From assembly GCF_003385235.1 (NCBI RefSeq), contig NZ_PQIA01000039.1:1-64000 (forward strand): a DNA stretch of 64,000 nucleotides. The letters are read 5' to 3'. The stretch comes from Amycolatopsis circi (lineage in GTDB: Bacteria; Actinomycetota; Actinomycetes; Mycobacteriales; Pseudonocardiaceae). The position numbers were made by a program, and so were the translations under genes. The notes beneath the pieces are model-generated. The model ran no database searches. It worked only from the letters and a program-made list of their open reading frames with translations, and had not been told where the DNA came from. The first letter of the stretch is position 1; the number at the start of each line of letters is the position of its first letter. Below, in pieces: positions 1 through 64,000 of this stretch.

Positions 1-111
1 CGCTTCGCCTGCCCCCCGGAAGCGAGCCTGTTGACGCTGGTCCCGCGCGGATCCGGGGCCTCCGACCCCCGCAAACCAGCCCCGCGTAAAGCCGCGAAAC
101 CCGTCCGCTAG
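1..111 (+). CDS. C-terminal end of an unidentified protein (partial)
   Basis: An open frame enters from the left edge and stops at a TAG at 109-111, giving the last 36 residues of a protein. The tail is rich in Pro, Lys, Arg and Ala (ending KAAKPVR), typical of a disordered basic C-terminus in high-GC actinobacteria. No domain is left to name it. It is read as coding because the third positions are nearly all G or C and because the stop lies directly before the tRNA promoter region. The function is unknown. Confidence 0.5.
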   Translation, partial: RFACPPEASLLTLVPRGSGASDPRKPAPRKAAKPVR

Positions 112-140
112 ACTTACTCTCGACCCGCTAAGCAGTACCT

Positions 141-214
141 CGGGGTGTGGCGCAGCTTGGTAGCGTGCCTCGTTCGGGTCGAGGAGGTCGTGGGTTCAAA
201 TCCCGCCACCCCGA
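141..214 (+). tRNA. tRNA-Pro (anticodon CGG)
   Basis: The 74-nt cloverleaf has acceptor arms CGGGGTG (141-147) and CACCCCG (207-213) with discriminator A214. The D-loop is GCAGCTTGGTAGC. The anticodon arm CCTCG-TTCGGGT-CGAGG gives anticodon CGG, which reads proline codon CCG, a common codon in this genome. The T-arm carries GTGGGTTCAAATCCCGC. CCA is not encoded. A strong hairpin follows at once. Confidence 0.97.
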
Positions 215-217
215 CGT

Positions 218-261
218 ATGAAGGCCGGGTAGTCACGAGATCGCGACTACCCGGCCTTCAT
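218..261 (+). terminator. Hairpin terminator after tRNA-Pro
   Basis: A perfect 17-bp inverted repeat (218-234 with 245-261, core AAGGCCGGGTAGTC) closes a 10-nt loop four bases after the tRNA. It is followed by the T-rich stretch ATTATTT rather than a pure T-tract. Its position makes it the tRNA transcription terminator. Confidence 0.8.
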
Positions 262-662
262 TATTTCCGCCGCCTGCCGCGGTTCGCCAGGTGACTGTCT
301 GCGACCTTTCGCGACAGATCCGGGCTCTCCTATGCAGAGCTGGTGGTCGTCGCAGGGCTCCCAGCGCGTATCCCGGATGCGAGGCTCATCCATGATCGCC
401 TGCTCCCCGCGCGGATCGAGTTCGCGGTACTCATTGGAAAAGTAGTTGCGATCTTGTCCCCTGCGTTCACCGCTACCACTACGAAATCGATAATCTCCTC
501 GCCGGGCATCCGGGCGGCAAGGACGGTAATCCTGATTCTCGGACTGGCCTTGCTCGCTCTGAGAATCACTGCTTTTTGCGGTCTTTTCTTTGTTCTCGCG
601 TTAAGCCGCGGCGGTCAAGGCGGGGTCAATGCGGACGCGGCGTTCACCTTTTTCGCGGCGCA
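262..662. other. About 400 bp without a convincing gene
   Basis: Short frames run through both strands, including a 107-codon frame at 343-666, but none has a plausible ribosome binding site, a recognisable domain or the codon pattern of the neighbours. The stretch looks more A/T-rich than the flanking genes (for example around 430-600). A decayed remnant next to the tRNA is possible, but no integrase fragment or duplicated tRNA end was seen. Confidence 0.4.
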
Positions 663-1406
663 CTAGCAAGTCGCGGTCAGCTCTTGCCAACACTGCTGGA
701 AGTCGCCGACGGCGGCGGTTCTTGCCCAGGACCAGGCGGAACGAGCCGCGGAGGTCACTTGGTCGCGGTCGTTCGCGCGGGATTCCGACAAGGCGACGGC
801 CAGCCGAGATTCCATGTAGGCGGCCAGTGCCCGGTAAGACAGATCTTCCCGGAAGCGAGCGCGCTCGACGATGTCCGTGAATCCGGCAGCGGCGACGTAG
901 GCGGCAATAGCGCGACCCGCGAACGGGTCGCCGCCCGCACGGCGGCGCACCAGGTAGTAGCCGCGCAGGGCGGCGTCCACGTTTGCTGTCCTGGGACGGA
1001 TTTTCGCCCGGCTCCAGTCCGGCGCGGCCAACGCCAGCCGGCCGCCAGGGCGCAGGATGCGGCGGATTTCGGCCAGAGCCGCGTGCGGGTCGGACAGGTG
1101 CTCGAAGAGCGAGTGCGAAAACACTACGTCGATCGTTGAAGTGGCAAAGGGAAGCGCATAGACGGCTCCGGCCACGTAAGCCGCCATGGACGGCGAAGCG
1201 GGTGCCGGAGGACAGACGTCGACGCAGACCACTCGAGCGGCCGGAACCAGGGAGCTGAGGATCGAGCCTTGGCCGCAGCCCAGGTCCAGGACTCGGGAGC
1301 CTGGGGTGAAGAGTGATCGGGCGAACGCGGCGCGGTCACTCGCTGTGCGCGTGTTCATCATCGACAGCGCGTCTTGGGCGTAGCCCGGCGCGTAACCCTC
1401 CAGCAC
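663..1406 (-). CDS. Class I SAM-dependent methyltransferase
   Basis: This 247-residue protein has a Rossmann methyltransferase core. Motif I, the SAM-binding VLDLGCGQG, lies near residues 38-46, with an acidic CVDV strand end and the later FSHSLFEHL and RILRPGGRL segments of the Methyltransf_11 family. The substrate cannot be told; these enzymes methylate small molecules, lipids or proteins. The start is a GTG at 1406, seven bases after a good -10 hexamer on the minus strand (TACTCT), so the mRNA is probably leaderless. It is divergent from the S9 peptidase with only 39 bp between starts. The C-terminal third (after residue 150) matches no domain I recognise. Confidence 0.85.
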   Translation of the reverse strand: MLEGYAPGYAQDALSMMNTRTASDRAAFARSLFTPGSRVLDLGCGQGSILSSLVPAARVVCVDVCPPAPASPSMAAYVAGAVYALPFATSTIDVVFSHSLFEHLSDPHAALAEIRRILRPGGRLALAAPDWSRAKIRPRTANVDAALRGYYLVRRRAGGDPFAGRAIAAYVAAAGFTDIVERARFREDLSYRALAAYMESRLAVALSESRANDRDQVTSAARSAWSWARTAAVGDFQQCWQELTATC

Positions 1407-1445
1407 CCCGCACAGAGTACGGGTGAGAGGTGGCAGGATCGAGGG

Positions 1446-3293
1446 GTGAGCACGCAGTCAGGCAACCAAAATCCGCCCGCGGTGGTCCCGGACCGCCTGT
1501 TCGACGACGCCGAAGCCGAAAAGCGCTGGCTGGCGCGGTTCCACGCGCCGCGCATCTCGGTGCCCGAGTGGGCCCGCGACGCGCCCGACGCCAACGTGTA
1601 CGTCTCCAACGCCAGTGGCGTGTGGGAGGTTTACGCGTGGGACCGGGCCACCGACAGTCACCGGCGCGTCACCAATCGACCCAACGGCACCTTGCACGCG
1701 ACTCCCGCGCCCGACGGGACGGCCATCTGGTGGTTCGACGACACCGACGGCGACGAATTCGGGTCCTGGCGCAGCCAGCCGTTCGACGCCGACAGCTCGG
1801 CGGCCGTCAAAGCACTGCCCGACATTCACGACGGATACCCGGCCGGGCTGGAGATCGGCCAGCGAGTAATCGCGGCCGGTGTCTCGACCGATGACGGCAG
1901 CGAACTGTTCGCGAAAATCGACGGCGTCACCTCGCGGTTTTATCAGCACGCGGACGACGCTGGGATCGCGTCGATGTCGCGCGATGAAAGTCTGCTCGCT
2001 ATTTCCCATTCCGAGCACGGGGATTCCCGGCATCCGGCGTTGCGGGTGCTGTCCACCGACGGGTTCGCCACCGTCGCCGAGAAGTGGGACGGCGAAGGAA
2101 AAGGCTTGCAGGCGCTGGAGTTCTCGCCGCTTCCGGGCGACCAGCGCGTGCTAGTCCTGCACGAACGCCGCGGCCGCGAAGAACTGCTGGTGTGGGACGT
2201 GCAGGCGGACACCGAAACCGAACTGCTGATTGATTTGCCCGGCGAGGTCGTCGCGGACTGGTATCCGGACGCCCGCGCCTTGCTCGTCGTGCACTTCCAC
2301 GAGGCACGCAGTTCGCTGTACCGCTACGACCTCGACACCGGCGAACTGTCCGCTGTGGACACTCCGGCCGGACGCATCGGCGGCGCGGGAGTGCGACCGG
2401 ACGGGACCATCGAGTACTCGTGGTCCAGCGCCGCGGAACCCGCCGCGGTCCGTGCTCGCGCGGCCGACGGCACCGACTCCGTACTGCTGACGCCGCCGGG
2501 CGAGCGCGCGCCGGGTTCGTCGCCGGTCACCGATGCGTTCGTCGAGGGTGTCGGCGGCCGGATCCACGCACTGATTTCCCGCCCGGCGGACGCCCCCGAC
2601 GGCCCACTGCCGACAGTGTTTTCGCTGCACGGCGGCCCGGACGCGGCCGACGAGGACCGGTTCTCCGCCTACCGCGCGACCTGGCTGGACGCCGGATTCG
2701 CCGTGGTCGAGGTGAACTACCGCGGCTCCACCGGCTACGGCTCAGCGTGGCGCGATGCCATCGAAGGCCGCCCCGGGCTGACGGAATTGGAAGACGTCGC
2801 GGCGGTCCACGACTGGGCTGTCGAAAGTGGACTGTCCGATAAGGACAAGTGCGTGGTGAACGGCGCTTCGTGGGGCGGATACCTGTCCCTGCTGGCACTG
2901 GGCACCCAGCCGACGCGGTGGGCAGCGGGCGTCGCGGGCGTGCCGGTGGCCGATTATGTGGCCGCTTACGAGGACGAGATGGAACAGCTGCGCTCGTTCG
3001 ACCGCGCCCTGTTCGGCGGTGCGCCGGAGGACGTGCCGGCGGTGTACCGCGAATGCTCGCCGCTGACGTACGTGGACGCGGTTGCCGCCCCGGTCCTGAT
3101 CCTGGCGGGCGACAACGACCCGCGCTGCCCGATCCGGCAGATCGAGAACTACCTGGACCGCCTCGCCAAGCGCGACGCCCCTCACGAGTTTTACCGGTAC
3201 GACGCGGGGCACGGTTCGCTGGTGATCGCCGAGACGATCAAGCAGACGTCCATTGAGGTGTACTTCGCCTTGCGGGCACTGGGAATGCGCTGA
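1446..3293 (+). CDS. S9 family prolyl oligopeptidase-like serine peptidase
   Basis: This 615-residue protein joins an N-terminal beta-propeller (about residues 45-345, repeated WD/DG segments) to a C-terminal alpha/beta-hydrolase peptidase domain (about 365-615). The triad is visible: Ser475 in NGASWGGY, Asp558 in AGDNDPRCP and His589 in DAGHGS. The oxyanion region is LHGGPD. Such enzymes are dipeptidyl aminopeptidases or acylaminoacyl-peptidases that trim short peptides in the cytosol. There is no signal peptide. The GTG at 1446 is preferred because AGGATCGAGG lies just upstream and because an earlier in-frame start at 1374 would overlap the divergent methyltransferase gene. The exact peptide preference is unknown. 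Confidence 0.9.
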   Translation: MSTQSGNQNPPAVVPDRLFDDAEAEKRWLARFHAPRISVPEWARDAPDANVYVSNASGVWEVYAWDRATDSHRRVTNRPNGTLHATPAPDGTAIWWFDDTDGDEFGSWRSQPFDADSSAAVKALPDIHDGYPAGLEIGQRVIAAGVSTDDGSELFAKIDGVTSRFYQHADDAGIASMSRDESLLAISHSEHGDSRHPALRVLSTDGFATVAEKWDGEGKGLQALEFSPLPGDQRVLVLHERRGREELLVWDVQADTETELLIDLPGEVVADWYPDARALLVVHFHEARSSLYRYDLDTGELSAVDTPAGRIGGAGVRPDGTIEYSWSSAAEPAAVRARAADGTDSVLLTPPGERAPGSSPVTDAFVEGVGGRIHALISRPADAPDGPLPTVFSLHGGPDAADEDRFSAYRATWLDAGFAVVEVNYRGSTGYGSAWRDAIEGRPGLTELEDVAAVHDWAVESGLSDKDKCVVNGASWGGYLSLLALGTQPTRWAAGVAGVPVADYVAAYEDEMEQLRSFDRALFGGAPEDVPAVYRECSPLTYVDAVAAPVLILAGDNDPRCPIRQIENYLDRLAKRDAPHEFYRYDAGHGSLVIAETIKQTSIEVYFALRALGMR

Positions 3294-3298
3294 GGGTT

Positions 3299-3328
3299 CG
3301 GGCCGTCCAGGTTCTCCTGGGCGGCCCG
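3299..3328. terminator. Hairpin between convergent genes
   Basis: CGGGCCG/CGGCCCG and CCAGG/CCTGG form a 12-bp stem with one mismatch and a TTCT loop. It lies between the stop of the peptidase gene and the stop of the convergent DinB-like gene. It has no T-tract, so it is read as a GC-rich actinobacterial-type terminator acting on either strand. Confidence 0.6.
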
Positions 3329-3330
3329 GC

Positions 3331-3957
3331 TCACAGCCCGCGCTTAGCGCCCTTCAACTGCTCCACCGCGGCATCGTCTCCCTCGTAAGAGACCTGCACC
3401 GCATCCCGCCCGAAGACGAACAGCAGCAGTTCCACCGGCTCCCCCACCACAGTCACCACCGGAGTTCCGGACTTCACCGACGCCGACTGGCCACCAGGAG
3501 TCCGCAGCACCACCCCGACCGGTGACTTGCGCAGGTTCAGCTTCGCCGTCCGCGTAGCCAGCCGCCAGGCCGCACCGTCCCGCGAGGGGTCAGCCGGGCG
3601 CGGGGTCCAATCCGGTTGCGCCCGGCGGACATCCTCGTGGTGCACCAGGAACTCCGCGCTGTTCGTCGCCTCGTCCACCGGACCGATCGACGTCGGCCAG
3701 AAGCGGGACGGGCCGCGGCGCACCTGGCCGACCAGGTCGTCCCACGGGCGCGCCGCGACGCCGTCCTGCACCTTCTGCGTGTGACCCGCGAGCGCGGGCA
3801 CGACGATTCCCGGCATCGCGTCCGGCCGGTGTTCTCGTACGACCAGGTGCGCGGCCAGGTCCCGCGTCTGCCAGCCCTCGCACAGGGTCGGGGCGTCCGG
3901 GCCGAGCTGCTCGAAGAGGTCGCTCAGCGCTTGGCGTTCATCTTTGGCGAGGCCCAT
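3331..3957 (-). CDS. TIGR03085-type DinB/maleylpyruvate isomerase-fold protein
   Basis: This 208-residue protein matches the actinobacterial TIGR03085 family of the DinB/mycothiol-dependent maleylpyruvate isomerase fold. The opening has the hallmark LCEGWQTRDLAAHLVVRE, where His would be the first metal ligand, and a later FLVHHEDVRRAQP supplies a second His pair. Family members are putative metal- and mycothiol-using enzymes whose reactions are mostly unproven. The ATG at 3957 is chosen; an in-frame GTG nine bases earlier is possible. It converges on the S9 peptidase gene and lies 27 bp downstream of gadB on the same strand, so cotranscription is likely. Confidence 0.8.
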   Translation of the reverse strand: MGLAKDERQALSDLFEQLGPDAPTLCEGWQTRDLAAHLVVREHRPDAMPGIVVPALAGHTQKVQDGVAARPWDDLVGQVRRGPSRFWPTSIGPVDEATNSAEFLVHHEDVRRAQPDWTPRPADPSRDGAAWRLATRTAKLNLRKSPVGVVLRTPGGQSASVKSGTPVVTVVGEPVELLLFVFGRDAVQVSYEGDDAAVEQLKGAKRGL

Positions 3958-3984
3958 GACACCCACGTTACCTATCAGTAGCCC

Positions 3985-5376
3985 TCAATGGTGGAATCCA
4001 GTCGACGTGGCTGGGTCGTGCTGCGGCGACGGCTGGCGGTTCAGCTCCGGCAGTATCCGCCTCAGATCAGCGAGCAGCAGATCGGCCAAGTCGTGCGTAA
4101 AGCCGTTGCGGACGACGACGCGCAGCACCGCCAGGTCGGTGCGGTTGTCCGGGAACGTGTACGCGGGCACGAGCCAGCCGCGTTCGCGGAGGCGGCGGGA
4201 AACGTCGAAGACGTCGAACGAGGTGATGTCCGAGCGAGTGGTGAACGCGAACACCGGCAATTGGTCGCCGCGGGTGAGCAGTTCGAAGGGCTCCAGCTTG
4301 GAGATCTCGTCCGCCAGATACATCGCCACGTCACGCGAAGCTTGTTGTACCGCACGGAAACCTTCGCGACCCAGCCGGACGAACGTGTAGTACTGCGCGG
4401 CGACTTCCGAGCCGGGGCGGGAGAAGTTGAGCGCGAAGGTCGGCATGTCGCCGCCGAGATAATTGACGTTGAACACCAGTTCCTCGGACAGCGCGGCCTT
4501 GTCGCGCCATACGACCCAGCCAACGCCGGGATAGACGAGGCCGTATTTGTGCCCGGAGGTGTTGATCGACGCGACGCGCGGCAGCCGGAAGTCCCATTCC
4601 AGGTCCTCGTCGAGGAACGGGGCGATCATCGCGCCGGACGCGCCGTCGACGTGCACCGGGATGTCCCACCCGGTCCGCTCCTGCAGCGCGTCGAGTGCGG
4701 CCGCGACCTCGGCGACCGGCTCGTAGCTGCCGTCGAAGGTCGAGCCGAGGATCGCGACGACGCCGATGGTGTTCTCGTCGCAGAGTTTCACCGCTTCTTC
4801 GGCGGAAAGGTGGTACCGGTCGCCCTCCATCGGCACCAGGCGCGGCTCGACTTCCCAGTACTCGCAGAACTTTTCCCAGCACACCTGGACGTTGATGCCC
4901 ATCACCAGGTTCGGTTTTCCCGTCCGGCCCAGCTTCGACCAGCGCCGCTTCAACGCCATCCCGGCGAGCATGCAGGCCTCGGACGACCCGGTCGTCGAAC
5001 AGCCCATGATGTCGGTGGGATCGGGTGCGTGCCACAGATCGGCGAGGATGTTGACGCAGCGCCGCTCGAGTTCGGCGGTCTGCGGATACTCGTCCTTGTC
5101 GATCATGTTCTTGTCGACGCATTCGGCCATCAGCTCGCGCGCCTGCGGCTCCATCCACGTCGTGACGAACGTGGCGAGGTTGAGCCGTGCGTTGCCGTCG
5201 AGCATCAGCTCGTCGCGCACCAGCTGCAGTGCCGTGTCCGGTGGCAGCGAATCGTCCCGAAGCCGGTCGCGCGGCATCGTGAAGTCCGCTGCGAGCGCCG
5301 GATTGCTCCCGGCGTACAACGGATTCGTGCCGGTCTTCCGGTCTGCCCGATCTTGTTTCCCCTGATGCAGCACCAT
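3985..5376 (-). CDS. gadB: Glutamate decarboxylase
   Basis: This 463-residue PLP enzyme of group II decarboxylases converts glutamate to GABA and CO2, consuming a proton; in bacteria it supports acid tolerance and GABA metabolism. The PLP lysine is Lys277 in SGHKYG. Asp244 in HVDGASG would contact the pyridine nitrogen, and the N-terminal DGNARLNLATF segment is the usual GadB signature. No antiporter (gadC) is adjacent, so export of GABA is not explained here. The ATG at 5376 gives the family's normal length. The gene downstream on the same strand is the DinB-like protein. Dps and Ohr genes upstream may belong to the same stress setting, but a terminator separates them. Confidence 0.93.
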   Translation of the reverse strand: MVLHQGKQDRADRKTGTNPLYAGSNPALAADFTMPRDRLRDDSLPPDTALQLVRDELMLDGNARLNLATFVTTWMEPQARELMAECVDKNMIDKDEYPQTAELERRCVNILADLWHAPDPTDIMGCSTTGSSEACMLAGMALKRRWSKLGRTGKPNLVMGINVQVCWEKFCEYWEVEPRLVPMEGDRYHLSAEEAVKLCDENTIGVVAILGSTFDGSYEPVAEVAAALDALQERTGWDIPVHVDGASGAMIAPFLDEDLEWDFRLPRVASINTSGHKYGLVYPGVGWVVWRDKAALSEELVFNVNYLGGDMPTFALNFSRPGSEVAAQYYTFVRLGREGFRAVQQASRDVAMYLADEISKLEPFELLTRGDQLPVFAFTTRSDITSFDVFDVSRRLRERGWLVPAYTFPDNRTDLAVLRVVVRNGFTHDLADLLLADLRRILPELNRQPSPQHDPATSTGFHH

Positions 5377-5422
5377 GTCTGCGAACCTACTGCCGGGCGC
5401 GCGCGACGACCACCGGATAGCC

Positions 5423-5456
5423 GAAAAGCCGTCCGCGACAAGGCGGACGGCTTTTC
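5423..5456 (-). terminator. Rho-independent terminator after dps
   Basis: A perfect 14-bp stem (GAAAAGCCGTCCGC with its complement) encloses a 6-nt loop, and the arm ends in CTTTTC when read on the minus strand. It lies 14 bp after the dps stop and before gadB, so it closes the ohr-dps unit. Confidence 0.88.
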
Positions 5457-5470
5457 TCCGGCGAAGCGGG

Positions 5471-5947
5471 TCAGGCCTGCTGCGCCTGCCACATCCAGTG
5501 CGCCTCTTCCAGCGCGCGGGTGATCTCGATGAGCAGATCCTGCGTCACGAGGTCGCTCTTGTCGGTCTCGTCGATGCGCTTGCGGAGCCGCTCGATCAGC
5601 GCCGCGAGGGTGTCGACGATCGCGGCGATGGTCGAGTCGACGGACTGCCAGTTGTCCGGGTACTCCGGCGCACCGGAGGTCGCTACGACGGTTTTCGCCT
5701 TGCCGTTGGGCGAAACCCCGATCGCGGCGGCACGCTCGGCCACCTCGTCGACGTACTGCCGCGCGGTCGACACCAGCTCGTCGAGCTGCAGGTGCGCGCT
5801 GCGGAAGTTCTGGCCCACTACGTTCCAGTGCGCCTGCTTCGCGATGAGGGAGAGGTCGATCAGATCGGTCAGCGTCGCCTGCAGCGCGTTGCCGGTGATC
5901 TCCTTGTCCGCGTCGGAAAGCGGGCTTTTGATGGGGGAAGTGGTCAT
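5471..5947 (-). CDS. dps: Dps-family ferritin-like DNA-protecting protein
   Basis: This 158-residue four-helix protein forms dodecameric cages that oxidise and store iron with peroxide and shield DNA. The ferroxidase ligands of the family are visible: His40 in KQAHWNVVG, His52 and Asp56 in SAHLQLDELV, and the acidic pair near 67-68. The N-terminal tail is short and has only one or two basic residues, so DNA binding may be weak. The start follows a GGAGGG ribosome binding site. It lies 41 bp downstream of ohr on the same strand, which suggests one peroxide-stress transcript, and a strong terminator follows. Confidence 0.92.
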   Translation of the reverse strand: MTTSPIKSPLSDADKEITGNALQATLTDLIDLSLIAKQAHWNVVGQNFRSAHLQLDELVSTARQYVDEVAERAAAIGVSPNGKAKTVVATSGAPEYPDNWQSVDSTIAAIVDTLAALIERLRKRIDETDKSDLVTQDLLIEITRALEEAHWMWQAQQA

Positions 5948-5988
5948 CTCGAGTGTCCCTCCTCGGTCTCAGTTCAGCCGGTGCCTAA

Positions 5989-6411
5989 TCAGACGGTGGT
6001 GGTCAGCTCCACCTCGATGTTGCCGCGGGTCGCATTGGAGTACGGGCAGACCTGGTGCGCCTGCTCGACCAACTGGTCGGCGTCGGCCTTCGCCAGGCCC
6101 GGCAGCGACACGTCAAGGCGCACACCGAGCTGGAACCCGACGTCCTTCTTGAAGACGCTGACCGAACCGGTCACGGTCGCCGCCGGCAGCGCGACCTTCG
6201 CCTGCCGCGCCACGGCTTGCAACGCACTCAGGAAACACGCGGAATACCCCGCGGCGAACAGCTGCTCCGGGTTGGTTTTGTCCCCGCCGGGACCGCCCAT
6301 TTCCTTGGGGATCGTCAGCGACTCGTCAATCACGCCGTCCGAGGACGTCACGTCGCCGTTGCGGCCTTCTCCTCGCGCGGTCGCGACGGCGGTGTAGATC
6401 GGCTCGGCCAT
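5989..6411 (-). CDS. ohr: Organic hydroperoxide resistance protein
   Basis: This 140-residue protein belongs to the OsmC/Ohr family, cytosolic thiol peroxidases that reduce organic and fatty-acid hydroperoxides using lipoylated partners. The catalytic pair is Cys59 (AGYSACFLSA) and Cys122 (HQVCPYSNATRGN), both in their family contexts, and the length is standard. The ATG at 6411 has an ideal GGGAGGT ribosome binding site; an in-frame start 18 bases upstream would use that site as coding sequence. No ohrR-type MarR regulator is adjacent, unlike many ohr loci. The gene is followed by dps. Confidence 0.93.
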   Translation of the reverse strand: MAEPIYTAVATARGEGRNGDVTSSDGVIDESLTIPKEMGGPGGDKTNPEQLFAAGYSACFLSALQAVARQAKVALPAATVTGSVSVFKKDVGFQLGVRLDVSLPGLAKADADQLVEQAHQVCPYSNATRGNIEVELTTTV

Positions 6412-6544
6412 GCGTGTTACCTCCCTCATTGGGACGCCTCCGGAGTCAGCGTCTCAGTGAGTTCAACGCTCCGCATCCGCGGAACAGTGCCCCGGCATGG
6501 CAGTCATCACCCCAGGAATAGCCGGGAGGAGAGGAGGCGAAACC

Positions 6545-7117
6545 TCAGCGCGCGCGAAGCAGCGCGTGCTCCGCGACCTGCTCCCCGATGAGCCGCAACG
6601 TGCGGACGCTCTTCTCGTCGGACGCGCCGCCGCCCTCGTCGAACTTCGTCTCGGCGGAGTTGATCGAACCACCCAACGGAGTGGACCAGCCGCGCAAAGC
6701 GTGCGTGATCGTGCGGAGCTGTTCGAGCGTGGTGACCGCGGCCTGCCAGCCGTACGCGACAGCGGCGAGACCGACCGCCCGGCCGTCGAGGTAGGGGCGA
6801 GTGTCTTCGCGGAGGTCCTCGACGTAGTCCAGGGCGTTCTTGACCAGCCCGGACAGCCCGCCGTGGTAGCCGGGCGAGACGACGATGAGCCCGTCCGCAT
6901 GGCGGATGCCCTCGATGAGCTTCCGGGCGCGTTCGTTCCGCTCCAGTGTGGCCGTGTCGTAGAACGGCAGGACCAGTTCGGGTCCGGGAATCAGCTCGGT
7001 CACGACGCCGCGTTCTTCGGCGGCGGCGAGCGCGATGCGCAACGCGCGCTCGGATTGCGAGCCCTCGCGCAGCGAGCCGCCGATACCCAGCACCTTGACC
7101 GTTTTCGCCGAAGTCAC
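6545..7117 (-). CDS. NADPH-dependent FMN reductase family protein
   Basis: This 190-residue flavodoxin-fold protein has the FMN phosphate loop GGSLREGSQSERAL near its N-terminus and the family's SPGYHGGLSGLVKNALDYVE segment, so it should bind FMN and reduce it, or a quinone or azo substrate, with NAD(P)H. It is cytosolic and of normal length for the NADPH_FMN_reductase family. It sits upstream of ohr and dps on the same strand with a 133-bp gap and may have its own transcript. It is divergent from the HSL-type hydrolase. The physiological electron acceptor cannot be told. Confidence 0.85.
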   Translation of the reverse strand: MTSAKTVKVLGIGGSLREGSQSERALRIALAAAEERGVVTELIPGPELVLPFYDTATLERNERARKLIEGIRHADGLIVVSPGYHGGLSGLVKNALDYVEDLREDTRPYLDGRAVGLAAVAYGWQAAVTTLEQLRTITHALRGWSTPLGGSINSAETKFDEGGGASDEKSVRTLRLIGEQVAEHALLRAR

Positions 7118-7201
7118 AGGTCGAGGCTAACCCCTCCACCTAAGTAGAGGACCAGGATCTGAGACGGAGGCTTGGGTCACACACCGACTGGACCAACGTA
7201 C

Positions 7202-7215
7202 CTACTGGCAAGTAA
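7202..7215. promoter_or_regulatory. Possible TetR-type operator upstream of the hydrolase
   Basis: CTACTGGCAAGTAA is an imperfect inverted repeat (TACT...AGTA arms) about 32 bp before the hydrolase start. The form resembles operators of many TetR repressors. No regulator gene is adjacent, so this is only a candidate site. Confidence 0.3.
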
Positions 7216-7246
7216 CGTCGGCTCATCCGGCGTTCGAGGAGGAACG

Positions 7247-8299
7247 ATGGCCATTCCGCTGCAGATCCGCGTCCAGGCTGCCGCCGCGCAGTTGTTGTTC
7301 TGGCTGCCCCGGCCGGTGCGCAGGCTGGTCGCCGGGGCGCCGTTGCGGCTGGACGGGCAGGAACTCGCCCTCGACGCCCAGTTGCTACTGCGACTGCAGA
7401 AGCTCTCCGGTGCTTCGCTGGTCAACGGCTCGGTCGAGCGGTCGCGCGCACTGCTGGAAGCGAGCCAGCACCTGGTGAACGGCAAGCAGATCAACCCTGT
7501 CGCGACGCGCGATGTCGCCATCCCGTCCGGTGACGCGTCCCTCGACGCCACCCTCTACACCCCTGCCGGACTGCCGGAACCGTCGCCGCTGCTGGTGTTC
7601 TTCCACGGCGGCGGCTGGGTCATCGGCAGCCGGGCCACGCACGACAACGCCGTGCGCTACCTCGCGAAGCACGCCGGGGTCCGCGTGCTGTCGGTCGAGT
7701 ACCGGCTCGCGCCGGAAAGCCCGTTCCCCGGGCCGGTGGACGACGCGCTGGCCGCGTTCGACTACGCGCACGCCAAGGCGGCTGACCTCGGCGCGGACCC
7801 GGACCGGATCGCGGTGGGCGGCGACAGCGCGGGCGGAAACCTGTCCGCCGTCGTCGCGCTGGAGGCGACTCGGCGCGGCGGCCCGGCACCCGCGTTCCAG
7901 CTGTTGATCTATCCCGCGGTCGACTTCACCACGCGGCGTCGGTCCCGCGAACTGTTCGGCGAAGACCTCTTCCTCACCGACCAGGCGATGGTGTGGTTCG
8001 AGGGGCATTACGCGCCCGAGGGCGTCGACAAGGCCGATCCGCGGATGTCGCCGCTGCTCGCGACTGACCACAGTGGACTCCCGCCCGCCTACATCGTGAC
8101 CGCGGGCTTCGACCCGCTGCGCGACGAAGGCGAGGCGTATGCGGAAAAACTGCGTGCCGCGGGGGTTCCGGTGGCGCTCAGCCGCCAGGCCGACTTGATC
8201 CACGGATTCCTCAACTTCGCCGGAGTCGGGACGCGGTTCCGGGAGGCGATCGCCGAGATGGCCGGTGCGCTGCGGGTGGGACTCGCGAAGCGCTCGTGA
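7247..8299 (+). CDS. HSL-type alpha/beta hydrolase (esterase/lipase, GDXG family)
   Basis: This 350-residue protein is a hormone-sensitive-lipase-type carboxylesterase. It has the oxyanion motif HGGGW at 120-124, the nucleophile Ser194 in GGDSAGGN, an acid in FDPLRDEG and the catalytic His in LIHGFLNF. A cap region of about 90 residues precedes the HGGG motif. It should hydrolyse short- or medium-chain acyl esters in the cytosol; no signal peptide is seen. The ATG at 7247 is chosen for its GAGGAGG ribosome binding site, although an in-frame start at 7172 is open. The stop codon lies inside a hairpin that probably ends the transcript. Confidence 0.92.
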   Translation: MAIPLQIRVQAAAAQLLFWLPRPVRRLVAGAPLRLDGQELALDAQLLLRLQKLSGASLVNGSVERSRALLEASQHLVNGKQINPVATRDVAIPSGDASLDATLYTPAGLPEPSPLLVFFHGGGWVIGSRATHDNAVRYLAKHAGVRVLSVEYRLAPESPFPGPVDDALAAFDYAHAKAADLGADPDRIAVGGDSAGGNLSAVVALEATRRGGPAPAFQLLIYPAVDFTTRRRSRELFGEDLFLTDQAMVWFEGHYAPEGVDKADPRMSPLLATDHSGLPPAYIVTAGFDPLRDEGEAYAEKLRAAGVPVALSRQADLIHGFLNFAGVGTRFREAIAEMAGALRVGLAKRS

Positions 8300-8338
8300 G
8301 TGCCTATGCCGGTTAGAACCGGCATCGCCACTCACGAG
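8293..8338 (+). repeat. Dispersed hairpin repeat, GTGAGTG family, copy 1
   Basis: The outer arms CTCGTGAGTG and CACTCACGAG pair perfectly and enclose a second inverted repeat (ATGCCGGTT-A-GAACCGGCAT). The hydrolase stop TGA is part of the left arm. A closely similar hairpin occurs at 49712-49755, also directly after a gene. It probably works as a terminator. Confidence 0.75.
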
Positions 8339-8411
8339 CCTGGACATGGAACGGAGCCTGGCGCGGCGAACCGCACCAGGCTCCGGGCCTTTCCCCTCCT
8401 GTTCAGGCCGC

Positions 8412-8960
8412 TTAGGTGCCCGGAACTGGCACCGGTGCGGGCAGCGGCGGCGTCGGCACTGGCACCGGCAGCGGCGGCACCGGGACCCCGCCGAGCAGAC
8501 CGGCCAGCAGGCCGGTGACCGCGCCGAGCAGGGTCTTGACCAGGTCGCTTACCGCCTTCAGCGGTCCGGGAAGGTCCGGAAGCGGCGGGATCGGCAACGG
8601 CGGCAGTTGCCTCGGCGTCGCTGTCGGGTCGCCGAGGAGCCGGTTGGACTCGTCCGCGCGGGTCTTCGCCGCCGACGAGAGCTGCTGGGTTTCGGATTGG
8701 ACCTGGTAGCGCTTGCCCGCCGCGATGTCGGCGAGCACCGGGCTGAGCTTGCCCAGGTCCGCCCTCGTCTTCGCGACATCGCCCGCGTACGCCACCTTGG
8801 TGAGGTCGTCCCGCATCTGCAGTACCTGCGCGGCGACGGCTTGAGTGGCCGAGGAGCCCTTGCCGCCCGCCGGGCTCGCGGAGGCCATCCCCGAAGTGCC
8901 GACGGCCAGCAGACTGCCCGCGGCGACCACAGCGATGATCCGCCCGATCTTGCCTTTCAT
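8412..8960 (-). CDS. Secreted protein with proline-rich C-terminus, unknown function
   Basis: This 182-residue protein starts with a clear Sec signal peptide (basic MKGKIGR, hydrophobic core, cleavage after ASA near residue 29). The middle (about 35-110) is helical and charged. The last 70 residues are dominated by PPLP, PVPVP and PAP repeats around a short hydrophobic stretch. Such tails are common in actinobacterial wall-associated proteins, but no named domain is recognised. The ATG has a GGGAGGT site eight bases upstream. It converges on the hydrolase gene with a hairpin between. The function is unknown. Confidence 0.75.
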   Translation of the reverse strand: MKGKIGRIIAVVAAGSLLAVGTSGMASASPAGGKGSSATQAVAAQVLQMRDDLTKVAYAGDVAKTRADLGKLSPVLADIAAGKRYQVQSETQQLSSAAKTRADESNRLLGDPTATPRQLPPLPIPPLPDLPGPLKAVSDLVKTLLGAVTGLLAGLLGGVPVPPLPVPVPTPPLPAPVPVPGT

Positions 8961-9561
8961 TCTTTACCTCCCTGGCCTTTGGGACCTGCCGGGTAAATCG
9001 ATACCCGCCGTGTCGGCCCAACACCAGCCGATCACCGGATAGGGAGTTTTTCTAACCCTTACGTGCCGAATCCAATAATCGGGAACCGGCCCGCAATTGA
9101 TTAACGTGGACGGCTTGCGCGTCCCCCGACGATCACGGACCGCGGATCTGAATCTGACTCATAGTAGCCGGATTACCCGAATGGCGGCGCTGCTCACTCA
9201 CACGGGCGCAGTTCGTGATCGATTACCTTCGTCACTCCGTCGGGAGGCGTGATCTCGCTCGTCCGACCGTGGTGGGTCCCCCACGCACGCACCGCGGCCC
9301 GCATTCGGGTCAGCTCCCCCTTTCCCGGGGATCGCCGCCGCTTCGACCGGAGAACTCCGAGGTCGGCGCAGAAATATGAAAAATTGTTCGCGAATGGGCG
9401 ACAGGAATGCTTTTTCGCGTCGCCGATGAAGTTATCACCCAGGTCGCGCACGCATTTTCCGGCCCCGCCGAACGCCTGCGCGACGCCCGGCCGGGGGGCG
9501 AGACGGCCGCCGGGCGGGTGTGACGAAAAGAAGTTGCACGCTCGTACCAACTCTTGCTCTC
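8961..9561. other. 600-bp intergenic stretch between divergent genes
   Basis: No frame here has coding character, a good start and a recognisable product. The part at about 9040-9190 is more A/T-rich than its surroundings and is where divergent promoters for the secreted protein and the MFS gene would lie. A weak inverted repeat (TCGGC/GCCGA) is near 9014-9036. I looked for a riboswitch-like consensus and saw none that I can name. Confidence 0.4.
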
Positions 9562-10782
9562 ATGGGGTACGTGCCTTTTCAGCCGTATCGCCGCGTCCTG
9601 AGCGTCCCCGGAGTCCGCCCGTCGATGGCGCTGATGTTCTTCGCACGCGTGCCCATGACGATGACCGGCGTGACGCTGACGCTGTACGTCGTCAGCGGCC
9701 TCGGCCGGGGCTACGGCGCGGCGGGCGTCGTCGGCGCGGCCGTCACGCTGGGCATGGCGCTCGGCGCGCCGGTGATCGGGCGCACCATCGATCGGTATGG
9801 CCTGCGTCCGGTGGTCGCGGTGTGCGGGCTGTCGTCCACCGCGTTCTGGTTCGCGGCGCCGCATCTCTCTTACGGAGCGCTGGTGGTGTGCGCGCTGCCG
9901 GCTGGCGTGCTGTCGGTCCCCGCGGGTTCGCTGGCGCGACAAATCCTGGCCGCACTCGTGCCCGCTGCCCAGCGGCGCGCGGCGTACTCGCTGGACACGA
10001 TCCTGGTCGAAGCGTCGTTCATGATCGGTCCGGCGGCCGGGATCGCGGCGATCTCGTCGCTGTCGGCGACGCTGACGCTGAGCGGCATCGGCACCATCTT
10101 CGGCGGCACGGCGTTGTTGATCTTCCTGCTCAACCCGCCGATCCGGAACGAGGACGAACTCGCCCCGACCGGCACCGCGCGTCCGCCGCTGCGGTCCTGG
10201 CTGACCGGACGGCTGCTGGCGACCCTGCTGATCGCCGCCGGGACGCTGTTCTGCCTGGTCGGCACGGAGGTCGCGACGCTGGCCGCGCTGCGCTCCCACG
10301 ACGACGTCGGCTGGACCGGCCTGGTCATCGCGGTGATGTGCGCGGCGTCGATGATCGGCGGCATCGTGCACGGCGCGGTGCGGAAGTCGCTGCCGCAGGG
10401 GCTACTGATGCTGCTGCTCGCGCTGCTGGTGATCCCGGTCGGGCTGGTGACGCAGCCGTGGTGGCTGCTGATGCTTCTGCTGATCCCGACGAACCTGGTC
10501 TGCGCCCCGACGCTCGCGGCCACCACGGAGGCGGTCAGCGAACTCGCGCCGCCCGCGGTCCGCGGCGAGGCGATGGGCCTGCAGGACGCGTCGACCCGGC
10601 TGGGCCTGGCCGCAGGGAGCCCGGTGGTCGGGTTCGCGATCGACCATTCGAGCCCGGCGTGGGGCTTCGCGGCGGCCGGGCTCGGCGGGCTGGCGCTGGC
10701 GGCGCTCGGGTTGGTGTGGTCACTGCGCCGGAGCACGGCGCGGACGCCTTCGCTGGCAGCCGCGGTTCGCGCGCGTCGCTGA
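9562..10782 (+). CDS. MFS transporter
   Basis: This 406-residue integral membrane protein has about 12 hydrophobic segments in two halves joined by a polar loop near residue 195. The MFS signature loop between helices 2 and 3 is present as GRTIDRYGLRPV. Such proteins export drugs or move sugars and metabolites by proton coupling; the substrate cannot be read from sequence. The start is unclear. The ATG at 9562 begins right before the first hydrophobic segment but lacks a ribosome binding site; a GTG at 9520 is an alternative. It converges on a small lipoprotein gene with a 55-nt palindrome between them. Confidence 0.85.
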   Translation: MGYVPFQPYRRVLSVPGVRPSMALMFFARVPMTMTGVTLTLYVVSGLGRGYGAAGVVGAAVTLGMALGAPVIGRTIDRYGLRPVVAVCGLSSTAFWFAAPHLSYGALVVCALPAGVLSVPAGSLARQILAALVPAAQRRAAYSLDTILVEASFMIGPAAGIAAISSLSATLTLSGIGTIFGGTALLIFLLNPPIRNEDELAPTGTARPPLRSWLTGRLLATLLIAAGTLFCLVGTEVATLAALRSHDDVGWTGLVIAVMCAASMIGGIVHGAVRKSLPQGLLMLLLALLVIPVGLVTQPWWLLMLLLIPTNLVCAPTLAATTEAVSELAPPAVRGEAMGLQDASTRLGLAAGSPVVGFAIDHSSPAWGFAAAGLGGLALAALGLVWSLRRSTARTPSLAAAVRARR

Positions 10783-10822
10783 ACTGGGCTGGGCTGGCGG
10801 CTTGGGCTCGGCTCCCGCAAAA

Positions 10823-10877
10823 GTCCGTGAGGGGAACCCTGAGGGAATCAGAGTCCGTCAGGGTTCCCCTCACGGAC
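10823..10877. repeat. 55-nt palindrome, family A, copy 1
   Basis: Arms GTCCGTGAGGGGAACCCTGA and its exact complement pair over 20 bp, and the 15-nt centre is partly self-complementary. It lies between the convergent MFS and lipoprotein genes. The same 55-nt design recurs at 21363, 44405 and 62287, and as variant B at 22412, 30637 and 62148. A bidirectional terminator role fits the position. Confidence 0.85.
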
Positions 10878-10893
10878 AGCGGGGTGCCAAGGG

Positions 10894-11271
10894 TCAGGTG
10901 CAGGCTTTGCGCAGCCCGTCGAGCTTCTCCAGGTTTCGCTTGGTCCACCGGGCGATCACCCCGGCGTCCTCGAGGTGTTCCTTCTGCACCTGGACGTACG
11001 AGTCGGCCATGCCGAGCAGGGCCTTCTTGACGTCCTCCTCCTTGACGTCGGCCGCCAGCTCGCGCAGCCGCCGTTCCTTGTCCTGGGCGCGGGCTTTAAG
11101 CTTTTCGCCGTCCACCAACGGATTCAGGTCGGCCAGCCCCAGCGCCTCACTGCACGCGGAGACCTTGTCCGCCGTGGAATTGGCCTGATTGACCGCCGAA
11201 TCGACCTGGTCGCATCCGGCCAGCAGCGTTCCGGCCGCCGCCAAAGCGACAGCCACCCCCCAGTTCTTCAT
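10894..11271 (-). CDS. Small lipoprotein, unknown function
   Basis: This 125-residue protein has a lipoprotein signal peptide with lipobox LLAGC (lipidated Cys near residue 20). The mature part is almost wholly helical and charged, with heptad-like Lys/Glu/Leu spacing through residues 55-120, so a coiled-coil bundle anchored to the outer face of the membrane is likely. Cys39 and Cys124 could form a disulfide. No named domain is recognised. A 55-nt palindrome lies right after its stop. The next gene upstream on this strand is rtcB's downstream neighbour region, 58 bp away. Confidence 0.7.
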   Translation of the reverse strand: MKNWGVAVALAAAGTLLAGCDQVDSAVNQANSTADKVSACSEALGLADLNPLVDGEKLKARAQDKERRLRELAADVKEEDVKKALLGMADSYVQVQKEHLEDAGVIARWTKRNLEKLDGLRKACT

Positions 11272-11329
11272 GCACTTCAGGGTAGCGGGTCCCGCGGGCG
11301 GACCAATGCGATTCGCCCGCGGGAACTCC

Positions 11330-12520
11330 TCACCCCTTCACGCACACGACCTGCTTGAGGTGGGCGACCACCTCGACCAGGTCGGTCTGTGCCTTGATCA
11401 CCGTCTCGATGTCTTTGTACGCGGACGGGATCTCGTCGACGACCCCGGTGTCCTTGCGGCATTCGACGCCCGCGGTCTGCGCGGCGAGGTCGGCGGCGGT
11501 GAAGGTCTTGCGAGCCTTCGTCCGCGACATCCGCCGTCCGGCGCCGTGGGACGCGGATTCGAACGACGCGGTGTTGCCGAGCCCGCGCACGATGTACGAG
11601 CCGGTTCCCATGCTGCCCGGGATGATCCCGAGATCACCGGAGCCGGCCCGGATCGCGCCCTTGCGGGTGACGAGCAGGTCGACGCCGTCGTAGGTTTCCT
11701 CGGCGACATAGTTGTGGTGGCACGAAGTCGCGTCGTCGAACGTCGTACCCGGGATGACCTCCGCGACCGCCAGCTTCACCAGCGCGATCATCGTCGCCCG
11801 GTTCCGCGCCGCGTAGTCCTGCGCCCAGAACAGGTCTCGCCGGTACGCCTGCATTTCCGGCGTGTCCGCGACGAACACCGACAGGTCGGGATCCGGCAGA
11901 TCCCGGTTGTGCGGCAGCTTCCGCGCGATCGCCATGTGCCGCTCAGCGAGTTCCTTGCCGATGTTCCGCGAACCCGAATGCAGCATCAGCCACACGCGGC
12001 CCTCGTCGGCTCCGCCCTGTTCGAGGCAGACCTCGATGAAGTGGTTGCCGCCGCCGAGGCTGCCGATCTGCCGTGCCGCCCGGTCATGCAGGTCCTGAAC
12101 GCCTTCGTGCAGGTCGCCGAACGACTTCCAGAACGTGTCCCAGCCGCCGACGCCGTGCACCTTCGCGGTGTTGACCGGCGTCTTGTGCAGCCCGAACCCG
12201 ACCGGCACCGCCGACTCGATCCGCTTGCGCAGCTTGCCGAGGTCGTCCGGCAGGTCGCTCGCGGTGAGCGACGTCCGCACCGCGCTCATCCCGCAGCCGA
12301 TGTCGACCCCGACCGCGGCCGGCGAGACGGCGTCGCGCATGGCGATGACACTGCCCACCGTCGCGCCCTTGCCGTAGTGGACGTCGGGCATCACCGCGAC
12401 GCCGTGCACCCAGGGCAGGTTGGCGACGTTGCGCAGCTGACGCATCGCTTGGTCTTCGACCGACGCGGGATCTGCCCACATCCGGATCGGAACCCGCTCG
12501 CCGTCCACTGCCGTGTACAT
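11330..12520 (-). CDS. rtcB: RtcB-type RNA ligase
   Basis: This 396-residue protein is an RtcB ligase, which joins RNA 2',3'-cyclic phosphate (or 3'-phosphate) ends to 5'-OH ends using GTP and Mn2+, in RNA repair. Family motifs appear in order: DVHYGKG, VGVDIGCGMS (metal ligands Asp73 and Cys76), GGNHFIEV, LHSGSRNIG, and the guanylylated His in SHGAGRRMSR. The ATG at 12520 has a GGAAAGGA site; the frame stays open far upstream, but without family similarity. No archease, RtcA or RtcR gene is adjacent, so its control is not visible. It is divergent from the M48 protease. Confidence 0.93.
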   Translation of the reverse strand: MYTAVDGERVPIRMWADPASVEDQAMRQLRNVANLPWVHGVAVMPDVHYGKGATVGSVIAMRDAVSPAAVGVDIGCGMSAVRTSLTASDLPDDLGKLRKRIESAVPVGFGLHKTPVNTAKVHGVGGWDTFWKSFGDLHEGVQDLHDRAARQIGSLGGGNHFIEVCLEQGGADEGRVWLMLHSGSRNIGKELAERHMAIARKLPHNRDLPDPDLSVFVADTPEMQAYRRDLFWAQDYAARNRATMIALVKLAVAEVIPGTTFDDATSCHHNYVAEETYDGVDLLVTRKGAIRAGSGDLGIIPGSMGTGSYIVRGLGNTASFESASHGAGRRMSRTKARKTFTAADLAAQTAGVECRKDTGVVDEIPSAYKDIETVIKAQTDLVEVVAHLKQVVCVKG

Positions 12521-12698
12521 GACTTTCCTTTCCCAGAACGAAGTTTGCCCGCTCAGCATCCGGCACCGGGATCCGGACGACAACGGATTTTCCGGACTCG
12601 CCCGCCGCGGGTGAAACGAAATCCGGCCCGTCATCGATAACGGGCACAACGACCGCACGCCCGGGGTGCTGGTCCGCCGGGAGGATTCCGCGGTTTCC

Positions 12699-14153
12699 AT
12701 GAAGAAAACTTTGCGGTCGCTGCTCGCCATTCTGTTGCTGGCCGGGTTTCCCGTGCTGGTGCTTGCCGTGGTCGCGTTTCTCGCCGCCGCCGAGGGGTAC
12801 GCTCTGACCGAGCGGCCCTGGACCGGGCTGTGGCTCGCCATTCTCGCCGTGCCTGTGCTGTACGTACTGCTGCGCGCGCTGATAGTCATCGAACGTTCCC
12901 GAGACGACAAGGTGCGCGGCCTGCTCGTCACGCCTGCCGCTCAACCTGAATTGTGGACGACTGTCCGCGAACTCGCCCAAGCAGTCGGCACGCGGCCGCC
13001 GGACGAGATCTATCTGGTTCCCGCGGTCAACGCGTCGGTGCGCGAGCAGACGCGCTGGTTCGGGACTCGGGTGAAGCGGCGCCGGATGTACCTCGGCGCC
13101 CAGCTCATCGCCGGATTGCGGGTCAGCCAGCTCCGCGCGGTCATCGGCCACGAACTCGGGCATTACAGCAACCGGCACACGCGCTTCGGCGGCGTGACCT
13201 ACCGGGGCAGGCAGACGGTCGGCAGAGCCGTGAACGGACTCGACAGCTCGACCTGGCTGCACTGGCTCCTGCGGCCGATCTTCATGCCCTATGCCGTGGT
13301 GTATTTGCTGGTCTCGCTGCGAGTGAACCGCGAACAGGAAATCGCCGCGGACGCCGCGTCCGCGCGGATCGCGGGCACTGCCGCGGCGACGAGCGCGCTG
13401 CGGGACCTCGAAGTGCTCGACGCGTCCTGGCAGATTTTCGTCAGAGACTACATAAAGGCCGGCTGGGCGGCCGAGTACCTGCCCGATCGACTGGCCGAGG
13501 GCTACCAGCTCCTGCTCGCCGACGAAGCGCGGAGGGCGGAAATGGCCGAGCTGCGGCGAAATCCGCCAACGAAACCGAAGGCACGATTCGACAGTCACCC
13601 GGCAGCAGCCGAACGGATCGCGTTGCTGGAAGCCGCCCCTTTCGTCCCCGTGCCGCCCGGCAGCGAACGGCCGGCGACGGAACTGCTTCGTGACGCGGCA
13701 GCGACGCTCGAAGCGGCATTCGCGACCGGACTGTCGAAGGAAGCCCTTGCCAAGAAGCGGGCTGACTGGGCGACGGTCGTCAACGCGGGGATGCGCAAGT
13801 CATTCGAGGACGACGCGCTGAGCGTACTGCGTGATCGCAGCCTCGAAGGCCTGCTCGACGCACTCGACGACGGCCGGCTCGCAGAGATCGCCGACCCCGG
13901 TCAACCCGCCCCGCCGGGAATGGAGCCGCGTACGGAACGTGAATTTCACCAGACGTCCGCCCGCCGCCGACTGTCCACTGTGGTCATTGCACGGCTAGCC
14001 GAAACTGGTGCGGCGCGGTGGGAATTGTCGTGGTCCGGACCGGCACCGCTCGTGCTGGCCGAACCGTACGCCACCGGACTGACCCCCGCAGTCGATGCGG
14101 CGATCGGCGGGGACACTGCTCCGCTCCGCGCCCTGCTGGCTACCAAACCCTGA
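12699..14153 (+). CDS. M48 family membrane zinc metallopeptidase
   Basis: This 484-residue protein has two N-terminal membrane helices (about 7-30 and 42-63), then an M48 peptidase domain with the zinc site HELGH at 151-155 and a downstream acidic ligand in NREQEIAADAAS. Another hydrophobic segment lies near 190-205. M48 proteases of the HtpX/Ste24 type cleave membrane or misfolded proteins in membrane quality control. The last 250 residues are charged and unlike HtpX, so the partner or substrate may differ. The ATG at 12699 is chosen before the first helix; GGGAGGA upstream is rather distant. It is divergent from rtcB and converges on asd. Confidence 0.87.
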   Translation: MKKTLRSLLAILLLAGFPVLVLAVVAFLAAAEGYALTERPWTGLWLAILAVPVLYVLLRALIVIERSRDDKVRGLLVTPAAQPELWTTVRELAQAVGTRPPDEIYLVPAVNASVREQTRWFGTRVKRRRMYLGAQLIAGLRVSQLRAVIGHELGHYSNRHTRFGGVTYRGRQTVGRAVNGLDSSTWLHWLLRPIFMPYAVVYLLVSLRVNREQEIAADAASARIAGTAAATSALRDLEVLDASWQIFVRDYIKAGWAAEYLPDRLAEGYQLLLADEARRAEMAELRRNPPTKPKARFDSHPAAAERIALLEAAPFVPVPPGSERPATELLRDAAATLEAAFATGLSKEALAKKRADWATVVNAGMRKSFEDDALSVLRDRSLEGLLDALDDGRLAEIADPGQPAPPGMEPRTEREFHQTSARRRLSTVVIARLAETGAARWELSWSGPAPLVLAEPYATGLTPAVDAAIGGDTAPLRALLATKP

Positions 14154-14222
14154 GGGCGGGATCCGATCAATGCGCCTCGCGATCGGCGGGCAGGCAGCGC
14201 TCATACTGGGGCCAAAAGAAGT

Positions 14223-14263
14223 GAAAACTGCCCGGCCCCTGAAACAGGGACCGGGCAGTTTTC
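14223..14263 (-). terminator. Rho-independent terminator after asd
   Basis: GAAAACTGCCCGG pairs with its complement (13 bp) around an inner CCCTG-AAA-CAGGG stem. On the minus strand it ends CAGTTTTC, and it lies 12 bp past the asd stop. It also faces the convergent M48 gene, so it can stop both transcripts. Confidence 0.88.
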
Positions 14264-14274
14264 TGCAAGGAAGC

Positions 14275-16580
<2,306 letters not shown>

Positions 16581-16816
16581 GCCCGAACCTCCTTGACGGG
16601 CCGGGGCGTACTCCTTGGAGGGCACCGAGGAGCGCCCACGGCCCTTCATTTGGAGAAGAGCCTACCGGCGAGAACGGCGCTCGCCACCCCATCGAGTGGT
16701 CCGCCACGGCACGTTCGGAGCGTTTGGAAGTAAATTTTCCTTAACGCCAGGGGAAAGCTCGAAGCCCTTCCTCCGGAGTGACGGAGAGCACTACCGGTCG
16801 TACTACGGTTCGCCGC

Positions 16817-17407
16817 ATGCGCAAACCAGCCGAGACGAGCGTTCCCGTCGCGCCGGCCATCGCCGAGCGCTGGAGCCCGCGGGCCTACGACGAGACCGCC
16901 GAGATCACCGACGCCCAGTTGACCGCCTTGCTCGAAGCCGCCAGGTGGGCGCCGTCTTTCGGCAACACCCAGCCGGCGCGCTACCTCGTCGGCCGACGGG
17001 GTGATCCGGTCTTCCCGCGCCTCCTCGCGACGCTGAACTCCGGGAACCAGGCGTGGGCGTTCCGGGCGAGCGCGCTGCTGATCGGCGTGATGGTCACCAC
17101 GAACGAGAAAGGCGAGGTGCCCTACACCGACTACGGGCTCGGCTTGGCGACCGAGAACCTCGTCCTGCAGGCGGTCGAACTCGGCCTGATCGCGCACCAG
17201 ATGGCCGGGTTCTCCCCGGACGCCGTTCGCGCGGAGTTCAGCCTGCCGGACGAGGCGGTGGCCCGGGTGGCGATCGCCGTCGGGTCGGCCGCCGATCCTT
17301 CGGTACTGGAGGACCCGCGCCGCATAGAACGGGAACTGGCCCCGCGTCGACGGCTGCCGCTCGACGAGTTCGCCTTCGGGGACAAATGGGGGTCTCCGGC
17401 ACTGTGA
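16817..17407 (+). CDS. Nitroreductase family protein
   Basis: This 196-residue protein has the FMN-dependent nitroreductase fold. It opens with the family-type RWSPRAYD, followed by ARWAPSFGNTQPARYLV, which would hold the FMN phosphate, and a later GLATENLVLQAVELGL helix, then VGSAADP. It should be a dimeric NAD(P)H-dependent flavin reductase; substrates may be nitro compounds, quinones or flavins. The start is uncertain: the ATG at 16817 has no clear ribosome binding site, and an in-frame GTG at 16778 would add 13 residues. It is divergent from lysC and followed by two lipoprotein genes. Confidence 0.82.
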   Translation: MRKPAETSVPVAPAIAERWSPRAYDETAEITDAQLTALLEAARWAPSFGNTQPARYLVGRRGDPVFPRLLATLNSGNQAWAFRASALLIGVMVTTNEKGEVPYTDYGLGLATENLVLQAVELGLIAHQMAGFSPDAVRAEFSLPDEAVARVAIAVGSAADPSVLEDPRRIERELAPRRRLPLDEFAFGDKWGSPAL

Positions 17408-17514
17408 CCGTTTCGTGAGCAATCGAGGGAACCGGCGTCGCGTCTTTGAGGTCAGATAGGCACCAAACCGGTCAGGCCACTGAATCGGTGGGACACCCCT
17501 CAAGGAGCGACGAG

Positions 17515-18177
17515 ATGCGTACTGGGCTGCCGGTTGTAATGGCGATTTCCGCAACGGCGATGGCGTTCGCCCTGTCCGGGTGCTCCAGCTCGGACGACAA
17601 GGCTCCCGCTCCGGCGATCGCCACGCCGCCCGCCTCGTCCGCGGCCGCGCCTTCGTCTTCCTCGGCCGCCGCGCCCGCCGGCGACTCCGCCTCGGCCGAG
17701 TACACCAAGCAGGGCACGAAGCTGAAGATCGGCGAGAAGGCCGTGGTGCCGTTCAAGTCGCAGAAGAACACCGGCGCGATCGGCGTGACGGTGACCGGCA
17801 TCGACAAGGGCGTCGAGGCCGATCTCGCGCCGCTGAAGCTCGGCGACCGAGCCAAGGGCATGACGCCGTACTACATCCAGGTCAAGGTGACGAACGAGAC
17901 CGGCTCGGACTTCGCGTACAGCTCGCTGGGCCTGATGAACGGCCTGCTCGCGGACGGCACCAGCGGCCCGCACGTGTCGGTGATCGGCAAGTTCGAGAAG
18001 TGCGACAGCGGGAACTCCGGCAAGGCATTCACCACGAAGGGCGCTTCGTACAACAGCTGCGTGCTGGCGCTGGCTCCGGCCGGCGCGGAGGTCAAGGGGG
18101 CTAGCTACGGGGCCAGCACTTACCGGGACCTGGCTCCGAACACGGACTACGGCAAGGACGCGGTGACCTGGCAGTAA
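17515..18177 (+). CDS. Lipoprotein, paralogue A, unknown function
   Basis: This 220-residue protein has a lipoprotein signal with lipobox ALSGC, then a disordered Ala/Ser/Pro linker (about 25-60), then a beta-rich domain of about 155 residues opening with TKQGTKLKIGEKAVVPF. The domain contains YYIQVKVTNETG, a pattern of DUF4352-like immunoglobulin-type folds, and Cys pairs (EKCDSG, NSCVLA) that may form a disulfide. The ATG has an AAGGAG site. The next gene encodes a paralogue with the same opening and the same VTNETG-type strand, so the two arose by tandem duplication. The ligand is unknown. Confidence 0.75.
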   Translation: MRTGLPVVMAISATAMAFALSGCSSSDDKAPAPAIATPPASSAAAPSSSSAAAPAGDSASAEYTKQGTKLKIGEKAVVPFKSQKNTGAIGVTVTGIDKGVEADLAPLKLGDRAKGMTPYYIQVKVTNETGSDFAYSSLGLMNGLLADGTSGPHVSVIGKFEKCDSGNSGKAFTTKGASYNSCVLALAPAGAEVKGASYGASTYRDLAPNTDYGKDAVTWQ

Positions 18178-18198
18178 GCTGGGAGCGAGACCGCCGCG

Positions 18199-18229
18199 GG
18201 GGCGTCAGTCGAGGACTGACGCCCCTTTT
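18199..18229 (+). terminator. Rho-independent terminator between lipoprotein genes
   Basis: GGGGCGTCAGTC pairs with GACTGACGCCCC (12 bp, GAG loop) and is followed by TTTT. It sits 21 bp after the first lipoprotein gene and 20 bp before the second, so the paralogues are at least partly uncoupled. Confidence 0.92.
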
Positions 18230-18249
18230 CGCGTCCTGGGGAGAACTTG

Positions 18250-18891
18250 ATGTCTGGCAGAAGACCGATCGTCTTGGTGGCGGCGTTGGCATTCACGCTG
18301 TCCGCGTGTTCGAACGCGGCCGACGCGCCGCGGCCGGGCACCGCCCCGACCTCAGCGCCCACCGCGGCCTCAGCGCCCGCGTCGACCAGCGCGCCCGCGC
18401 GGAAGAAGATCGCCTACACCAAGCCGGGCACGAAGCTCAAATTCGGCGAGAAGGCCGTGGTGCCGTTCACGACCGATTCCTCGCCCGTCGGCGCGGTCGG
18501 CATCACGGTGACCCGCATCGACCGGGGCACCGAGGCGGAGCTGGCCCGGATGAACCTCGGCGACGACCTCGCCGGGCTGGTGCCGTTCTATGTCCAGTTC
18601 ACCGTGTCGAACGAGACCGGCGACGACTTCTCCTTCGCCCGGGTGCTCGGCATCAGCGGCCTGATCGAGAACGGCTCCGAAGGCAGGATGGACCTGCCCG
18701 CGGACTCGGCGAGGTGCCTCAGCGAAACCCCCGGCGACTTCACCGCCAAGGGCGCGACCAACGACACCTGCACGATGGAACTGGCCGCCCGCGGCACCAC
18801 GGTGACCGGTGCGAAGTACGACAACGACGGCTACGCCTGGCTGGCCAAGGGCACCGACTACCACGAAAACCCGATCGTCTGGCAGCCGTGA
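18250..18891 (+). CDS. Lipoprotein, paralogue B, unknown function
   Basis: This 213-residue protein repeats the plan of its upstream neighbour: signal peptide with lipobox LSAC, Ala/Pro/Thr linker, then a beta-rich domain opening with TKPGTKLKFGEKAVVPF and containing VQFTVSNETG. It has the matching Cys residues (ARCLSE, DTCTME). Identity with the neighbour is high in the opening strand and lower after it, so the pair has diverged. The ATG at 18250 follows CTGGGGAGA. A terminator lies between the two genes, so this copy likely has its own weak promoter or depends on read-through. Confidence 0.75.
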   Translation: MSGRRPIVLVAALAFTLSACSNAADAPRPGTAPTSAPTAASAPASTSAPARKKIAYTKPGTKLKFGEKAVVPFTTDSSPVGAVGITVTRIDRGTEAELARMNLGDDLAGLVPFYVQFTVSNETGDDFSFARVLGISGLIENGSEGRMDLPADSARCLSETPGDFTAKGATNDTCTMELAARGTTVTGAKYDNDGYAWLAKGTDYHENPIVWQP

Positions 18892-18898
18892 TCCCGGC

Positions 18899-19276
18899 TC
18901 AGACGCCCGCGCCCCCGACGCGGCGGATGATCTTCGCCAGGATCCCCGACACCACCAGCCAGAACACCGCCGCGATGCCATAGTTCACCAGCACCCGCAG
19001 CTTCGCGTCGCCCGGCGTGAACAGGTCCTTGAAGCCGAGCGAAAGCCCGTCGGCCCAGTTGCGGACGAACGAGACGATTCCGTTGCCCTGGTTGGCCTCG
19101 CCGATGACGAAAATCACGTGCAGCACCAAGATTGCGGCGAACAGCAGCCCGACCCAGCGCACGAGCGACGCGATGAACGACACCGCGCGCTCACGAGTGC
19201 GCCGCCAGTCCACCGGGGTGCGCTGGGGACGCGCCTTCGCCTCGGTTTCCTGCGCTTCTTCCGCGTGCTCGCCCAT
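18899..19276 (-). CDS. Small membrane protein, unknown function
   Basis: This 125-residue protein has a charged cytosolic N-terminus (about 1-32), a hydrophobic segment at about 34-60, an amphipathic middle, and a second hydrophobic segment at about 95-115 followed by IIRR. Two membrane helices with both ends inside is the simplest topology. I do not recognise a domain; similar short proteins occur next to leuA in related actinomycetes as far as I know, but I cannot verify that here. It converges on the lipoprotein gene with only 7 bp between stops, and is divergent from leuA. Confidence 0.65.
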   Translation of the reverse strand: MGEHAEEAQETEAKARPQRTPVDWRRTRERAVSFIASLVRWVGLLFAAILVLHVIFVIGEANQGNGIVSFVRNWADGLSLGFKDLFTPGDAKLRVLVNYGIAAVFWLVVSGILAKIIRRVGGAGV

Positions 19277-19392
19277 GCCGGGCAGTCTGGCACGTCGCCT
19301 CGCGCCTCGCTACCCGCTAGTAACAGGTATCAGCCACCCGACGTAACAGTTCGATCGCGGCGGGCGGCTTTTCTTTCGGCGCGTCGGGTGGT

Positions 19393-19398
19393 TACAGT
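19393..19398 (+). promoter_or_regulatory. -10 element of the leuA leader transcript
   Basis: TACAGT lies six bases before the leader-peptide GTG, which places the transcript start at or next to that GTG, so the leader would be translated from a leaderless mRNA. No strong -35 is visible (TTTCTT around 19370). Confidence 0.6.
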
Positions 19399-19404
19399 GA
19401 CCCC

Positions 19405-19430
19405 GTGGCGCGTGAACTCCTGCTTCGCTG

Positions 19431-19446
<16 letters not shown>
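19405..19446 (+). CDS. leuL: leuA leader peptide
   Basis: A 13-codon frame, GTG to TGA, encodes MARELLLRCRDGA with three consecutive leucine codons (CTC CTG CTT at 19417-19425). It starts six bases after a good -10 hexamer and ends 74 bp before leuA. A long hairpin begins just past the leucine codons and includes the stop codon. Leader peptides of this form sense charged tRNA-Leu by ribosome stalling; attenuation of leuA by leader peptides has been predicted in actinobacteria. The frame is too short for statistics, so the evidence is the codon run, its placement and the RNA structure. Confidence 0.75.
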
Positions 19447-21305
<1,859 letters not shown>

Positions 21306-21362
21306 CCCGAGCCTGACTCAGCGAGGTTTTCGCTGCCTCGCGGCGGCTCTGTTCCCGGGAAA

Positions 21363-21417
21363 GTCCGTGAGGGGAACCCTGAGGGACTCTGAGTCCCTCA
21401 GGGTTCCCCTCACGGAC
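21363..21417. repeat. 55-nt palindrome, family A, copy 2
   Basis: Two perfect 27-nt arms flank a single central T, so the whole 55-nt unit is an uninterrupted palindrome (GTCCGTGAGGGG... on both strands). It lies between leuA and the WYL regulator, 57 bp past the leuA stop. It is the most perfect copy in the window and should form a very stable hairpin in RNA. Confidence 0.9.
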
Positions 21418-21450
21418 ATCTGGCATCGCGCAGCGGGGCGGGAGGTGGGC

Positions 21451-22431
21451 ATGCGAGCTGAGCGTCTGGTCGCGTTGCTGTTCACGTTGCATCGCAAACG
21501 TGCGGGGACGGTCGGGGAGCTGGCCGACGAACTCGGCGTGACCGAACGGACGATGCGGCGCGATCTGGCCGCGTTGCGCGAAGCCGGAGTGCCGCTCTGG
21601 AGTGAACCAGGGCGGCACGGCGGCATCCGGCTCGTCGACGGCTGGCGTTCTCGGCTCGACGGCCTCACTTCCCGGGAGGCCGTCGCGCTGTTGGCCCTTG
21701 ATGTTCCGGACGCGCTGGCCGGGCTCGGTCTCGGCACCGCAGTGGCGGCCGCGCACGCGAAAGTGTCCGCGAGCATGCCCGCTCAGCTGCAGGAACAGGC
21801 CCGGACGGTCGCCGGGCGGTTTCATCTCGACGCGTCGGCCTGGTTCAGCTCGCCGGACGACACCGCCATGCTGCCTGCGGTCGCGAAGGCGGTGTGGACC
21901 CAGAAGCGGCTCGACGTGCGGTATCGGCGGCGCGACAAGGTCACTCGGCGGACGCTCGATCCGCTGGGGCTCGTATTGAAAGCCGGGGTTTGGTACCTGG
22001 TGGCGCGGGTCGACGCTGACCTGCGGACGTATCGCGTTTCTCGGCTAGGGGCGGTCGCCGAGACCGGAGAAACCTTTGTACGGCCGGAAGAATTCTCGCT
22101 CGCTGACTGGTGGCGGGCGTCGTCGGCGGAGTTCGAGAAGATGCCGCTGCCGCTGAAGGTGACGGCACGGCTCGACCGGACCGCGGCCGGTGCGTTGCGG
22201 CGCGTTTTCGGGCCGGAGCACGTGAACGAGGTGCTGGTATCGCTCGGCCCGAAGGACGACGACGGATGGGCCGAGGCCGAGTTCGCCATGGAGGGCAAGG
22301 AAGTCGCCGTCGGACAGTTGGTTTCCCTCGGCCCCGGCGTCGAAGTGCTGACCCCGCCGGAGATCCGCGCCGCGGTCGCGGAATTCGGTCAGGCGCTCGC
22401 CGACCGCAACCGTCCGTTAAGGGCCCCTTGA
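21451..22431 (+). CDS. WYL-domain transcriptional regulator
   Basis: This 326-residue protein has an N-terminal DeoR-like helix-turn-helix (about 1-55, TVGELADELGVTERTMRRDL) and a WYL domain (about 140-215, with LDPLGLVLKAGVWYLVARVD) plus a C-terminal extension. WYL proteins bind nucleic acid or a small ligand and control nearby genes, often in stress or defence settings. The ATG follows GGGAGG. Curiously the last six codons and the stop (RPLRAP*) are supplied by a 55-nt palindrome, so the natural C-terminus has been overwritten. The target is unknown; the nearest gene is the convergent SDR. Confidence 0.85.
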   Translation: MRAERLVALLFTLHRKRAGTVGELADELGVTERTMRRDLAALREAGVPLWSEPGRHGGIRLVDGWRSRLDGLTSREAVALLALDVPDALAGLGLGTAVAAAHAKVSASMPAQLQEQARTVAGRFHLDASAWFSSPDDTAMLPAVAKAVWTQKRLDVRYRRRDKVTRRTLDPLGLVLKAGVWYLVARVDADLRTYRVSRLGAVAETGETFVRPEEFSLADWWRASSAEFEKMPLPLKVTARLDRTAAGALRRVFGPEHVNEVLVSLGPKDDDGWAEAEFAMEGKEVAVGQLVSLGPGVEVLTPPEIRAAVAEFGQALADRNRPLRAP

Positions 22432-22466
22432 GGGAATCTGATTCCCTCAAGGAGTCCTTCACGGAC
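22412..22466. repeat. 55-nt palindrome, family B, copy 1
   Basis: Arms of 27 nt around a central T pair with three mismatches; the inner part is CCTTGAGGGAATC/GATTCCCTCAAGG. The left arm is inside the WYL regulator frame and supplies its stop; the right arm ends 8 bp before the stop of the convergent SDR gene. Confidence 0.85.
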
Positions 22467-22474
22467 AGTCGGCA

Positions 22475-23392
22475 TCAGCGGTAGCCGGAGGCGTCGGCGG
22501 GTTTTCCGGGTTCCTGGACTTCGGTGATGTACCGCCACGCGTCGGGGCGGCTGCCGTCCACGTCGTCGATCTCGTAAACCTTCGCCAGCTGTCCGCTGGA
22601 AACGGTCTGGCCGGTCCAGCGGTGCCGGTCCGCGTCGGCGGCGAGCGCGACGACCGTGCGGCCGGAGAAGACTGGAGATTCCGAGATCACGAAATGCGGC
22701 TCGCGGACGGTCGCGTCGCGCCAGTTTTCCTCGGTGACCTCGAAGATCTCCAGCATCGCTTCCGAACGCAGCCATCCCGGCGTGAACGCGATGGCCGTGC
22801 AGTCGTGCGCCTTCAGCTCGGCCGCCTCGCCGACGGCCAGGACGTTGATCGCCGCCTTCGCCAGGTAGTACGGCAGCGACGTGCCCTCGCGGTACTTCGC
22901 GTTGTACTCGGCCGTGCCGTCGGTCAGCTCGATCACGAGCCCGCCCGGACGGCGGATGACCAGCGGAAACAGATGGTGGCTGGTGATCAGGTGGGCGTCG
23001 AGGGACAGCCGCATCATGCGCAGGCTGGCGTCCAGCGAGTGCTCCCAGATCGGTTTGCCCCACTCCAGGTAGCGGTCGCCGCCCCAGATGCCGTCGACCA
23101 GGATGTCGAGACCGCCGTGCTCGGCGTCGATTCGCTGGGCGAGCGCGGCGACTTCGTCGCTCTCCAGGTGGTCGACCCGCAGCGCGATTCCCTTGCCGCC
23201 AACGGCTTCGATCTGATCCAGCGTGTCCTCGATGGTCTCCGGACGGTCCACTTCGGACCGTCCGGCCCGCGTCGTTCGACCGGTCACGTACACGTACGCC
23301 CCGGCCCGGCCCAGCTCGACCGCGATCGCCCGGCTCGCCCCGCGCGTGCCGCCCGCCACGAGCGCGACCTTCCCGGCCAGTTCCCCGCTCAT
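22475..23392 (-). CDS. Short-chain dehydrogenase/reductase
   Basis: This 305-residue protein is a Rossmann-fold SDR. The cofactor loop is GGTRGASRAIA near 14-24, and the following TGRTTR with Arg residues suggests NADP(H). The catalytic Tyr and Lys lie in LPYYLAKAA near 187-195. The C-terminal 80 residues, with FTPGWLRSEAML and a long extension, place it among the larger SDRs annotated only as oxidoreductases. The substrate is unknown. It is convergent with the WYL regulator and divergent from the first DedA gene. Confidence 0.85.
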   Translation of the reverse strand: MSGELAGKVALVAGGTRGASRAIAVELGRAGAYVYVTGRTTRAGRSEVDRPETIEDTLDQIEAVGGKGIALRVDHLESDEVAALAQRIDAEHGGLDILVDGIWGGDRYLEWGKPIWEHSLDASLRMMRLSLDAHLITSHHLFPLVIRRPGGLVIELTDGTAEYNAKYREGTSLPYYLAKAAINVLAVGEAAELKAHDCTAIAFTPGWLRSEAMLEIFEVTEENWRDATVREPHFVISESPVFSGRTVVALAADADRHRWTGQTVSSGQLAKVYEIDDVDGSRPDAWRYITEVQEPGKPADASGYR

Positions 23393-23547
23393 TCCGTTCG
23401 TCCCCTTTTCTGTCGGTGGACCACCAGCGTGCGCTCGAACCCTGACATCCCCTGTCCGGATTTCCGGAATCTGTGTCCTGCCTGTGCCTTGCTGTGAAGT
23501 GCCGGTGATTGGGACTCATTCGGGCTGGCAGGGCGGTTAATAGAGAG

Positions 23548-24108
23548 ATGGACGCTACGACGGCTGGGCTGGTGGTGCTGTTCGTCGTCTCGCTGGTGCC
23601 GTTGTTGCCCACCGAGGTGACGCTGCTCGGCATGGGCGTGGCCGCCGCGCAGCACGGGACGTCGCTGGCCGTCGTGATCGCGGTCGCGAGCGTCGGCTGC
23701 CTGCTGTCCGACCAGGCGTTGTACGCGCTGGGGCGGTTCGGCGGCGCTCGAATGCTGACCCGGCTTGGCCGTCGGCGCAAGCTGGCCGCCGGGCTGAGCT
23801 GGCTCGACGGACGGCTGCAACGACACCCGCGGCCGGTTCTGGTGGTCGCGCGGTGGCTGCCTTCCGGCGGGACGGTCGGCGCGCTGCTGGCCGGCTCGTT
23901 GCGGTGGCGGTTCACCGAGTTTCTGACCGCGTCCGCGGTGGGGGTGCTGCTGTGGACGTCGTACGTCGCGTTCCTCGGCTACGCCGGCGGCCAGCTGGTT
24001 ACCGAGCCCGGGCTGAGCTTGGCGTTGTCGTTGACCATCGCGGTACTGCTGGGTTCGGCGATCACCGTCGGGATTCGACGGCACGGAGCGCCGAGTACAG
24101 CGCCCTGA
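23548..24108 (+). CDS. DedA/VTT-family membrane protein (first copy)
   Basis: This 186-residue integral membrane protein belongs to the DedA/SNARE-associated (VTT) family, whose members act as phospholipid flippases, notably for undecaprenyl phosphate recycling or PE. The conserved core appears as VARWLPSGGTVGALLAGSLRWRFTEF, equivalent to the family's R-P-x-R/G motif. Four to five hydrophobic segments are visible. The ATG at 23548 is chosen although its ribosome binding site is weak. Its 3' end overlaps the convergent beta-lactamase-like gene by 47 bp. Confidence 0.8.
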   Translation: MDATTAGLVVLFVVSLVPLLPTEVTLLGMGVAAAQHGTSLAVVIAVASVGCLLSDQALYALGRFGGARMLTRLGRRRKLAAGLSWLDGRLQRHPRPVLVVARWLPSGGTVGALLAGSLRWRFTEFLTASAVGVLLWTSYVAFLGYAGGQLVTEPGLSLALSLTIAVLLGSAITVGIRRHGAPSTAP

Positions 24109-25192
24109 TCAGCGGCCCGTTCTCCGGAGCGGCCGCGGCCGGGAACGGGATCCGGCGGCGGGTGTAGCCGTACGCGATGCCGTTGCGAGGATCGGCGAAC
24201 GCCTGCTGACCGCCCGCGCCACTGTGCCCGAAACTGCCCTGCCCCAGCTCCGGGTAGTACTCGCCGGTGGAGTGGAATCCGACGCCGAACGCCTTGAGCT
24301 CGCGCAACACCACGTCGTGCCCGACGGACTGGAGCTGCGCGAATTCGGCGGCGATTTCCGGTTTCAGCAGCGGCGGTTCGCCGTCTAACGGGCTGATCGC
24401 CGCCGCGTACATCCGCGCCAGGCCGCGGGCTGACGCGACACCGCCGAACGACGCGGGGCCGAGCCGCCGGACTTCCGGAAGGTTCGGCAGTTCCCACACC
24501 TCCGGGCCGTCCGGATGGTGCCGGTTGAACGCGATGCCCGGCAAGCTGTTCGGCGCGGGCAGCGGGAGCTGTCGTTCGGGGGTCAGCACCATCGGTTGCG
24601 TGGCCACGAATCGAGAGTCAAGTTCGGCGGGCAAGCCGAGGTGAAAGTCCACTGTGTACGGTTCGCGGACGCGGTCGGCGAAGTTCTCCTGAAGGGTGCG
24701 GCCGGTCACGCGGCGGACGACCTCGCCGCTGAGCGCACCGATTACCAGTGCGTGGTAACCGAATGCGGTGCCGGGCCGCCAGAACGGGCGTTGGCGAGCC
24801 AAGCGTTCGGCGACGATGCGGTCGTCTGCGAGTTCCGCCCGACTGAAGCCTTCGTCGGAGCCGATCAGTCCGGCTCGATGCGCCAGGAGGTCTCGCAGGG
24901 TGACGTCCTGTTTGCCTTCGACCGCGAACTCCGGCCAGTAGTGGCTCACTCGCTGGTCGAGGTCCAGCACGCCGTCCTGGACGAGCAGCGCGACGGTCAG
25001 ATGCGCCGCTCCTTTCGACGCGGAGTATGCGCCGAGCAGGGAATCTTCGTCGATGTCTTGGCCGGACCAAAGGTCGACGACCAGCTCGCCGCGGTGGTAC
25101 GCCGCCAGTTGAGCCGATCCGTCGGCTACTGCGGCGAACTCGTCTCTGACCGGTTCGAAGCCGGGCTGCACGGTGCCCTGAAGGTTTGCCAT
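24062..25192 (-). CDS. Beta-lactamase-fold serine hydrolase (EstB-like)
   Basis: This 376-residue protein has the class C beta-lactamase/DD-peptidase fold. The nucleophile motif is Ser57-A-S-Lys60; a Tyr in FGYHALVIG stands where Y-x-N is expected, but with Ala in place of Asn; and GHSGAGG replaces KTG. This set is typical of EstB-type esterases rather than true beta-lactamases. No signal peptide is present, so it is cytosolic. It is divergent from a TetR gene with an operator-like palindrome between, so it is probably the target of that repressor. Confidence 0.87.
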   Translation of the reverse strand: MANLQGTVQPGFEPVRDEFAAVADGSAQLAAYHRGELVVDLWSGQDIDEDSLLGAYSASKGAAHLTVALLVQDGVLDLDQRVSHYWPEFAVEGKQDVTLRDLLAHRAGLIGSDEGFSRAELADDRIVAERLARQRPFWRPGTAFGYHALVIGALSGEVVRRVTGRTLQENFADRVREPYTVDFHLGLPAELDSRFVATQPMVLTPERQLPLPAPNSLPGIAFNRHHPDGPEVWELPNLPEVRRLGPASFGGVASARGLARMYAAAISPLDGEPPLLKPEIAAEFAQLQSVGHDVVLRELKAFGVGFHSTGEYYPELGQGSFGHSGAGGQQAFADPRNGIAYGYTRRRIPFPAAAAPENGPLIRALYSALRAVESRR

Positions 25193-25214
25193 GCCGCCAC
25201 GCTACCCGAGTTTC

Positions 25215-25227
25215 TAACCATTGGTCA
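25215..25227. promoter_or_regulatory. Putative TetR operator between hydrolase and tetR
   Basis: TAACCA-T-TGGTCA is an inverted repeat with one mismatch, 23 bp from the hydrolase start and 28 bp from the TetR start. A -10-like TAGAGT for the TetR gene follows at 25242-25247. The location suits repression of both genes. Confidence 0.5.
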
Positions 25228-25255
25228 CTAACTATTTTCGGTAGAGTCCCCGCCC

Positions 25256-25810
25256 ATGACCCGACCGCGGCCCGGCCGTCCCGCACAGCTCGATCGCGAA
25301 CGGATCGTCGACGCGGCGTTGTCCGCCGGGAATCTCGACACGTTGACCATGCGCGAACTGGCGGCGCGGCTCGGCGTGACGCATGGCGCGCTCTACCGCT
25401 GGGTCGCCAATCGGGACGCGCTGTTCGACCTGGTCAGCGAAGTGGTACTTGAGCGAGTGCTTCCGGCTGAGGGGCCGCCGCGGCGGGCTTGGCGGCCATG
25501 GCTCGCGAAGGTCGCGTGGGCGATGCACGACCAGTTTCTCGCGGTACCCGGCTATGCGACGCGGTCGTCCCGGCCCCATCGGCACAACGCGGTTTCCTTC
25601 GGCCGGTTGCACACCGAGGTGGTGGCCGCGTTCACGAATGCCGGTGTGTCGTCCGAGCTGGCCGAGCAGAGTTGGTACATCTTCATCACCTGCACGGTCA
25701 GCTGGCTCGCCGTCCGCGAAAACCCGCTCGACCTTGGGCCTGACGCACCCCGGTTCGAGCTTTTCCTCGACACGCTGTTGCGAGGTCTGCCCGCGCGGGA
25801 ACCCAGCTAG
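25256..25810 (+). CDS. TetR-family transcriptional regulator
   Basis: This 184-residue protein has the TetR N-terminal helix-turn-helix (about 12-55, MRELAARLGVTHGALYRWV) and a helical ligand domain of the TetR_C type. It probably represses itself and the divergent beta-lactamase-like hydrolase in response to an unknown ligand, since only 63 bp separate the genes and an inverted repeat lies there. The start ATG lies eight bases after TAGAGT, so the mRNA may have almost no leader. Its last four bases overlap the convergent LysR gene. Confidence 0.88.
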   Translation: MTRPRPGRPAQLDRERIVDAALSAGNLDTLTMRELAARLGVTHGALYRWVANRDALFDLVSEVVLERVLPAEGPPRRAWRPWLAKVAWAMHDQFLAVPGYATRSSRPHRHNAVSFGRLHTEVVAAFTNAGVSSELAEQSWYIFITCTVSWLAVRENPLDLGPDAPRFELFLDTLLRGLPAREPS

Positions 25811-26712
25811 GTCGTGAGCGCGGCTACCTCGGCGCGCATTTCGTCGATCACGGTCGCGACAGCCGGGCGGTTCGCCGCGCCGGTGCGGCACACCACTTCC
25901 ACCAACCGCGCCGCGCGGATCCCCGCCAGCGGGCGGCCGACCAATCCGCTTCCGCGCCGAGTGTCCATTGTGTACCGAGGCATCAGCGCGATCCCGTGTC
26001 CGGCCGCGACAAGCCGTTCAGTGATGCGGAAATCGTTGATGCGCTGAACGATCTGCGGCCGCACGCCACTGCGCACGGTCAGCGAGCGGAGGACGTCGTC
26101 GACGGGAAAGCCGTGGTCTACCGAGATCCAGCGCTCGTCCGCGAGATCGGCGAGGCCGACGCGACGGTTGCGGGCAAGGCGGTGGCCGACGGGGAGGGCG
26201 ACGTCCAGTGGTTCGCGCAGCAGCGGGACCACGTCCAGACGTTCGGTGTCGAATTCGGCCGCGTGCTCGTCGCGGTGGGCGACGACGACGTCGTAGTCGG
26301 CGACCAGGCCGGGCACCTGCGGCGGGACCATGTCGACGTCGCGGACGTCGACCTCGAGGTTTTCGTGTTGTTCGATGCGACGCAGCAGGCCGGGCAGGAG
26401 CATCAGGCCGGCGGACTGGAAGATCGCGATCCGCACGCGTCCGCGCGGGGCGCTGCGGTAGGTGTCCAGCTCCGCTTCGGCCCGGTCCAGCGCGGCCAGC
26501 ACGTCGTCGGCGCGGGCGACGAGCGCGCGGCCCGCGTCGGTGAGCCGCAGGCCGCGACCAGCCGGTTCGGTGAGTGCGATGCCGACCTCCGCCTGCAACG
26601 CGCGCAACTGCTGCGAGATCGCCGACGGCGTGCAGTGCAACGCCTGAGCGGCGGCGGTGACGCTGCCCCGATCGGCGAATTCGCGCAGCGTCCGGAGCCT
26701 GCCCAAGTCCAT
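25807..26712 (-). CDS. LysR-family transcriptional regulator
   Basis: This 301-residue protein has the LysR winged helix at the N-terminus (about 3-60, GSVTAAAQALHCTPSAISQQL) and a periplasmic-binding-like effector domain (about 90-295). It is divergent from an EamA-type exporter with an 86-bp gap that contains a strong T-N11-A inverted repeat, the classic LysR arrangement, so the exporter is the likely target and the effector is likely its substrate or a precursor. The ATG start is supported by the family N-terminus MDLGRLRTLREFA. Confidence 0.92.
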   Translation of the reverse strand: MDLGRLRTLREFADRGSVTAAAQALHCTPSAISQQLRALQAEVGIALTEPAGRGLRLTDAGRALVARADDVLAALDRAEAELDTYRSAPRGRVRIAIFQSAGLMLLPGLLRRIEQHENLEVDVRDVDMVPPQVPGLVADYDVVVAHRDEHAAEFDTERLDVVPLLREPLDVALPVGHRLARNRRVGLADLADERWISVDHGFPVDDVLRSLTVRSGVRPQIVQRINDFRITERLVAAGHGIALMPRYTMDTRRGSGLVGRPLAGIRAARLVEVVCRTGAANRPAVATVIDEMRAEVAALTT

Positions 26713-26724
26713 CCGCGGAGTGTA

Positions 26725-26743
26725 TGTGAAGCACTGCTACACA
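26725..26743. promoter_or_regulatory. LysR-type operator
   Basis: TGTGAAGC-ACT-GCTACACA is an inverted repeat of 8 bp arms with one mismatch and includes a T-N11-A core (26727 to 26739). It starts 12 bp from the LysR start and lies 55 bp before the EamA start. Confidence 0.7.
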
Positions 26744-26798
26744 TTCAGTACAGTTATTCTCGCTGGTGCTTCAAAGTTTGCCTAGGCACAGTTGAGGC

Positions 26799-27698
26799 AT
26801 GGCCATCCGGGACCGTTTGCTCGCCGTGTTCGTCGCCGTCCTGTGGGGCCTCAACTTCATCGCGATCCACGCCACACTCGGCCAGTTCCCGCCGATGTTC
26901 GCGGGCGCGCTGCGATTCCTGCTGATCGCGATCCCGACGGTCTTCCTCGTGCCGCGGCCGCGGGTGAAGCTGCGCTACCTCCTCGGTTACGGGCTTGGGT
27001 TCGGCACCGGGCAGTTCGCGTTCCTGTTCGTCGCCATGCACCTCGGGATGCCGACCGGGCTGGCGTCGCTGGTGCTGCAGGCGTCGGCGCCGTTCACCGT
27101 GCTGCTGGGCGCGGTGCTGCTGCGGGAACGCGTCTCCGGACGGCAGCTGGCCGGGATCCTGCTCGCGGTGGCGGGCATGACCGCGATCGCCTGGCAGCAG
27201 TCCGCCCACGCCGCGCTGCTGCCGGTGGTGCTGACCTTGCTGGCCGCGCTGAGCTGGGCGATCGGCAACCTGAGCATGCGCCGCGCGGAGCCGGACAACC
27301 CGCTACACCTGACGCTGTGGATGTCGGTGGTGCCGCCGCTGCCGATGCTGGCGCTGTCGAGCATCTTCGAGGGTCCCGGCGCCGCCTGGCATTCGCTGGC
27401 GACGCTCGGCACCAAAACCGGCCTGATCGGCCTCGTGGGCCTGGCGTACGTGGTGGTCTTCGGGACGGTCGTCGGGTCCGGCATCTGGACCACGCTGATG
27501 CGCCGCAACCCGGCAGGCGTGGTCGCGCCGTTCTCGCTGCTCGTGCCGGTGGTGGGGCTGACGGCGTCGTTCTTCATCCTCGGCGAGGTGCCGACGGTCC
27601 TGACGCTGGTGGCGGCAGCGGTGGTGATCGGCGGGGTACTGCTGGGGTCGTTGCGGCGGAAGCCAGCGGTTACGCCGGAGGAACTGCTGCCGGTGTGA
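26799..27698 (+). CDS. EamA-family transporter
   Basis: This 299-residue protein has ten hydrophobic segments in two EamA repeats (about 5-135 and 145-285), the drug/metabolite transporter fold. The first repeat has WGLNFIAIHATLGQFPP and the second WAIGNLSMRRAE. E. coli EamA exports O-acetylserine and cysteine; the substrate here is not known. It is divergent from a LysR gene and probably activated by it. A hairpin that reads as a terminator for the convergent DedA gene lies after its stop. Confidence 0.88.
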   Translation: MAIRDRLLAVFVAVLWGLNFIAIHATLGQFPPMFAGALRFLLIAIPTVFLVPRPRVKLRYLLGYGLGFGTGQFAFLFVAMHLGMPTGLASLVLQASAPFTVLLGAVLLRERVSGRQLAGILLAVAGMTAIAWQQSAHAALLPVVLTLLAALSWAIGNLSMRRAEPDNPLHLTLWMSVVPPLPMLALSSIFEGPGAAWHSLATLGTKTGLIGLVGLAYVVVFGTVVGSGIWTTLMRRNPAGVVAPFSLLVPVVGLTASFFILGEVPTVLTLVAAAVVIGGVLLGSLRRKPAVTPEELLPV

Positions 27699-27729
27699 GG
27701 GGTCGGGGCCCGGCCCCGGGAACAGAAAA

Positions 27730-27760
27730 CCCCCGGCAAGTCCGAAGGACTCACCGGGGG
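27730..27760 (-). terminator. Terminator between EamA and DedA genes
   Basis: CCCCCGG/CCGGGGG and AGTCC/GGACT arms pair around a GAA loop, with one internal mismatch pair. Read on the minus strand the stem is followed by TTTTCTGTT, so it terminates the DedA gene. Confidence 0.8.
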
Positions 27761-27776
27761 AACCTCGTCCGTCAGC

Positions 27777-28427
27777 TCAGGCCACCGCGTCGTTCTTCTC
27801 GTCCGACGACGAGGCCGACTCCGCCGCATGGCGGGACATGCGCTTCTTCAGCACCAGCGTCACCACCACGCCGATCACCAGCGCCGCTCCCAGGCCTGCC
27901 CACTGGAAGCCCTTGAGCCACTTGTCGGCGACCACGCCCAGGTAGTAGATGAGCGCCGTTGTTCCGCCCGCCCACACGATGCCGCCCAGTGCGTTCGCGA
28001 ACAGGAAGCGCGGGTAGTGCATGTTGAGCGATCCGGCGAGCGGGCCGGCCAGGATGCGCAGCACCGCGACGAACCGGCCGAAGAACACGGCCCACATGCC
28101 GCGTTTGTGGAACATCTTCTCGGCGCTCGCGATGTGGTCGGGGCCGAAATGCTTGGGGAACTTCCGTCCGGCCCAGGCGAACAGCCGTTTGCCGCCCTTC
28201 TTGCCGATCAGGTACCCGATGCTGTCGCCGATGATCGCGCCCGCCGACGCCAGCACGCCGATCCACAGCGGGTTCAGCCCGCTGTGCGACGAGGCCAGCA
28301 GCGCGGCGCTCACCAGCACGATCTCCCCCGGCAGCGGGATGCCCAGGCTTTCGACCATCACCACCAAGCCCACCAGCAGGTAGACCGAGAGCGGAGGGAT
28401 CGCCTCCAGCACGTGGTCGATGTTCAC
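27777..28427 (-). CDS. DedA-family membrane protein (second copy)
   Basis: This 216-residue protein is a typical DedA with the family's E-x-x-G-x-x-x-P motif as ESLGIPLPGE, the second acidic site in GDSIGYLIGKKGG, and FFGRFVAVLRILAGPLAG for the conserved F-x-R-x-x-P/A-x-x-R region. It is an integral membrane lipid flippase candidate. The GTG at 28427 has an AAGGGGGTT site. It is only distantly similar to the copy at 23548, so the two are not a recent duplication. It stands alone between two terminators. Confidence 0.9.
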   Translation of the reverse strand: MNIDHVLEAIPPLSVYLLVGLVVMVESLGIPLPGEIVLVSAALLASSHSGLNPLWIGVLASAGAIIGDSIGYLIGKKGGKRLFAWAGRKFPKHFGPDHIASAEKMFHKRGMWAVFFGRFVAVLRILAGPLAGSLNMHYPRFLFANALGGIVWAGGTTALIYYLGVVADKWLKGFQWAGLGAALVIGVVVTLVLKKRMSRHAAESASSSDEKNDAVA

Positions 28428-28535
28428 TGCCAACCCCCTTGTGATTCGTGCCTGGTCTCCGCAGGGTACCCAGCTGGCGGCGATCCTCGCGTCCACCTGG
28501 AGTCGGGGGTGGGGTCCGTCTTCCGGCAGGGTTTT

Positions 28536-29732
28536 TCAGGGTTTTTCCGACATAACACGCAAAGCACGCATTTCGAAGTACTCCCGTTCCGGCAGGCTCA
28601 GCGTGCGCTGTGCGGCGCGGGCGTAGCAGTCGTGAGCGCCTCGCGGGTCGCCGGACAGTTCGAGGAGATGGGCGCGGACCACGTCGGCTCGGTAGTGGTC
28701 AAGGTGGTCGCTCGCGTCCAGTTCGCTCAGCGCGAGCGCCGGGCCTTCGACGCGGGCGAGCGCGACCAGGCGGTTGAGTGCGACCATCGGGCCGGGGGCG
28801 ATCTGCTGGAGAAGGTCGTACAGCAACAGGATCTGCGGCCAGTCGGTGGCGTCGGCGACCGGGGCTTCGTCGTGCACGGCGGCGATCGCGGCCTGCAGTT
28901 GATACGGGCCGACGGGTGTATTCGCCAGCGCGTGTTCGATGAGTGCGCTGCCTTCGGCGATCGCGGACGCGTCCCAGAGCGAGCGGTCTTGTTCGGCCAG
29001 CGGCACGGGGATGCCGTCCCGGCCAGTGCGGGCGGGGCGGCGAGCGTCGGTGAGCAACATGAGTGCGAGCAGCCCGGCGACCTCTCCGTCAGCGGGCAGC
29101 AGGGCGTGCAACTGCCGGGTGAGCCGGATGGCCTCGGCGGTCAGTTCGACGCGGTTGACCTCGCTGCCGGAGCTGGCGGTGTGGCCTTCGGTGAACACCA
29201 AGTACAGCACCTGCAGTACCGCGGCAACGCGTTCCGGCAGCTCGTTCTGTGGCGGCTGAGCGAACTCCGCACCGCGCAGTTTGTGTTTCGCCCGGCTGAT
29301 CCGCTGGCCGATCGTCGGCTCCGGGACGAGGTACGCCCGCGCGATCTCGGCGGTGGTCAGGCCGCCGACCGCACGCAGCGTCAAGGCCACTTGCGACGGC
29401 CGGGTCAACGAGGGATGGCAGCAGAGCAACAGCAGCGTGAGGGTGTCGTCCTGCTGCGGTACGAGTTCGAAGGACGGCGGTTCCAGCGCGGCCACCGTCT
29501 CCTCACGACGGATACGTGCGGCTTCGTTGCGCCACATCTCGATCCGACGCCGCGAAGCCGTCGTGATGAGCCAGGCCTTCGGGTTGTCCGGGACACCGTC
29601 CTTCGGCCACTGCACGGCGGCGGCGAGCAGGGCCTCCTGCACGGCGTCCTCGCATTTGCCGAAATCGCCGTAGCGGCGCACGAGCGCGGTCACCACCTGC
29701 GGAATGAGGTCGCGCAGGAGGCGGTCGATCAC
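28536..29732 (-). CDS. ECF sigma factor with C-terminal extension (ECF42-type)
   Basis: This 398-residue sigma factor has regions 2 and 4 in the first 170 residues (sigma2: GKCEDAVQEALLAAAVQWP; sigma4: GLTTAEIARAYLVPEPTIGQRISRAK) and a long helical C-terminal domain of about 200 residues (DUF6596/TPR-like), the layout of the ECF42 group. It has no anti-sigma gene; that group is instead linked to DGPF/YCII proteins, and its GTG overlaps the stop of such a gene by four bases. It probably drives its own operon and the divergent NTF2-like gene from a shared palindromic promoter. Confidence 0.9.
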   Translation of the reverse strand: MIDRLLRDLIPQVVTALVRRYGDFGKCEDAVQEALLAAAVQWPKDGVPDNPKAWLITTASRRRIEMWRNEAARIRREETVAALEPPSFELVPQQDDTLTLLLLCCHPSLTRPSQVALTLRAVGGLTTAEIARAYLVPEPTIGQRISRAKHKLRGAEFAQPPQNELPERVAAVLQVLYLVFTEGHTASSGSEVNRVELTAEAIRLTRQLHALLPADGEVAGLLALMLLTDARRPARTGRDGIPVPLAEQDRSLWDASAIAEGSALIEHALANTPVGPYQLQAAIAAVHDEAPVADATDWPQILLLYDLLQQIAPGPMVALNRLVALARVEGPALALSELDASDHLDHYRADVVRAHLLELSGDPRGAHDCYARAAQRTLSLPEREYFEMRALRVMSEKP

Positions 29733-30109
29733 AGCTCGAAGTCCACGTCGCCGGTCAGCCCCATTACCGGCCGCACCTCGATCGTCGCGAACGGGGCCTC
29801 CGGGATCCGCGCGGCGATCTCCAGCGCGCGGGCCTCCGAATCGCATTCCAGCAGGTAGAACCCGGCGAGCTGCTCCTTGATCTCGGCGAAGGGGCCGTCG
29901 GTGGTGCTCACGCCGTCGGTGCGCACGTGGACCTGCTTCGTCAGCTCCGGGGCGGCCAGCCGCTCGGACACGATCCGCTCGCCGGTGCCCTCCAGCTCCT
30001 CGTGGAACTGCTGATACGCACGCAGGCCCTCGGCCTTCTGCTCGTCGGTCATCCCCGCCCATGCCGCGCGCGACGCCGGGTTGCCGTAGATCAGGACCAG
30101 ATACTTCAT
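29729..30109 (-). CDS. YCII-related DGPF-domain protein
   Basis: This 126-residue protein is a YCII/DGPF-family member with the eponymous TDGPFAEIKEQLAGFYLLE near 71-89. These small alpha/beta-barrel proteins are encoded beside ECF42 sigma factors and are thought to belong to their signalling, but no activity is proven. The ATG follows GAGGAGGC. It is the first gene of a two-gene operon and is translationally coupled to the sigma factor (GTGA overlap). Confidence 0.92.
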   Translation of the reverse strand: MKYLVLIYGNPASRAAWAGMTDEQKAEGLRAYQQFHEELEGTGERIVSERLAAPELTKQVHVRTDGVSTTDGPFAEIKEQLAGFYLLECDSEARALEIAARIPEAPFATIEVRPVMGLTGDVDFEL

Positions 30110-30143
30110 CGGAAGCCTCCTCGAAAAAGTTTTCTACCCCTGA

Positions 30144-30170
30144 TGTCGAAGCCGCGCGGACGGCTTCGAC
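30144..30170. promoter_or_regulatory. Bidirectional ECF-type promoter in an inverted repeat
   Basis: A perfect 10-bp inverted repeat (GTCGAAGCCG with its complement, 6-nt centre) lies between the divergent DGPF and NTF2-like genes. On the plus strand it reads TGTCGA-N17-CGAC, and on the minus strand CGTCGA-N17-CGAC, close to the -35/-10 motif reported for ECF42 sigma factors. Transcript starts would give leaders of about 30 nt to each gene. Confidence 0.6.
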
Positions 30171-30211
30171 GTCCCGGACGTACGAACCATCCGGGAAAAG
30201 GAGAACACAGA

Positions 30212-30634
30212 ATGTCCGAGAACGAGATCCGCGACCTGCTGGCCGAGCGCACCGCCGCGATGCACGCGAAGGACGCGCAACGGGTCGTTGCGAGCTACAC
30301 CGAGAAGGCGGTCAAGTTCGACCTCGCCCCGCCGCTGCGCACGACCGGCGCTTCCGCGGAGTATGTCTCGCAGTGGTTCGGCACCTTCGACGGACCGATT
30401 TCCTACACCTACCACGACGAGGAGATCACCGTGTCCGGCGATCTCGCGGTGGTGGCAGCGCTGGCGAAGCTGACCGCGACGCCGCAGGGGCAGAGCGAGT
30501 CGTTCACCCTCTGGCTCCGCGCCACGTTTGCCTTGCAGCGCACGGAAAACGGCTGGCTGATCGCGCACGAGCACGTTTCGACGCCGTTCCACATGGACGG
30601 TTCGTTCCGCGCCGCTGTCGACCTCCAGCCCTGA
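30212..30634 (+). CDS. NTF2-like (SnoaL/DUF4440-type) protein
   Basis: This 140-residue protein has the NTF2 fold: N-terminal helices (AERTAAMHAKDAQRVVASYTE) and curved beta-sheet strands ending in WLIAHEHVSTPFHM, near the pattern of ketosteroid-isomerase-like YybH proteins. Such proteins are small-molecule binding or isomerase-like domains. Its start has an AAAGGAG site. It is divergent from the ECF/DGPF operon and probably under the same sigma factor, so it is likely part of that regulon. The exact reaction is unknown. Confidence 0.85.
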   Translation: MSENEIRDLLAERTAAMHAKDAQRVVASYTEKAVKFDLAPPLRTTGASAEYVSQWFGTFDGPISYTYHDEEITVSGDLAVVAALAKLTATPQGQSESFTLWLRATFALQRTENGWLIAHEHVSTPFHMDGSFRAAVDLQP

Positions 30635-30636
30635 AA

Positions 30637-30691
30637 AGCCGTGAAGGACTCCTTGAGGGAATCTGATTCCCTCAAGGAGTCCTTCACGGAC
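30637..30691. repeat. 55-nt palindrome, family B, copy 2
   Basis: A perfect 25-bp stem (CCGTGAAGGACTCC... on both strands) surrounds a central T. It starts two bases after the NTF2-like stop and ends two bases before the stop of the convergent ABC ATPase gene, filling the whole gap. Confidence 0.9.
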
Positions 30692-30693
30692 GA

Positions 30694-31806
30694 TCAGAGG
30701 ATCTCGGCGGCCGAACCGACGTCCGGCGGGCCGAGGTCGGGGTTCAGCGCCCCGGCGTCGACCAGTTCCACCTCGACCTTGTGCGGCTGGATCCGCCCGT
30801 CGCGGATGTCCTCCGCGTAGTGGCACGCCACCCGGTGGCCGGCGCCGATCTCGCGCAGCTGCGGGCGATCGGTGTCGCACAGGCTTTCCTGCTTCCACGG
30901 GCACCGCGTGTGGAAGCGGCAGCCCGACGGCGGATTGGCCGGCGAAGGTAGGTCGCCGGCGAGCAGGATCTGCTCGCGGCTGTCCTCCACCACCGGGTCC
31001 GGCACCGGGATCGCCGACAGCAACGCGCGCGTGTACGGGTGCAGCGGGTTCTGGTACAGCTCTTCCGACGTCGTCTCCTCGACCAGCGCGCCGAGGTACA
31101 TCACACCGATCCGGTCGGAGATGTGCCGGACCACCGCGAGGTCGTGCGCGATCACCACGTAGGTGAGACCGAGCTTCTCCTGCAGATCCTCCAGCAGGTT
31201 CACCACCTGCGCCTGCACCGAAACGTCCAACGCGGACACCGGTTCGTCGGCGACGATCAGGTCCGGCTCCACCGACAGCGCCCGCGCGATGCCGATGCGC
31301 TGACGCTGACCGCCGGAGAACTCGTGCGGGTACTTCCGCAGCGACGTCTCCGGGAGACCGACCGCGCTCAGCAGTTCGCGCAGCCGGGCGGCGGTGGATT
31401 CCTTGTCCTTGTCCAGGCCGTGCGCGCGCATCCCCTCGACGAGGATCGACTCGACCGACTGGCGCGGGTCCAGGCTCGACATCGGGTCCTGGAAGATCAT
31501 CTGCATCCGCCGCCGCGCCTTGCGCAACTGCTCGCCCTTGAGCTTCGCGACGTCGGTGCCGTCGAAGACGACCTTGCCGTCGGTCGGCTCGTTGAGCCGC
31601 AGGATCGCGCGGCCGAGCGTCGACTTGCCGCAGCCGGATTCGCCGACCAGGCCGTAGGTTTCGCCTTGGCGGATCGACAGGTCGACCCCGTCCACCGCGT
31701 ACACGTGGCCCACCGTGCGGTCCACGACGATGCCGCGCTTGATCGGGAAGTGCACCTTGAGGCCGGTGACCTCGAGCAGCACCTCGTCGGTGTTCGCCAC
31801 CGTCAT
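30694..31806 (-). CDS. Oligopeptide ABC transporter ATPase (OppF/DppF-type)
   Basis: This 370-residue protein is an ABC ATPase of the peptide importer group, with Walker A GESGCGKS at 55-62, signature [15 protein letters not shown], Walker B LIVADEP and the H-loop AHDLAVV. The C-terminal oligo_HPY domain has the four Cys context [17 protein letters not shown] that in OppD/DppD-type proteins binds an iron-sulfur cluster. It energises uptake through the two permeases upstream. Its ATG overlaps the stop of the preceding ATPase by four bases, and it is the last gene of the operon, ended by a 55-nt palindrome. Confidence 0.93.
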
Positions 31807-32798
31807 CGGGTTCCTCCTCCTGCCGCCACGGCGGGTTGCACCGGGTTGTGGCAGCGCAGCAAGCCGTTCCGGTCGGGAACCAGCTCCGGCGAATTCTCCA
31901 GGCAGGCCGCCACCGCGTTCGGGCAGCGCGGCGCGAACGCGCAACCGCCGTCCCACGGGATGTTGTCGGCCACCGAACCGCGGATCGGCACCAGCTTCTC
32001 GCCGCGGCCCTCGTCGAGCCGCGGGATCGAGGCCAGCAGGCCGTGCGTGTACGGGTGCCGCGGCTGCGCGAACAGCGAATGCCGCTCCTGGCGCTCCACG
32101 ATGCGGCCGCCGTAAAGCACGTTGACCTCGTCGCAGAGCCCGGCGACGACGCCGAGGTCGTGCGTGATCATCACCAGCGCGGTTCCGGTGTCCTGCACCA
32201 GTTCCCGCAGCAGGGCGAGGATCTGCGCCTGGATCGTCACGTCGAGCGCGGTGGTCGGCTCGTCCGCGATGAGCAGCCGCGGACGGCACGCCAGCGCGAT
32301 CGCGATCAGCGCGCGCTGGCGCATCCCGCCGGAAAGCTGGTGCGGGTACTCGGAAAGCCGCCGCGTCGGGTCGGGAATGCCGACCTTGTCGAGCAGTTCC
32401 GCCGCTTCGATCCGCGCCTTCTTGCGCGGCATGTCGCGGTGGCGCTCCAGCACCTCGGTGATCTGCAGCCCGATCGGGATGACCGGGTTCAGCGAGGACA
32501 GCGGGTCCTGGAACACCATGCCGAGATCGCGGCCGCGCCGGTCGCGCATTTCGCGGTCGGACAGGGTCAGCAGGTCGGTGCCCTCGAAGCGCACCGAACC
32601 GCTGACGGTGTTGCCGCGCTTGGCGAGCAGCCGCATGATCGCGAGCGAGGTCACCGACTTGCCGCAGCCGGACTCGCCGACCAGCCCGACCGTCTGGCCG
32701 GGTTCGACGTCGAAACTCACGCCGTCGACCGCGGTGAACGGGCTTTCGCCGCGGCGCTGGAACACGACCTTCAGGTCGCGGACTTCGAGAAGTGCCAC
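31803..32798 (-). CDS. Oligopeptide ABC transporter ATPase (OppD/DppD-type)
   Basis: This 331-residue ABC ATPase has Walker A GESGCGKS at 41-48, signature [15 protein letters not shown], Walker [13 protein letters not shown] and H-loop THDLGVV, followed by the oligo_HPY domain with [16 protein letters not shown]. It forms the nucleotide-binding heterodimer with the next gene's product. The start is an ATG four bases after the stop of the permease gene upstream, and its own stop overlaps the downstream start. Confidence 0.93.
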
Positions 32799-32802
32799 GG
32801 GG

Positions 32803-33738
32803 TCACCGCCGGTTCTTCGGGTCGAGGGCTTCGCGGAGGGACTCGCCGAGCAACGTGAACCCGAGCGCCACGATGATGATCGCGATCGCCGGGTAAACCG
32901 CCAGTTCGGGCCGGATGTCGAGGAAGTGCTGGGAGGCGTTGCCCAGCATCAATCCCCACTCCGCGCGGGTCGGGTCCGGGTCGCCGAGACCGAGGAACGA
33001 CAGCGCCGCGGCCTCCAGGATCGCGGTCGCCAGGGTCAGCGTCGCCTGCACGATCACCGGGCCGAGCGAGTTCGGCAGCATGTGCCGGAACACGATCGTC
33101 GTCCGCTTCACGCCGAGCGACGTCGCCGCCAGCACGTGGTCCGCCTCGCGCTGGGCGAGCATCGAACCGCGCAGCAGCCGGGCGAAAATCGGCACGCCGA
33201 TGATCGACACCGCGATGATCACCGTCCACTGGCTCGGCTTCGCGAACAGCGCCGCGACCGAAATCGCCAGCAGCAGCGAGGGAAACGCCAGCAGCACGTC
33301 GACCAGTCGCATGAGGACGGTGTCGACCCAGCCGCCGAACGCGCCCGCGAGGCCGCCGATGAGCGCGCCGAGCAGTACGCCGATCACCGTGGCGAGCACG
33401 CCGACCAGCAGCGTCTGCTGTGCGCCGATGAGCAGCCGGGACAGGAAATCGCGGCCGAAATCGTCGACGCCGAACGGGAAACCGGGCTGTGCGCCCGGGA
33501 TGATGCCCCGGCCGAGAATGACCTGGTCTTGCAGATACCGGACCTGCGGGTCCTTCGGCGCGAGCAGCGGCGCGAAAATCGCCAGCAGCAGGAACAGCAG
33601 GGTGATCACGCCGCCGACGATCGCGACCGGGCTGCGCACCATCCGGCGCAGCGCCTCGGCGCCGAGGCTCCGCCCGCCCGCCGACGCCGCGGCGAGCTTG
33701 TCGATCGGCTCTTTCTTCTTGTTCAGCAGAGTGTTCAC
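32803..33738 (-). CDS. Oligopeptide ABC transporter permease (OppC/DppC-type)
   Basis: This 311-residue permease has an N-terminal OppC_N segment with a first membrane helix (about 37-60), a long loop with FPFGVDDFGRDFLSRLLIGA, and five more helices. The EAA-loop that docks the ATPase reads EADHVLAATSLGVKRTTIVFR near 197-217, slightly divergent from the consensus. The start is a GTG overlapping the upstream permease stop by four bases (GTGA). Confidence 0.93.
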   Translation of the reverse strand: MNTLLNKKKEPIDKLAAASAGGRSLGAEALRRMVRSPVAIVGGVITLLFLLLAIFAPLLAPKDPQVRYLQDQVILGRGIIPGAQPGFPFGVDDFGRDFLSRLLIGAQQTLLVGVLATVIGVLLGALIGGLAGAFGGWVDTVLMRLVDVLLAFPSLLLAISVAALFAKPSQWTVIIAVSIIGVPIFARLLRGSMLAQREADHVLAATSLGVKRTTIVFRHMLPNSLGPVIVQATLTLATAILEAAALSFLGLGDPDPTRAEWGLMLGNASQHFLDIRPELAVYPAIAIIIVALGFTLLGESLREALDPKNRR

Positions 33739-34736
33739 CGCACACGCACCCTCGGGTCGATGAGCCCGTAAGAAATATCCACGAGCATGTTCACGAGCAC
33801 GTAGACCAGTGCCCCGAGAAGCAGCAGCGCCTGCAGCCGCGGGTAGTCCCGCTTGTCGATCCCTTCCGCCAGAAGGAATCCGAGGCCGCGGAAGTTGAAC
33901 ACTCGCTCGGTCAGCACGGCGCCGCCGAGCAGCGCGCCGGTCTGCAGGCCGATCGTGGTGATCACCGGCAGCAGGGCGTTGCGCAGCACGTGCCGCTGGC
34001 GGACCACGGGCTGGGTGAGGCCCTTGGAGTTCGCGGTGCGGATGAAGTCCTCATTGAACACGTCGAGCACCGACGCGCGGGTGATCCGGGTGATCACCGC
34101 GAGCGGAATGGTGGCGAGCGCCAGCGCGGGAAGAATGAGGTGCTTGATCGCGTCCCAGACCGCGTCCCATTCGCCGGTCAGCATTCCGTCGAGAAGGGCG
34201 AAATGCGTGACGACGGTGGCGTCGATGCCGGGAGCCTGCCTGCCTTGCGACGGCAAGCCGAGCGGCGTGGAAAGCAGGTCCTGCATCATGTAGCCGAGGA
34301 AGAAGATCGGCACCGCGACACCGACCAGCGTCAGCACGATGATGACGTTGTCGACGATCTGGCCGCGGAACCGGGCGGCGAGATAGCCGAACGAAATGCC
34401 GGCCACCACGGCGATGATCATCGCCGTGACGCCCAGTTCAATGGTGGCGGGAAGGAACGTGCCGATCTCCGACATCACCGGCCGGGACGACACGAGCGAA
34501 TTGCCGAAATCCCCGGTGATCGCGCGGCCGAGGAATTTGAAGTACTGCACGAAAATCGGCTGGTCGAGGCCGAGCACGTGGTTCAGGTTCGCCAGTTTTT
34601 CCGGAGTCGCCTTGTCCCCGAGCAGAGCGGACGCGGGACCGCCGGGGAGGGAGCGCAACCAGGCGAACACCAGGATGGACAGGATGAGGAGCGTCGGGAT
34701 CGCTTGTAGCAGCCGACGCACGAGAAAACGGAGCAC
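33735..34736 (-). CDS. Oligopeptide ABC transporter permease (OppB/DppB-type)
   Basis: This 333-residue permease opens with the family's MLRFLVRRLLQAIPTLL first helix and has five further helices. The ATPase-docking loop is seen near DFIRTANSKGLTQPVVRQRHVLRNAL. It pairs with the OppC-type protein in the import channel. The start is a GTG at 34736. A 13-bp hairpin lies between this gene and the upstream binding-protein gene, which would lower permease levels compared with the binding protein. Confidence 0.92.
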   Translation of the reverse strand: MLRFLVRRLLQAIPTLLILSILVFAWLRSLPGGPASALLGDKATPEKLANLNHVLGLDQPIFVQYFKFLGRAITGDFGNSLVSSRPVMSEIGTFLPATIELGVTAMIIAVVAGISFGYLAARFRGQIVDNVIIVLTLVGVAVPIFFLGYMMQDLLSTPLGLPSQGRQAPGIDATVVTHFALLDGMLTGEWDAVWDAIKHLILPALALATIPLAVITRITRASVLDVFNEDFIRTANSKGLTQPVVRQRHVLRNALLPVITTIGLQTGALLGGAVLTERVFNFRGLGFLLAEGIDKRDYPRLQALLLLGALVYVLVNMLVDISYGLIDPRVRVR

Positions 34737-34767
34737 GAGTAGTCCTTTGCGTACAGCCCGGGAACGA

Positions 34768-34803
34768 GGCCAAGGGCAGGCGCGGTAGCACCTGCCCTTG
34801 GCC
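34768..34803 (-). terminator. Intra-operon hairpin between binding protein and permease genes
   Basis: GGCCAAGGGCAGG pairs perfectly with its complement (13 bp, 10-nt loop). It sits 20 bp after the oppA-like stop and 31 bp before the permease start, without a T-tract. It may act as a partial terminator or protect the upstream mRNA. Confidence 0.7.
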
Positions 34804-34823
34804 TGGCTGCTCAGTGGAGCACG

Positions 34824-36515
34824 TCAGCCGATCGTGACGTTGTCGAAGCGTTCGTCGGTAAGCGGGCTGGCCACCACGCCCTTGATCTTCGGGCCGACCA
34901 CGATCGCCGGCGTCGGGTAGGCGATCGGGATGGCGGGCAGGTACTCCATGATCTTCTTGTTGGCTTCCTGGTACGCCTTGGTGTGCGCGTCGCCGGCGGG
35001 CGCGGCGTCCGCGTCGGCGAGAGCCTTGAAGATGCCCTGGTTGTTCTGGTCGGTGAGGCCGAACTCCGGCTTCGGGCGGCCGAAGAAGGTGCCGACGAAG
35101 TTGCCCGCGTCGTTGTAGTCACCGGTCCAGCCGAGCAGGTGGATGTCCTGCTTGCTGTTCTGCTGCACGTCGTCCTTGTACCCGCCGTTCCACGACTCGG
35201 CGACCGGCTGCACGTTGATGCCGATGGCCTTCAGATCCTCGGAGATCGCGGTGTAGGTGTCGGCCGGGTTCGGCATGTAGGGCCGGGTGACCTCGGTCGG
35301 GTAGTAGAACTTGAGGGTCAGGCCCTCGGCGCCGGCTTCCTTCAGGAGCTGCTTGGCGCGTTCCTTGTCGTACGGGTACTTGGTCACGTCGTCGGTGTAG
35401 CCGGAGATCGCCTTCGGCACGAACTCGGTCGCGACCTCGGAGCCCTCGGCCAGCTTGGAGCGCACGAACTGCTCGCGGTTGATGCCGTAGGCCAGCGCCT
35501 GGCGGACCTTGGGGTTCGCCAGCTTCGCGCCGTTGGGGCCGCCCTGGTTGATGCCGAGGTAGAGCACGTTGAACGACGGGCGGATCAGCACCTGCTCGCC
35601 GTCGTTGCGCAGCAGGCCGTAGTCGGCGGGGGCCGGGAAGTCGTACCCGTTGATGTCGCCGGCCTTGAGCGCCTGCTTGCGGGCGTTCTCGTCCGGGATC
35701 ACCTTGAACACGAGCTTGTCCAGCTTCGCGGGCTGCGGCATCGTGCTGGTGTCGTTGCGCACCAAGGTGATCTGGCCGTTGCCCTGGTCCCAGCCCTCGA
35801 ACTTGAAGGGGCCGGTGCCGGTCGGGTGCTTGTAGCCGTACTCCGGATACGTGATCGACGTGCCGGAGCCGGTGACCTTGTCCGCGTTGTACTTCTGCAG
35901 CGCGGTGGGGCTCTGGATCGCGAACGACGGCAGCGTGAACGCGGCCGGGAAGGCGCCCTTCGCGCGGGTCAGGTTCAGAACCGCGGTGTGGTCGTCCTTC
36001 GCCTCGCAGTTCTTGTAGACCGGCTGGCCCTTGGTGGTGCCCTCGTTGTTCGCGAAGCCCTCGAAGACGTCGCCGTAGTAGATCATCTGGCTCTGGGCGG
36101 TGGCGCCCTTCATGTTGTACCAGCGATCGAAGTTGAAGCAGACGGCCTTCGCGTCGAACGCCGTGCCGTCGCTGAACTTCACGCCCTGCTTGAGGTCGAA
36201 CGTCCAGGTCTTGCCGTCGTTGCTCGACGTCCACTTCGTGGCGAGCGACGGGGCCAGGTCGGCGGTGCCCGGCTTGTTCTGGATCAGCGTGTCCAGCATC
36301 TGCCGGGTGATCCGGAACGTCTCGCCCTCGTCGTTGAAGATCGGGTCGAACATCTTCGGGTTGCCGGTGTTGCCGAAGACCATGGTGCCCCCGGAACCAC
36401 CGCCTCCGGACTCGTCGCGCTTCGATTCCGCGCACGCGGACAGCGAGACCGCGAGCGCGCCCGCGAGTCCGATCAGAGCTGCCCGGCGTGTTCGGGTCAG
36501 CCGCAATTGCTGCAT
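34824..36515 (-). CDS. Peptide ABC transporter substrate-binding lipoprotein
   Basis: This 563-residue lipoprotein (lipobox LSAC, Cys28) is an SBP_bac_5 family extracellular binding protein for peptides. The family signature near the N-terminus is seen as NPKMFDPIFNDEGETFRITRQMLDTL, and the internal WTFDLKQGVKFSDGTAFDAKAV is typical of OppA/DppA. It captures peptides at the membrane face for the OppB/OppC-type channel. The ATG at 36515 has an AAGGGGTG site. It is the first gene of the operon, which lacks duplicated binding proteins. Confidence 0.94.
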   Translation of the reverse strand: MQQLRLTRTRRAALIGLAGALAVSLSACAESKRDESGGGGSGGTMVFGNTGNPKMFDPIFNDEGETFRITRQMLDTLIQNKPGTADLAPSLATKWTSSNDGKTWTFDLKQGVKFSDGTAFDAKAVCFNFDRWYNMKGATAQSQMIYYGDVFEGFANNEGTTKGQPVYKNCEAKDDHTAVLNLTRAKGAFPAAFTLPSFAIQSPTALQKYNADKVTGSGTSITYPEYGYKHPTGTGPFKFEGWDQGNGQITLVRNDTSTMPQPAKLDKLVFKVIPDENARKQALKAGDINGYDFPAPADYGLLRNDGEQVLIRPSFNVLYLGINQGGPNGAKLANPKVRQALAYGINREQFVRSKLAEGSEVATEFVPKAISGYTDDVTKYPYDKERAKQLLKEAGAEGLTLKFYYPTEVTRPYMPNPADTYTAISEDLKAIGINVQPVAESWNGGYKDDVQQNSKQDIHLLGWTGDYNDAGNFVGTFFGRPKPEFGLTDQNNQGIFKALADADAAPAGDAHTKAYQEANKKIMEYLPAIPIAYPTPAIVVGPKIKGVVASPLTDERFDNVTIG

Positions 36516-36942
36516 CTGGCACCCCTTGGGAATGTTCGGTGTCTCGAAATTCACCGTCGGCGGTCAGTTCGGGAAGAACCAGTGCGATCGGTGTGTCCGG
36601 TGACACTAGCGGGAACTCGGCCCCCGCTTAAGCACGTGAGGTTACGATCGCGCTACGTAAGCCCCAAATTGACCGCAACGTGTCGGCAATTGTGCGCTCT
36701 GCGTAGCGAAATCTGCCGGTTTGGTACGTTGAGTGGCGGTTTGCTCACCCAGTTGGCCTAACGAGGCGGGTTGTCCGTTCCGGGTGCCGTGGATGTTCCG
36801 GAACCCTTGCGGCGGTCTGGCGAAGTTGCCCGCGAAGGACCTCGGAACAGCCCGAATTACTCGAGTTTTCCGTGCTCGCGCATTCCGCGCAATAGCCGCT
36901 TTCACTGGTCGCAAACCGATGTCGAGCAGGGATTCCGGTTGT
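36516..36942. other. 427-bp promoter region of the peptide transporter operon
   Basis: No gene is supported here. It separates the oppA-like gene from the end of the kinase gene on the same strand, so it should hold the operon's promoter. Part of it (36640-36760) is more A/T-rich than its surroundings, with CTTACGTAGCG and TTACGATCG stretches, but no clear operator was found. A 178-codon minus frame crossing it lacks any family character. Confidence 0.5.
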
Positions 36943-37419
36943 TCAGACCAGCTGGTCCGCCGCCTCGCGAGTGCCGTCGACAGCGAACCAGCCGCGTTCG
37001 AACAACTGCCAGCGCCGCAGTTCCGCCCGCGCCGCCTCGCCGTCCCGGGCGACTGCCCTGGACAACCGTTCAGCTTCGGTGCCGCCCTCGATCCAGCACA
37101 GCCGCGACAGCCGGGACCGCAGCGCCCGGCGTCCACTCGACACACCTTCCAGCACCAGCACCTCGGGCACCTCGACACGCACCAGCTCGCCGGGCCGCGG
37201 CGTGCCGGAGGTCCAGTCCACCCGGCGGTACTCGCCGGAATGACCCTTTGCCAGCGGCTTCAACACGCCTTCTTCCAGCTGCGGCCACCACGCGACAGGA
37301 TCGTCCCAAGTCGCGAAGGCGTCCGTACTGATCAGCACGGCGCGCGAACCGAGAGCTTCGACCGTCTCGGCGGCGAGAGTGGACTTCCCTGCCCCGGACG
37401 GACCGTCGATGGCGAGCAC
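36943..37419 (-). CDS. Uridine kinase-like P-loop protein
   Basis: This short P-loop kinase-like protein (158 residues from the chosen start) has Walker A DGPSGAGKS at 5-13, LISTDAFATWDDPVAWWP with the acidic Walker B-like residues, and VLVLEGVSSGRRALR. Actinobacterial proteins of this type are annotated as uridine kinases. The start is unsure. GTG at 37419 puts the P-loop almost at the N-terminus; a CTG at 37467, overlapping the upstream stop, would keep the whole first strand (VRVLAIDG). It follows the DUF2304 gene on the same strand and ends the glycan operon. Confidence 0.7.
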   Translation of the reverse strand: MLAIDGPSGAGKSTLAAETVEALGSRAVLISTDAFATWDDPVAWWPQLEEGVLKPLAKGHSGEYRRVDWTSGTPRPGELVRVEVPEVLVLEGVSSGRRALRSRLSRLCWIEGGTEAERLSRAVARDGEAARAELRRWQLFERGWFAVDGTREAADQLV

Positions 37420-37463
37420 TCGAACGCCGCCGAGCCGGGGCGGAGCGGCGAGCAGTGCGGAGA

Positions 37464-37901
37464 TCAGCGAGTGCGTGCCGGCCTCGCTTCGGGCAGGCCG
37501 TCCACGTTGTCCGGTGCGGACGTACGCTTCTCCAGCTCGGCGATGCGCGCTTCGAGAGCGCGCTGGGTGTCTTCGAGTTCGCAGCGCAGCAACGCCGTCT
37601 CCTCGACCGCGGTCCGCACCTTTTCTTCTAGCAGCCCGACCTCGGTCGAGAGCTGCAACGCAACCAGCGCGAGGACCACACCCGACAGGAAGAAGACGAA
37701 GTTCGACGGCGTTTCGACGCCGGTCAGGTGCGCCACGAAGTTCGCCACCGACGGCACCACAGCGAGGATCACGACACCAATGGCCACCACGAGCCAGATG
37801 GCGGCGTACTTCTCGCGCAGCTTGCGCCGCCGCATCATCTCGATGACGACGAACAACACGAGACACGCGATGACGATGCTCAGTACGCGCCAGCCTGCCA
37901 T
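37464..37901 (-). CDS. DUF2304-family membrane protein
   Basis: This 145-residue protein has three hydrophobic segments (about 5-22, 33-55, 68-88) and a C-terminal coiled coil (about 90-130, LLEEKVRTAVEETALLRCELED). DUF2304 proteins are frequently encoded beside GT2 dolichyl-phosphate-mannose-synthase-like enzymes, as here, and may anchor them to the membrane. The ATG starts 11 bp after the GT2 gene. Confidence 0.85.
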   Translation of the reverse strand: MAGWRVLSIVIACLVLFVVIEMMRRRKLREKYAAIWLVVAIGVVILAVVPSVANFVAHLTGVETPSNFVFFLSGVVLALVALQLSTEVGLLEEKVRTAVEETALLRCELEDTQRALEARIAELEKRTSAPDNVDGLPEARPARTR

Positions 37902-37912
37902 GGGAAGCCTTC

Positions 37913-38671
37913 CTACGCGGCGTCGGAAGAATCGACGGACGGACGACGGCGGACCAGGGCCAGCAGCAGAGCCAGCCCGGCGCGCCCCAGGTACACGGCG
38001 GATTTCCCCGGTGAATGACTTGGCGTGCCGCCCGCCCGCCGCCGCATCAGGACCGGGGTTTCCGCGATCGTGAGCTTCGCCCGGATCGCCACCACGAGCG
38101 CCTCGACCGTGTCGCCGAGGTACTCGGCCGGGTAGTACGCGGCGAAGAGCCGGATCGCGCGCGGCCCCATCGCCTTGAACCCGGATGTGACGTCGCTGAG
38201 CTTGTTCCCGGCCAGCTTGCTGAACACCAGAGACAGGACGACCATCGCGTACTTGCGCGGCCCGACCGCCCGGTACGCGCCCTTGCCCGCGAACCGGGAG
38301 CCGATCGCGATGTCGGCCCCCTCGTCGAGCAGCCGCAGCAGCGCGCCGACCTCGCCGGGGTCGTGCTGCCCGTCGGCGTCCACCTGGACCACGGCGTGGT
38401 AACCGTGCGCGACGGCGTAGCGGAACCCGGTCCGCATCGCACCGCCCACGCCGAGGTTCACCGGCAGCCGGGCCACCTTGGCTCCCGCCTCGCGGGCGAG
38501 TTCGGCCGTGCGGTCCCGCGAACCGTCGTCGACGACGAGCACGTCCATTCCCGGCAGCGACTGCTTGACCTGGGCGAGCACCGACGAAACGCTGTCCTGC
38601 TCATTGAGGGCAGGCATCACGATGAGCACGCGCCGGATGCTCACGGGTGTGCCGGAGGGCGCAGCGACCAT
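37913..38671 (-). CDS. GT2 family glycosyltransferase (dolichyl-P-Man synthase-like)
   Basis: This 252-residue GT-A fold protein has the UDP/GDP-sugar binding start RVLIVMPALNEQDSV and DVLVVDDGSRDRT, and the metal-binding QVDADGQHDP. The architecture without membrane helices in its core is that of polyprenyl-phosphate sugar synthases, which move a sugar to undecaprenyl or decaprenyl phosphate on the inner membrane face. The sugar is unknown. The stop lies 11 bp before DUF2304, which often accompanies this enzyme type, and the start lies 6 bp past the large membrane protein gene. Confidence 0.88.
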   Translation of the reverse strand: MVAAPSGTPVSIRRVLIVMPALNEQDSVSSVLAQVKQSLPGMDVLVVDDGSRDRTAELAREAGAKVARLPVNLGVGGAMRTGFRYAVAHGYHAVVQVDADGQHDPGEVGALLRLLDEGADIAIGSRFAGKGAYRAVGPRKYAMVVLSLVFSKLAGNKLSDVTSGFKAMGPRAIRLFAAYYPAEYLGDTVEALVVAIRAKLTIAETPVLMRRRAGGTPSHSPGKSAVYLGRAGLALLLALVRRRPSVDSSDAA

Positions 38672-38677
38672 GACCGC

Positions 38678-40642
38678 TCACTTCCCCTGTGGAGTGCTGA
38701 GCCCGGGCCCGGCGGCGGAACCCGCGGCCTCGGACTGGCCGGTGATCTCGTAAATCGTCGCGTCCGAGTTGCGGAACACGACCCGGAACATCGGGCCCTC
38801 GGTGATCCGGGCGACGCCGGCCGACTGGATCGCGGTGGGCGTGGCCAGTCCCTTGCCCTGGATGACGTAGCGCACGTGCAGGTCGGTGAGGTCTTTGCGG
38901 ACCTGCGGGGTTTCGCCGACCTGGTCGACCCGCTCGCTGAGGTACGAAGCCGCGGTGCCCGGGCCGGCGCCGTAGAAGTTCCACTCGACCGGCATCACAC
39001 CGGCGAGCGCGTACATCCACGCGGAGCCGTCGGCCTTGTTGTTCATCACGTGTTCGCCGGGTGCCGTGTGCTGCCCGAGCCAGGCGTACGCGGCTTCCTC
39101 CCCTTTGGACACCGCGGGCCCGTCCTGGTACCTGGCCGAAAGCCGGACCGCGTTGCGTCCGATGTAACCGCCATGGCTCAGCCCGCCGAGCACCACGGCC
39201 AACAGCAACACGGCGACGCCCGTGAGCGCGGCCGGTTTGAGCTTCACCCGGAGCTGTGTCTTGCGGACCAGCCAGGCGACGGCGGTGTGCGCGAACTCGC
39301 CGAACGCCACCGCGCCGGCGAGCGGCACGAGCGCGGCGATCCGCCAGTGGTCGTTGTAGAAGACGCTCGTGACGGCCTGCACGAGGTTCGATTCGAGCGC
39401 CACGGTGACCATGAACAGGCCGCCGAACACGACGTACGCGCCGACCAGCCACAGCATCCGCCGGTGCCGCACCATCAGCACGATCCCGATGAACGCGGGC
39501 ACGCCGATCCACCACTGCGGGAACTCCGACATCGGGGAGAAGGTGAGCGTCTCGCCGAGGCCGCCGGCCAGCGTCGCCTCGGACGGCCAGCGCGCGCTCG
39601 TCACGCCACTCGCGTTGTACAGCGACGGCAGCACGAGCGGCAGGCCGAGAACGATCGCCAGCCCGATCGTCGCAATCAGTGACGGCGCACTGCGCCGCCA
39701 TTCGATCTTCTCGTAACGCAGCAGCACCGCGAGCAAGAGGAGCAGCAGGTAGACGGCGAGCACGAACACGAGGCTGGTGTGCAGGCCGCACAGCCCGGCA
39801 ACGCCGACGCCGATCGCGACCGGGCCCGTGACGCCGTTCGGCTTCAGCAGGTAGCGCGCGAGCGTGAGCATCGCCGGGATCAGCGCGACGCCCGCGACGT
39901 ACGGCCACAGAGGACCACGCCACAGCGAGTCGTATGGGAAGGCGCTGAACCAGGTGGTGACCGCGGCGGCCGCGGCGGCGCCCAGCGCCGGCATGCCCCA
40001 CACCCGGCACAGTGCGGCAACTCCGACCGGCACGGTGAAAATCACCGCCAGAGCGGCCAGGTTCAGCGTGGGCATCATGGTCAGCCCGGCCTTGCCGAAG
40101 ACCAGCGAAAGCAGCGCGTGGTAGGTGTCCGGGTAGAAGTAGTCGGCCTGGTTCGGCACATTCGCGATCGTGCCGACCGTGGACGGCCGGGCGTCGCCGT
40201 GCTCGGCGATCCAGCGGATCAGGTTGCCGTGGAACGGCGCGTCCCAGCCCTGCTGGACGGTGTGAATCCCGTTGCTGCCGCGCAGGAAAGCGACCGCACC
40301 CACGGCGAGACCGGCGGCCACGCCGGCCGCCATCACGAGGTGGTCGCGCAGCGGGAGCTTCGGCAGTTCCTCGACCGTCCAGTCCGGATGGCGTCGCGCG
40401 CGCAGCCGTTGCCCGGCGAAAGCCAGCCCGAGGCCGACGATCGCGAGCACCAGGGTCCACAGCGCGACGGCGAGCATCGTCCAGCGGATGCCGAGTCCGC
40501 CGAGCACCGGGACACCGAGCGCGACGACCCCGAAGGTGAGCAGCGGCGCGCTGGCCGCGAGAGTCCATCCGCGCAGCCGGACGGCAGCACCGAAGACGAG
40601 CCCAGGCACCCAGAATGCGAGCAGCACCAGAAGAACGTTCAT
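38678..40642 (-). CDS. Large polytopic membrane protein (DUF6541-like)
   Basis: This 654-residue protein has about 12-14 hydrophobic segments spread through residues 1-490 and a soluble C-terminal part of about 160 residues with YVIQGKG and MFRVVFRNSDATIYEI. The layout recalls GT-C glycosyltransferases, and the family is DUF6541 as far as I can tell; no catalytic acidic motif is certain. It likely transfers or polymerises sugars outside the membrane using the lipid-linked sugars of its neighbours. The ATG at 40642 begins before the first helix. Confidence 0.75.
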   Translation of the reverse strand: MNVLLVLLAFWVPGLVFGAAVRLRGWTLAASAPLLTFGVVALGVPVLGGLGIRWTMLAVALWTLVLAIVGLGLAFAGQRLRARRHPDWTVEELPKLPLRDHLVMAAGVAAGLAVGAVAFLRGSNGIHTVQQGWDAPFHGNLIRWIAEHGDARPSTVGTIANVPNQADYFYPDTYHALLSLVFGKAGLTMMPTLNLAALAVIFTVPVGVAALCRVWGMPALGAAAAAAVTTWFSAFPYDSLWRGPLWPYVAGVALIPAMLTLARYLLKPNGVTGPVAIGVGVAGLCGLHTSLVFVLAVYLLLLLLAVLLRYEKIEWRRSAPSLIATIGLAIVLGLPLVLPSLYNASGVTSARWPSEATLAGGLGETLTFSPMSEFPQWWIGVPAFIGIVLMVRHRRMLWLVGAYVVFGGLFMVTVALESNLVQAVTSVFYNDHWRIAALVPLAGAVAFGEFAHTAVAWLVRKTQLRVKLKPAALTGVAVLLLAVVLGGLSHGGYIGRNAVRLSARYQDGPAVSKGEEAAYAWLGQHTAPGEHVMNNKADGSAWMYALAGVMPVEWNFYGAGPGTAASYLSERVDQVGETPQVRKDLTDLHVRYVIQGKGLATPTAIQSAGVARITEGPMFRVVFRNSDATIYEITGQSEAAGSAAGPGLSTPQGK

Positions 40643-40726
40643 CGAATTCGCGGTCCAACCGTGATCACCATTCTTGCCTTCGCCGCACACCGATGCCGGA
40701 GGCTGCGAAGTCACACTACTGCGGCG

Positions 40727-42031
40727 CTATTCCGACGTTTCATCTGAGTCGTGCGTTGCCTTCGCCGACGCATTATCGAGAACGAATCCGAGCACGACCG
40801 CAAGCCCGGTCATCGGCGCGGCGGCGAGCGCCACCACGGCGCGAAGAACAGTGTCGCCCGGCACCGCGAGCAGCAGCACCGAAGCGGTGGCCGCGACCAC
40901 CGCCCACGTGATCAACACGCGCCTGGCCTGGGCGCGCGCGACGAGCACGGCGGTGAGCAACTGCATCGGCACCAGCAGCACCGAGGACCAGACGAGTCCG
41001 GCGACCGCCCAGCCGCCGACCTGGTAGCCGGGGCCGTTGACGAACCGCACCGCCCACGGGCCGATGAGCAGGCCGGCCAGCGCGCCGAGCGCGGCCAGCG
41101 CGAGCGAGGCGAACGTGCCGAGCAGCAGCACCCGGCGCAACCGGCGACGTCCGGCCTCCCTGGCGGAAAGCCGCACGACGAACGGCACCGCGAGCGATTG
41201 CACCGGTCCGATCAGGGTCAACGGCAACCGCGCGATGACCAGCGCGGCGAAGACCGCGCCGAGCCGGTCGCGGTCTCCGCCCGGCGCGAGCAGGCCGACC
41301 AGCGCGGGATAACCGGTGATTACGCTCGCGGTGAGCGCGGCGCCGAGCAGCAGCATCAGCATCCGGCGGATGGTCACCGGCCAGCTGTCGCCGTCGGCGC
41401 GGACGTCGAGCAGCCGCCAGCCTTGGCGGACGAACAGCAGCCAGGCGAACGAACCCGCCGCGACCGCCAGTGCGAGCGGGACCAGCTGATACGCCGTCGC
41501 GACGACCACCAATCCCAGCCCCAGCACACGGACCGCCGGCTCCGCCACCACCAGCCAGGCGAACTGCTTCACCTGATGGTGTCCGATCAGGACCCCGCGA
41601 GTGCCGAACTGGCAGGCGAACGCGATACCCCCGGCCAGCACGACGAGGGCGAGCTGCCAGGCGCCGTGGAAAAGCCGGTCGTTGATCGGCGGGACGAGCA
41701 GGGCGAGCCCGAACGCGGCGGCGACCGCGACGGCGGTGGCGACCGCGCGGAGAGCACCGCGGCCGGCGAGTCCGCCGGTGAGCGCGGCGACCGCCGACTG
41801 CCGGGAAAGTTCCTGCTCCAGCGGGGAAAGCGTGCTGCCAAGGCCCATCAGCAGGCCCCAGAAGGCGACGAACGTGGCGTACTGGTCCGGCGGGAGAAGC
41901 CGCGCACAAGCGACGGTGAGGACGTAACCGAGGACGATCGACGCGATCAGCGAACCGCCGAGTTTTCCCGCGGTGCGGCGGGTGTCGCGGACGACCCCGC
42001 CGGCCGTCCCTTCCGCGCCGCTCACGCTCAT
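40727..42031 (-). CDS. Polysaccharide flippase-like membrane protein
   Basis: This 434-residue protein has about 12 hydrophobic segments and the general form of the MOP (Wzx/PST) flippases, beginning with a polar N-terminus then GSLIASIVLGYVLTVACARLLPPDQYATF. It should move lipid-linked glycans across the membrane. Its ATG overlaps the stop of the GT2 gene upstream by four bases, so the two are coupled. I see no motif that fixes its substrate. Confidence 0.82.
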   Translation of the reverse strand: MSVSGAEGTAGGVVRDTRRTAGKLGGSLIASIVLGYVLTVACARLLPPDQYATFVAFWGLLMGLGSTLSPLEQELSRQSAVAALTGGLAGRGALRAVATAVAVAAAFGLALLVPPINDRLFHGAWQLALVVLAGGIAFACQFGTRGVLIGHHQVKQFAWLVVAEPAVRVLGLGLVVVATAYQLVPLALAVAAGSFAWLLFVRQGWRLLDVRADGDSWPVTIRRMLMLLLGAALTASVITGYPALVGLLAPGGDRDRLGAVFAALVIARLPLTLIGPVQSLAVPFVVRLSAREAGRRRLRRVLLLGTFASLALAALGALAGLLIGPWAVRFVNGPGYQVGGWAVAGLVWSSVLLVPMQLLTAVLVARAQARRVLITWAVVAATASVLLLAVPGDTVLRAVVALAAAPMTGLAVVLGFVLDNASAKATHDSDETSE

Positions 42032-43047
42032 CGGCGCCGCAGCCGTGCGCGCAGCGCGAGATACAGCCCGCGAAGCGCTCCCGAGCCGAAGCCGACCGCG
42101 AACGCCGGCAGCAGGGTGCCGACCGCGCGCGCCTCGGCGTTCGTGGCCCCGCACTTCTTCACCACGGCGGCGGCCGCGGCGCTTCCGGCCACTCCGATGA
42201 CGGCTGCCGTTTTGGGCTTTTTCACCGCCAGTCCGAGGCCGACCGCGCCTACAGCGAGCGAGCAAAACAATGCATTCCTCGCTGGACCGGGTGAATTTAA
42301 GTAGGAATCGACGTACGTCGTACCGCGGAAAAATGACTGAGCGTAGAATTTTCTGAACGAATCGCGTCCGTGGTAGATCGCGGAGAACTCCGGGCACAGA
42401 AAAATCCGCGAGCGTTCGGCGATCCAGCGCAGCATGCGGGTGTCGTCGCTGGCGAGCCGGACGTCGTCGAAGAGCGAGGCGAACGCGGCGGCCGAGCCCT
42501 CCAGCAGGTCGCGGCGCGCGCAGAAGAACGTGGTGCCCTTGGGGTAGAGGTCGAACTCCTCGATGCCGAACGACGTCAGCTTCGGGTCCGCGAGGTAGCG
42601 CCGCCAGCCGATGGCGACGAGGCCGGACATGAAGCCCGCGTACGGATTGTGCTCGGAGGCGACGTGGATGTGGCCGTTCCAGACCGCGCGCTCCGGGTGC
42701 TCGGCGAGCTGCTCGCGCAGGAAGGAGAGGCTGCCGGGGTCGACGACGACCCGGCTGTCCAGCAGCATCAGCCACTCGCCGGAGGCCTTCGCCATCCCGG
42801 CGCGGCGGGCCTCGAACCGGCCGCCGTTGGGCTGGGTCAGCACGGTGATCTCGTGTTTTTCGCGCAGCCGGGCGAGCCGCCGCGGCGTGCCGTCGGTGCT
42901 CCCGTCGTCCACGACGAGCACCTCGACCGGCCACCGGGCGGCCTCCGCGGAGGCGATCAGCGCGCCCACGCTGCGTTCGATCCAGTCCTGTTCGTTGTGG
43001 ACCGGGATCACGACGCTGAGTGACGGAAGGAGCGGGTTCGCACTCAC
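42028..43047 (-). CDS. GT2 family glycosyltransferase with C-terminal membrane segments
   Basis: This 339-residue protein has a GT-A domain (about 8-250) opening with LSVVIPVHNEQDWIERSV and EVLVVDDGSTDGTPRRL; LMLLDSRVVVD stands where the D-x-D is expected. Two weak hydrophobic segments lie near 270-310. It probably adds a sugar to a lipid-linked intermediate. The start GTG at 43047 is divergent from the epimerase gene, 84 bp away, and the gene is coupled to the flippase. Confidence 0.87.
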   Translation of the reverse strand: MSANPLLPSLSVVIPVHNEQDWIERSVGALIASAEAARWPVEVLVVDDGSTDGTPRRLARLREKHEITVLTQPNGGRFEARRAGMAKASGEWLMLLDSRVVVDPGSLSFLREQLAEHPERAVWNGHIHVASEHNPYAGFMSGLVAIGWRRYLADPKLTSFGIEEFDLYPKGTTFFCARRDLLEGSAAAFASLFDDVRLASDDTRMLRWIAERSRIFLCPEFSAIYHGRDSFRKFYAQSFFRGTTYVDSYLNSPGPARNALFCSLAVGAVGLGLAVKKPKTAAVIGVAGSAAAAAVVKKCGATNAEARAVGTLLPAFAVGFGSGALRGLYLALRARLRRR

Positions 43048-43131
43048 GCGGCGAGGCTACCCGGTGCCTGCCGGGCCGGGCTCCCCGTATCCTGGCCGCC
43101 ATCGTTGACTCCTGGTGATTGGGCCTCCCCG

Positions 43132-44229
43132 GTGATCTCCTTCGTCGTCGGCACCACCGCGGAACTGATCAAAATCGCGCCGGTGTTCCACCGCATCGCC
43201 GAGCGCGGAGTGGCTCCGAAGCTCTGGTTCACCGCACAGCACGTGGACGAGGTCGCCGACGTCCTGTCCGATCTGCGGCTGCCGGAACCGGATCTGTGGT
43301 TCGTGCCGCGTTCGCGGGCGCACAACCTCGAATCCCCGGCGCAGGTACCGGCTTGGGCGGCACAGGTGATGCGCACCGCGTGGAGCCGCCGCGCCGAGCT
43401 GCGCGCCCAGTTGGCTTCGGACGGCCGTCCGCCGGTGGTGCTGGTGCACGGCGACACGTTCACCACGCCGTACGGGGCGTTGATCGGCAAGAAGATCCTG
43501 AAGGCGCGCGTCGGGCACATCGAGGCGGGCACGCGGTCGGGCAGCATTCTGTCGCCGCTGCCGGAGGAACTGAACCGCAAGATCGCCGGGAAGCTCGTCG
43601 ACATCCACTTCTCGCCGAGCGAGCGCGAGGTGCACAACCTGCGAGGCGCCCGCGGCGTCGTGGTGAACACCGAGGCGAACACGGCGATCGACTCGATGCG
43701 CCAGGTCGTCGACCAGCCGCTGGACGTACCGGGCCTGCCGGAGAAGTTTGGCCTGGCGACGCTGCACCGGTTCGAACTGGTGTCGCGCGCGGACAAGTAT
43801 CGTGAGGTCTTGGAAATCCTGCGCGCGCAGAGCCGCAAGATGCCGATCCTGTACCTGGCTGGAGCGCCGGAGCGGGAGAAGATCCGGGCGCTGGGCTTGG
43901 ACAGTCTGTTCGACGACAAGTTCATCGCGCAGCCGAAGATGCGGTACTTGAAGTTCCTGCCGCTCGTCGCGCGAGCCGAGTACGTGGTCACCGACTCCGG
44001 CGGGCTGCAGGAGGAATGCGGCTACCTGGGCCTGCCGTGCGCGGTCCACCGAGCGCGCACGGAGCGGCACGTGGGAATCGGCGAAAACGTCATCCTGACC
44101 GAGATGCGCGGCGACCGGCTGCGGGAATTCCTTGACACGTACCAGAATCGCCGCGGGGAGTCCTGGATGGACAAGTACCACCCGTCGGACATCGTGGTGA
44201 ACTCGTTGGCACAGCTGGGTTATTGCTGA
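43132..44229 (+). CDS. UDP-N-acetylglucosamine 2-epimerase-like protein (WecB family)
   Basis: This 365-residue protein has the WecB/NeuC GT-B fold: VVGTTAELIKIAPVFHRI at the N-terminus, VHGDTFTTPYG, GHIEAGTRSG and TDSGGLQEEC with the family's Ser-Gly-Gly and Glu. True WecB makes UDP-ManNAc for surface glycans. Several motifs are shifted (VHGDTFT for VHGDTNT), so a related sugar is possible. The GTG at 43132 is chosen; a TTG 27 bases earlier is open. It is divergent from the GT2-flippase operon and should feed it. Confidence 0.87.
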   Translation: MISFVVGTTAELIKIAPVFHRIAERGVAPKLWFTAQHVDEVADVLSDLRLPEPDLWFVPRSRAHNLESPAQVPAWAAQVMRTAWSRRAELRAQLASDGRPPVVLVHGDTFTTPYGALIGKKILKARVGHIEAGTRSGSILSPLPEELNRKIAGKLVDIHFSPSEREVHNLRGARGVVVNTEANTAIDSMRQVVDQPLDVPGLPEKFGLATLHRFELVSRADKYREVLEILRAQSRKMPILYLAGAPEREKIRALGLDSLFDDKFIAQPKMRYLKFLPLVARAEYVVTDSGGLQEECGYLGLPCAVHRARTERHVGIGENVILTEMRGDRLREFLDTYQNRRGESWMDKYHPSDIVVNSLAQLGYC

Positions 44230-44299
44230 AACTTTGGCGCCGACTTCGTCGTCGCGGGCGGGATCGCCTTTAGGTCGGCGTCTGACGGAGCTGCGCACC

Positions 44300-44510
44300 C
44301 CAATGCCAGGGACTTAGGCCGTGCGGCCTCGGCATGCCGAGCGTCTACAAAGGACTCAAGGCTCGCGAAATGCCCGATCCATGCCCTCGTGGCCGCTTGC
44401 TCGTGTCCTGAGGGGAACCCTGAGGGAATCAGAGTCCCCCAGGGTTCCCCTCACGGACAGCCGCATCCCGCACCTGCCTCGCCAGCCCCGCGGCCAGGAC
44501 AGACACCCCT
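44300..44510. mobile_element. Decayed copy of the 240-bp MITE-like element
   Basis: The left end CCAATGCCAGGGACTTA matches the terminal repeat of the element at 62180-62419. The order that follows is the same: GGCCTC, TCTACAAAGG, GAAATGCCCGA, CCATGCCC, then a 55-nt palindrome beginning 105 bp from the end (107 bp in the other copy), then CCAGGACAGACAC. The right terminal repeat is not recognisable, so this copy is eroded. Confidence 0.75.
44405..44458. repeat. 55-nt palindrome, family A, copy 3 (54 nt, inside the decayed element)
   Basis: The unit lacks one G in its left arm (GTCC-TGAGGGG) and otherwise pairs as in the other copies with a few mismatches near the centre. It lies inside the decayed MITE-like element. 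Confidence 0.85.
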
Positions 44511-44586
44511 CAGGCCGTGCACGCAGCTCCCAGACGCCGACGCGATCCCGCGGTTGGGTCGCGTCGGCATTCAGGGGGCAAAGAAT

Positions 44587-45183
44587 TTACAACACGCGCC
44601 GCCCAGACAACGCGCGTCCCAACGTCAACTCGTCCGCGAACTCCAGATCCCCGCCCATCGGCAACCCCGACGCCAGCCGTGTCACCGACAACCCCGGGAA
44701 GTCGCGCAGCATCCGCACCAAGTACGTAGCCGTAGCCTCGCCCTCGGTATTCGGATCCGTCGCGATGATGATCTCCTGGACGTCCGCCTCGCCGATGCGG
44801 GTCAGCAGCTGTCGCATCCGCAGCTGCTCCGGGCCGATCCCGGACAACGGGTCCAGCGCGCCGCCAAGGACGTGGTAGCGGCCCTTGAACTCGCGGGTCC
44901 GCTCGACCGCCAGGACGTCCTTCGGCTCCTCGACCACGCAGATCACCGTGAGGTCGCGGCGCTCGTCCCGGCAGATCCGGCACGTTTCCTGTTCGGAGAC
45001 GTTGCCGCAGATCTCGCAGAACTGCACGCCTTCCTTGACCTTGCCCAGCACGTCCTGCAGCCGCGCGATGTCCGCGGGGTCGGCGGCCAGCAGGTGGAAC
45101 GCGATGCGCTGGGCACTCTTCGGACCGACGCCGGGCAGCCGGCCCAGTTCGTCGATCAGGTCCTGGACGACACCTTCGTACAA
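44587..45183 (-). CDS. recR: Recombination mediator RecR
   Basis: This 198-residue protein is RecR of RecFOR recombination repair, which helps load RecA on gapped DNA. It has the N-terminal helix-hairpin-helix ([20 protein letters not shown]), the zinc finger Cys56, Cys59, Cys68, Cys71, and the Toprim domain (about 78-175, [12 protein letters not shown] and [14 protein letters not shown]). The start is a TTG at 45183, three bases after the stop of the YbaB gene, so it probably relies on translational coupling. Gene order matches mycobacteria. Confidence 0.96.
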
Positions 45184-45186
45184 GTG

Positions 45187-45540
45187 TCAGCCGCCGAAGC
45201 CGAGGCTGCCGAGGTCCGGCATGCCGCCGAGGCCGCCGGCCAGCGGGCCCAGCTTCTGCTCGGTGAGCTTCTGCGCGCTCGCCGACGCGTCGCGCACCGC
45301 GGCGACCACGAGGTCGGCCAGGGTTTCGACGTCTTCGGGGTCGACCACCTTCGGGTCGATGACCAGGCCCTTCAGCTGGCTGTCGCCGGACACCGTCGCG
45401 GTGACCAGGCCGCCGCCCGCGGTGCCGGTGACCTCGGTGTTGGCGAGTTCCTCCTGGGCCTCCACCAGCTTCTGCTGCATCTGCTGGGCCTGCTGCATGA
45501 TCTGCGACAGGTCGAAGCCGCCGCCGCCGGGTTGCACCAT
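45187..45540 (-). CDS. YbaB/EbfC nucleoid-associated protein
   Basis: This 117-residue protein is a YbaB/EbfC dimer, which binds DNA. The family core is [24 protein letters not shown], then the strand [19 protein letters not shown]. The C-terminus is Gly-rich. The ATG at 45540 has only a weak site. It is the usual gene partner of recR and is first in that operon. Confidence 0.93.
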
Positions 45541-45643
45541 GATCGCACTCGGTCCTTCCGCGTTTGGGTGTTCTGCCCCAGCGTAGCCGCGCACCCGGCG
45601 AGTCCGCCCCGGCGGCACGCGTGTGCTGTGGCACCGTGGTCGC

Positions 45644-46495
45644 GTGCGAGCGAAGACACTCCCGCTGTTGACCGGCCTGATGCTGTTCACAGCGTGTTCC
45701 GGCGGCGGCGAGACGCCTCCCTCACCTGCCGCTGCGCCGACGTCGAAGGCCAGTTCGGCGGCCCCGAGCCCGTCTTCGAGCCCGCCGCCGGTGTCCTCGT
45801 CTTCGAGCCCGCCTTCGACGTCCGCGGTGCCGCCGGTCGGTTCGGGCAAGGTCGTGGTGCTCGATCCCGGCCACAACGGCGGCAACGCCTCGCACCCCGG
45901 CGAGATCAACCGGAAGGTGCCCGCCGGGCGCGGGCAGACGAAGCCGTGCAACACCACCGGCACGTCGACCAACGCCGGGTACCCGGAGCACGCCTTCACC
46001 TTCGCCGTCGCGCAGGAGGTCGGGAACGCGTTGGCGGCCAAGGGAATCAAGGTCGTCTACACGCGGCAGAACGACTCCGGCGTCGGCCCGTGCGTCGACG
46101 AGCGCGCGCAGATCGGCAACGACGCGAACGCCGACGCGGTGGTCTCCATCCACGCCGACGGCTCCACTTCGCCGACCGCGCACGGCTTCCACGTCGCGTA
46201 CTCGGCACCGCCGTTGAACGCCGCGCAGGGCGAACCGTCGCTGAAGCTGGCGCGCACCATGCGTGACGGAATCCGCGACGACGGCTTCGCGACGTCCACT
46301 TACATCGGTTCGGCAGGCCTTTCGCCGCGGAACGACTTGGGCGGGCTCAACCTGTCGACCCGGCCGTCAGTGCTCGTGGAGTGCGGCAACATGCGCAACG
46401 CCGACGAGGCCGGTCAGATGTCGTCGGCGGCGGGCCGGGCGCACTACGCGCAGGCCATCGCGAAGGCGATCGAGGCATACCTCGCCGGGTCCTGA
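45644..46495 (+). CDS. N-acetylmuramoyl-L-alanine amidase lipoprotein (Ami1/Rv3717-type)
   Basis: This 283-residue lipoprotein (lipobox FTAC, Cys18) has a Ser/Pro-rich linker and an Amidase_3 domain from about residue 68. The zinc ligands would be His77 (DPGHNGG), Glu116 and His170 (SIHADGS), with the catalytic Glu in LVECGNMRN. It cuts the lactyl-amide bond between muramic acid and peptide stems. Rv3717 in M. tuberculosis lies in the same place next to recR and ybaB. The GTG at 45644 gives a proper signal peptide. Confidence 0.92.
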
Positions 46496-46600
46496 CGCAG
46501 AGAGCCGAAAGGGCTACTGAGCGGACAGAACACCGGACACCGTCTTCTCCCTTGATCGGTCCCGACTTACCGTCGCTGGGGACCTGTCGAGGAGGCGCCG

Positions 46601-49600
46601 GTGGCAACATCACTCCGAGGACGTCTGGTGCGGCTGCTGGCCGTGACAGCGATGGCGGGCACACTCGTGTCGACGGGAGTCGCCGAGGCCGCTCCACCTG
46701 CGGTGACCGCCGGGCAAGCGCGGTTCGAAGTCCTGTCGCCGACGCTCATCCGGACCGAATACGCGGGCGACGCCAAATTCGTCGACGCTGCCACGTTCAA
46801 CGCGGTCGGCCGCGGCAGTTTCGCCAAGACCCCTTACACCGCAACCAAACGCGACGGCTGGCTCACCATCCAGACCAGTGCGGTCAAGCTGCGCTACAAG
46901 CTCGACTCAGGCGCGTTCTCCGACGACAACCTCACCGTCCAACTGCGTACCGGCGGCCAGGACGTCACCGCGCAGCCTTGGGCGGGCAAGGCGACTCCGG
47001 TCTGCGCGTTCGGCACGCTCTGCGAGGCCGAACAACTGCAGCTCAACGGACCAGGCACGGCCAGCGACCACCGCGGCTACACCGGCGACGGTTTCGCGGC
47101 GGGCTTCATCAACCCCGGCGACAGCCTGGCCTTCCGCGTAACTGCTCCCGGTGATCAGCAACTGGATCTGCGCTACGCCAACGGGACCGGCGGCGACGGG
47201 CAGCACACGACTCGCACGCTCACCGTCCTCGTCGACGGCACCAACGCCCACACCGTCACGCTCCCGGCCACCGCTGACTGGGACTCGTGGGCTCTCGCGA
47301 CCGTGCCAATCACCTTGCCCGCGGGACAGCATCAGGTGACCGTCAAGCGCGGCGCCGGCGACTCGGGCAACGTCAACGTCGACAGCCTCGCCGTGGTCAA
47401 CCCCGGTGCCGCGTACCCACAGCCCGTGCCACCCGCGCCGACGCCGTGCGCCTTCGGCGTCCTCTGCGAAGCCGAGCAGGGCGCGCTATCCGGCGGCGCG
47501 CATCCGGCGAGCGACCACGACGGCCACTCCGGCAAAGCCTTCCTCGCAGGCATGGAGCGAGCCGGTGCGTCTGATGCGCTGACGATCACCGGCGTCCCCA
47601 CCGACAGTTCCTACGATCTGCAACTCCGCTACGCCGACGCCACCGCCGTTTCCGGCCAAACCCAGCCAACCTCGTTGACTCTCCAAACCGGTGGCACCGC
47701 CACCAACCTGACTCTGCCGCCGACCAGCAGCTGGAATTCGTGGCGTACCAACACAATCCCGGTCAAGCTCAAGGCTGGCACCAACACCGTCGCACTCTCT
47801 TGCCCGGACGCGAACTGCCACGTCAACCTCGACACCGTCGCTATCACCGCAGCCCATTCGACGCTGCTAGCCCCGCACGCAGCACTCGGCGGCTACCGAC
47901 GCGGCCTCGACGGCGTGGACGGCAGCGCGGTCTCCGCGCCCGGAATCCTTTACCAGGACGGCTGGTCCCTCCTCGACGACACCGCATCGGCGTTGTACGA
48001 CCCGCGCACCAAAGTCGTCACCCAACGGCCTAGCAGCGAGAGCTACCAGGACGGATACGTTTTCGCCTACGGCCAGAACTACGGCCGCGCACTGCAGGAA
48101 CTGGCCCAGCTCACCGGACCGTCGCTACTGCTGCCGCGCTGGGCCTACGGTGTCTGGTACTCCGAGTATTACGACCGCACGGCCGCCGACTTCCAGCAGA
48201 CGATCGTGCCGAAGTTCCGTGAGCAGCACGTGCCGCTCGACATGCTCGTCGTCGACACCGACTTCAAATCGCCGGACCGGTGGAACGGCTGGGAAATCGA
48301 CCCTACCCGCTTCCCGGACCCGGCAGCGTTCTTCCAGTGGGCGCACGACCAAGGCCTGCACACGTCGCTGAACATCCACCCGAGCATCCGCGGCGACGAC
48401 CCGCAGTTCCCGGCAGCGCAGGCGACCGCGAAGGGCAAACTTCAGGCCAGCTGCGGAAAAGACTGTTATGTCTTCGACTTCGGCGACCCCGACCAGCTGC
48501 GGGCCTACTTCGACCTGCACCGGCCGATGGAACAGCAGGGCAACGACGTCTGGTGGCTCGATTGGTGTTGTGACAACTCGAAATCCAGCCTCGCCGGGGT
48601 CACTCCGGACGCGTGGATCAATCAGCAGTACGCACAGCGCAGCGGCTTCGCGTTCTCCCGCGCGTACGGCTCGCTGCAAGCTGGCGGATACAGCTCGCCG
48701 ACAGCCGTGCCGACCGGACCGTGGGCCGACAAGCGCACCACGCTCCACTTCACCGGTGACACCATCTCCGACTGGGCCACGCTGGCCTTCGAGGTCGGTT
48801 ACACGCCCGGCGAGTCCGCGGCCACCGGCCTGGCATCGGTGAGCCACGACATCGGCGGCCACACCGGCGGATTGCAGCAGCCAGGCACGGAACCGGGCAG
48901 TACGAAGCTGCCGGACGATCTGTACGCACGATGGGTGCAGCTCGGCACGTTCCAGCCGATCGACCGGCTGCACTCCAACCACAGTGACCGGTTGCCCTGG
49001 CAGTACGGGACGGCCGCGGACGCTTCAGCGACAAAGTTCCTTAACCTGCGCGAAAACCTGGTGCCGTACACGTACACGCTCGCGCAGCAGGCCACCGCGA
49101 CGGGAATGCCGGTCGTGCGGCCGCTGTACCTGCAATATCCGGACCAGCAAGAGGCTTACGCCCAAGCTGGCGGGGAATACCTGTACGGCCCGGATGTCCT
49201 CGTGGCTCCCGCGACCAGTCCGGGCACTACGGCGACCACGAGCGTCTGGTTCCCGCCAGGCAACGACTGGACCGACTACTTCACCGGCAAGACCTACCGA
49301 GGCGGCACCACCGCGCAGATCACCACCGGTCTGGACACGATGCCGGTGTTCGTGCGCTCGGGCGGAATCATGGTCACCCGCAGCGGAAACGTCACCGGCG
49401 ACGCACACGATCCGCTCACCGCCGCGACGGCCACGGTGGCTGGCGGCCGCAACGGCGCGTTCACTCTCTACGAGGAGGGCGCTACGACTTCCTTGCGCTA
49501 CACCGAAAACGCCCACTCCTCGATGCTCTCTATCGGTGCCACACAGCGTGCCTGGACCGTCCGGTTCACCAACGCGACCGCACCGTCCGCGGTGTACGTG

Positions 49601-49705
49601 GACGGTCGTCGCAGCGGCGCGTGGACTTGGGACGCCGCGACCCGGACGGTAACCGTGCAGGCACCGCCCACCCAGCATCCGCTGAACGTGCGGCTCGTGC
49701 GGTAG
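46601..49705 (+). CDS. Secreted GH31 glycosidase with two CBM35-like modules
   Basis: This 1034-residue exported enzyme has a signal peptide (about 1-30), an N-terminal beta domain, two related carbohydrate-binding-like modules of about 125 residues each (about 135-266 and 283-413; both open with CAFG-LCEAEQ and end in N-V-D/L-D), then the N-domain remainder and a GH31 barrel. The nucleophile is Asp654 in WWLDWCC and the acid/base Asp720 in FTGDTISDW. GH31 acts on alpha-linked sugars. The nucleophile context differs from classical W-x-D-M-N-E. The GTG has a GAGGAGG site. Confidence 0.9.
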   Translation: MATSLRGRLVRLLAVTAMAGTLVSTGVAEAAPPAVTAGQARFEVLSPTLIRTEYAGDAKFVDAATFNAVGRGSFAKTPYTATKRDGWLTIQTSAVKLRYKLDSGAFSDDNLTVQLRTGGQDVTAQPWAGKATPVCAFGTLCEAEQLQLNGPGTASDHRGYTGDGFAAGFINPGDSLAFRVTAPGDQQLDLRYANGTGGDGQHTTRTLTVLVDGTNAHTVTLPATADWDSWALATVPITLPAGQHQVTVKRGAGDSGNVNVDSLAVVNPGAAYPQPVPPAPTPCAFGVLCEAEQGALSGGAHPASDHDGHSGKAFLAGMERAGASDALTITGVPTDSSYDLQLRYADATAVSGQTQPTSLTLQTGGTATNLTLPPTSSWNSWRTNTIPVKLKAGTNTVALSCPDANCHVNLDTVAITAAHSTLLAPHAALGGYRRGLDGVDGSAVSAPGILYQDGWSLLDDTASALYDPRTKVVTQRPSSESYQDGYVFAYGQNYGRALQELAQLTGPSLLLPRWAYGVWYSEYYDRTAADFQQTIVPKFREQHVPLDMLVVDTDFKSPDRWNGWEIDPTRFPDPAAFFQWAHDQGLHTSLNIHPSIRGDDPQFPAAQATAKGKLQASCGKDCYVFDFGDPDQLRAYFDLHRPMEQQGNDVWWLDWCCDNSKSSLAGVTPDAWINQQYAQRSGFAFSRAYGSLQAGGYSSPTAVPTGPWADKRTTLHFTGDTISDWATLAFEVGYTPGESAATGLASVSHDIGGHTGGLQQPGTEPGSTKLPDDLYARWVQLGTFQPIDRLHSNHSDRLPWQYGTAADASATKFLNLRENLVPYTYTLAQQATATGMPVVRPLYLQYPDQQEAYAQAGGEYLYGPDVLVAPATSPGTTATTSVWFPPGNDWTDYFTGKTYRGGTTAQITTGLDTMPVFVRSGGIMVTRSGNVTGDAHDPLTAATATVAGGRNGAFTLYEEGATTSLRYTENAHSSMLSIGATQRAWTVRFTNATAPSAVYVDGRRSGAWTWDAATRTVTVQAPPTQHPLNVRLVR

Positions 49706-49711
49706 GCGGCG

Positions 49712-49755
49712 TCGTGAGTGGCGGTGCCGGTTAGAACCGTGCTCAGCACTCACGA
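49712..49755 (+). repeat. Dispersed hairpin repeat, GTGAGTG family, copy 2
   Basis: TCGTGAGTG pairs with CACTCACGA and an inner GGTT-AG-AACC is shared with copy 1 at 8293-8338 (TGCCGGTTAGAACC identical). It lies between the convergent GH31 and dnaX genes, 6 bp from each, and probably terminates both. Confidence 0.75.
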
Positions 49756-49760
49756 GAGCC

Positions 49761-51854
49761 TCAGTCCAGCGGACGCGCGCCGAGGTGGTCGGAGAGGAGC
49801 TTGCGCGCGATCTGCTCCGGGTCCTCTTCCGCGGGCGGCGGCGGAGGCGGCGGGACCGGGCTGGAGTCCTCGGAGTAGATGTCGTCGTCCTCGTCCGACG
49901 GTTCGGGCGGGAGCGGGATGTCCGGCTCGCTCGTGGCGACGCGAGGGCGGCTCGGCGCTTCCGCCGCGGGCTTCGGCGGTGTCGGAGGCGCGGCGGCCGC
50001 CGGGGCTTGCGCGGAGGCGGACGGACGCGTGAACGACCGTTCCGGAGCCGGTGCCGCCGCTTGCTGCCGGGGAGCCTGCCGCGCCGGAGCGGCCGCCGGG
50101 GCCGCGCCGTGCACGCACCGGACCTGCCATTCTCCGCCGAGCACCTCGCTCAGCCCGGCCGCGATCTTGCTCGCGTTGCCCTGATCGCTCAGCCGCCGCG
50201 CGAGCGGTTCGGACTTGTGCGTCAGCGTGACCGCCGAACCGTCGACTTCGGCGACCGCGGCCTGCGTGAGCATGGCCTCGAGCGCGCGTCCGCCGGTGAA
50301 CTTCCGCAGCGACGCCAGCAGTTGCGGCCATTTCTCGCGCACCTTGGCCGCGTCGACCCCGCCCGCCGCCGGGGCTTCCTCCGCGGCAGCCGGTGCAGGA
50401 GACTCCAGCGCGGGAGCAGGCGCGGCAGCCGCCGGGGCAGGCGGTTCGGCGGGAGCGGCCGGACGACTGACCTCCGGCCTAGCCGGACGCGCGGATTCCT
50501 CCGCAGCCGGACGGGCCGGAGCCGGTGCCGGTGCCGGTGCGGCGGGAGCTTCCTGAGCCGGACGCTGCGAAGGCCGCTGGAACCGCGCGGGAGCCTCCGC
50601 CGGAGCAGCGGAAGCCGCCGGAGCAGGCGCGGCGACCGGAGCGGGACCGGAGCTAGGAGCAGCAGGCGCGGAGGCGACAGCGGGAGCGGGCGCACCGGCC
50701 GGACGCCGCTCGAGCCGTTCGATCCGCGCCAGCAAGGCTTTCTCCGCCTCGGTGACCGACGGCAGCAGCATCCGCGCGCAGAGCAGTTCGAGCACGAGCC
50801 GCGGCGACGTCGCGCCGCGCATCTCGAGGAGTCCACTGTGGACAATGTCGGCGTAGCGGGACAACGTGGCCGGGCCGAGCTTCTCGGCCTGCTCGGTCAT
50901 CCGCTTCAGCTCGTCGTCCGGCGCGGCGACCAGACCGCGTTCGGCCGCTTCCGGGACCGCGCGCATCAGCAGCAGGTCGCGCAGCCGGTCGAGCAGGTCG
51001 GTGGCGAAGCGGCGCGGATCGTGTCCGGCGTCGGCGAGTTTTTCGACGGTGCCGAACACTTCGGCGGGATTGTCGCTCGCGAGCCCGTCGACCACCGCGT
51101 CGATCAGCGCGGTGTCCGTGACGCCCAGCAGCGACACCGCCCGCGGGTACGTGACGCCTTCCGGGCCGGCCCCGGCGAGCAGCTGGTCCAGCACCGACTG
51201 GGTGTCGCGTGCGGAACCGCCGCCGGCGCGGATCACCAGCGGGTACACCGCCGGTTCGACCGTCGCGCCCTCGGCGGCGACGTTGCGCTCCAGCAGTTCC
51301 CGCATCGAACTCGGCGGGATCAGCCGGAACGGGTAGTGGTGCGTACGCGAGCGGATGGTGGTGAGCACCTTGTCCGGCTCGGTGGTGGCGAAGATGAAGA
51401 TGAGGTGCTCTGGCGGTTCTTCGACGATCTTCAGCAGGGCGTTGAAGCCCTGCGTGGTGACCATGTGCGCCTCGTCGATGATGAACACGCGGTAGCGCGA
51501 TTCGGCGGGCGCGTAGAACGCCTTGTCCCGCAGTTCGCGGGCGTCGTCCACACCGCCGTGGCTGGCCGCGTCGAGTTCGGTGACGTCGACGCTGCCGGGG
51601 CCTTCCGGCGCGAGCGCGCGGCACGAGTTGCATTCGCCGCACGGATCCGGGGTCGGGCCTTTGGCGCAGTTGAGCGAGCGCGCCATGATCCGCGCGCTCG
51701 ACGTCTTGCCGCAGCCGCGCGGCCCGGAGAACAGGTACGCGTGGTTGATACGCCCGGCGGCCAGCGCCGTGCGCAGCGGATCGGTCACATGCTCCTGGCC
51801 GACGACCTCGGCGAAGGTCGCCGGACGGTACTTCCGGTACAGCGCGAGAGCCAC
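49761..51854 (-). CDS. dnaX: DNA polymerase III subunits gamma and tau
   Basis: This 697-residue protein is the clamp-loader ATPase. It has Walker A GPRGCGKTS at 44-52, the zinc-binding Cys63, Cys72, Cys75, Cys78, Walker B FIIDEAHM and sensor segment ATTEPDKV. The C-terminal 330 residues are Ala/Pro-rich with a globular island (about 535-610) that would bind the polymerase. No slippery sequence was noticed for a gamma product. The GTG at 51854 follows a TGTAGT -10 by nine bases, so the mRNA may be nearly leaderless. The next gene is divergent. Confidence 0.97.
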   Translation of the reverse strand: MALALYRKYRPATFAEVVGQEHVTDPLRTALAAGRINHAYLFSGPRGCGKTSSARIMARSLNCAKGPTPDPCGECNSCRALAPEGPGSVDVTELDAASHGGVDDARELRDKAFYAPAESRYRVFIIDEAHMVTTQGFNALLKIVEEPPEHLIFIFATTEPDKVLTTIRSRTHHYPFRLIPPSSMRELLERNVAAEGATVEPAVYPLVIRAGGGSARDTQSVLDQLLAGAGPEGVTYPRAVSLLGVTDTALIDAVVDGLASDNPAEVFGTVEKLADAGHDPRRFATDLLDRLRDLLLMRAVPEAAERGLVAAPDDELKRMTEQAEKLGPATLSRYADIVHSGLLEMRGATSPRLVLELLCARMLLPSVTEAEKALLARIERLERRPAGAPAPAVASAPAAPSSGPAPVAAPAPAASAAPAEAPARFQRPSQRPAQEAPAAPAPAPAPARPAAEESARPARPEVSRPAAPAEPPAPAAAAPAPALESPAPAAAEEAPAAGGVDAAKVREKWPQLLASLRKFTGGRALEAMLTQAAVAEVDGSAVTLTHKSEPLARRLSDQGNASKIAAGLSEVLGGEWQVRCVHGAAPAAAPARQAPRQQAAAPAPERSFTRPSASAQAPAAAAPPTPPKPAAEAPSRPRVATSEPDIPLPPEPSDEDDDIYSEDSSPVPPPPPPPAEEDPEQIARKLLSDHLGARPLD

Positions 51855-51863
51855 GTGCCCGAG

Positions 51864-51871
51864 ACTACAGT
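51864..51871. promoter_or_regulatory. Overlapping divergent -10 boxes of dnaX and the spermidine-synthase-like gene
   Basis: On the plus strand TACAGT (51866-51871) ends seven bases before a GTG at 51879; on the minus strand TGTAGT (51869-51864) ends nine bases before the dnaX GTG at 51854. Both mRNAs would be leaderless or nearly so and the two start sites compete. Confidence 0.5.
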
Positions 51872-51878
51872 GAGCACG

Positions 51879-52751
51879 GTGAGCCCCTCCCGTTCCGGTC
51901 GCGGCCGTGCGCCGAGCGGCCCGCGACCGGGCAGTTACCCGGTGCGGTTCGGGACCGCCGAGCTGCTGCGCGACGCCGATCGGCCCAACGCGTGGATGCT
52001 TTCGGTGGGCGGGGTGGCGCAGTCCTACGTCGATCTGGACGACCCGACGAACCTGGAGTTCGACTACGTGCGCCGGCTCGGCGATCTGGTCGACTTCCTT
52101 CCGCCCGGACCGCTCGACGCGCTGCACGTCGGCGGCGCGGGCTGTTCTCTCCCGCGCTACGTCGCCGCGACGCGACCGGGTTCGCGGCAGCTGGTCTTCG
52201 ACGCCGACGAGCCGCTGATCAACCTGGTCCGCGAACAGCTTGACCTGCGCAGCGTCCCGAAGCTGCGGGTGCGGATCGAGGACGGCCGCGCGGGCGTGCG
52301 CAGCAGGCACGACGCGACGGCGGACTTGATCGTGCTCGACGCCTTCGAACGCGCGACACTGGCTGGCGGCTTGGCGACCGTCGAATTCGTGACGGACGTC
52401 GCCCGCGTGCTGCGGCCGGGCGCCACGATGCTGGCCAACATCTCCGACGGGCCTGGGTTGCCGTTCGCGCGCCGGTTCCTCGCGACGCTGGCTGAGGTGT
52501 TTCCGCACGTCGTGCTGCTGGCCGAGCCCAGCGTGCTGCGCGGCCGCCGGTTCGGCAATCTCGTGCTGGCCGCCTCGCGACTCGAACTGCCGACCGCGGA
52601 GCTGACCCGGCGCGCGGCGTCCTCGCCGTATCCGGCGCGGGTGGTGCACGGGGACGAGCTGCGTCAGCTTCGGGGGAAGGCCGCGCCGGTCTCCGACGCG
52701 GAATCTCTGCCCTCGCCGGTGCCGCCGGACGACGTCCTCGGCCTGTTCTAG
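51879..52751 (+). CDS. Spermidine synthase-like methyltransferase-fold protein
   Basis: This 290-residue protein belongs to the spermine/spermidine synthase fold: ALHVGGAGCSLPRYVAATRPG holds the nucleotide-binding loop, QLVFDADEPLI has the acidic strand end, and DLIVLDAF the catalytic-type Asp. It lacks the full polyamine-binding pocket signature, so many such proteins are annotated only as fused MFS/spermidine synthase or methyltransferase. The GTG at 51879 is preferred because an earlier GTG at 51870 overlaps the -10 box. It is divergent from dnaX and converges on the SRP RNA. Confidence 0.82.
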   Translation: MSPSRSGRGRAPSGPRPGSYPVRFGTAELLRDADRPNAWMLSVGGVAQSYVDLDDPTNLEFDYVRRLGDLVDFLPPGPLDALHVGGAGCSLPRYVAATRPGSRQLVFDADEPLINLVREQLDLRSVPKLRVRIEDGRAGVRSRHDATADLIVLDAFERATLAGGLATVEFVTDVARVLRPGATMLANISDGPGLPFARRFLATLAEVFPHVVLLAEPSVLRGRRFGNLVLAASRLELPTAELTRRAASSPYPARVVHGDELRQLRGKAAPVSDAESLPSPVPPDDVLGLF

Positions 52752-52762
52752 GCATAAAAAAG

Positions 52763-52856
52763 CGGGTTCCCCCCGTACCCGCCAGAGCCCGCTTATCCTT
52801 GCTGCCTTCCGGCCCTGGGGAAGTTCACAGGGTGGACGCCACGGGGGGTCCCCGCA
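52763..52856 (-). ncRNA. ffs: Small bacterial SRP RNA (4.5S type)
   Basis: Read on the minus strand this 94-nt RNA folds into one long hairpin: 5' GCGGGGACCCCCCG pairs with the 3' end CGGGGGGAACCCGC, and the apical part carries the conserved CCGGAAGGCAGCAAGG loop that binds Ffh. It is followed by a run of six T (52762-52757). It is the small type without Alu domain, as in actinobacteria, and lies beside dnaX as in mycobacteria. Its ends are set by pairing, to within about 2 nt. Confidence 0.96.
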
Positions 52857-52861
52857 GACGA

Positions 52862-52867
52862 CTATAG
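52862..52867 (-). promoter_or_regulatory. -10 box of the SRP RNA gene, overlapping the cvnD stop
   Basis: On the minus strand TATAGT ends five bases before the SRP RNA 5' end. The stop codon TAG of the upstream GTPase gene is part of this hexamer. Confidence 0.7.
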
Positions 52868-53356
52868 CGGACTCGGCTGCGGTGCCTCCGACCCCCGCGC
52901 CACCCCGGCTTCGACGAGGTCGAGCACCTCCCGCACCGACGCCGGGTCGCGGGCGTCGAACGGGTGCACCGGGACGCCGTCGCGCACGGTCAGCGCCCAG
53001 CGCACGTCATGCAGCGGGCGGGTGAGCAGGCCGTCGAAGCAGTTCACCCCGACCACGAACGGCAGCCGCAGCCCTTCGACCGCGTCGAGCACCGGGTACG
53101 CGTCCGCGATCCGCCGCGGATCGACCACCACGAGCGCGGCGTCCGCGCCCTGCACGAGGTCCGGCCAGCGGAACCAGAACCGGGCGTGTCCCGGCGCGCC
53201 GAACAGGTACCGCCGCCGCTCGCCCTCGCCGAGCCGGCCGAAGTCGAGCGCGGCGGTGGTGTCGCCGGCGTCGGTGCGCACCGGCGCGATTTCCGAAACG
53301 GCGTGCACCGCCGTCGTTTTCCCGGCTCCGGCCGGGCCAAGCACGAGAATCTTCAC
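52862..53356 (-). CDS. Conservon GTPase, CvnD-type
   Basis: This 164-residue small GTPase has the P-loop GPAGAGKTT at 7-15 and VNCFD in place of the usual N-K-x-D, as in the Streptomyces CvnD proteins; the switch region has FGAPGHARFWFRW where D-x-x-G is usual. CvnD is the output partner of the conservon, acting with a sensor and Roadblock protein at the membrane. The start ATG lies three bases after the CvnB stop. There is no room for a CvnC gene between the two. Confidence 0.9.
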   Translation of the reverse strand: MKILVLGPAGAGKTTAVHAVSEIAPVRTDAGDTTAALDFGRLGEGERRRYLFGAPGHARFWFRWPDLVQGADAALVVVDPRRIADAYPVLDAVEGLRLPFVVGVNCFDGLLTRPLHDVRWALTVRDGVPVHPFDARDPASVREVLDLVEAGVARGSEAPQPSPL

Positions 53357-53359
53357 GGG

Positions 53360-53779
53360 TCAGGCGAACGCGGTGTTCTTCAACTCCTCGACCAGAGCGG
53401 GGGTAAGGACTTCGGACGCGCGGTTGGCGAACATCGCCATCTCGTAGGCGATCGTGCCGAGGCTGGCCTGCTTGTTGGCCAGCACGCCGAGCGAGCAGCC
53501 GATGCTGATGGTGCAGACCACCAGGTAGCCGCGTTCCAGCTCGACCACGACCTTGTCCGGATCGCCGAGCGGGTGGCTTTCGGACACGCTCTGGGCCAGC
53601 GCGAGCATCGCCGAGCAGGTCGCCGCGAGCCGGTCGGCGTCCGCGCGGTCGAGGTCCTGGGACGCGGCGATCAGCAGCCCGTCCGCGGACACCGCGAGCG
53701 CGGCGATCGCGCCCGCGGTGTGCAGCGCGAAGCGGTTGACCAGCCAGTTGAAGTTCTGCGCGGCGGCGGGAACGGTCAT
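53360..53779 (-). CDS. Conservon Roadblock/LC7 protein, CvnB-type
   Basis: This 139-residue protein has the Roadblock/LC7 fold (FNWLVNRFALHTAGAIAALAVSADGLLIAAS), which in conservons interacts with the GTPase and the sensor-like protein. Its start overlaps the sensor gene stop by four bases (ATGA), and its stop lies three bases before CvnD. Confidence 0.92.
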   Translation of the reverse strand: MTVPAAAQNFNWLVNRFALHTAGAIAALAVSADGLLIAASQDLDRADADRLAATCSAMLALAQSVSESHPLGDPDKVVVELERGYLVVCTISIGCSLGVLANKQASLGTIAYEMAMFANRASEVLTPALVEELKNTAFA

Positions 53780-56130
53780 GATCCTCCTTGATCGGCCTGC
53801 TGGGCGGTGACTTGCTGTGCTTTGGCGACGCCGTCGGAAAACGAGTCGAAGGTGGCCCGTTCGGCGGCCGGATCGCGCAATTCGCGGCGCGGCAACGGGG
53901 TGCGGACGATCTGCGGCAGTTTGAGCCCGGGAGCCAGCTGGGCGCCGGGGACACGGCGGTAGACGCCGTCACGGGATTCCGGTGTCACCACGGTGAACTG
54001 GTGCGTCGGGGACGGGTCCGTCACGTCCGGCGTTTCCGGAGTGTCCTTTTCGGACTCTTCTGGTTCGCCGGGCTCGCCGGGTTCGTCGGGGAGTTCCAGC
54101 GTTCCGGCGCGGGAGGCGAATTCCGGCTCCGCCTCCGGCCATTCCGGAGCCACGGCCTGTTCCGGCTCGTCAGCATCGAGTTCCGGCGGGTCGATGAACC
54201 ACCGGAACCCGGCCGGAGTCGGCGCGGACAGCGCGGCGATCGCGGGCGCGGGCAGCAGCACCGGCCGCGGGTCCGGCACCTGTCCCGGTTCGAAAAGCCC
54301 AGGCCCGCGCCGGAAATCGACGTCGCGGGTGAACAACGCCTGCGGCACCGAAACCCGGGCCGTCACGCCGCCGTCCGGAGTGGACTCCAGCTCGACCCGC
54401 AGCGAATGCCGCTGAGCGAGCCGCCCGACCACGGCGAGGCCGAGCTGCTGCCCGGAAGCCGCGTCGACCGGTTCGGCGAGCCGCCGGTTCTCCTGCGCCA
54501 GCCGGTCCGCGGACAGCCCGACGCCGTGATCGGCAATGCGCACCAGCAGATCGCCGGACGGCTGAAACTCCGTCGAAATCTCCACCGCGGATTCCGGCGG
54601 CGAAAACGCGGCGGCGTTTTCCAGCAGCTCGGCGAACAACAGCACCAGGTCGATCCCCAGCGAAGGCGCGAGCAGCGCCTCCGCCGGTTCGCCAAGCCGG
54701 ATCCGGGATTCGTCGTCGATCTCCGCGGCCGCCGAGCGCAACGCGGTGGCCAGTTCGATCGGACCGCCGACCCGGGTCTCGTCGCGATTGCCGGTCACCA
54801 CAAGCAGATCGTCGGCAGTGCGGCGCAGCCGGAGCGCGGCGTGCTCCACGCGATGCAGCCCGGCGAGCAGCACCGGATCCTCAGCGCCGCGCGCCAGCTC
54901 CTCGACCACCGTGCGCTGGCCCGCGACCAGGTTCTGCGTGCGCTTGGCCGCTCCGACCAGCAGCTGGACCCCGGCGCGGCGCGCGTTCGCCTGCTCGGTC
55001 ACCGCTTCCGCGGCAGACCCGCGAAGCCGGTTGAACGCGTCGGCCAGCTCGGCCAATTCGCCGACGGTTCCGGCGTCGAGAGCGGGCAGCGACGGTTGCG
55101 GCGGGTCCGATCCCGGCTCGGCGACCTGAACCAATTCAGCGGCGGCGAGGTCGGCGGTCGAATGCGCTTGGGCGCTCAGCCGGCGCAGCGGTCGGGCGAC
55201 GGATCGGGCGGCCAGCACGGACAAAGCGGCAACAAGTCCAAAAAGGACGATCGCGGCGCCGCCGACGATGATCGCCGTCCGGGTCGCGCTGGACGCTTTC
55301 GCGGAGGCTGCGTCGGCGATCACACCGGCGAGCCGGGTTTCCACCGCGTCGCGCTGATCGGCGAGCTGAGTACCGGCAGTGACCACATCGGACACAAACT
55401 GCCGGTCTTGCCCCGGCGCGGCGGCCAGCCGGTCGAGCTGCTGGGCCGTCGCCCCGGTCTCGACCGCGGCGAGCTGTGCCGCGTCCTGGCTCCCGGCCAG
55501 CCGGGCGAACTGTTCTCCGTAGACGGCAGCGCGCTGACCTGCGCGATCAACTCCGGCCGACGCGATCAGTGCGGTCGCCCGGGCCGCTCGCTGCTCGTCC
55601 TCGCGCAGCAGCGCGTCGAGGGCGCCGAGCTGCCGGGCGCCGGTGTCGTCCGCGGTAGCCAGTCCCAGTGCGTCAATCACGCCGACGGACAGGGAATCGT
55701 AGCCAGAAGCGATGTCAGCTACGGAAATCTGCCTATTGAGCGCGTTCTGCCGCAGTTTCGACAGCGCACCACCTGGACTGACCAGGCTGCCCGCGACCCC
55801 CTGTGCAGCGCTGTCCACCACCTGCTGCTGCCGGACGAGCGCCGTATTGGTGGCCGACGGGTCAGCGACATAAGCGGCCGTGAGCAGGCTTTCCCGCTGC
55901 AACTGGCCGACCAGGCCGCCCGCCCGCTGGGCCCGGGCTGCGGTGTCCGAAGCGGTCGCGGCCGTTGACGCGGCGGTGACCTGGGCAAACACGAGCGGAA
56001 CCGCCGCCGCCACGACCAGGATCAGCGGAGCTACGACCAATACGGTCACTCGCGCTTGCACAGTGCGGATTCCGACGCGGTCGAGCAGCCGCGCAGCGGA
56101 TTCATGCGACCGGGCCGAGCCGTCGCGCAT
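53776..56130 (-). CDS. Conservon sensor histidine kinase-like protein, CvnA-type
   Basis: This 784-residue protein has two membrane helices (about 24-48 and 283-308) around a large extracellular helical domain (about 50-280, nitrate/nitrite-sensor-like), a HAMP-like linker, a coiled coil, and an HATPase domain (about 480-600) with LLFAELLENAAAFSPPES and DHGVGLS and LGLAVVGRLAQRH. No phosphorylatable H-box is evident before the HATPase, as in CvnA proteins. The C-terminal 170 residues are Pro/Glu-rich and disordered. The ATG at 56130 has GGAAGG at nine bases; a GTG nine bases earlier is possible. Confidence 0.9.
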   Translation of the reverse strand: MRDGSARSHESAARLLDRVGIRTVQARVTVLVVAPLILVVAAAVPLVFAQVTAASTAATASDTAARAQRAGGLVGQLQRESLLTAAYVADPSATNTALVRQQQVVDSAAQGVAGSLVSPGGALSKLRQNALNRQISVADIASGYDSLSVGVIDALGLATADDTGARQLGALDALLREDEQRAARATALIASAGVDRAGQRAAVYGEQFARLAGSQDAAQLAAVETGATAQQLDRLAAAPGQDRQFVSDVVTAGTQLADQRDAVETRLAGVIADAASAKASSATRTAIIVGGAAIVLFGLVAALSVLAARSVARPLRRLSAQAHSTADLAAAELVQVAEPGSDPPQPSLPALDAGTVGELAELADAFNRLRGSAAEAVTEQANARRAGVQLLVGAAKRTQNLVAGQRTVVEELARGAEDPVLLAGLHRVEHAALRLRRTADDLLVVTGNRDETRVGGPIELATALRSAAAEIDDESRIRLGEPAEALLAPSLGIDLVLLFAELLENAAAFSPPESAVEISTEFQPSGDLLVRIADHGVGLSADRLAQENRRLAEPVDAASGQQLGLAVVGRLAQRHSLRVELESTPDGGVTARVSVPQALFTRDVDFRRGPGLFEPGQVPDPRPVLLPAPAIAALSAPTPAGFRWFIDPPELDADEPEQAVAPEWPEAEPEFASRAGTLELPDEPGEPGEPEESEKDTPETPDVTDPSPTHQFTVVTPESRDGVYRRVPGAQLAPGLKLPQIVRTPLPRRELRDPAAERATFDSFSDGVAKAQQVTAQQADQGGS

Positions 56131-56391
56131 CCACGTCACCTTCCGTTCCCGAGAGGTCCCGACGAGACCGAGGCGTGGAGTGCACCGAACGGGGACACCC
56201 GCAGGACGCTACTACTCTCAGTAGCACTCGTCGCGGTACGCACATGGTCGGACACCCCACGTCTGCGCAGAGCTTAGCGAGGCTTGCAAGATCTAGACAA
56301 TGCCCTCTTGTACCGTGTCGCGCCCTGACACGCTGGGGTTTTCCCGGCGAGCGGCACCCACCGGAGGACTCCCGCGAGGAGAATGGCCGAT

Positions 56392-57297
56392 ATGCGCACC
56401 GCTCCTGTCTCCGCCGACGTCGCCGCCGCCCATCTTCGCCTCCGACCACACGTCCGGTGGACGCCGCTGTTACGCACCGAAATCGACGGCCGACCGCTCG
56501 TCCTCAAGCTGGAGCACCTCCAGCGGTCCGGTTCGTTCAAGCTCCGCGGCGCGGTGAACGCCCTGCTCACCGGCCCCAAGCCGAAGCGAGTGGTCACCGC
56601 GTCGGGCGGTAACCACGGGCTCGGCGTCGCCACCGCCGCGCAGTCGCTAGGCATTCCCGCGGTCGTCTACGTGCCGGAGTCCGTGCCGGAAGCGAAGGCC
56701 TTGGGCATCGAAGCGGCTGGCGCAAAGCTCATCCGACACGGCGCGGCCTACGCCGAAGCAGCTGCCGCCGCGCTGGCCGTCGCCGAGGAGCCCGGCACCC
56801 GCTACCTGCACGCGTACGACGACGCCGACGTCATCGCCGGGCAAGGAACCGCGACTGCGGAGATCGTGGTCGACGCACCGGACGTCGACGCCATCGCGGT
56901 CGCAGTGGGCGGCGGCGGGTTGGCGTCCGGCGCGACGCTGGCCGCGGACGGCCGTCAGGTGTTCGCGGTGGAGCCGGAGCACTGCCAGGCCCTGCACGCC
57001 GCCCTCACCGCGGGCGAGCCGGTGGACGTCACCATCGACTCCGTCGCCGCCTCCGCACTCGGCGCGACCCGCGTCGGCGAGCTGGCGTTCGGCATCCTCA
57101 ACTCGCCGTCCGTCACGTCCGTGCTGGTGTCCGACGCCGAAATCCTCGCCGCGCGCGACCTGCTGTGGCGCGACTTCCGGCTCGTCGTCGAACCGGCCGC
57201 CGCCGCACCGCTGGCCGCCTGGCTGGCCGGGCGCATCCCGGCCGAGCTGCCGTGTTTTGTCTTGTGCGGAGCCAATACCTCGGTCACTTTTGCGTGA
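56392..57297 (+). CDS. PLP-dependent threonine/serine dehydratase-like enzyme
   Basis: This 301-residue fold-type II PLP enzyme has Lys50 in SGSFKLRGA for the cofactor, SGGNHG near 72-77 for the substrate carboxylate and GGGGLASG for the phosphate. It is the short type without a regulatory ACT domain, like catabolic serine/threonine dehydratases or racemases, so the product is probably 2-oxobutyrate or pyruvate plus ammonia. The ATG at 56392 is preferred: GAGGAG is ten bases upstream, while an ATG at 56383 sits only two bases after it. The 3' end overlaps the convergent GT39 gene by 14 bp. Confidence 0.88.
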   Translation: MRTAPVSADVAAAHLRLRPHVRWTPLLRTEIDGRPLVLKLEHLQRSGSFKLRGAVNALLTGPKPKRVVTASGGNHGLGVATAAQSLGIPAVVYVPESVPEAKALGIEAAGAKLIRHGAAYAEAAAAALAVAEEPGTRYLHAYDDADVIAGQGTATAEIVVDAPDVDAIAVAVGGGGLASGATLAADGRQVFAVEPEHCQALHAALTAGEPVDVTIDSVAASALGATRVGELAFGILNSPSVTSVLVSDAEILAARDLLWRDFRLVVEPAAAAPLAAWLAGRIPAELPCFVLCGANTSVTFA

Positions 57298-59137
57298 GGT
57301 CGTACACCGTCGCGCCGCCGACCGTGGTGGCGCGGAAGTGCTGCTGAACCCAGGTGGTGATCTTCCCCGAGGTGCCGCGGCTGCCGCCAAAACCGCCAAA
57401 GCCGCCAGGGCCGCCGCGGCCGTTGCGCGCGGCGACGACGAAGTAGTGGATGTCGCCGCTCGTCACGTACTGCTGGAACTGCGCGAGCGTCGGCGCGGGA
57501 TCGCTCCCGCTGAAACCGCCGACCGCGAGCACCGGTTTGCCGCTGTTCAACGCCAGCCCAGCGGCCTGCATCGCACCGGTTTCCGCGGCGGCCCACTTCG
57601 TCGTCGTGGTCTCCAGCAACCGGTTCAGCTCCACATTGGACTGTTGCGGCCCGCCAAAGCTGACGCGGCCCTTGTGCTGGCTCTGCGGCCCGGACGCCGG
57701 ACTTCCGCCGGTATGCGCCGTCGACGCGGTAGCCACGGTGAAGGACGCCATCCCCAGCAAGGCAGCCACGAGCGCCAGCACCGCGACGGCTCGGCGTGCG
57801 GTCCCGATCAACAGCGCAACCACGCCTAGGACGCCGAGCACCAGAACGGTGTACCGCACCCACGGCTGCCAGTTCGGAGTCCGGTCCAGCAGCACGAAAC
57901 TCCACACGACGGTGGCCGCCAGCATCACCGCGAGCACCACTCGCGGGGCCAGATAAGCGCGGCCGCGCCACAGCTCGGTCGCGGAAATCGCTACGGTGGC
58001 GGCGATTCCGGGCGCGAGCGCGACGGTGTAGTACGGGTGGATGATCCCGCTCATGTAGCTGAACACGACAACGCTGACCACCGTCCAGGCACCCCACAGC
58101 AGCAGCGCTGCCCGGGTGTGATCAGTGCGCGGCGTTCGGCGGGTGAACCACAGCCCAGCCACGAGCCCGATCAACGCCGCGGGCAACAGCCAGGACGCCT
58201 CGCCGCCGAACTGCTCGGTGAACAATCGCGTCAAACCGGTCTGCCCGCCGAAACCGCGCATTGCCTCGCCGTGAGAGACGTCCGGCAGTTTTGGTCGCGC
58301 GTCCCCGCCGTGCGACTGTCCGAAAATCCGGCCGAGTCCGTTGTACCCGAAGGCCAATTCCAGCACGCTGTTGTTCGTCGACCCGCTGATGTACGGCCGG
58401 TCGGCCACCGGCCACAACGCCACCGCGAGCACCCACCAGCCGGCGGAAACCACGACCGCACCGGCGGCGGCGAGCAGTTGCCACACTCGCCGTCCGAGCG
58501 AAGTCGGTGCGGCGACCGCGTAGGCGAGCACGAAAGCAGGCAACACCAGAAACGCCTGCAGCATCTTGTCGAGGAATCCGAAGCCGATCGCGACACCCGC
58601 CAGCAGCAACCACTTCGTGCTCGCCTTTTCCAGCGCCCGCACCAGGAAATACCCGCCCGCGACGAGCAGCAGCACCAGGAACGCGTCCGGATTGTTGAAC
58701 CGGAACATCAACGCGGCCACCGGAGTGAGCGCGAGCAACGACCCGGCCAGCAGTCCGGCGACCGGACCGGAAAGCCGCCGCACCGCCAGGTACAGCAGGC
58801 CGACCGAGCCCACGCCCGCCAGCGCGTCCGGAACCAGCATGCTCCAGCTGGAGAATCCGAAGATCCGCCCGGACAATCCCATCATCCACAGGGAAAGCGG
58901 CGGTTTGTCGACGGTGACCACGTTGCCCGGATCAAGGGAGCCGAAGAACCACGCTTTCCAGTCCCACGTGCCCGCTTGCACGGCCATCGCGTAGAAGTCG
59001 TTGCCCCAGCCGGAAATCGCGACATTGGTGAGATACAGCACGGCAGTGCCGAGCAGCAACACCGCGACCGCGGGGCGTACCCAACGTGGCGTGCCCACCG
59101 TGTCGGATGCGGCTGCGGGCGCGTCGACAGTCGTCAT
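57284..59137 (-). CDS. GT39-type membrane glycosyltransferase (ArnT-like)
   Basis: This 617-residue GT-C protein has about 12 hydrophobic segments in the first 470 residues. The first extracellular loop has the acidic GWGNDFYAMA and VDKPPLSLWMMGL typical of the PMT/ArnT group, which take sugars from polyprenyl phosphate and add them to proteins or lipids outside the membrane. The C-terminal 150 residues include NGRGGPGGFGGFGG. Its nearest neighbour on the plus side of the TCS also has Gly-Gly-Phe repeats. The ATG at 59137 is followed by a hydrophilic N-terminus. Confidence 0.87.
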   Translation of the reverse strand: MTTVDAPAAASDTVGTPRWVRPAVAVLLLGTAVLYLTNVAISGWGNDFYAMAVQAGTWDWKAWFFGSLDPGNVVTVDKPPLSLWMMGLSGRIFGFSSWSMLVPDALAGVGSVGLLYLAVRRLSGPVAGLLAGSLLALTPVAALMFRFNNPDAFLVLLLVAGGYFLVRALEKASTKWLLLAGVAIGFGFLDKMLQAFLVLPAFVLAYAVAAPTSLGRRVWQLLAAAGAVVVSAGWWVLAVALWPVADRPYISGSTNNSVLELAFGYNGLGRIFGQSHGGDARPKLPDVSHGEAMRGFGGQTGLTRLFTEQFGGEASWLLPAALIGLVAGLWFTRRTPRTDHTRAALLLWGAWTVVSVVVFSYMSGIIHPYYTVALAPGIAATVAISATELWRGRAYLAPRVVLAVMLAATVVWSFVLLDRTPNWQPWVRYTVLVLGVLGVVALLIGTARRAVAVLALVAALLGMASFTVATASTAHTGGSPASGPQSQHKGRVSFGGPQQSNVELNRLLETTTTKWAAAETGAMQAAGLALNSGKPVLAVGGFSGSDPAPTLAQFQQYVTSGDIHYFVVAARNGRGGPGGFGGFGGSRGTSGKITTWVQQHFRATTVGGATVYDLTQK

Positions 59138-59182
59138 GCCCGCAATTCTCGCGGTCCGGGCTGTGCGCGGGCTGTGAATCAC

Positions 59183-60685
59183 TCACGATGCGGTGTTGCC
59201 ACCGTCACGCAATTGCGGAAACGAAGTCACGAATTCGGTACGCCCTGGCCCGCTCGTGACCATCACCCGTCCGGAATGCGCGGAGACCACCGCGGCGACA
59301 ATCGCCAGCCCCAGCCCGGTGCTCCCAGCGGCACGCGAACGCGAATTGTCGCCGCGCGCGAACCGCTCGAATACCTCGGGCAGGATTTCCGGCGGAATTC
59401 CCGGCCCATCGTCCACAACGGACAAAGTAACCCATCCGTCGCGTGTGGACAGTGCGGTCGTCACCGTGGTTCCGGCGGGCGTGTGCGTGCGGGCATTGCC
59501 GAGGAGATTCAGCACCACCTGGTGCAGTTGCCCGGAATCGCCCAGCACCGCGATCGGCTCTCCGGGAAGTTCCAGCAGCCACTTGTGTTCCGGGCCGGCG
59601 ACGTGCGAATCGGCGACCGCGTCCGCGACCAGCCGGGACAAATCGACCGGCTCGTGCACCACCGGACGCCCGGAGTCGAGCCGGGCGAGCAGCAGCAAAT
59701 CCTCCACGAGCGTCGTCATCCGCGCCGATTCGGATTCCACCCGGCTCATCGCGAAGGCGATGTCCGGCGGCACCTGTTCGCCGCTGCGCCGGGTCAGCTC
59801 CGCGTATCCGCGAATCGCGGCGAGCGGCGTGCGCAATTCGTGGCTCGCGTCCGCGACGAACTGCCGCACCCGGCTTTCGCTGGCCTGGCGGACGGCGAGC
59901 GCCTCGGCGATGTGGCCCAGCATCCGGTTGATCGCCGAGCCGACCTTGCCGACCTCGGTCCGCGGGTCAGTGTCCACTTCGGGCACTCGCTCGGACAGCG
60001 CGACCTCGCCGCGGTCCAGCGGCAGTTCGGACACCCGGGACGCGGTGGCGGCGAGCCGGTCGAGCGGAGCCATCGTGCGCCGGATCGTGACCGCACCGGC
60101 GAACCCGGCGACGAGAATGCCGCACAGCGCGACGCCGCCGAAGATGAATCCCAGCCGCCACAACGTTTCCGCGACCCGGTTCATCGGCAACCCGATCACG
60201 GTGAACTCGCCGCGCGGCGAATACGTCGCGACCACGCGGTACTTCCCGAGGTTCCCCGGAAGCTCGACCGTGCGGCGCTGGCCGTTCGGCGCGAGCACGA
60301 GCAGGACCCGGTCCTGGTCCGGCGTCAGCTGGACCAGGCCGAACGGGCCGATCACCTGCCCGTTGACCGTTCCGTCGTGGACAGTCAGGCTGAGCGTCCC
60401 CTCGGGCTGGCCGAGCACGCGCAACGGGTCCGGCGGCAGCTTGCCCGAACCGTTGATGGGCGGACGCGGCACGCCGTGGCGGAACCCGCGATCGCTGGCC
60501 GCCGCCAGTTGTCCGTCGAGCTGCCCGACGAGAAAGCTGTTCAACGCGAATTCGGTGACCACGCCGACCACCAGGCAGACCAACGCGAGCAGCGCCGCCA
60601 GCTGCATGATCAGCCGGCGGCGCAACGACCACGGACGACGGCCGGGCCGGACGCCCGGATCAGCCCGCGGCTGGCTTGAGGACAT
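59183..60685 (-). CDS. Sensor histidine kinase
   Basis: This 500-residue membrane kinase has helices at about 26-48 and 184-206 with an extracellular sensor of about 135 residues, a HAMP domain, the H-box DASHELRTPLAAIRG (phosphorylated His), and an HATPase domain with VVDDGPGIP and GSTGLGLAIV. It pairs with the response regulator whose 3' end overlaps its 5' end by 26 bp. The signal is unknown. Confidence 0.94.
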   Translation of the reverse strand: MSSSQPRADPGVRPGRRPWSLRRRLIMQLAALLALVCLVVGVVTEFALNSFLVGQLDGQLAAASDRGFRHGVPRPPINGSGKLPPDPLRVLGQPEGTLSLTVHDGTVNGQVIGPFGLVQLTPDQDRVLLVLAPNGQRRTVELPGNLGKYRVVATYSPRGEFTVIGLPMNRVAETLWRLGFIFGGVALCGILVAGFAGAVTIRRTMAPLDRLAATASRVSELPLDRGEVALSERVPEVDTDPRTEVGKVGSAINRMLGHIAEALAVRQASESRVRQFVADASHELRTPLAAIRGYAELTRRSGEQVPPDIAFAMSRVESESARMTTLVEDLLLLARLDSGRPVVHEPVDLSRLVADAVADSHVAGPEHKWLLELPGEPIAVLGDSGQLHQVVLNLLGNARTHTPAGTTVTTALSTRDGWVTLSVVDDGPGIPPEILPEVFERFARGDNSRSRAAGSTGLGLAIVAAVVSAHSGRVMVTSGPGRTEFVTSFPQLRDGGNTAS

Positions 60686-61412
60686 ATCCGGCGCCGCGCA
60701 TGGTGTGGATCATCGGTTCCCGATCGGCGTCGATTTTCTTGCGGAGGTAGGAAATGTACAGCTCGACGATATTGGCCTGGCCGCCGAAATCGTAGCTCCA
60801 CACCCGGTCGAGGATCTGCGCCTTCGACAGTACCCGGCGCGGATTGCGCATCAGGTAGCGCAGCAATTCGAACTCGGTCGCGGTGAGCGGGACCAGGTCG
60901 CCGCCGCGGTGCACCTCGCGGCTGTCCTCGTCCAGCGTCAAATCGCCGACCACCAGCTGCGATCCGGTCGAACCGGAAACACCGCCCGCCCGGCGCAGCA
61001 GCGCGCGCAGCCGCAGCGCCACCTCTTCCAGGCTGAACGGTTTGGTCACGTAATCGTCGCCGCCCGCGGTGAGCCCGGCGATCCGGTCCTCCACCGCGTC
61101 TTTCGCGGTAAGGAAAAGAACGGGCAGATACGGCGTCTCGGCGCGCATCCGGCGCAGCACCTCGAGTCCGTCGAAATCGGGCAGCATCACGTCGAGCACC
61201 ACGGCGTCCGGACGGAAATCGCGGCCGACGCGCACCGCCTCGGCTCCGGTGCCCGCGCTGCGCACCTCCCAGCCCTCCATCCGCAGGGCCATCGACACGA
61301 GTTCGGCCAGCGTCGATTCGTCGTCGACGACCAGGACGCGGACCGGGCTGCCGTCCGCGCGGCGCAGTTCGGCCTTGCCCCGGCCGGCAGATGCGGCGTT
61401 CACGCTGCTCAT
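60660..61412 (-). CDS. OmpR-family response regulator
   Basis: This 250-residue protein has a receiver domain with phospho-acceptor Asp74 (VVLDVMLPDF), acidic Asp30 and Asp31, Lys in TKPFSLEE, and a winged-helix Trans_reg_C domain (about 155-248, LTATEFELLRYLMRNPRRVLSK). It resembles the mycobacterial TrcR/TcrX group, but I do not name it. It is divergent from the DUF5666 protein gene with 169 bp between, so that gene is a possible target. Confidence 0.94.
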   Translation of the reverse strand: MSSVNAASAGRGKAELRRADGSPVRVLVVDDESTLAELVSMALRMEGWEVRSAGTGAEAVRVGRDFRPDAVVLDVMLPDFDGLEVLRRMRAETPYLPVLFLTAKDAVEDRIAGLTAGGDDYVTKPFSLEEVALRLRALLRRAGGVSGSTGSQLVVGDLTLDEDSREVHRGGDLVPLTATEFELLRYLMRNPRRVLSKAQILDRVWSYDFGGQANIVELYISYLRKKIDADREPMIHTMRGAGYVLKPAAG

Positions 61413-61581
61413 GGTGCCATCTTTAGGCCCGGCCTTCAGGTCGGGCTGTGCCCCCGCTGTGCGTTTCCTGTGCGTGTTCCCCCGGATGGGCGCACAGGTG
61501 CCCCCCACGTCCGCCACAGGTTCCGCACAGCGGCCGCCCCGACGCTCGGGAAGAACAAGCCCGAACGTTCCGGAGGAGACC

Positions 61582-62148
61582 ATGACGACCGATCCAGCAC
61601 AGGGCGCGACCTGGGGAGAGCAGCCTGCTCCCGCTTCCGGCGGCAGCGGCCCGGGGAAGGCGTGGTCGGGCCGGAAAACCGTGATCGCGGCGGGCGTCGC
61701 GGTAGTGATCGCGGTGGGCGGCGGACTGGCGATCTGGGCGGGCACCAGCGGCAACAACGCGACCGCGCAGCAGGGCCAGGGTCCCGGCGGATTCGGCGGT
61801 CCGGGCGGACAGGGCGGTTTCGCCGGTCGCGGCGGCATGGGCGGGATGGCCGCGTTGCGGGATGCGCTGCACGGCGACTTCGTCGTGGCCGATCCGGCTG
61901 GCGGATATGTCACCGAACGCCTGCAGACCGGGACGATCACCGAACTCAGCGCCACCTCGGTGACTTTGACGAGCAAGGACGGCTACAAGCAGAGCTACAC
62001 GCTGGATTCGTCGACCAACAAGACCGGTTCGCCCAAGTCCGGCGACAACGTCACCGTCGTCGCGAAGGTCCAGGGCACCACGGCCACCGCGACCTCGCTG
62101 GGCGAAGCTCAGCAGTTCGGCAACGGACAACCTCGCCGCCGCGGGTAG
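61582..62148 (+). CDS. DUF5666-like membrane-anchored extracellular protein
   Basis: This 188-residue protein has one membrane helix at about 33-53 followed by a Gly/Gln-rich linker (GGFGGPGGQGGFAGRGG) and a beta-rich domain (about 110-180) with GTITELSATSVTLTSKDG, typical of DUF5666. It should be held outside the cell. The ATG follows GGAGGAG. It is divergent from a two-component system and may be controlled by it. The stop is one base inside a disrupted palindrome. Confidence 0.8.
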   Translation: MTTDPAQGATWGEQPAPASGGSGPGKAWSGRKTVIAAGVAVVIAVGGGLAIWAGTSGNNATAQQGQGPGGFGGPGGQGGFAGRGGMGGMAALRDALHGDFVVADPAGGYVTERLQTGTITELSATSVTLTSKDGYKQSYTLDSSTNKTGSPKSGDNVTVVAKVQGTTATATSLGEAQQFGNGQPRRRG

Positions 62149-62179
62149 TCCGTGAAGGGCCCCTTGCGGGAATCTGGTT

Positions 62180-62419
62180 CCAATGCCAGGGACTTAAGCG
62201 GCGTGGCCTCACGCCTACCGACCGTCCACAAAGGCCACCACTTCCGCCGAAATGCCCGACCCATGCCCACTTAGCCGCTTCCGCGCGTCCGTGAGGGGGA
62301 CCCTGAGGGACTCAGAGTCCCTCAGGGTTCCCCTCACGGACAGCAAACCCTGTGCCCACGACCAGGACAGGCACACTTCGAACCCCACCCACAGCCCCGC
62401 CTTAAGTCCCTGGCATTGG
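62180..62419. mobile_element. MITE-like element, 240 bp, with 19-bp terminal inverted repeats
   Basis: The ends are CCAATGCCAGGGACTTAAG and its exact complement, 19 bp each. Both sides carry the direct repeat AATCTGGTT (62171-62179 and 62420-62428), a 9-bp target duplication. No transposase is encoded, so movement needs an enzyme from elsewhere. The core holds a 55-nt family A palindrome. The decayed copy at 44300 shows that it has moved more than once. Confidence 0.85.
62287..62341. repeat. 55-nt palindrome, family A, copy 4 (inside the MITE-like element)
   Basis: Two 27-nt arms flank a central A with one mismatch. This copy travels with the element, so at least some of the palindromes are mobile. 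Confidence 0.9.
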
Positions 62420-62466
62420 AATCTGGTTCCCTCAAGGAGTCCTTCACAGCGAGCGAGGAGGCTGTC

Positions 62467-62661
62467 GTGAAGCGGTGGATCACGTTGGCGTGCGGTGTGG
62501 TGCTGGTGCTCGTCGGCGCGGTGTGGGTGCTGCAGGGCGTCGGCGTGCTGACCGGAAGTTTCATGACCGGGCAGAAGCTGTGGTTCCTGATCGGGCTGGT
62601 CGCGTTCCTGGTCGGCGTAGTCCTCGTCGCGGCCACCACGTTCCGGAAACGCGTCCGCTGA
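62467..62661 (+). CDS. Small membrane protein, 64 residues, unknown function
   Basis: A GTG at 62467 follows GAGGAGG and opens a frame for a 64-residue protein with two hydrophobic segments (about 5-25 and 38-57) joined by a short polar turn (TGSFMTGQK) and ending in FRKRVR inside. Two-helix proteins of this size are common in actinobacteria. The frame is open further upstream through the inserted element, but that part would not be original. It converges on the DDN-like gene with one base between stops. Confidence 0.7.
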   Translation: MKRWITLACGVVLVLVGAVWVLQGVGVLTGSFMTGQKLWFLIGLVAFLVGVVLVAATTFRKRVR

Positions 62662-62662
62662 C

Positions 62663-63109
62663 TCATCGCGTGAAAATCTCGAACACCGGGTAGCCCGGCG
62701 CGATCTCCAGCAGCTTCTCCTCCGGCGCCTTCGCGTCCACGCCGTCGAAGAACACGCCGACCTCGAACGCCCAGCGCTTGAGGTACGAGCGCAGGATGGC
62801 GGGCTTCTCCTCGTCGGACAGCTCGCGGTAGGTGAACGTCTCGGTGCGCCGTCCGACGGTCAGCTGGCCTTCGCCCGCGAAGCGGAGGTTCCGCACCCAC
62901 TGGGTTTCGCCGCGCGCGGCCACCAGGTACTGCTTGCCCTCGAACGGCAGCAGGTTCACCGGCACCTCGCGCAGTTCGCCGGACTTGCGGCCGCGAACGC
63001 CCAGCACCCGGCTGCCCCACACGCTGACGCCGCGCTTGGTGAGCCAGCGGACGAGGCCGTTGAACGCCGCGGTCGACTTGCCCGGTTCGACGTAACGAGT
63101 GCTGGTCAT
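62663..63109 (-). CDS. DDN-like deazaflavin-dependent nitroreductase family protein
   Basis: This 148-residue protein is a split beta-barrel of the DDN/TIGR00026 family, which uses coenzyme F420 in actinobacteria. Family traits include GRKSGELREVPV, PFEGKQYLVAARGE, WVRNLRFAGEGQLTV and VFEIFTR at the end. In mycobacteria such proteins reduce quinones and activate nitroimidazoles. The ATG at 63109 has a GAGGAG site. It is divergent from a TetR gene and two matching operators lie between. Confidence 0.9.
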   Translation of the reverse strand: MTSTRYVEPGKSTAAFNGLVRWLTKRGVSVWGSRVLGVRGRKSGELREVPVNLLPFEGKQYLVAARGETQWVRNLRFAGEGQLTVGRRTETFTYRELSDEEKPAILRSYLKRWAFEVGVFFDGVDAKAPEEKLLEIAPGYPVFEIFTR

Positions 63110-63128
63110 CGGATTCTCCTCGGCTTGC

Positions 63129-63143
63129 GAGAGCGGTGCTCTC
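63129..63143. promoter_or_regulatory. TetR operator 1 (GAGAGC-N3-GCTCTC)
   Basis: GAGAGC-GGT-GCTCTC is a perfect inverted repeat 20 bp upstream of the DDN-like start, where it could block its transcription start. Confidence 0.75.
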
Positions 63144-63182
63144 TGTTGTGAACAGTGAACACCCGCAGGCCGTCTCACGTCA

Positions 63183-63195
63183 AGAGCAGTGCTCT
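63183..63195. promoter_or_regulatory. TetR operator 2 (AGAGC-N3-GCTCT)
   Basis: AGAGC-AGT-GCTCT repeats the core of operator 1 with the same 3-nt spacer, 54 bp away, near the TetR promoter. A half-site GCTCTC follows at 63210-63215. Confidence 0.75.
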
Positions 63196-63235
63196 CGATT
63201 TTGCGCGACGCTCTCAATCGAGGCACACTGATCAC

Positions 63236-63916
63236 ATGACTGCCGCACCCCGGACCGCCCGCGAACGGGTCCGCGCCGAGCTGACCCGCGAGATCAAGGA
63301 CGAGGCCCGCCGCCAGCTGGCCGAGGTCGGCGCACACGGGCTTTCCCTGCGTGCCGTCGCCCGCGAGCTGGGGATGGTCTCGTCGGCGCTGTACCGATAC
63401 TTCCCGAGCCGCGACCACCTGCTCACCGCGCTGATCGTCGACGCGTACAACGCCGTCGGCGACGCGGCTGAACAGGCCGACCCGCACACCGGCGACCCGC
63501 GTACGCGCTGGCGCGCCGTCTGGCGTGCGACCCGCGATTGGGCCCGCGCGAACCCGCACGAGTACGCGCTCATCTACGGCTCGCCCATCCCCGGCTACCA
63601 AGCTCCGCAGGACACCGTCGGGCCCGCCGGACGAGTGGCGTTCGCGCTGGTCGCAGTGCTGCGCGACGCACACCCGCACGAGCCCGCGGTCACCGCGCCG
63701 ATGTCGGAAGAGCTGCGCGCGCAGGCCGATCAGCTCACCCGGGTCCTGGAGATCGACGCGCCCGCAGAGGTCGTCATGCGTTCCATCGCCGCCTGGACGC
63801 AGCTGTTCGGCGCGCTCAACTTCGAGCTGTTCGGCCAGTACGTCGGCAGCGTCGACCCGGCGGACGCGTACTTCGAGCACCTCATCGGGCAGATGGCGGA
63901 CTTCGTCGGTCTGTAG
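63236..63916 (+). CDS. TetR-family transcriptional regulator
   Basis: This 226-residue protein has the TetR helix-turn-helix (about 25-65, LSLRAVARELGMVSSALYRYF) and a TetR_C_13-like ligand domain (WTQLFGALNFELFGQYVG). It probably represses itself and the divergent DDN-like gene through the two matching operators. The ATG at 63236 is chosen because the operators lie just upstream; an earlier in-frame start would place one of them inside the gene. Confidence 0.93.
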   Translation: MTAAPRTARERVRAELTREIKDEARRQLAEVGAHGLSLRAVARELGMVSSALYRYFPSRDHLLTALIVDAYNAVGDAAEQADPHTGDPRTRWRAVWRATRDWARANPHEYALIYGSPIPGYQAPQDTVGPAGRVAFALVAVLRDAHPHEPAVTAPMSEELRAQADQLTRVLEIDAPAEVVMRSIAAWTQLFGALNFELFGQYVGSVDPADAYFEHLIGQMADFVGL

Positions 63917-63962
63917 TCCGGGGTAAGTTCGCCGTGGCGCAAGAACGAAAGGCGGGTTCGAC

Positions 63963-64000
63963 GTGACGGGATGGGCCGGGCGGGTCGGCAGGATCCGAGT
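63963..64000 (+). CDS. Start of an unidentified gene (partial, runs off the edge)
   Basis: A GTG preceded by GAAAGGCGGG opens a frame that stays open for the last 38 bases (MTGWAGRVGRIR). Too little is visible to name it. It follows the TetR gene by 46 bp on the same strand. Confidence 0.4.
   Translation, partial: MTGWAGRVGRIR

Follow-up and report, generated by a model that had tools for sequence, protein, structure and literature searches.

A multicopy MITE of Amycolatopsis circi, probably moved by an IS4-family transposase with a strong preference for palindromic targets

What interrupted the palindromic repeat near the end of this stretch of DNA, what moved the intruder there, and was the palindrome its chosen target? 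We analysed the whole stretch (the window; 64,000 nucleotides of Amycolatopsis circi) together with the rest of its genome and a set of 80 genomes of the genus. Judged from sequence comparison, the element is very likely a non-autonomous MITE with the ends of an IS4-family (DDE) element, probably moved in trans and preferring the axes of REP-like palindromes.

The window copy is 238 bp long and has 18-bp ends. An earlier note on this DNA had described a 240-bp MITE-like element with 19-bp perfect terminal inverted repeats and 9-bp direct repeats; a MITE with perfect inverted repeats between direct repeats was indeed present, and only the lengths had to be revised. The element occupies 62181-62418, with the 18-bp perfect terminal inverted repeat CAATGCCAGGGACTTAAG, and is flanked by the 11-bp target duplication GAATCTGGTTC at 62170-62180 and 62419-62429. 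Read at this site, the direct repeat is 13 nt (GGAATCTGGTTCC) because the flanking G and C agree by chance with the end bases of the element, and duplication and inverted repeat can be parsed as 9+19, 11+18 or 13+17. We chose 11 and 18 bp because unambiguous copies of the MITE and its parent mostly show 11-bp duplications and ends starting CAATGCC. Three matches to the end sequence were found in the window, against a mean of 0.00 expected by chance (100 shuffles). The note had also read the element as encoding no protein and as carrying a different (family A) palindrome. No protein gene was evident among the open reading frames on both strands (a frame of 72 aa, 62252-62470, starts and lies mainly within the MITE and exits through its right end), and the palindrome was located at 62287-62341. 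The features of the window are:

10823..10877, unstranded: stand-alone family A palindrome, a potential target
21363..21417, unstranded: stand-alone family A palindrome, a potential target
22412..22466, unstranded: stand-alone family B palindrome, a potential target
30639..30689, unstranded: stand-alone family B palindrome, a potential target
44300..44461, + strand: second, partial MITE copy (left end, left arm and a palindrome at 44409-44453), one of the 44 clusters described below
62148..62169, unstranded: left arm of the 55-bp family B palindrome that the MITE interrupts, rebuilt as a 20-pair hairpin; the homologous palindrome is intact in genome G051 (locus L125)
62170..62180, unstranded: left copy of the target-site duplication GAATCTGGTTC, in the palindrome loop; 11 bp, the length fixed by other copies
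62181..62198, + strand: left terminal inverted repeat CAATGCCAGGGACTTAAG, one base off the IS4-family ends of loci L039, L040 and L049
62181..62418, unstranded: the MITE, 238 bp, non-coding (no gene evident), member of a multicopy family
62218..62236, unstranded: inner stretch CCGACCGTCCACAAAGGCC, resembling by eye a stretch in the MITEs of other genomes, whose arms align by blastn
62287..62341, unstranded: 55-bp family A palindrome carried by the MITE, better conserved than the arms
62401..62418, - strand: right terminal inverted repeat, a match to the end sequence
62419..62429, unstranded: right copy of the target-site duplication GAATCTGGTTC, a direct repeat
62430..62451, unstranded: right arm of the interrupted palindrome, part of the rebuilt site

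The four stand-alone palindromes are 51-55 bp long and have an 11-nt symmetric centre. Within the inner stretch at 62218-62236, a sequence near CGTCCAYAAAGGACG, itself an inverted repeat, recurs by eye in the MITEs of several genomes amid diverged arms.

The state of the site before insertion could be reconstructed and was also seen directly in a relative. Excision of the element and one direct repeat restored a 55-nt palindrome (62148-62180 joined to 62430-62451), as the earlier note had proposed, and this folds as a 20-pair hairpin with the outermost 4 nt on each side unpaired. The downstream flank was matched in 80 of the 80 genus genomes searched, and the orthologous loci of 19 relatives were compared. 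Of these, nine had a readable intergenic gap (G090, G051, G072, G010, G012, G049, G064, G045 and G054); of the rest, L138 aligned unclearly and the other nine were left unread, the upstream gene being unmatched in all but L134. None of the nine readable gaps held the MITE, and nothing resembling its ends, with 4 mismatches allowed, was found in any of the 19 orthologous loci. G051 keeps the same palindrome family intact at the orthologous place (L125) with a single copy of GAATCTGGTTC in the loop, and therefore provides the empty site by which the note had proposed that insertion could be checked.

The gaps of the remaining relatives hold other hairpins or, in G010, another repeat. Across the orthologous gaps (L124-L132) the hairpins belong to differing families, GAAGGGAACCTTGAGA... 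in G090, G012, G049 and G064 and family B in G051 and G072; at the gap corresponding to 62148-62451 it is as if the hairpin were kept while its sequence was swapped among close relatives. Another hairpin repeat, with the core GGGGTGCTTGTCAAGGC...GCCTTGACAAGCACCCC, lies at L072:2475-2745 (contig C275 of genome G000) and in L127 between 1108 and 1514, and a similar repeat sits at the orthologous site of the MITE in G010. The 651-base flank of L072 that contains this repeat was matched 55-90 times per genome in 7 close relatives, and 78 times in G045; short palindrome matches are included in these counts, but many of the matches listed are 190-270 bases long at 80-94% identity. Because this flank is itself a high-copy repeat, it is uninformative about a second empty site.

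The MITE is present in many copies in the A. circi genome. The end sequence had 77 matches at up to 2 mismatches, compared to 0 for a reversed control, so the further copies of the terminal repeat that had been named as a check do exist. In 50 stretches of the genome, picked from end and BLAST matches, we found 44 clusters of MITE arms (21 of them two-armed) in addition to the copy at 62181, for a total of about 45 MITE copies or fragments; many clusters are at contig ends, and some may be halves of one copy. A target duplication with up to 2 mismatches was found at 20 of 27 MITE sites, the other 7 being without a good duplication; duplications were scored on two-ended copies, leaving out overlapping alternative pairings in L056, L072 and L090. 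Within the genus, a match to the end at up to 1 mismatch was found in 20 of 80 genomes (the reversed control gave one match overall, in G002), and G010, G016, G018, G054, G090 and G008 have related MITEs, similar at the ends and alignable in the arms. Beyond the genus, the exact paired-end pattern occurred 0 times in genome contigs and no match to the MITE was found in plasmids, in searches from which records near the A. circi genome may be left out.

Full-length transposons that share the ends of the MITE, another check that had been proposed, were found in two genomes and encode an IS4-family transposase. A search with PF13006 (the IS4 N-terminal family) gave matches in 19 of 80 genus genomes, and, among the loci examined, elements bounded by AATGCCAGGAACTTARG ends were located at L039 (G016) and at L040 and L049 (G001). 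There are six copies in G001, of 1,655 bp with 0-1 differences, and one in G016, of 1,636 bp. Their open reading frames, of 513 and 520 aa, are IS4-family transposases by Pfam and NCBIfam: those at L049 and L039 match Nterm_IS4 (PF13006), DDE_Tnp_1 (PF01609) and NF033592 (IS4 family transposase) above cut-off, the last with 165.2 and 160.1 bits compared to a cut-off of 115. The Y-R-E-K signature, typical of IS4, is visible by eye in one of them. The duplications flanking these insertion sequences are 10-11 identical bp in seven of seven copies, and most copies of both the MITE and the insertion sequence have 11 bp. Similarity between the two, and likewise between the MITE and the A. circi contig ends described below, covers about 20 bp of the ends, with one base different (GGGAC in the MITE, GGAAC in the insertion sequence). 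We rejected a simple internal deletion of the insertion sequence as the origin of the MITE, since the similarity ends after those 20 bp. Taken together, the sequences indicate that the parent of the MITE is probably an IS4-family insertion sequence.

The A. circi genome appears to have its own copies of the parent. Five contig ends enter the insertion sequence for 94-125 bases and are 72-77% identical to the G001 and G016 elements. Two are left ends (contigs C78 and C224) and three are right ends (C143, C155 and C179), which sets a minimum of three copies. C78 and C143 can be paired through an 11-bp duplication without mismatches, AATCTAAGTAC, which lies inside a palindrome (L082 and L062 are the contig ends with the left and right ends of the element, 74-77% identical to the parents); for C224, C155 and C179 are equally good partners. 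The interior of the parent is absent from the assembly, and only its ends are seen, at contig ends, as would be expected of a repeat that collapsed in assembly. Elsewhere, in a sample of 297 genomes of the family, E 1e-90 was reached in G001 and G016 alone. Beyond the genus, a search with the transposase gave 96 stretches with the pattern and no confirmed relative, and 119 plasmid records contained only IS4 relatives of less than 60% identity, again in searches from which records near the A. circi genome may be absent.

None of the seven copies in G001 and G016 (L143-L148 and L039) has a stop for the transposase frame within the insertion sequence. The stop lies 1-16 bases beyond the element, in the duplicated target or palindrome arm, in six of the seven and 604 bases beyond it in the seventh. 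We considered a stop supplied by the target as a link between target and gene and do not rely on it, as the right ends in the A. circi genome appear by eye to have a stop just inside the element, in the frame resembling the tail of the G001 gene.

By sequence counts, palindrome targeting by both the MITE and its parent is a strong preference and not a rule. We called a site palindromic if the duplication was flanked within 30 bases by both arm motifs, CGTGARGG on one side and the complement on the other, each with up to one mismatch. Both arms were present at 6 of 7 parent sites (5/6 in G001 and 1/1 in G016) and at 15 of 40 MITE sites, compared to 0.32% of window positions (205 of 63,880; either arm at 3,417) and 13 of 10,400 positions in a G001 control. 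The MITE sites comprise 8 of 27 in the A. circi genome and 7 of 13 in other genomes (G016 2/3, G018 4/5, G008 1/1, at a site without a good duplication, G054 0/1, G010 0/2 and G090 0/1). The binomial probability, with positions treated as independent, was about 2e-14 each for the A. circi MITEs and for the G001 insertion sequences. At least one arm was found at 14 of the 27 A. circi sites and neither arm at 13, several of which have exact 11-bp duplications (L065, L091 and L098). The palindromic sites are centred, such that the 11-bp duplication is the loop.

Other measures of symmetry were less suitable. Hairpin folding was rejected as too permissive in GC-rich DNA: a symmetric-stem test was passed by 17 of 27 A. 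circi sites and 14 of 20 sites in other genomes, and also by 22.6% of 4,000 control windows. Ungapped symmetry about the loop (at least 16 of 27 pairs) was found at 11 of 20 sites in other genomes, compared to 0.54% of 20,000 controls, and in only 7 of 27 A. circi rows, a set that counts L090 in two pairings and lacks the window copy. We used the arm motifs for scoring because indels in the A. circi palindromes defeat the ungapped test.

We suggest that the transposase would act in trans on the MITE by binding its 18-bp ends, and that cuts staggered by 11 bp would place the element in a two-fold symmetric target, preferentially at the symmetry axis of a REP-like palindrome. Recognition probably depends on local symmetry and not on a fixed word, because the target palindromes differ from genome to genome yet stay symmetric about an 11-bp loop, which is GACTCAGAGTC in G001 and ACCTTGAGAGT, ACGCTTAAGGT and ACCCTCAAGGT in G016 and G018. 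Alternatively, the transposase might read a short sequence near GANTCNGANTC, or simply a purine at the first and a pyrimidine at the last of the 11 positions, and symmetry or a cruciform would be irrelevant. The duplicated loop is nearly constant in the palindromes of A. circi and G001 (GACTCWGAGTC, GAATCTGATTC), as this would predict. In duplications compiled by hand, leaving out sites without a clear duplication, position 1 was G or A and position 11 was C or T at all 20 palindromic sites; of 9 non-palindromic sites, 8 had G at position 1 and 7 had C at position 11. However, the loops of G016 and G018 differ and yet remain centred, and the non-palindromic sites have little in common beyond the outer G...C. 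We therefore regard recognition of a short sequence as possible, though distinctly less plausible than recognition of symmetry. The empty site and the near-identical parents of G001 make this a natural system in which to test whether palindrome symmetry guides target choice.

It would be quite surprising if the mover were another IS4-type transposase with similar ends, the G001/G016-type elements being mere cousins. The A. circi MITE has GGGAC where the insertion sequences have GGAAC, and homology stops at about 20 bp, leaving room for such a mover. IS4-type genes are present in the A. circi assembly on C42 and C283, and the right end of the C42 element, CAATGCCGCGTAGCTTAGG, is of the same general type as the MITE ends, as are the more distant ends of the G089 elements, which read AATGCCGGGTAGTTAGG on both sides. 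Nevertheless, the C42 and C283 genes, rejected as the parent, are by their best protein matches only 34-36% identical to the parent transposase, and no matching end within 4 mismatches was found at their loci (that of C42 begins at a contig end, where the left end of the element is out of view). The at least three copies of the parent in the same genome have closer ends, and most of the 13 two-ended MITEs of other genomes end in GGAAC like the insertion sequence. Homologous recombination between palindromes, for which there are ample partners (exact cores in the hundreds, and a palindrome in most MITEs) and to which the 7 of 27 copies without a good duplication might be attributed, is barely credible as the means by which the MITE entered its site: the palindrome of the MITE is internal and not at its ends, exact ends with exact 11-bp duplications, at non-palindromic sites too, are the mark of DDE transposition, and missing duplications are as expected from later recombination or decay.

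The palindromes exist independently of the element that targets them. The exact core GAGGGAMTCWGAKTCCCTC was counted 224 times in the A. circi genome; of the 80 genus genomes 23 have it, and the control gave 0 matches. It is abundant in genomes that have no match to the MITE ends (G012, 82 copies; G040, 79; G087, 57), from which we conclude this independence. No Y1 transposase (PF01797) was matched in the A. circi genome, while 5 of 14 control genomes were positive, leaving a REP/RAYT mechanism for these palindromes unsupported, and no Rfam family reached the gathering threshold in the stretches examined. The MITE suggests how palindromic repeats might be carried around without a REP-type transposase.

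Most copies of the MITE carry such a palindrome. A strong inner palindrome, defined by a score threshold, was found in 36 of the 40 two-ended MITEs, which come from seven genomes (25/27 in A. circi and 11/13 in other genomes); of the two misses in other genomes, L161 has an imperfect palindrome by eye and L158 (G054) has none. In the 25 A. circi copies mean identity was 97.1% for the palindrome and 78.2% for the inner arms, with the higher similarity lying in the palindrome for 299 of 300 pairs. The five copies in G018 had values of 0.95-1.00 for the palindrome and 0.88-0.94 for the arms, the three copies in G016 had virtually no difference in conservation, and the three copies of G010 and G090 gave a mixed picture, the palindrome being less similar than the arms in one of three pairs. 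Thus, only for the A. circi genome do these alignments show strong extra conservation of the carried palindrome. The palindrome carried in G018 is not the same as the target palindromes, and four of seven exact cores of that genome are in two-ended MITEs with a fifth in a one-ended copy; a large stock of genomic copies is therefore not simply what keeps the carried palindrome uniform there.

An insertion that breaks one palindrome would bring in another that could also be used as a target. At L087 a copy of the parent insertion sequence interrupts the palindrome of a MITE. This is no sign of a preference for the palindromes of MITEs, because at least 20 of the 224 A. circi cores are in two-ended MITEs and there are about three copies of the insertion sequence. 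We tentatively raise the idea, about which we are more doubtful than confident, that the MITE is a mobile landing pad that took up the kind of palindrome at which its transposase aims and so replaces each one that it destroys. If so, any use that the host makes of the palindrome at a site (such as ending transcription) would be kept, a target would be regenerated for the next MITE or insertion sequence, the palindrome family would ride on the transposon, and the high conservation of the carried palindrome in A. circi would reflect selection or conversion acting on that role.

Several features of the system are familiar from other IS4-family elements. E. coli IS4 makes duplications of about 11-13 bp and has ends resembling AATGCC...TTAAG, and IS231A makes 11-bp duplications at a symmetric GGG(N)5CCC target; we know of no insertion of either in genome-wide palindromic repeats. 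Other elements resemble the one here in targeting REP palindromes and belong to other transposase families: IS1397 and ISKpn1, of the IS3 family, and ISPpu9, ISPpu10 and ISPa11. To our knowledge, none of these five has a non-autonomous derivative that carries the target. Searches of titles and abstract openings, mostly outside subscription journals, found no published name for this element and no literature on Amycolatopsis MITEs or IS4 elements, on IS4 MITEs at palindromes or on REPs and MITEs together in actinobacteria.

The earlier note was right that some insertion sequences prefer palindromic targets: insertion at REP axes is established, and the cases described include an IS4-family element, ISRm22 of Sinorhizobium meliloti, nine copies of which are in REP elements, inserted at the palindrome axis (Tobes and Pareja 2006, PMC1525189). 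ISRm22 is the closest parallel in family and in axis insertion to the parent of the MITE, and differs in having 6-bp direct repeats instead of 11 bp and other palindromes, according to the main text of that paper, in which the word MITE is absent (PMC1525189). The same text describes ISPpu9, ISPpu10 and ISPa11 as IS110-type elements specialised on REP palindromes (PMC1525189), and titles cited in PMC2817692 place IS1397 and ISKpn1 on enterobacterial palindromic units. REPINs and their RAYTs, as described in PMC3116915 and PMC2817692, are likewise short mobile palindromic repeats with many copies that are moved in trans; in contrast, they are associated with tyrosine transposases and are not elements with terminal inverted repeats and an 11-bp duplication. 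The kind of element is thus known, and what seems new, within the literature searched, is that an element targeting palindromes also carries a target palindrome of its own. It links an IS4-family transposase, its MITEs and the palindromic repeats of 23 of 80 genus genomes, which are usually described apart.
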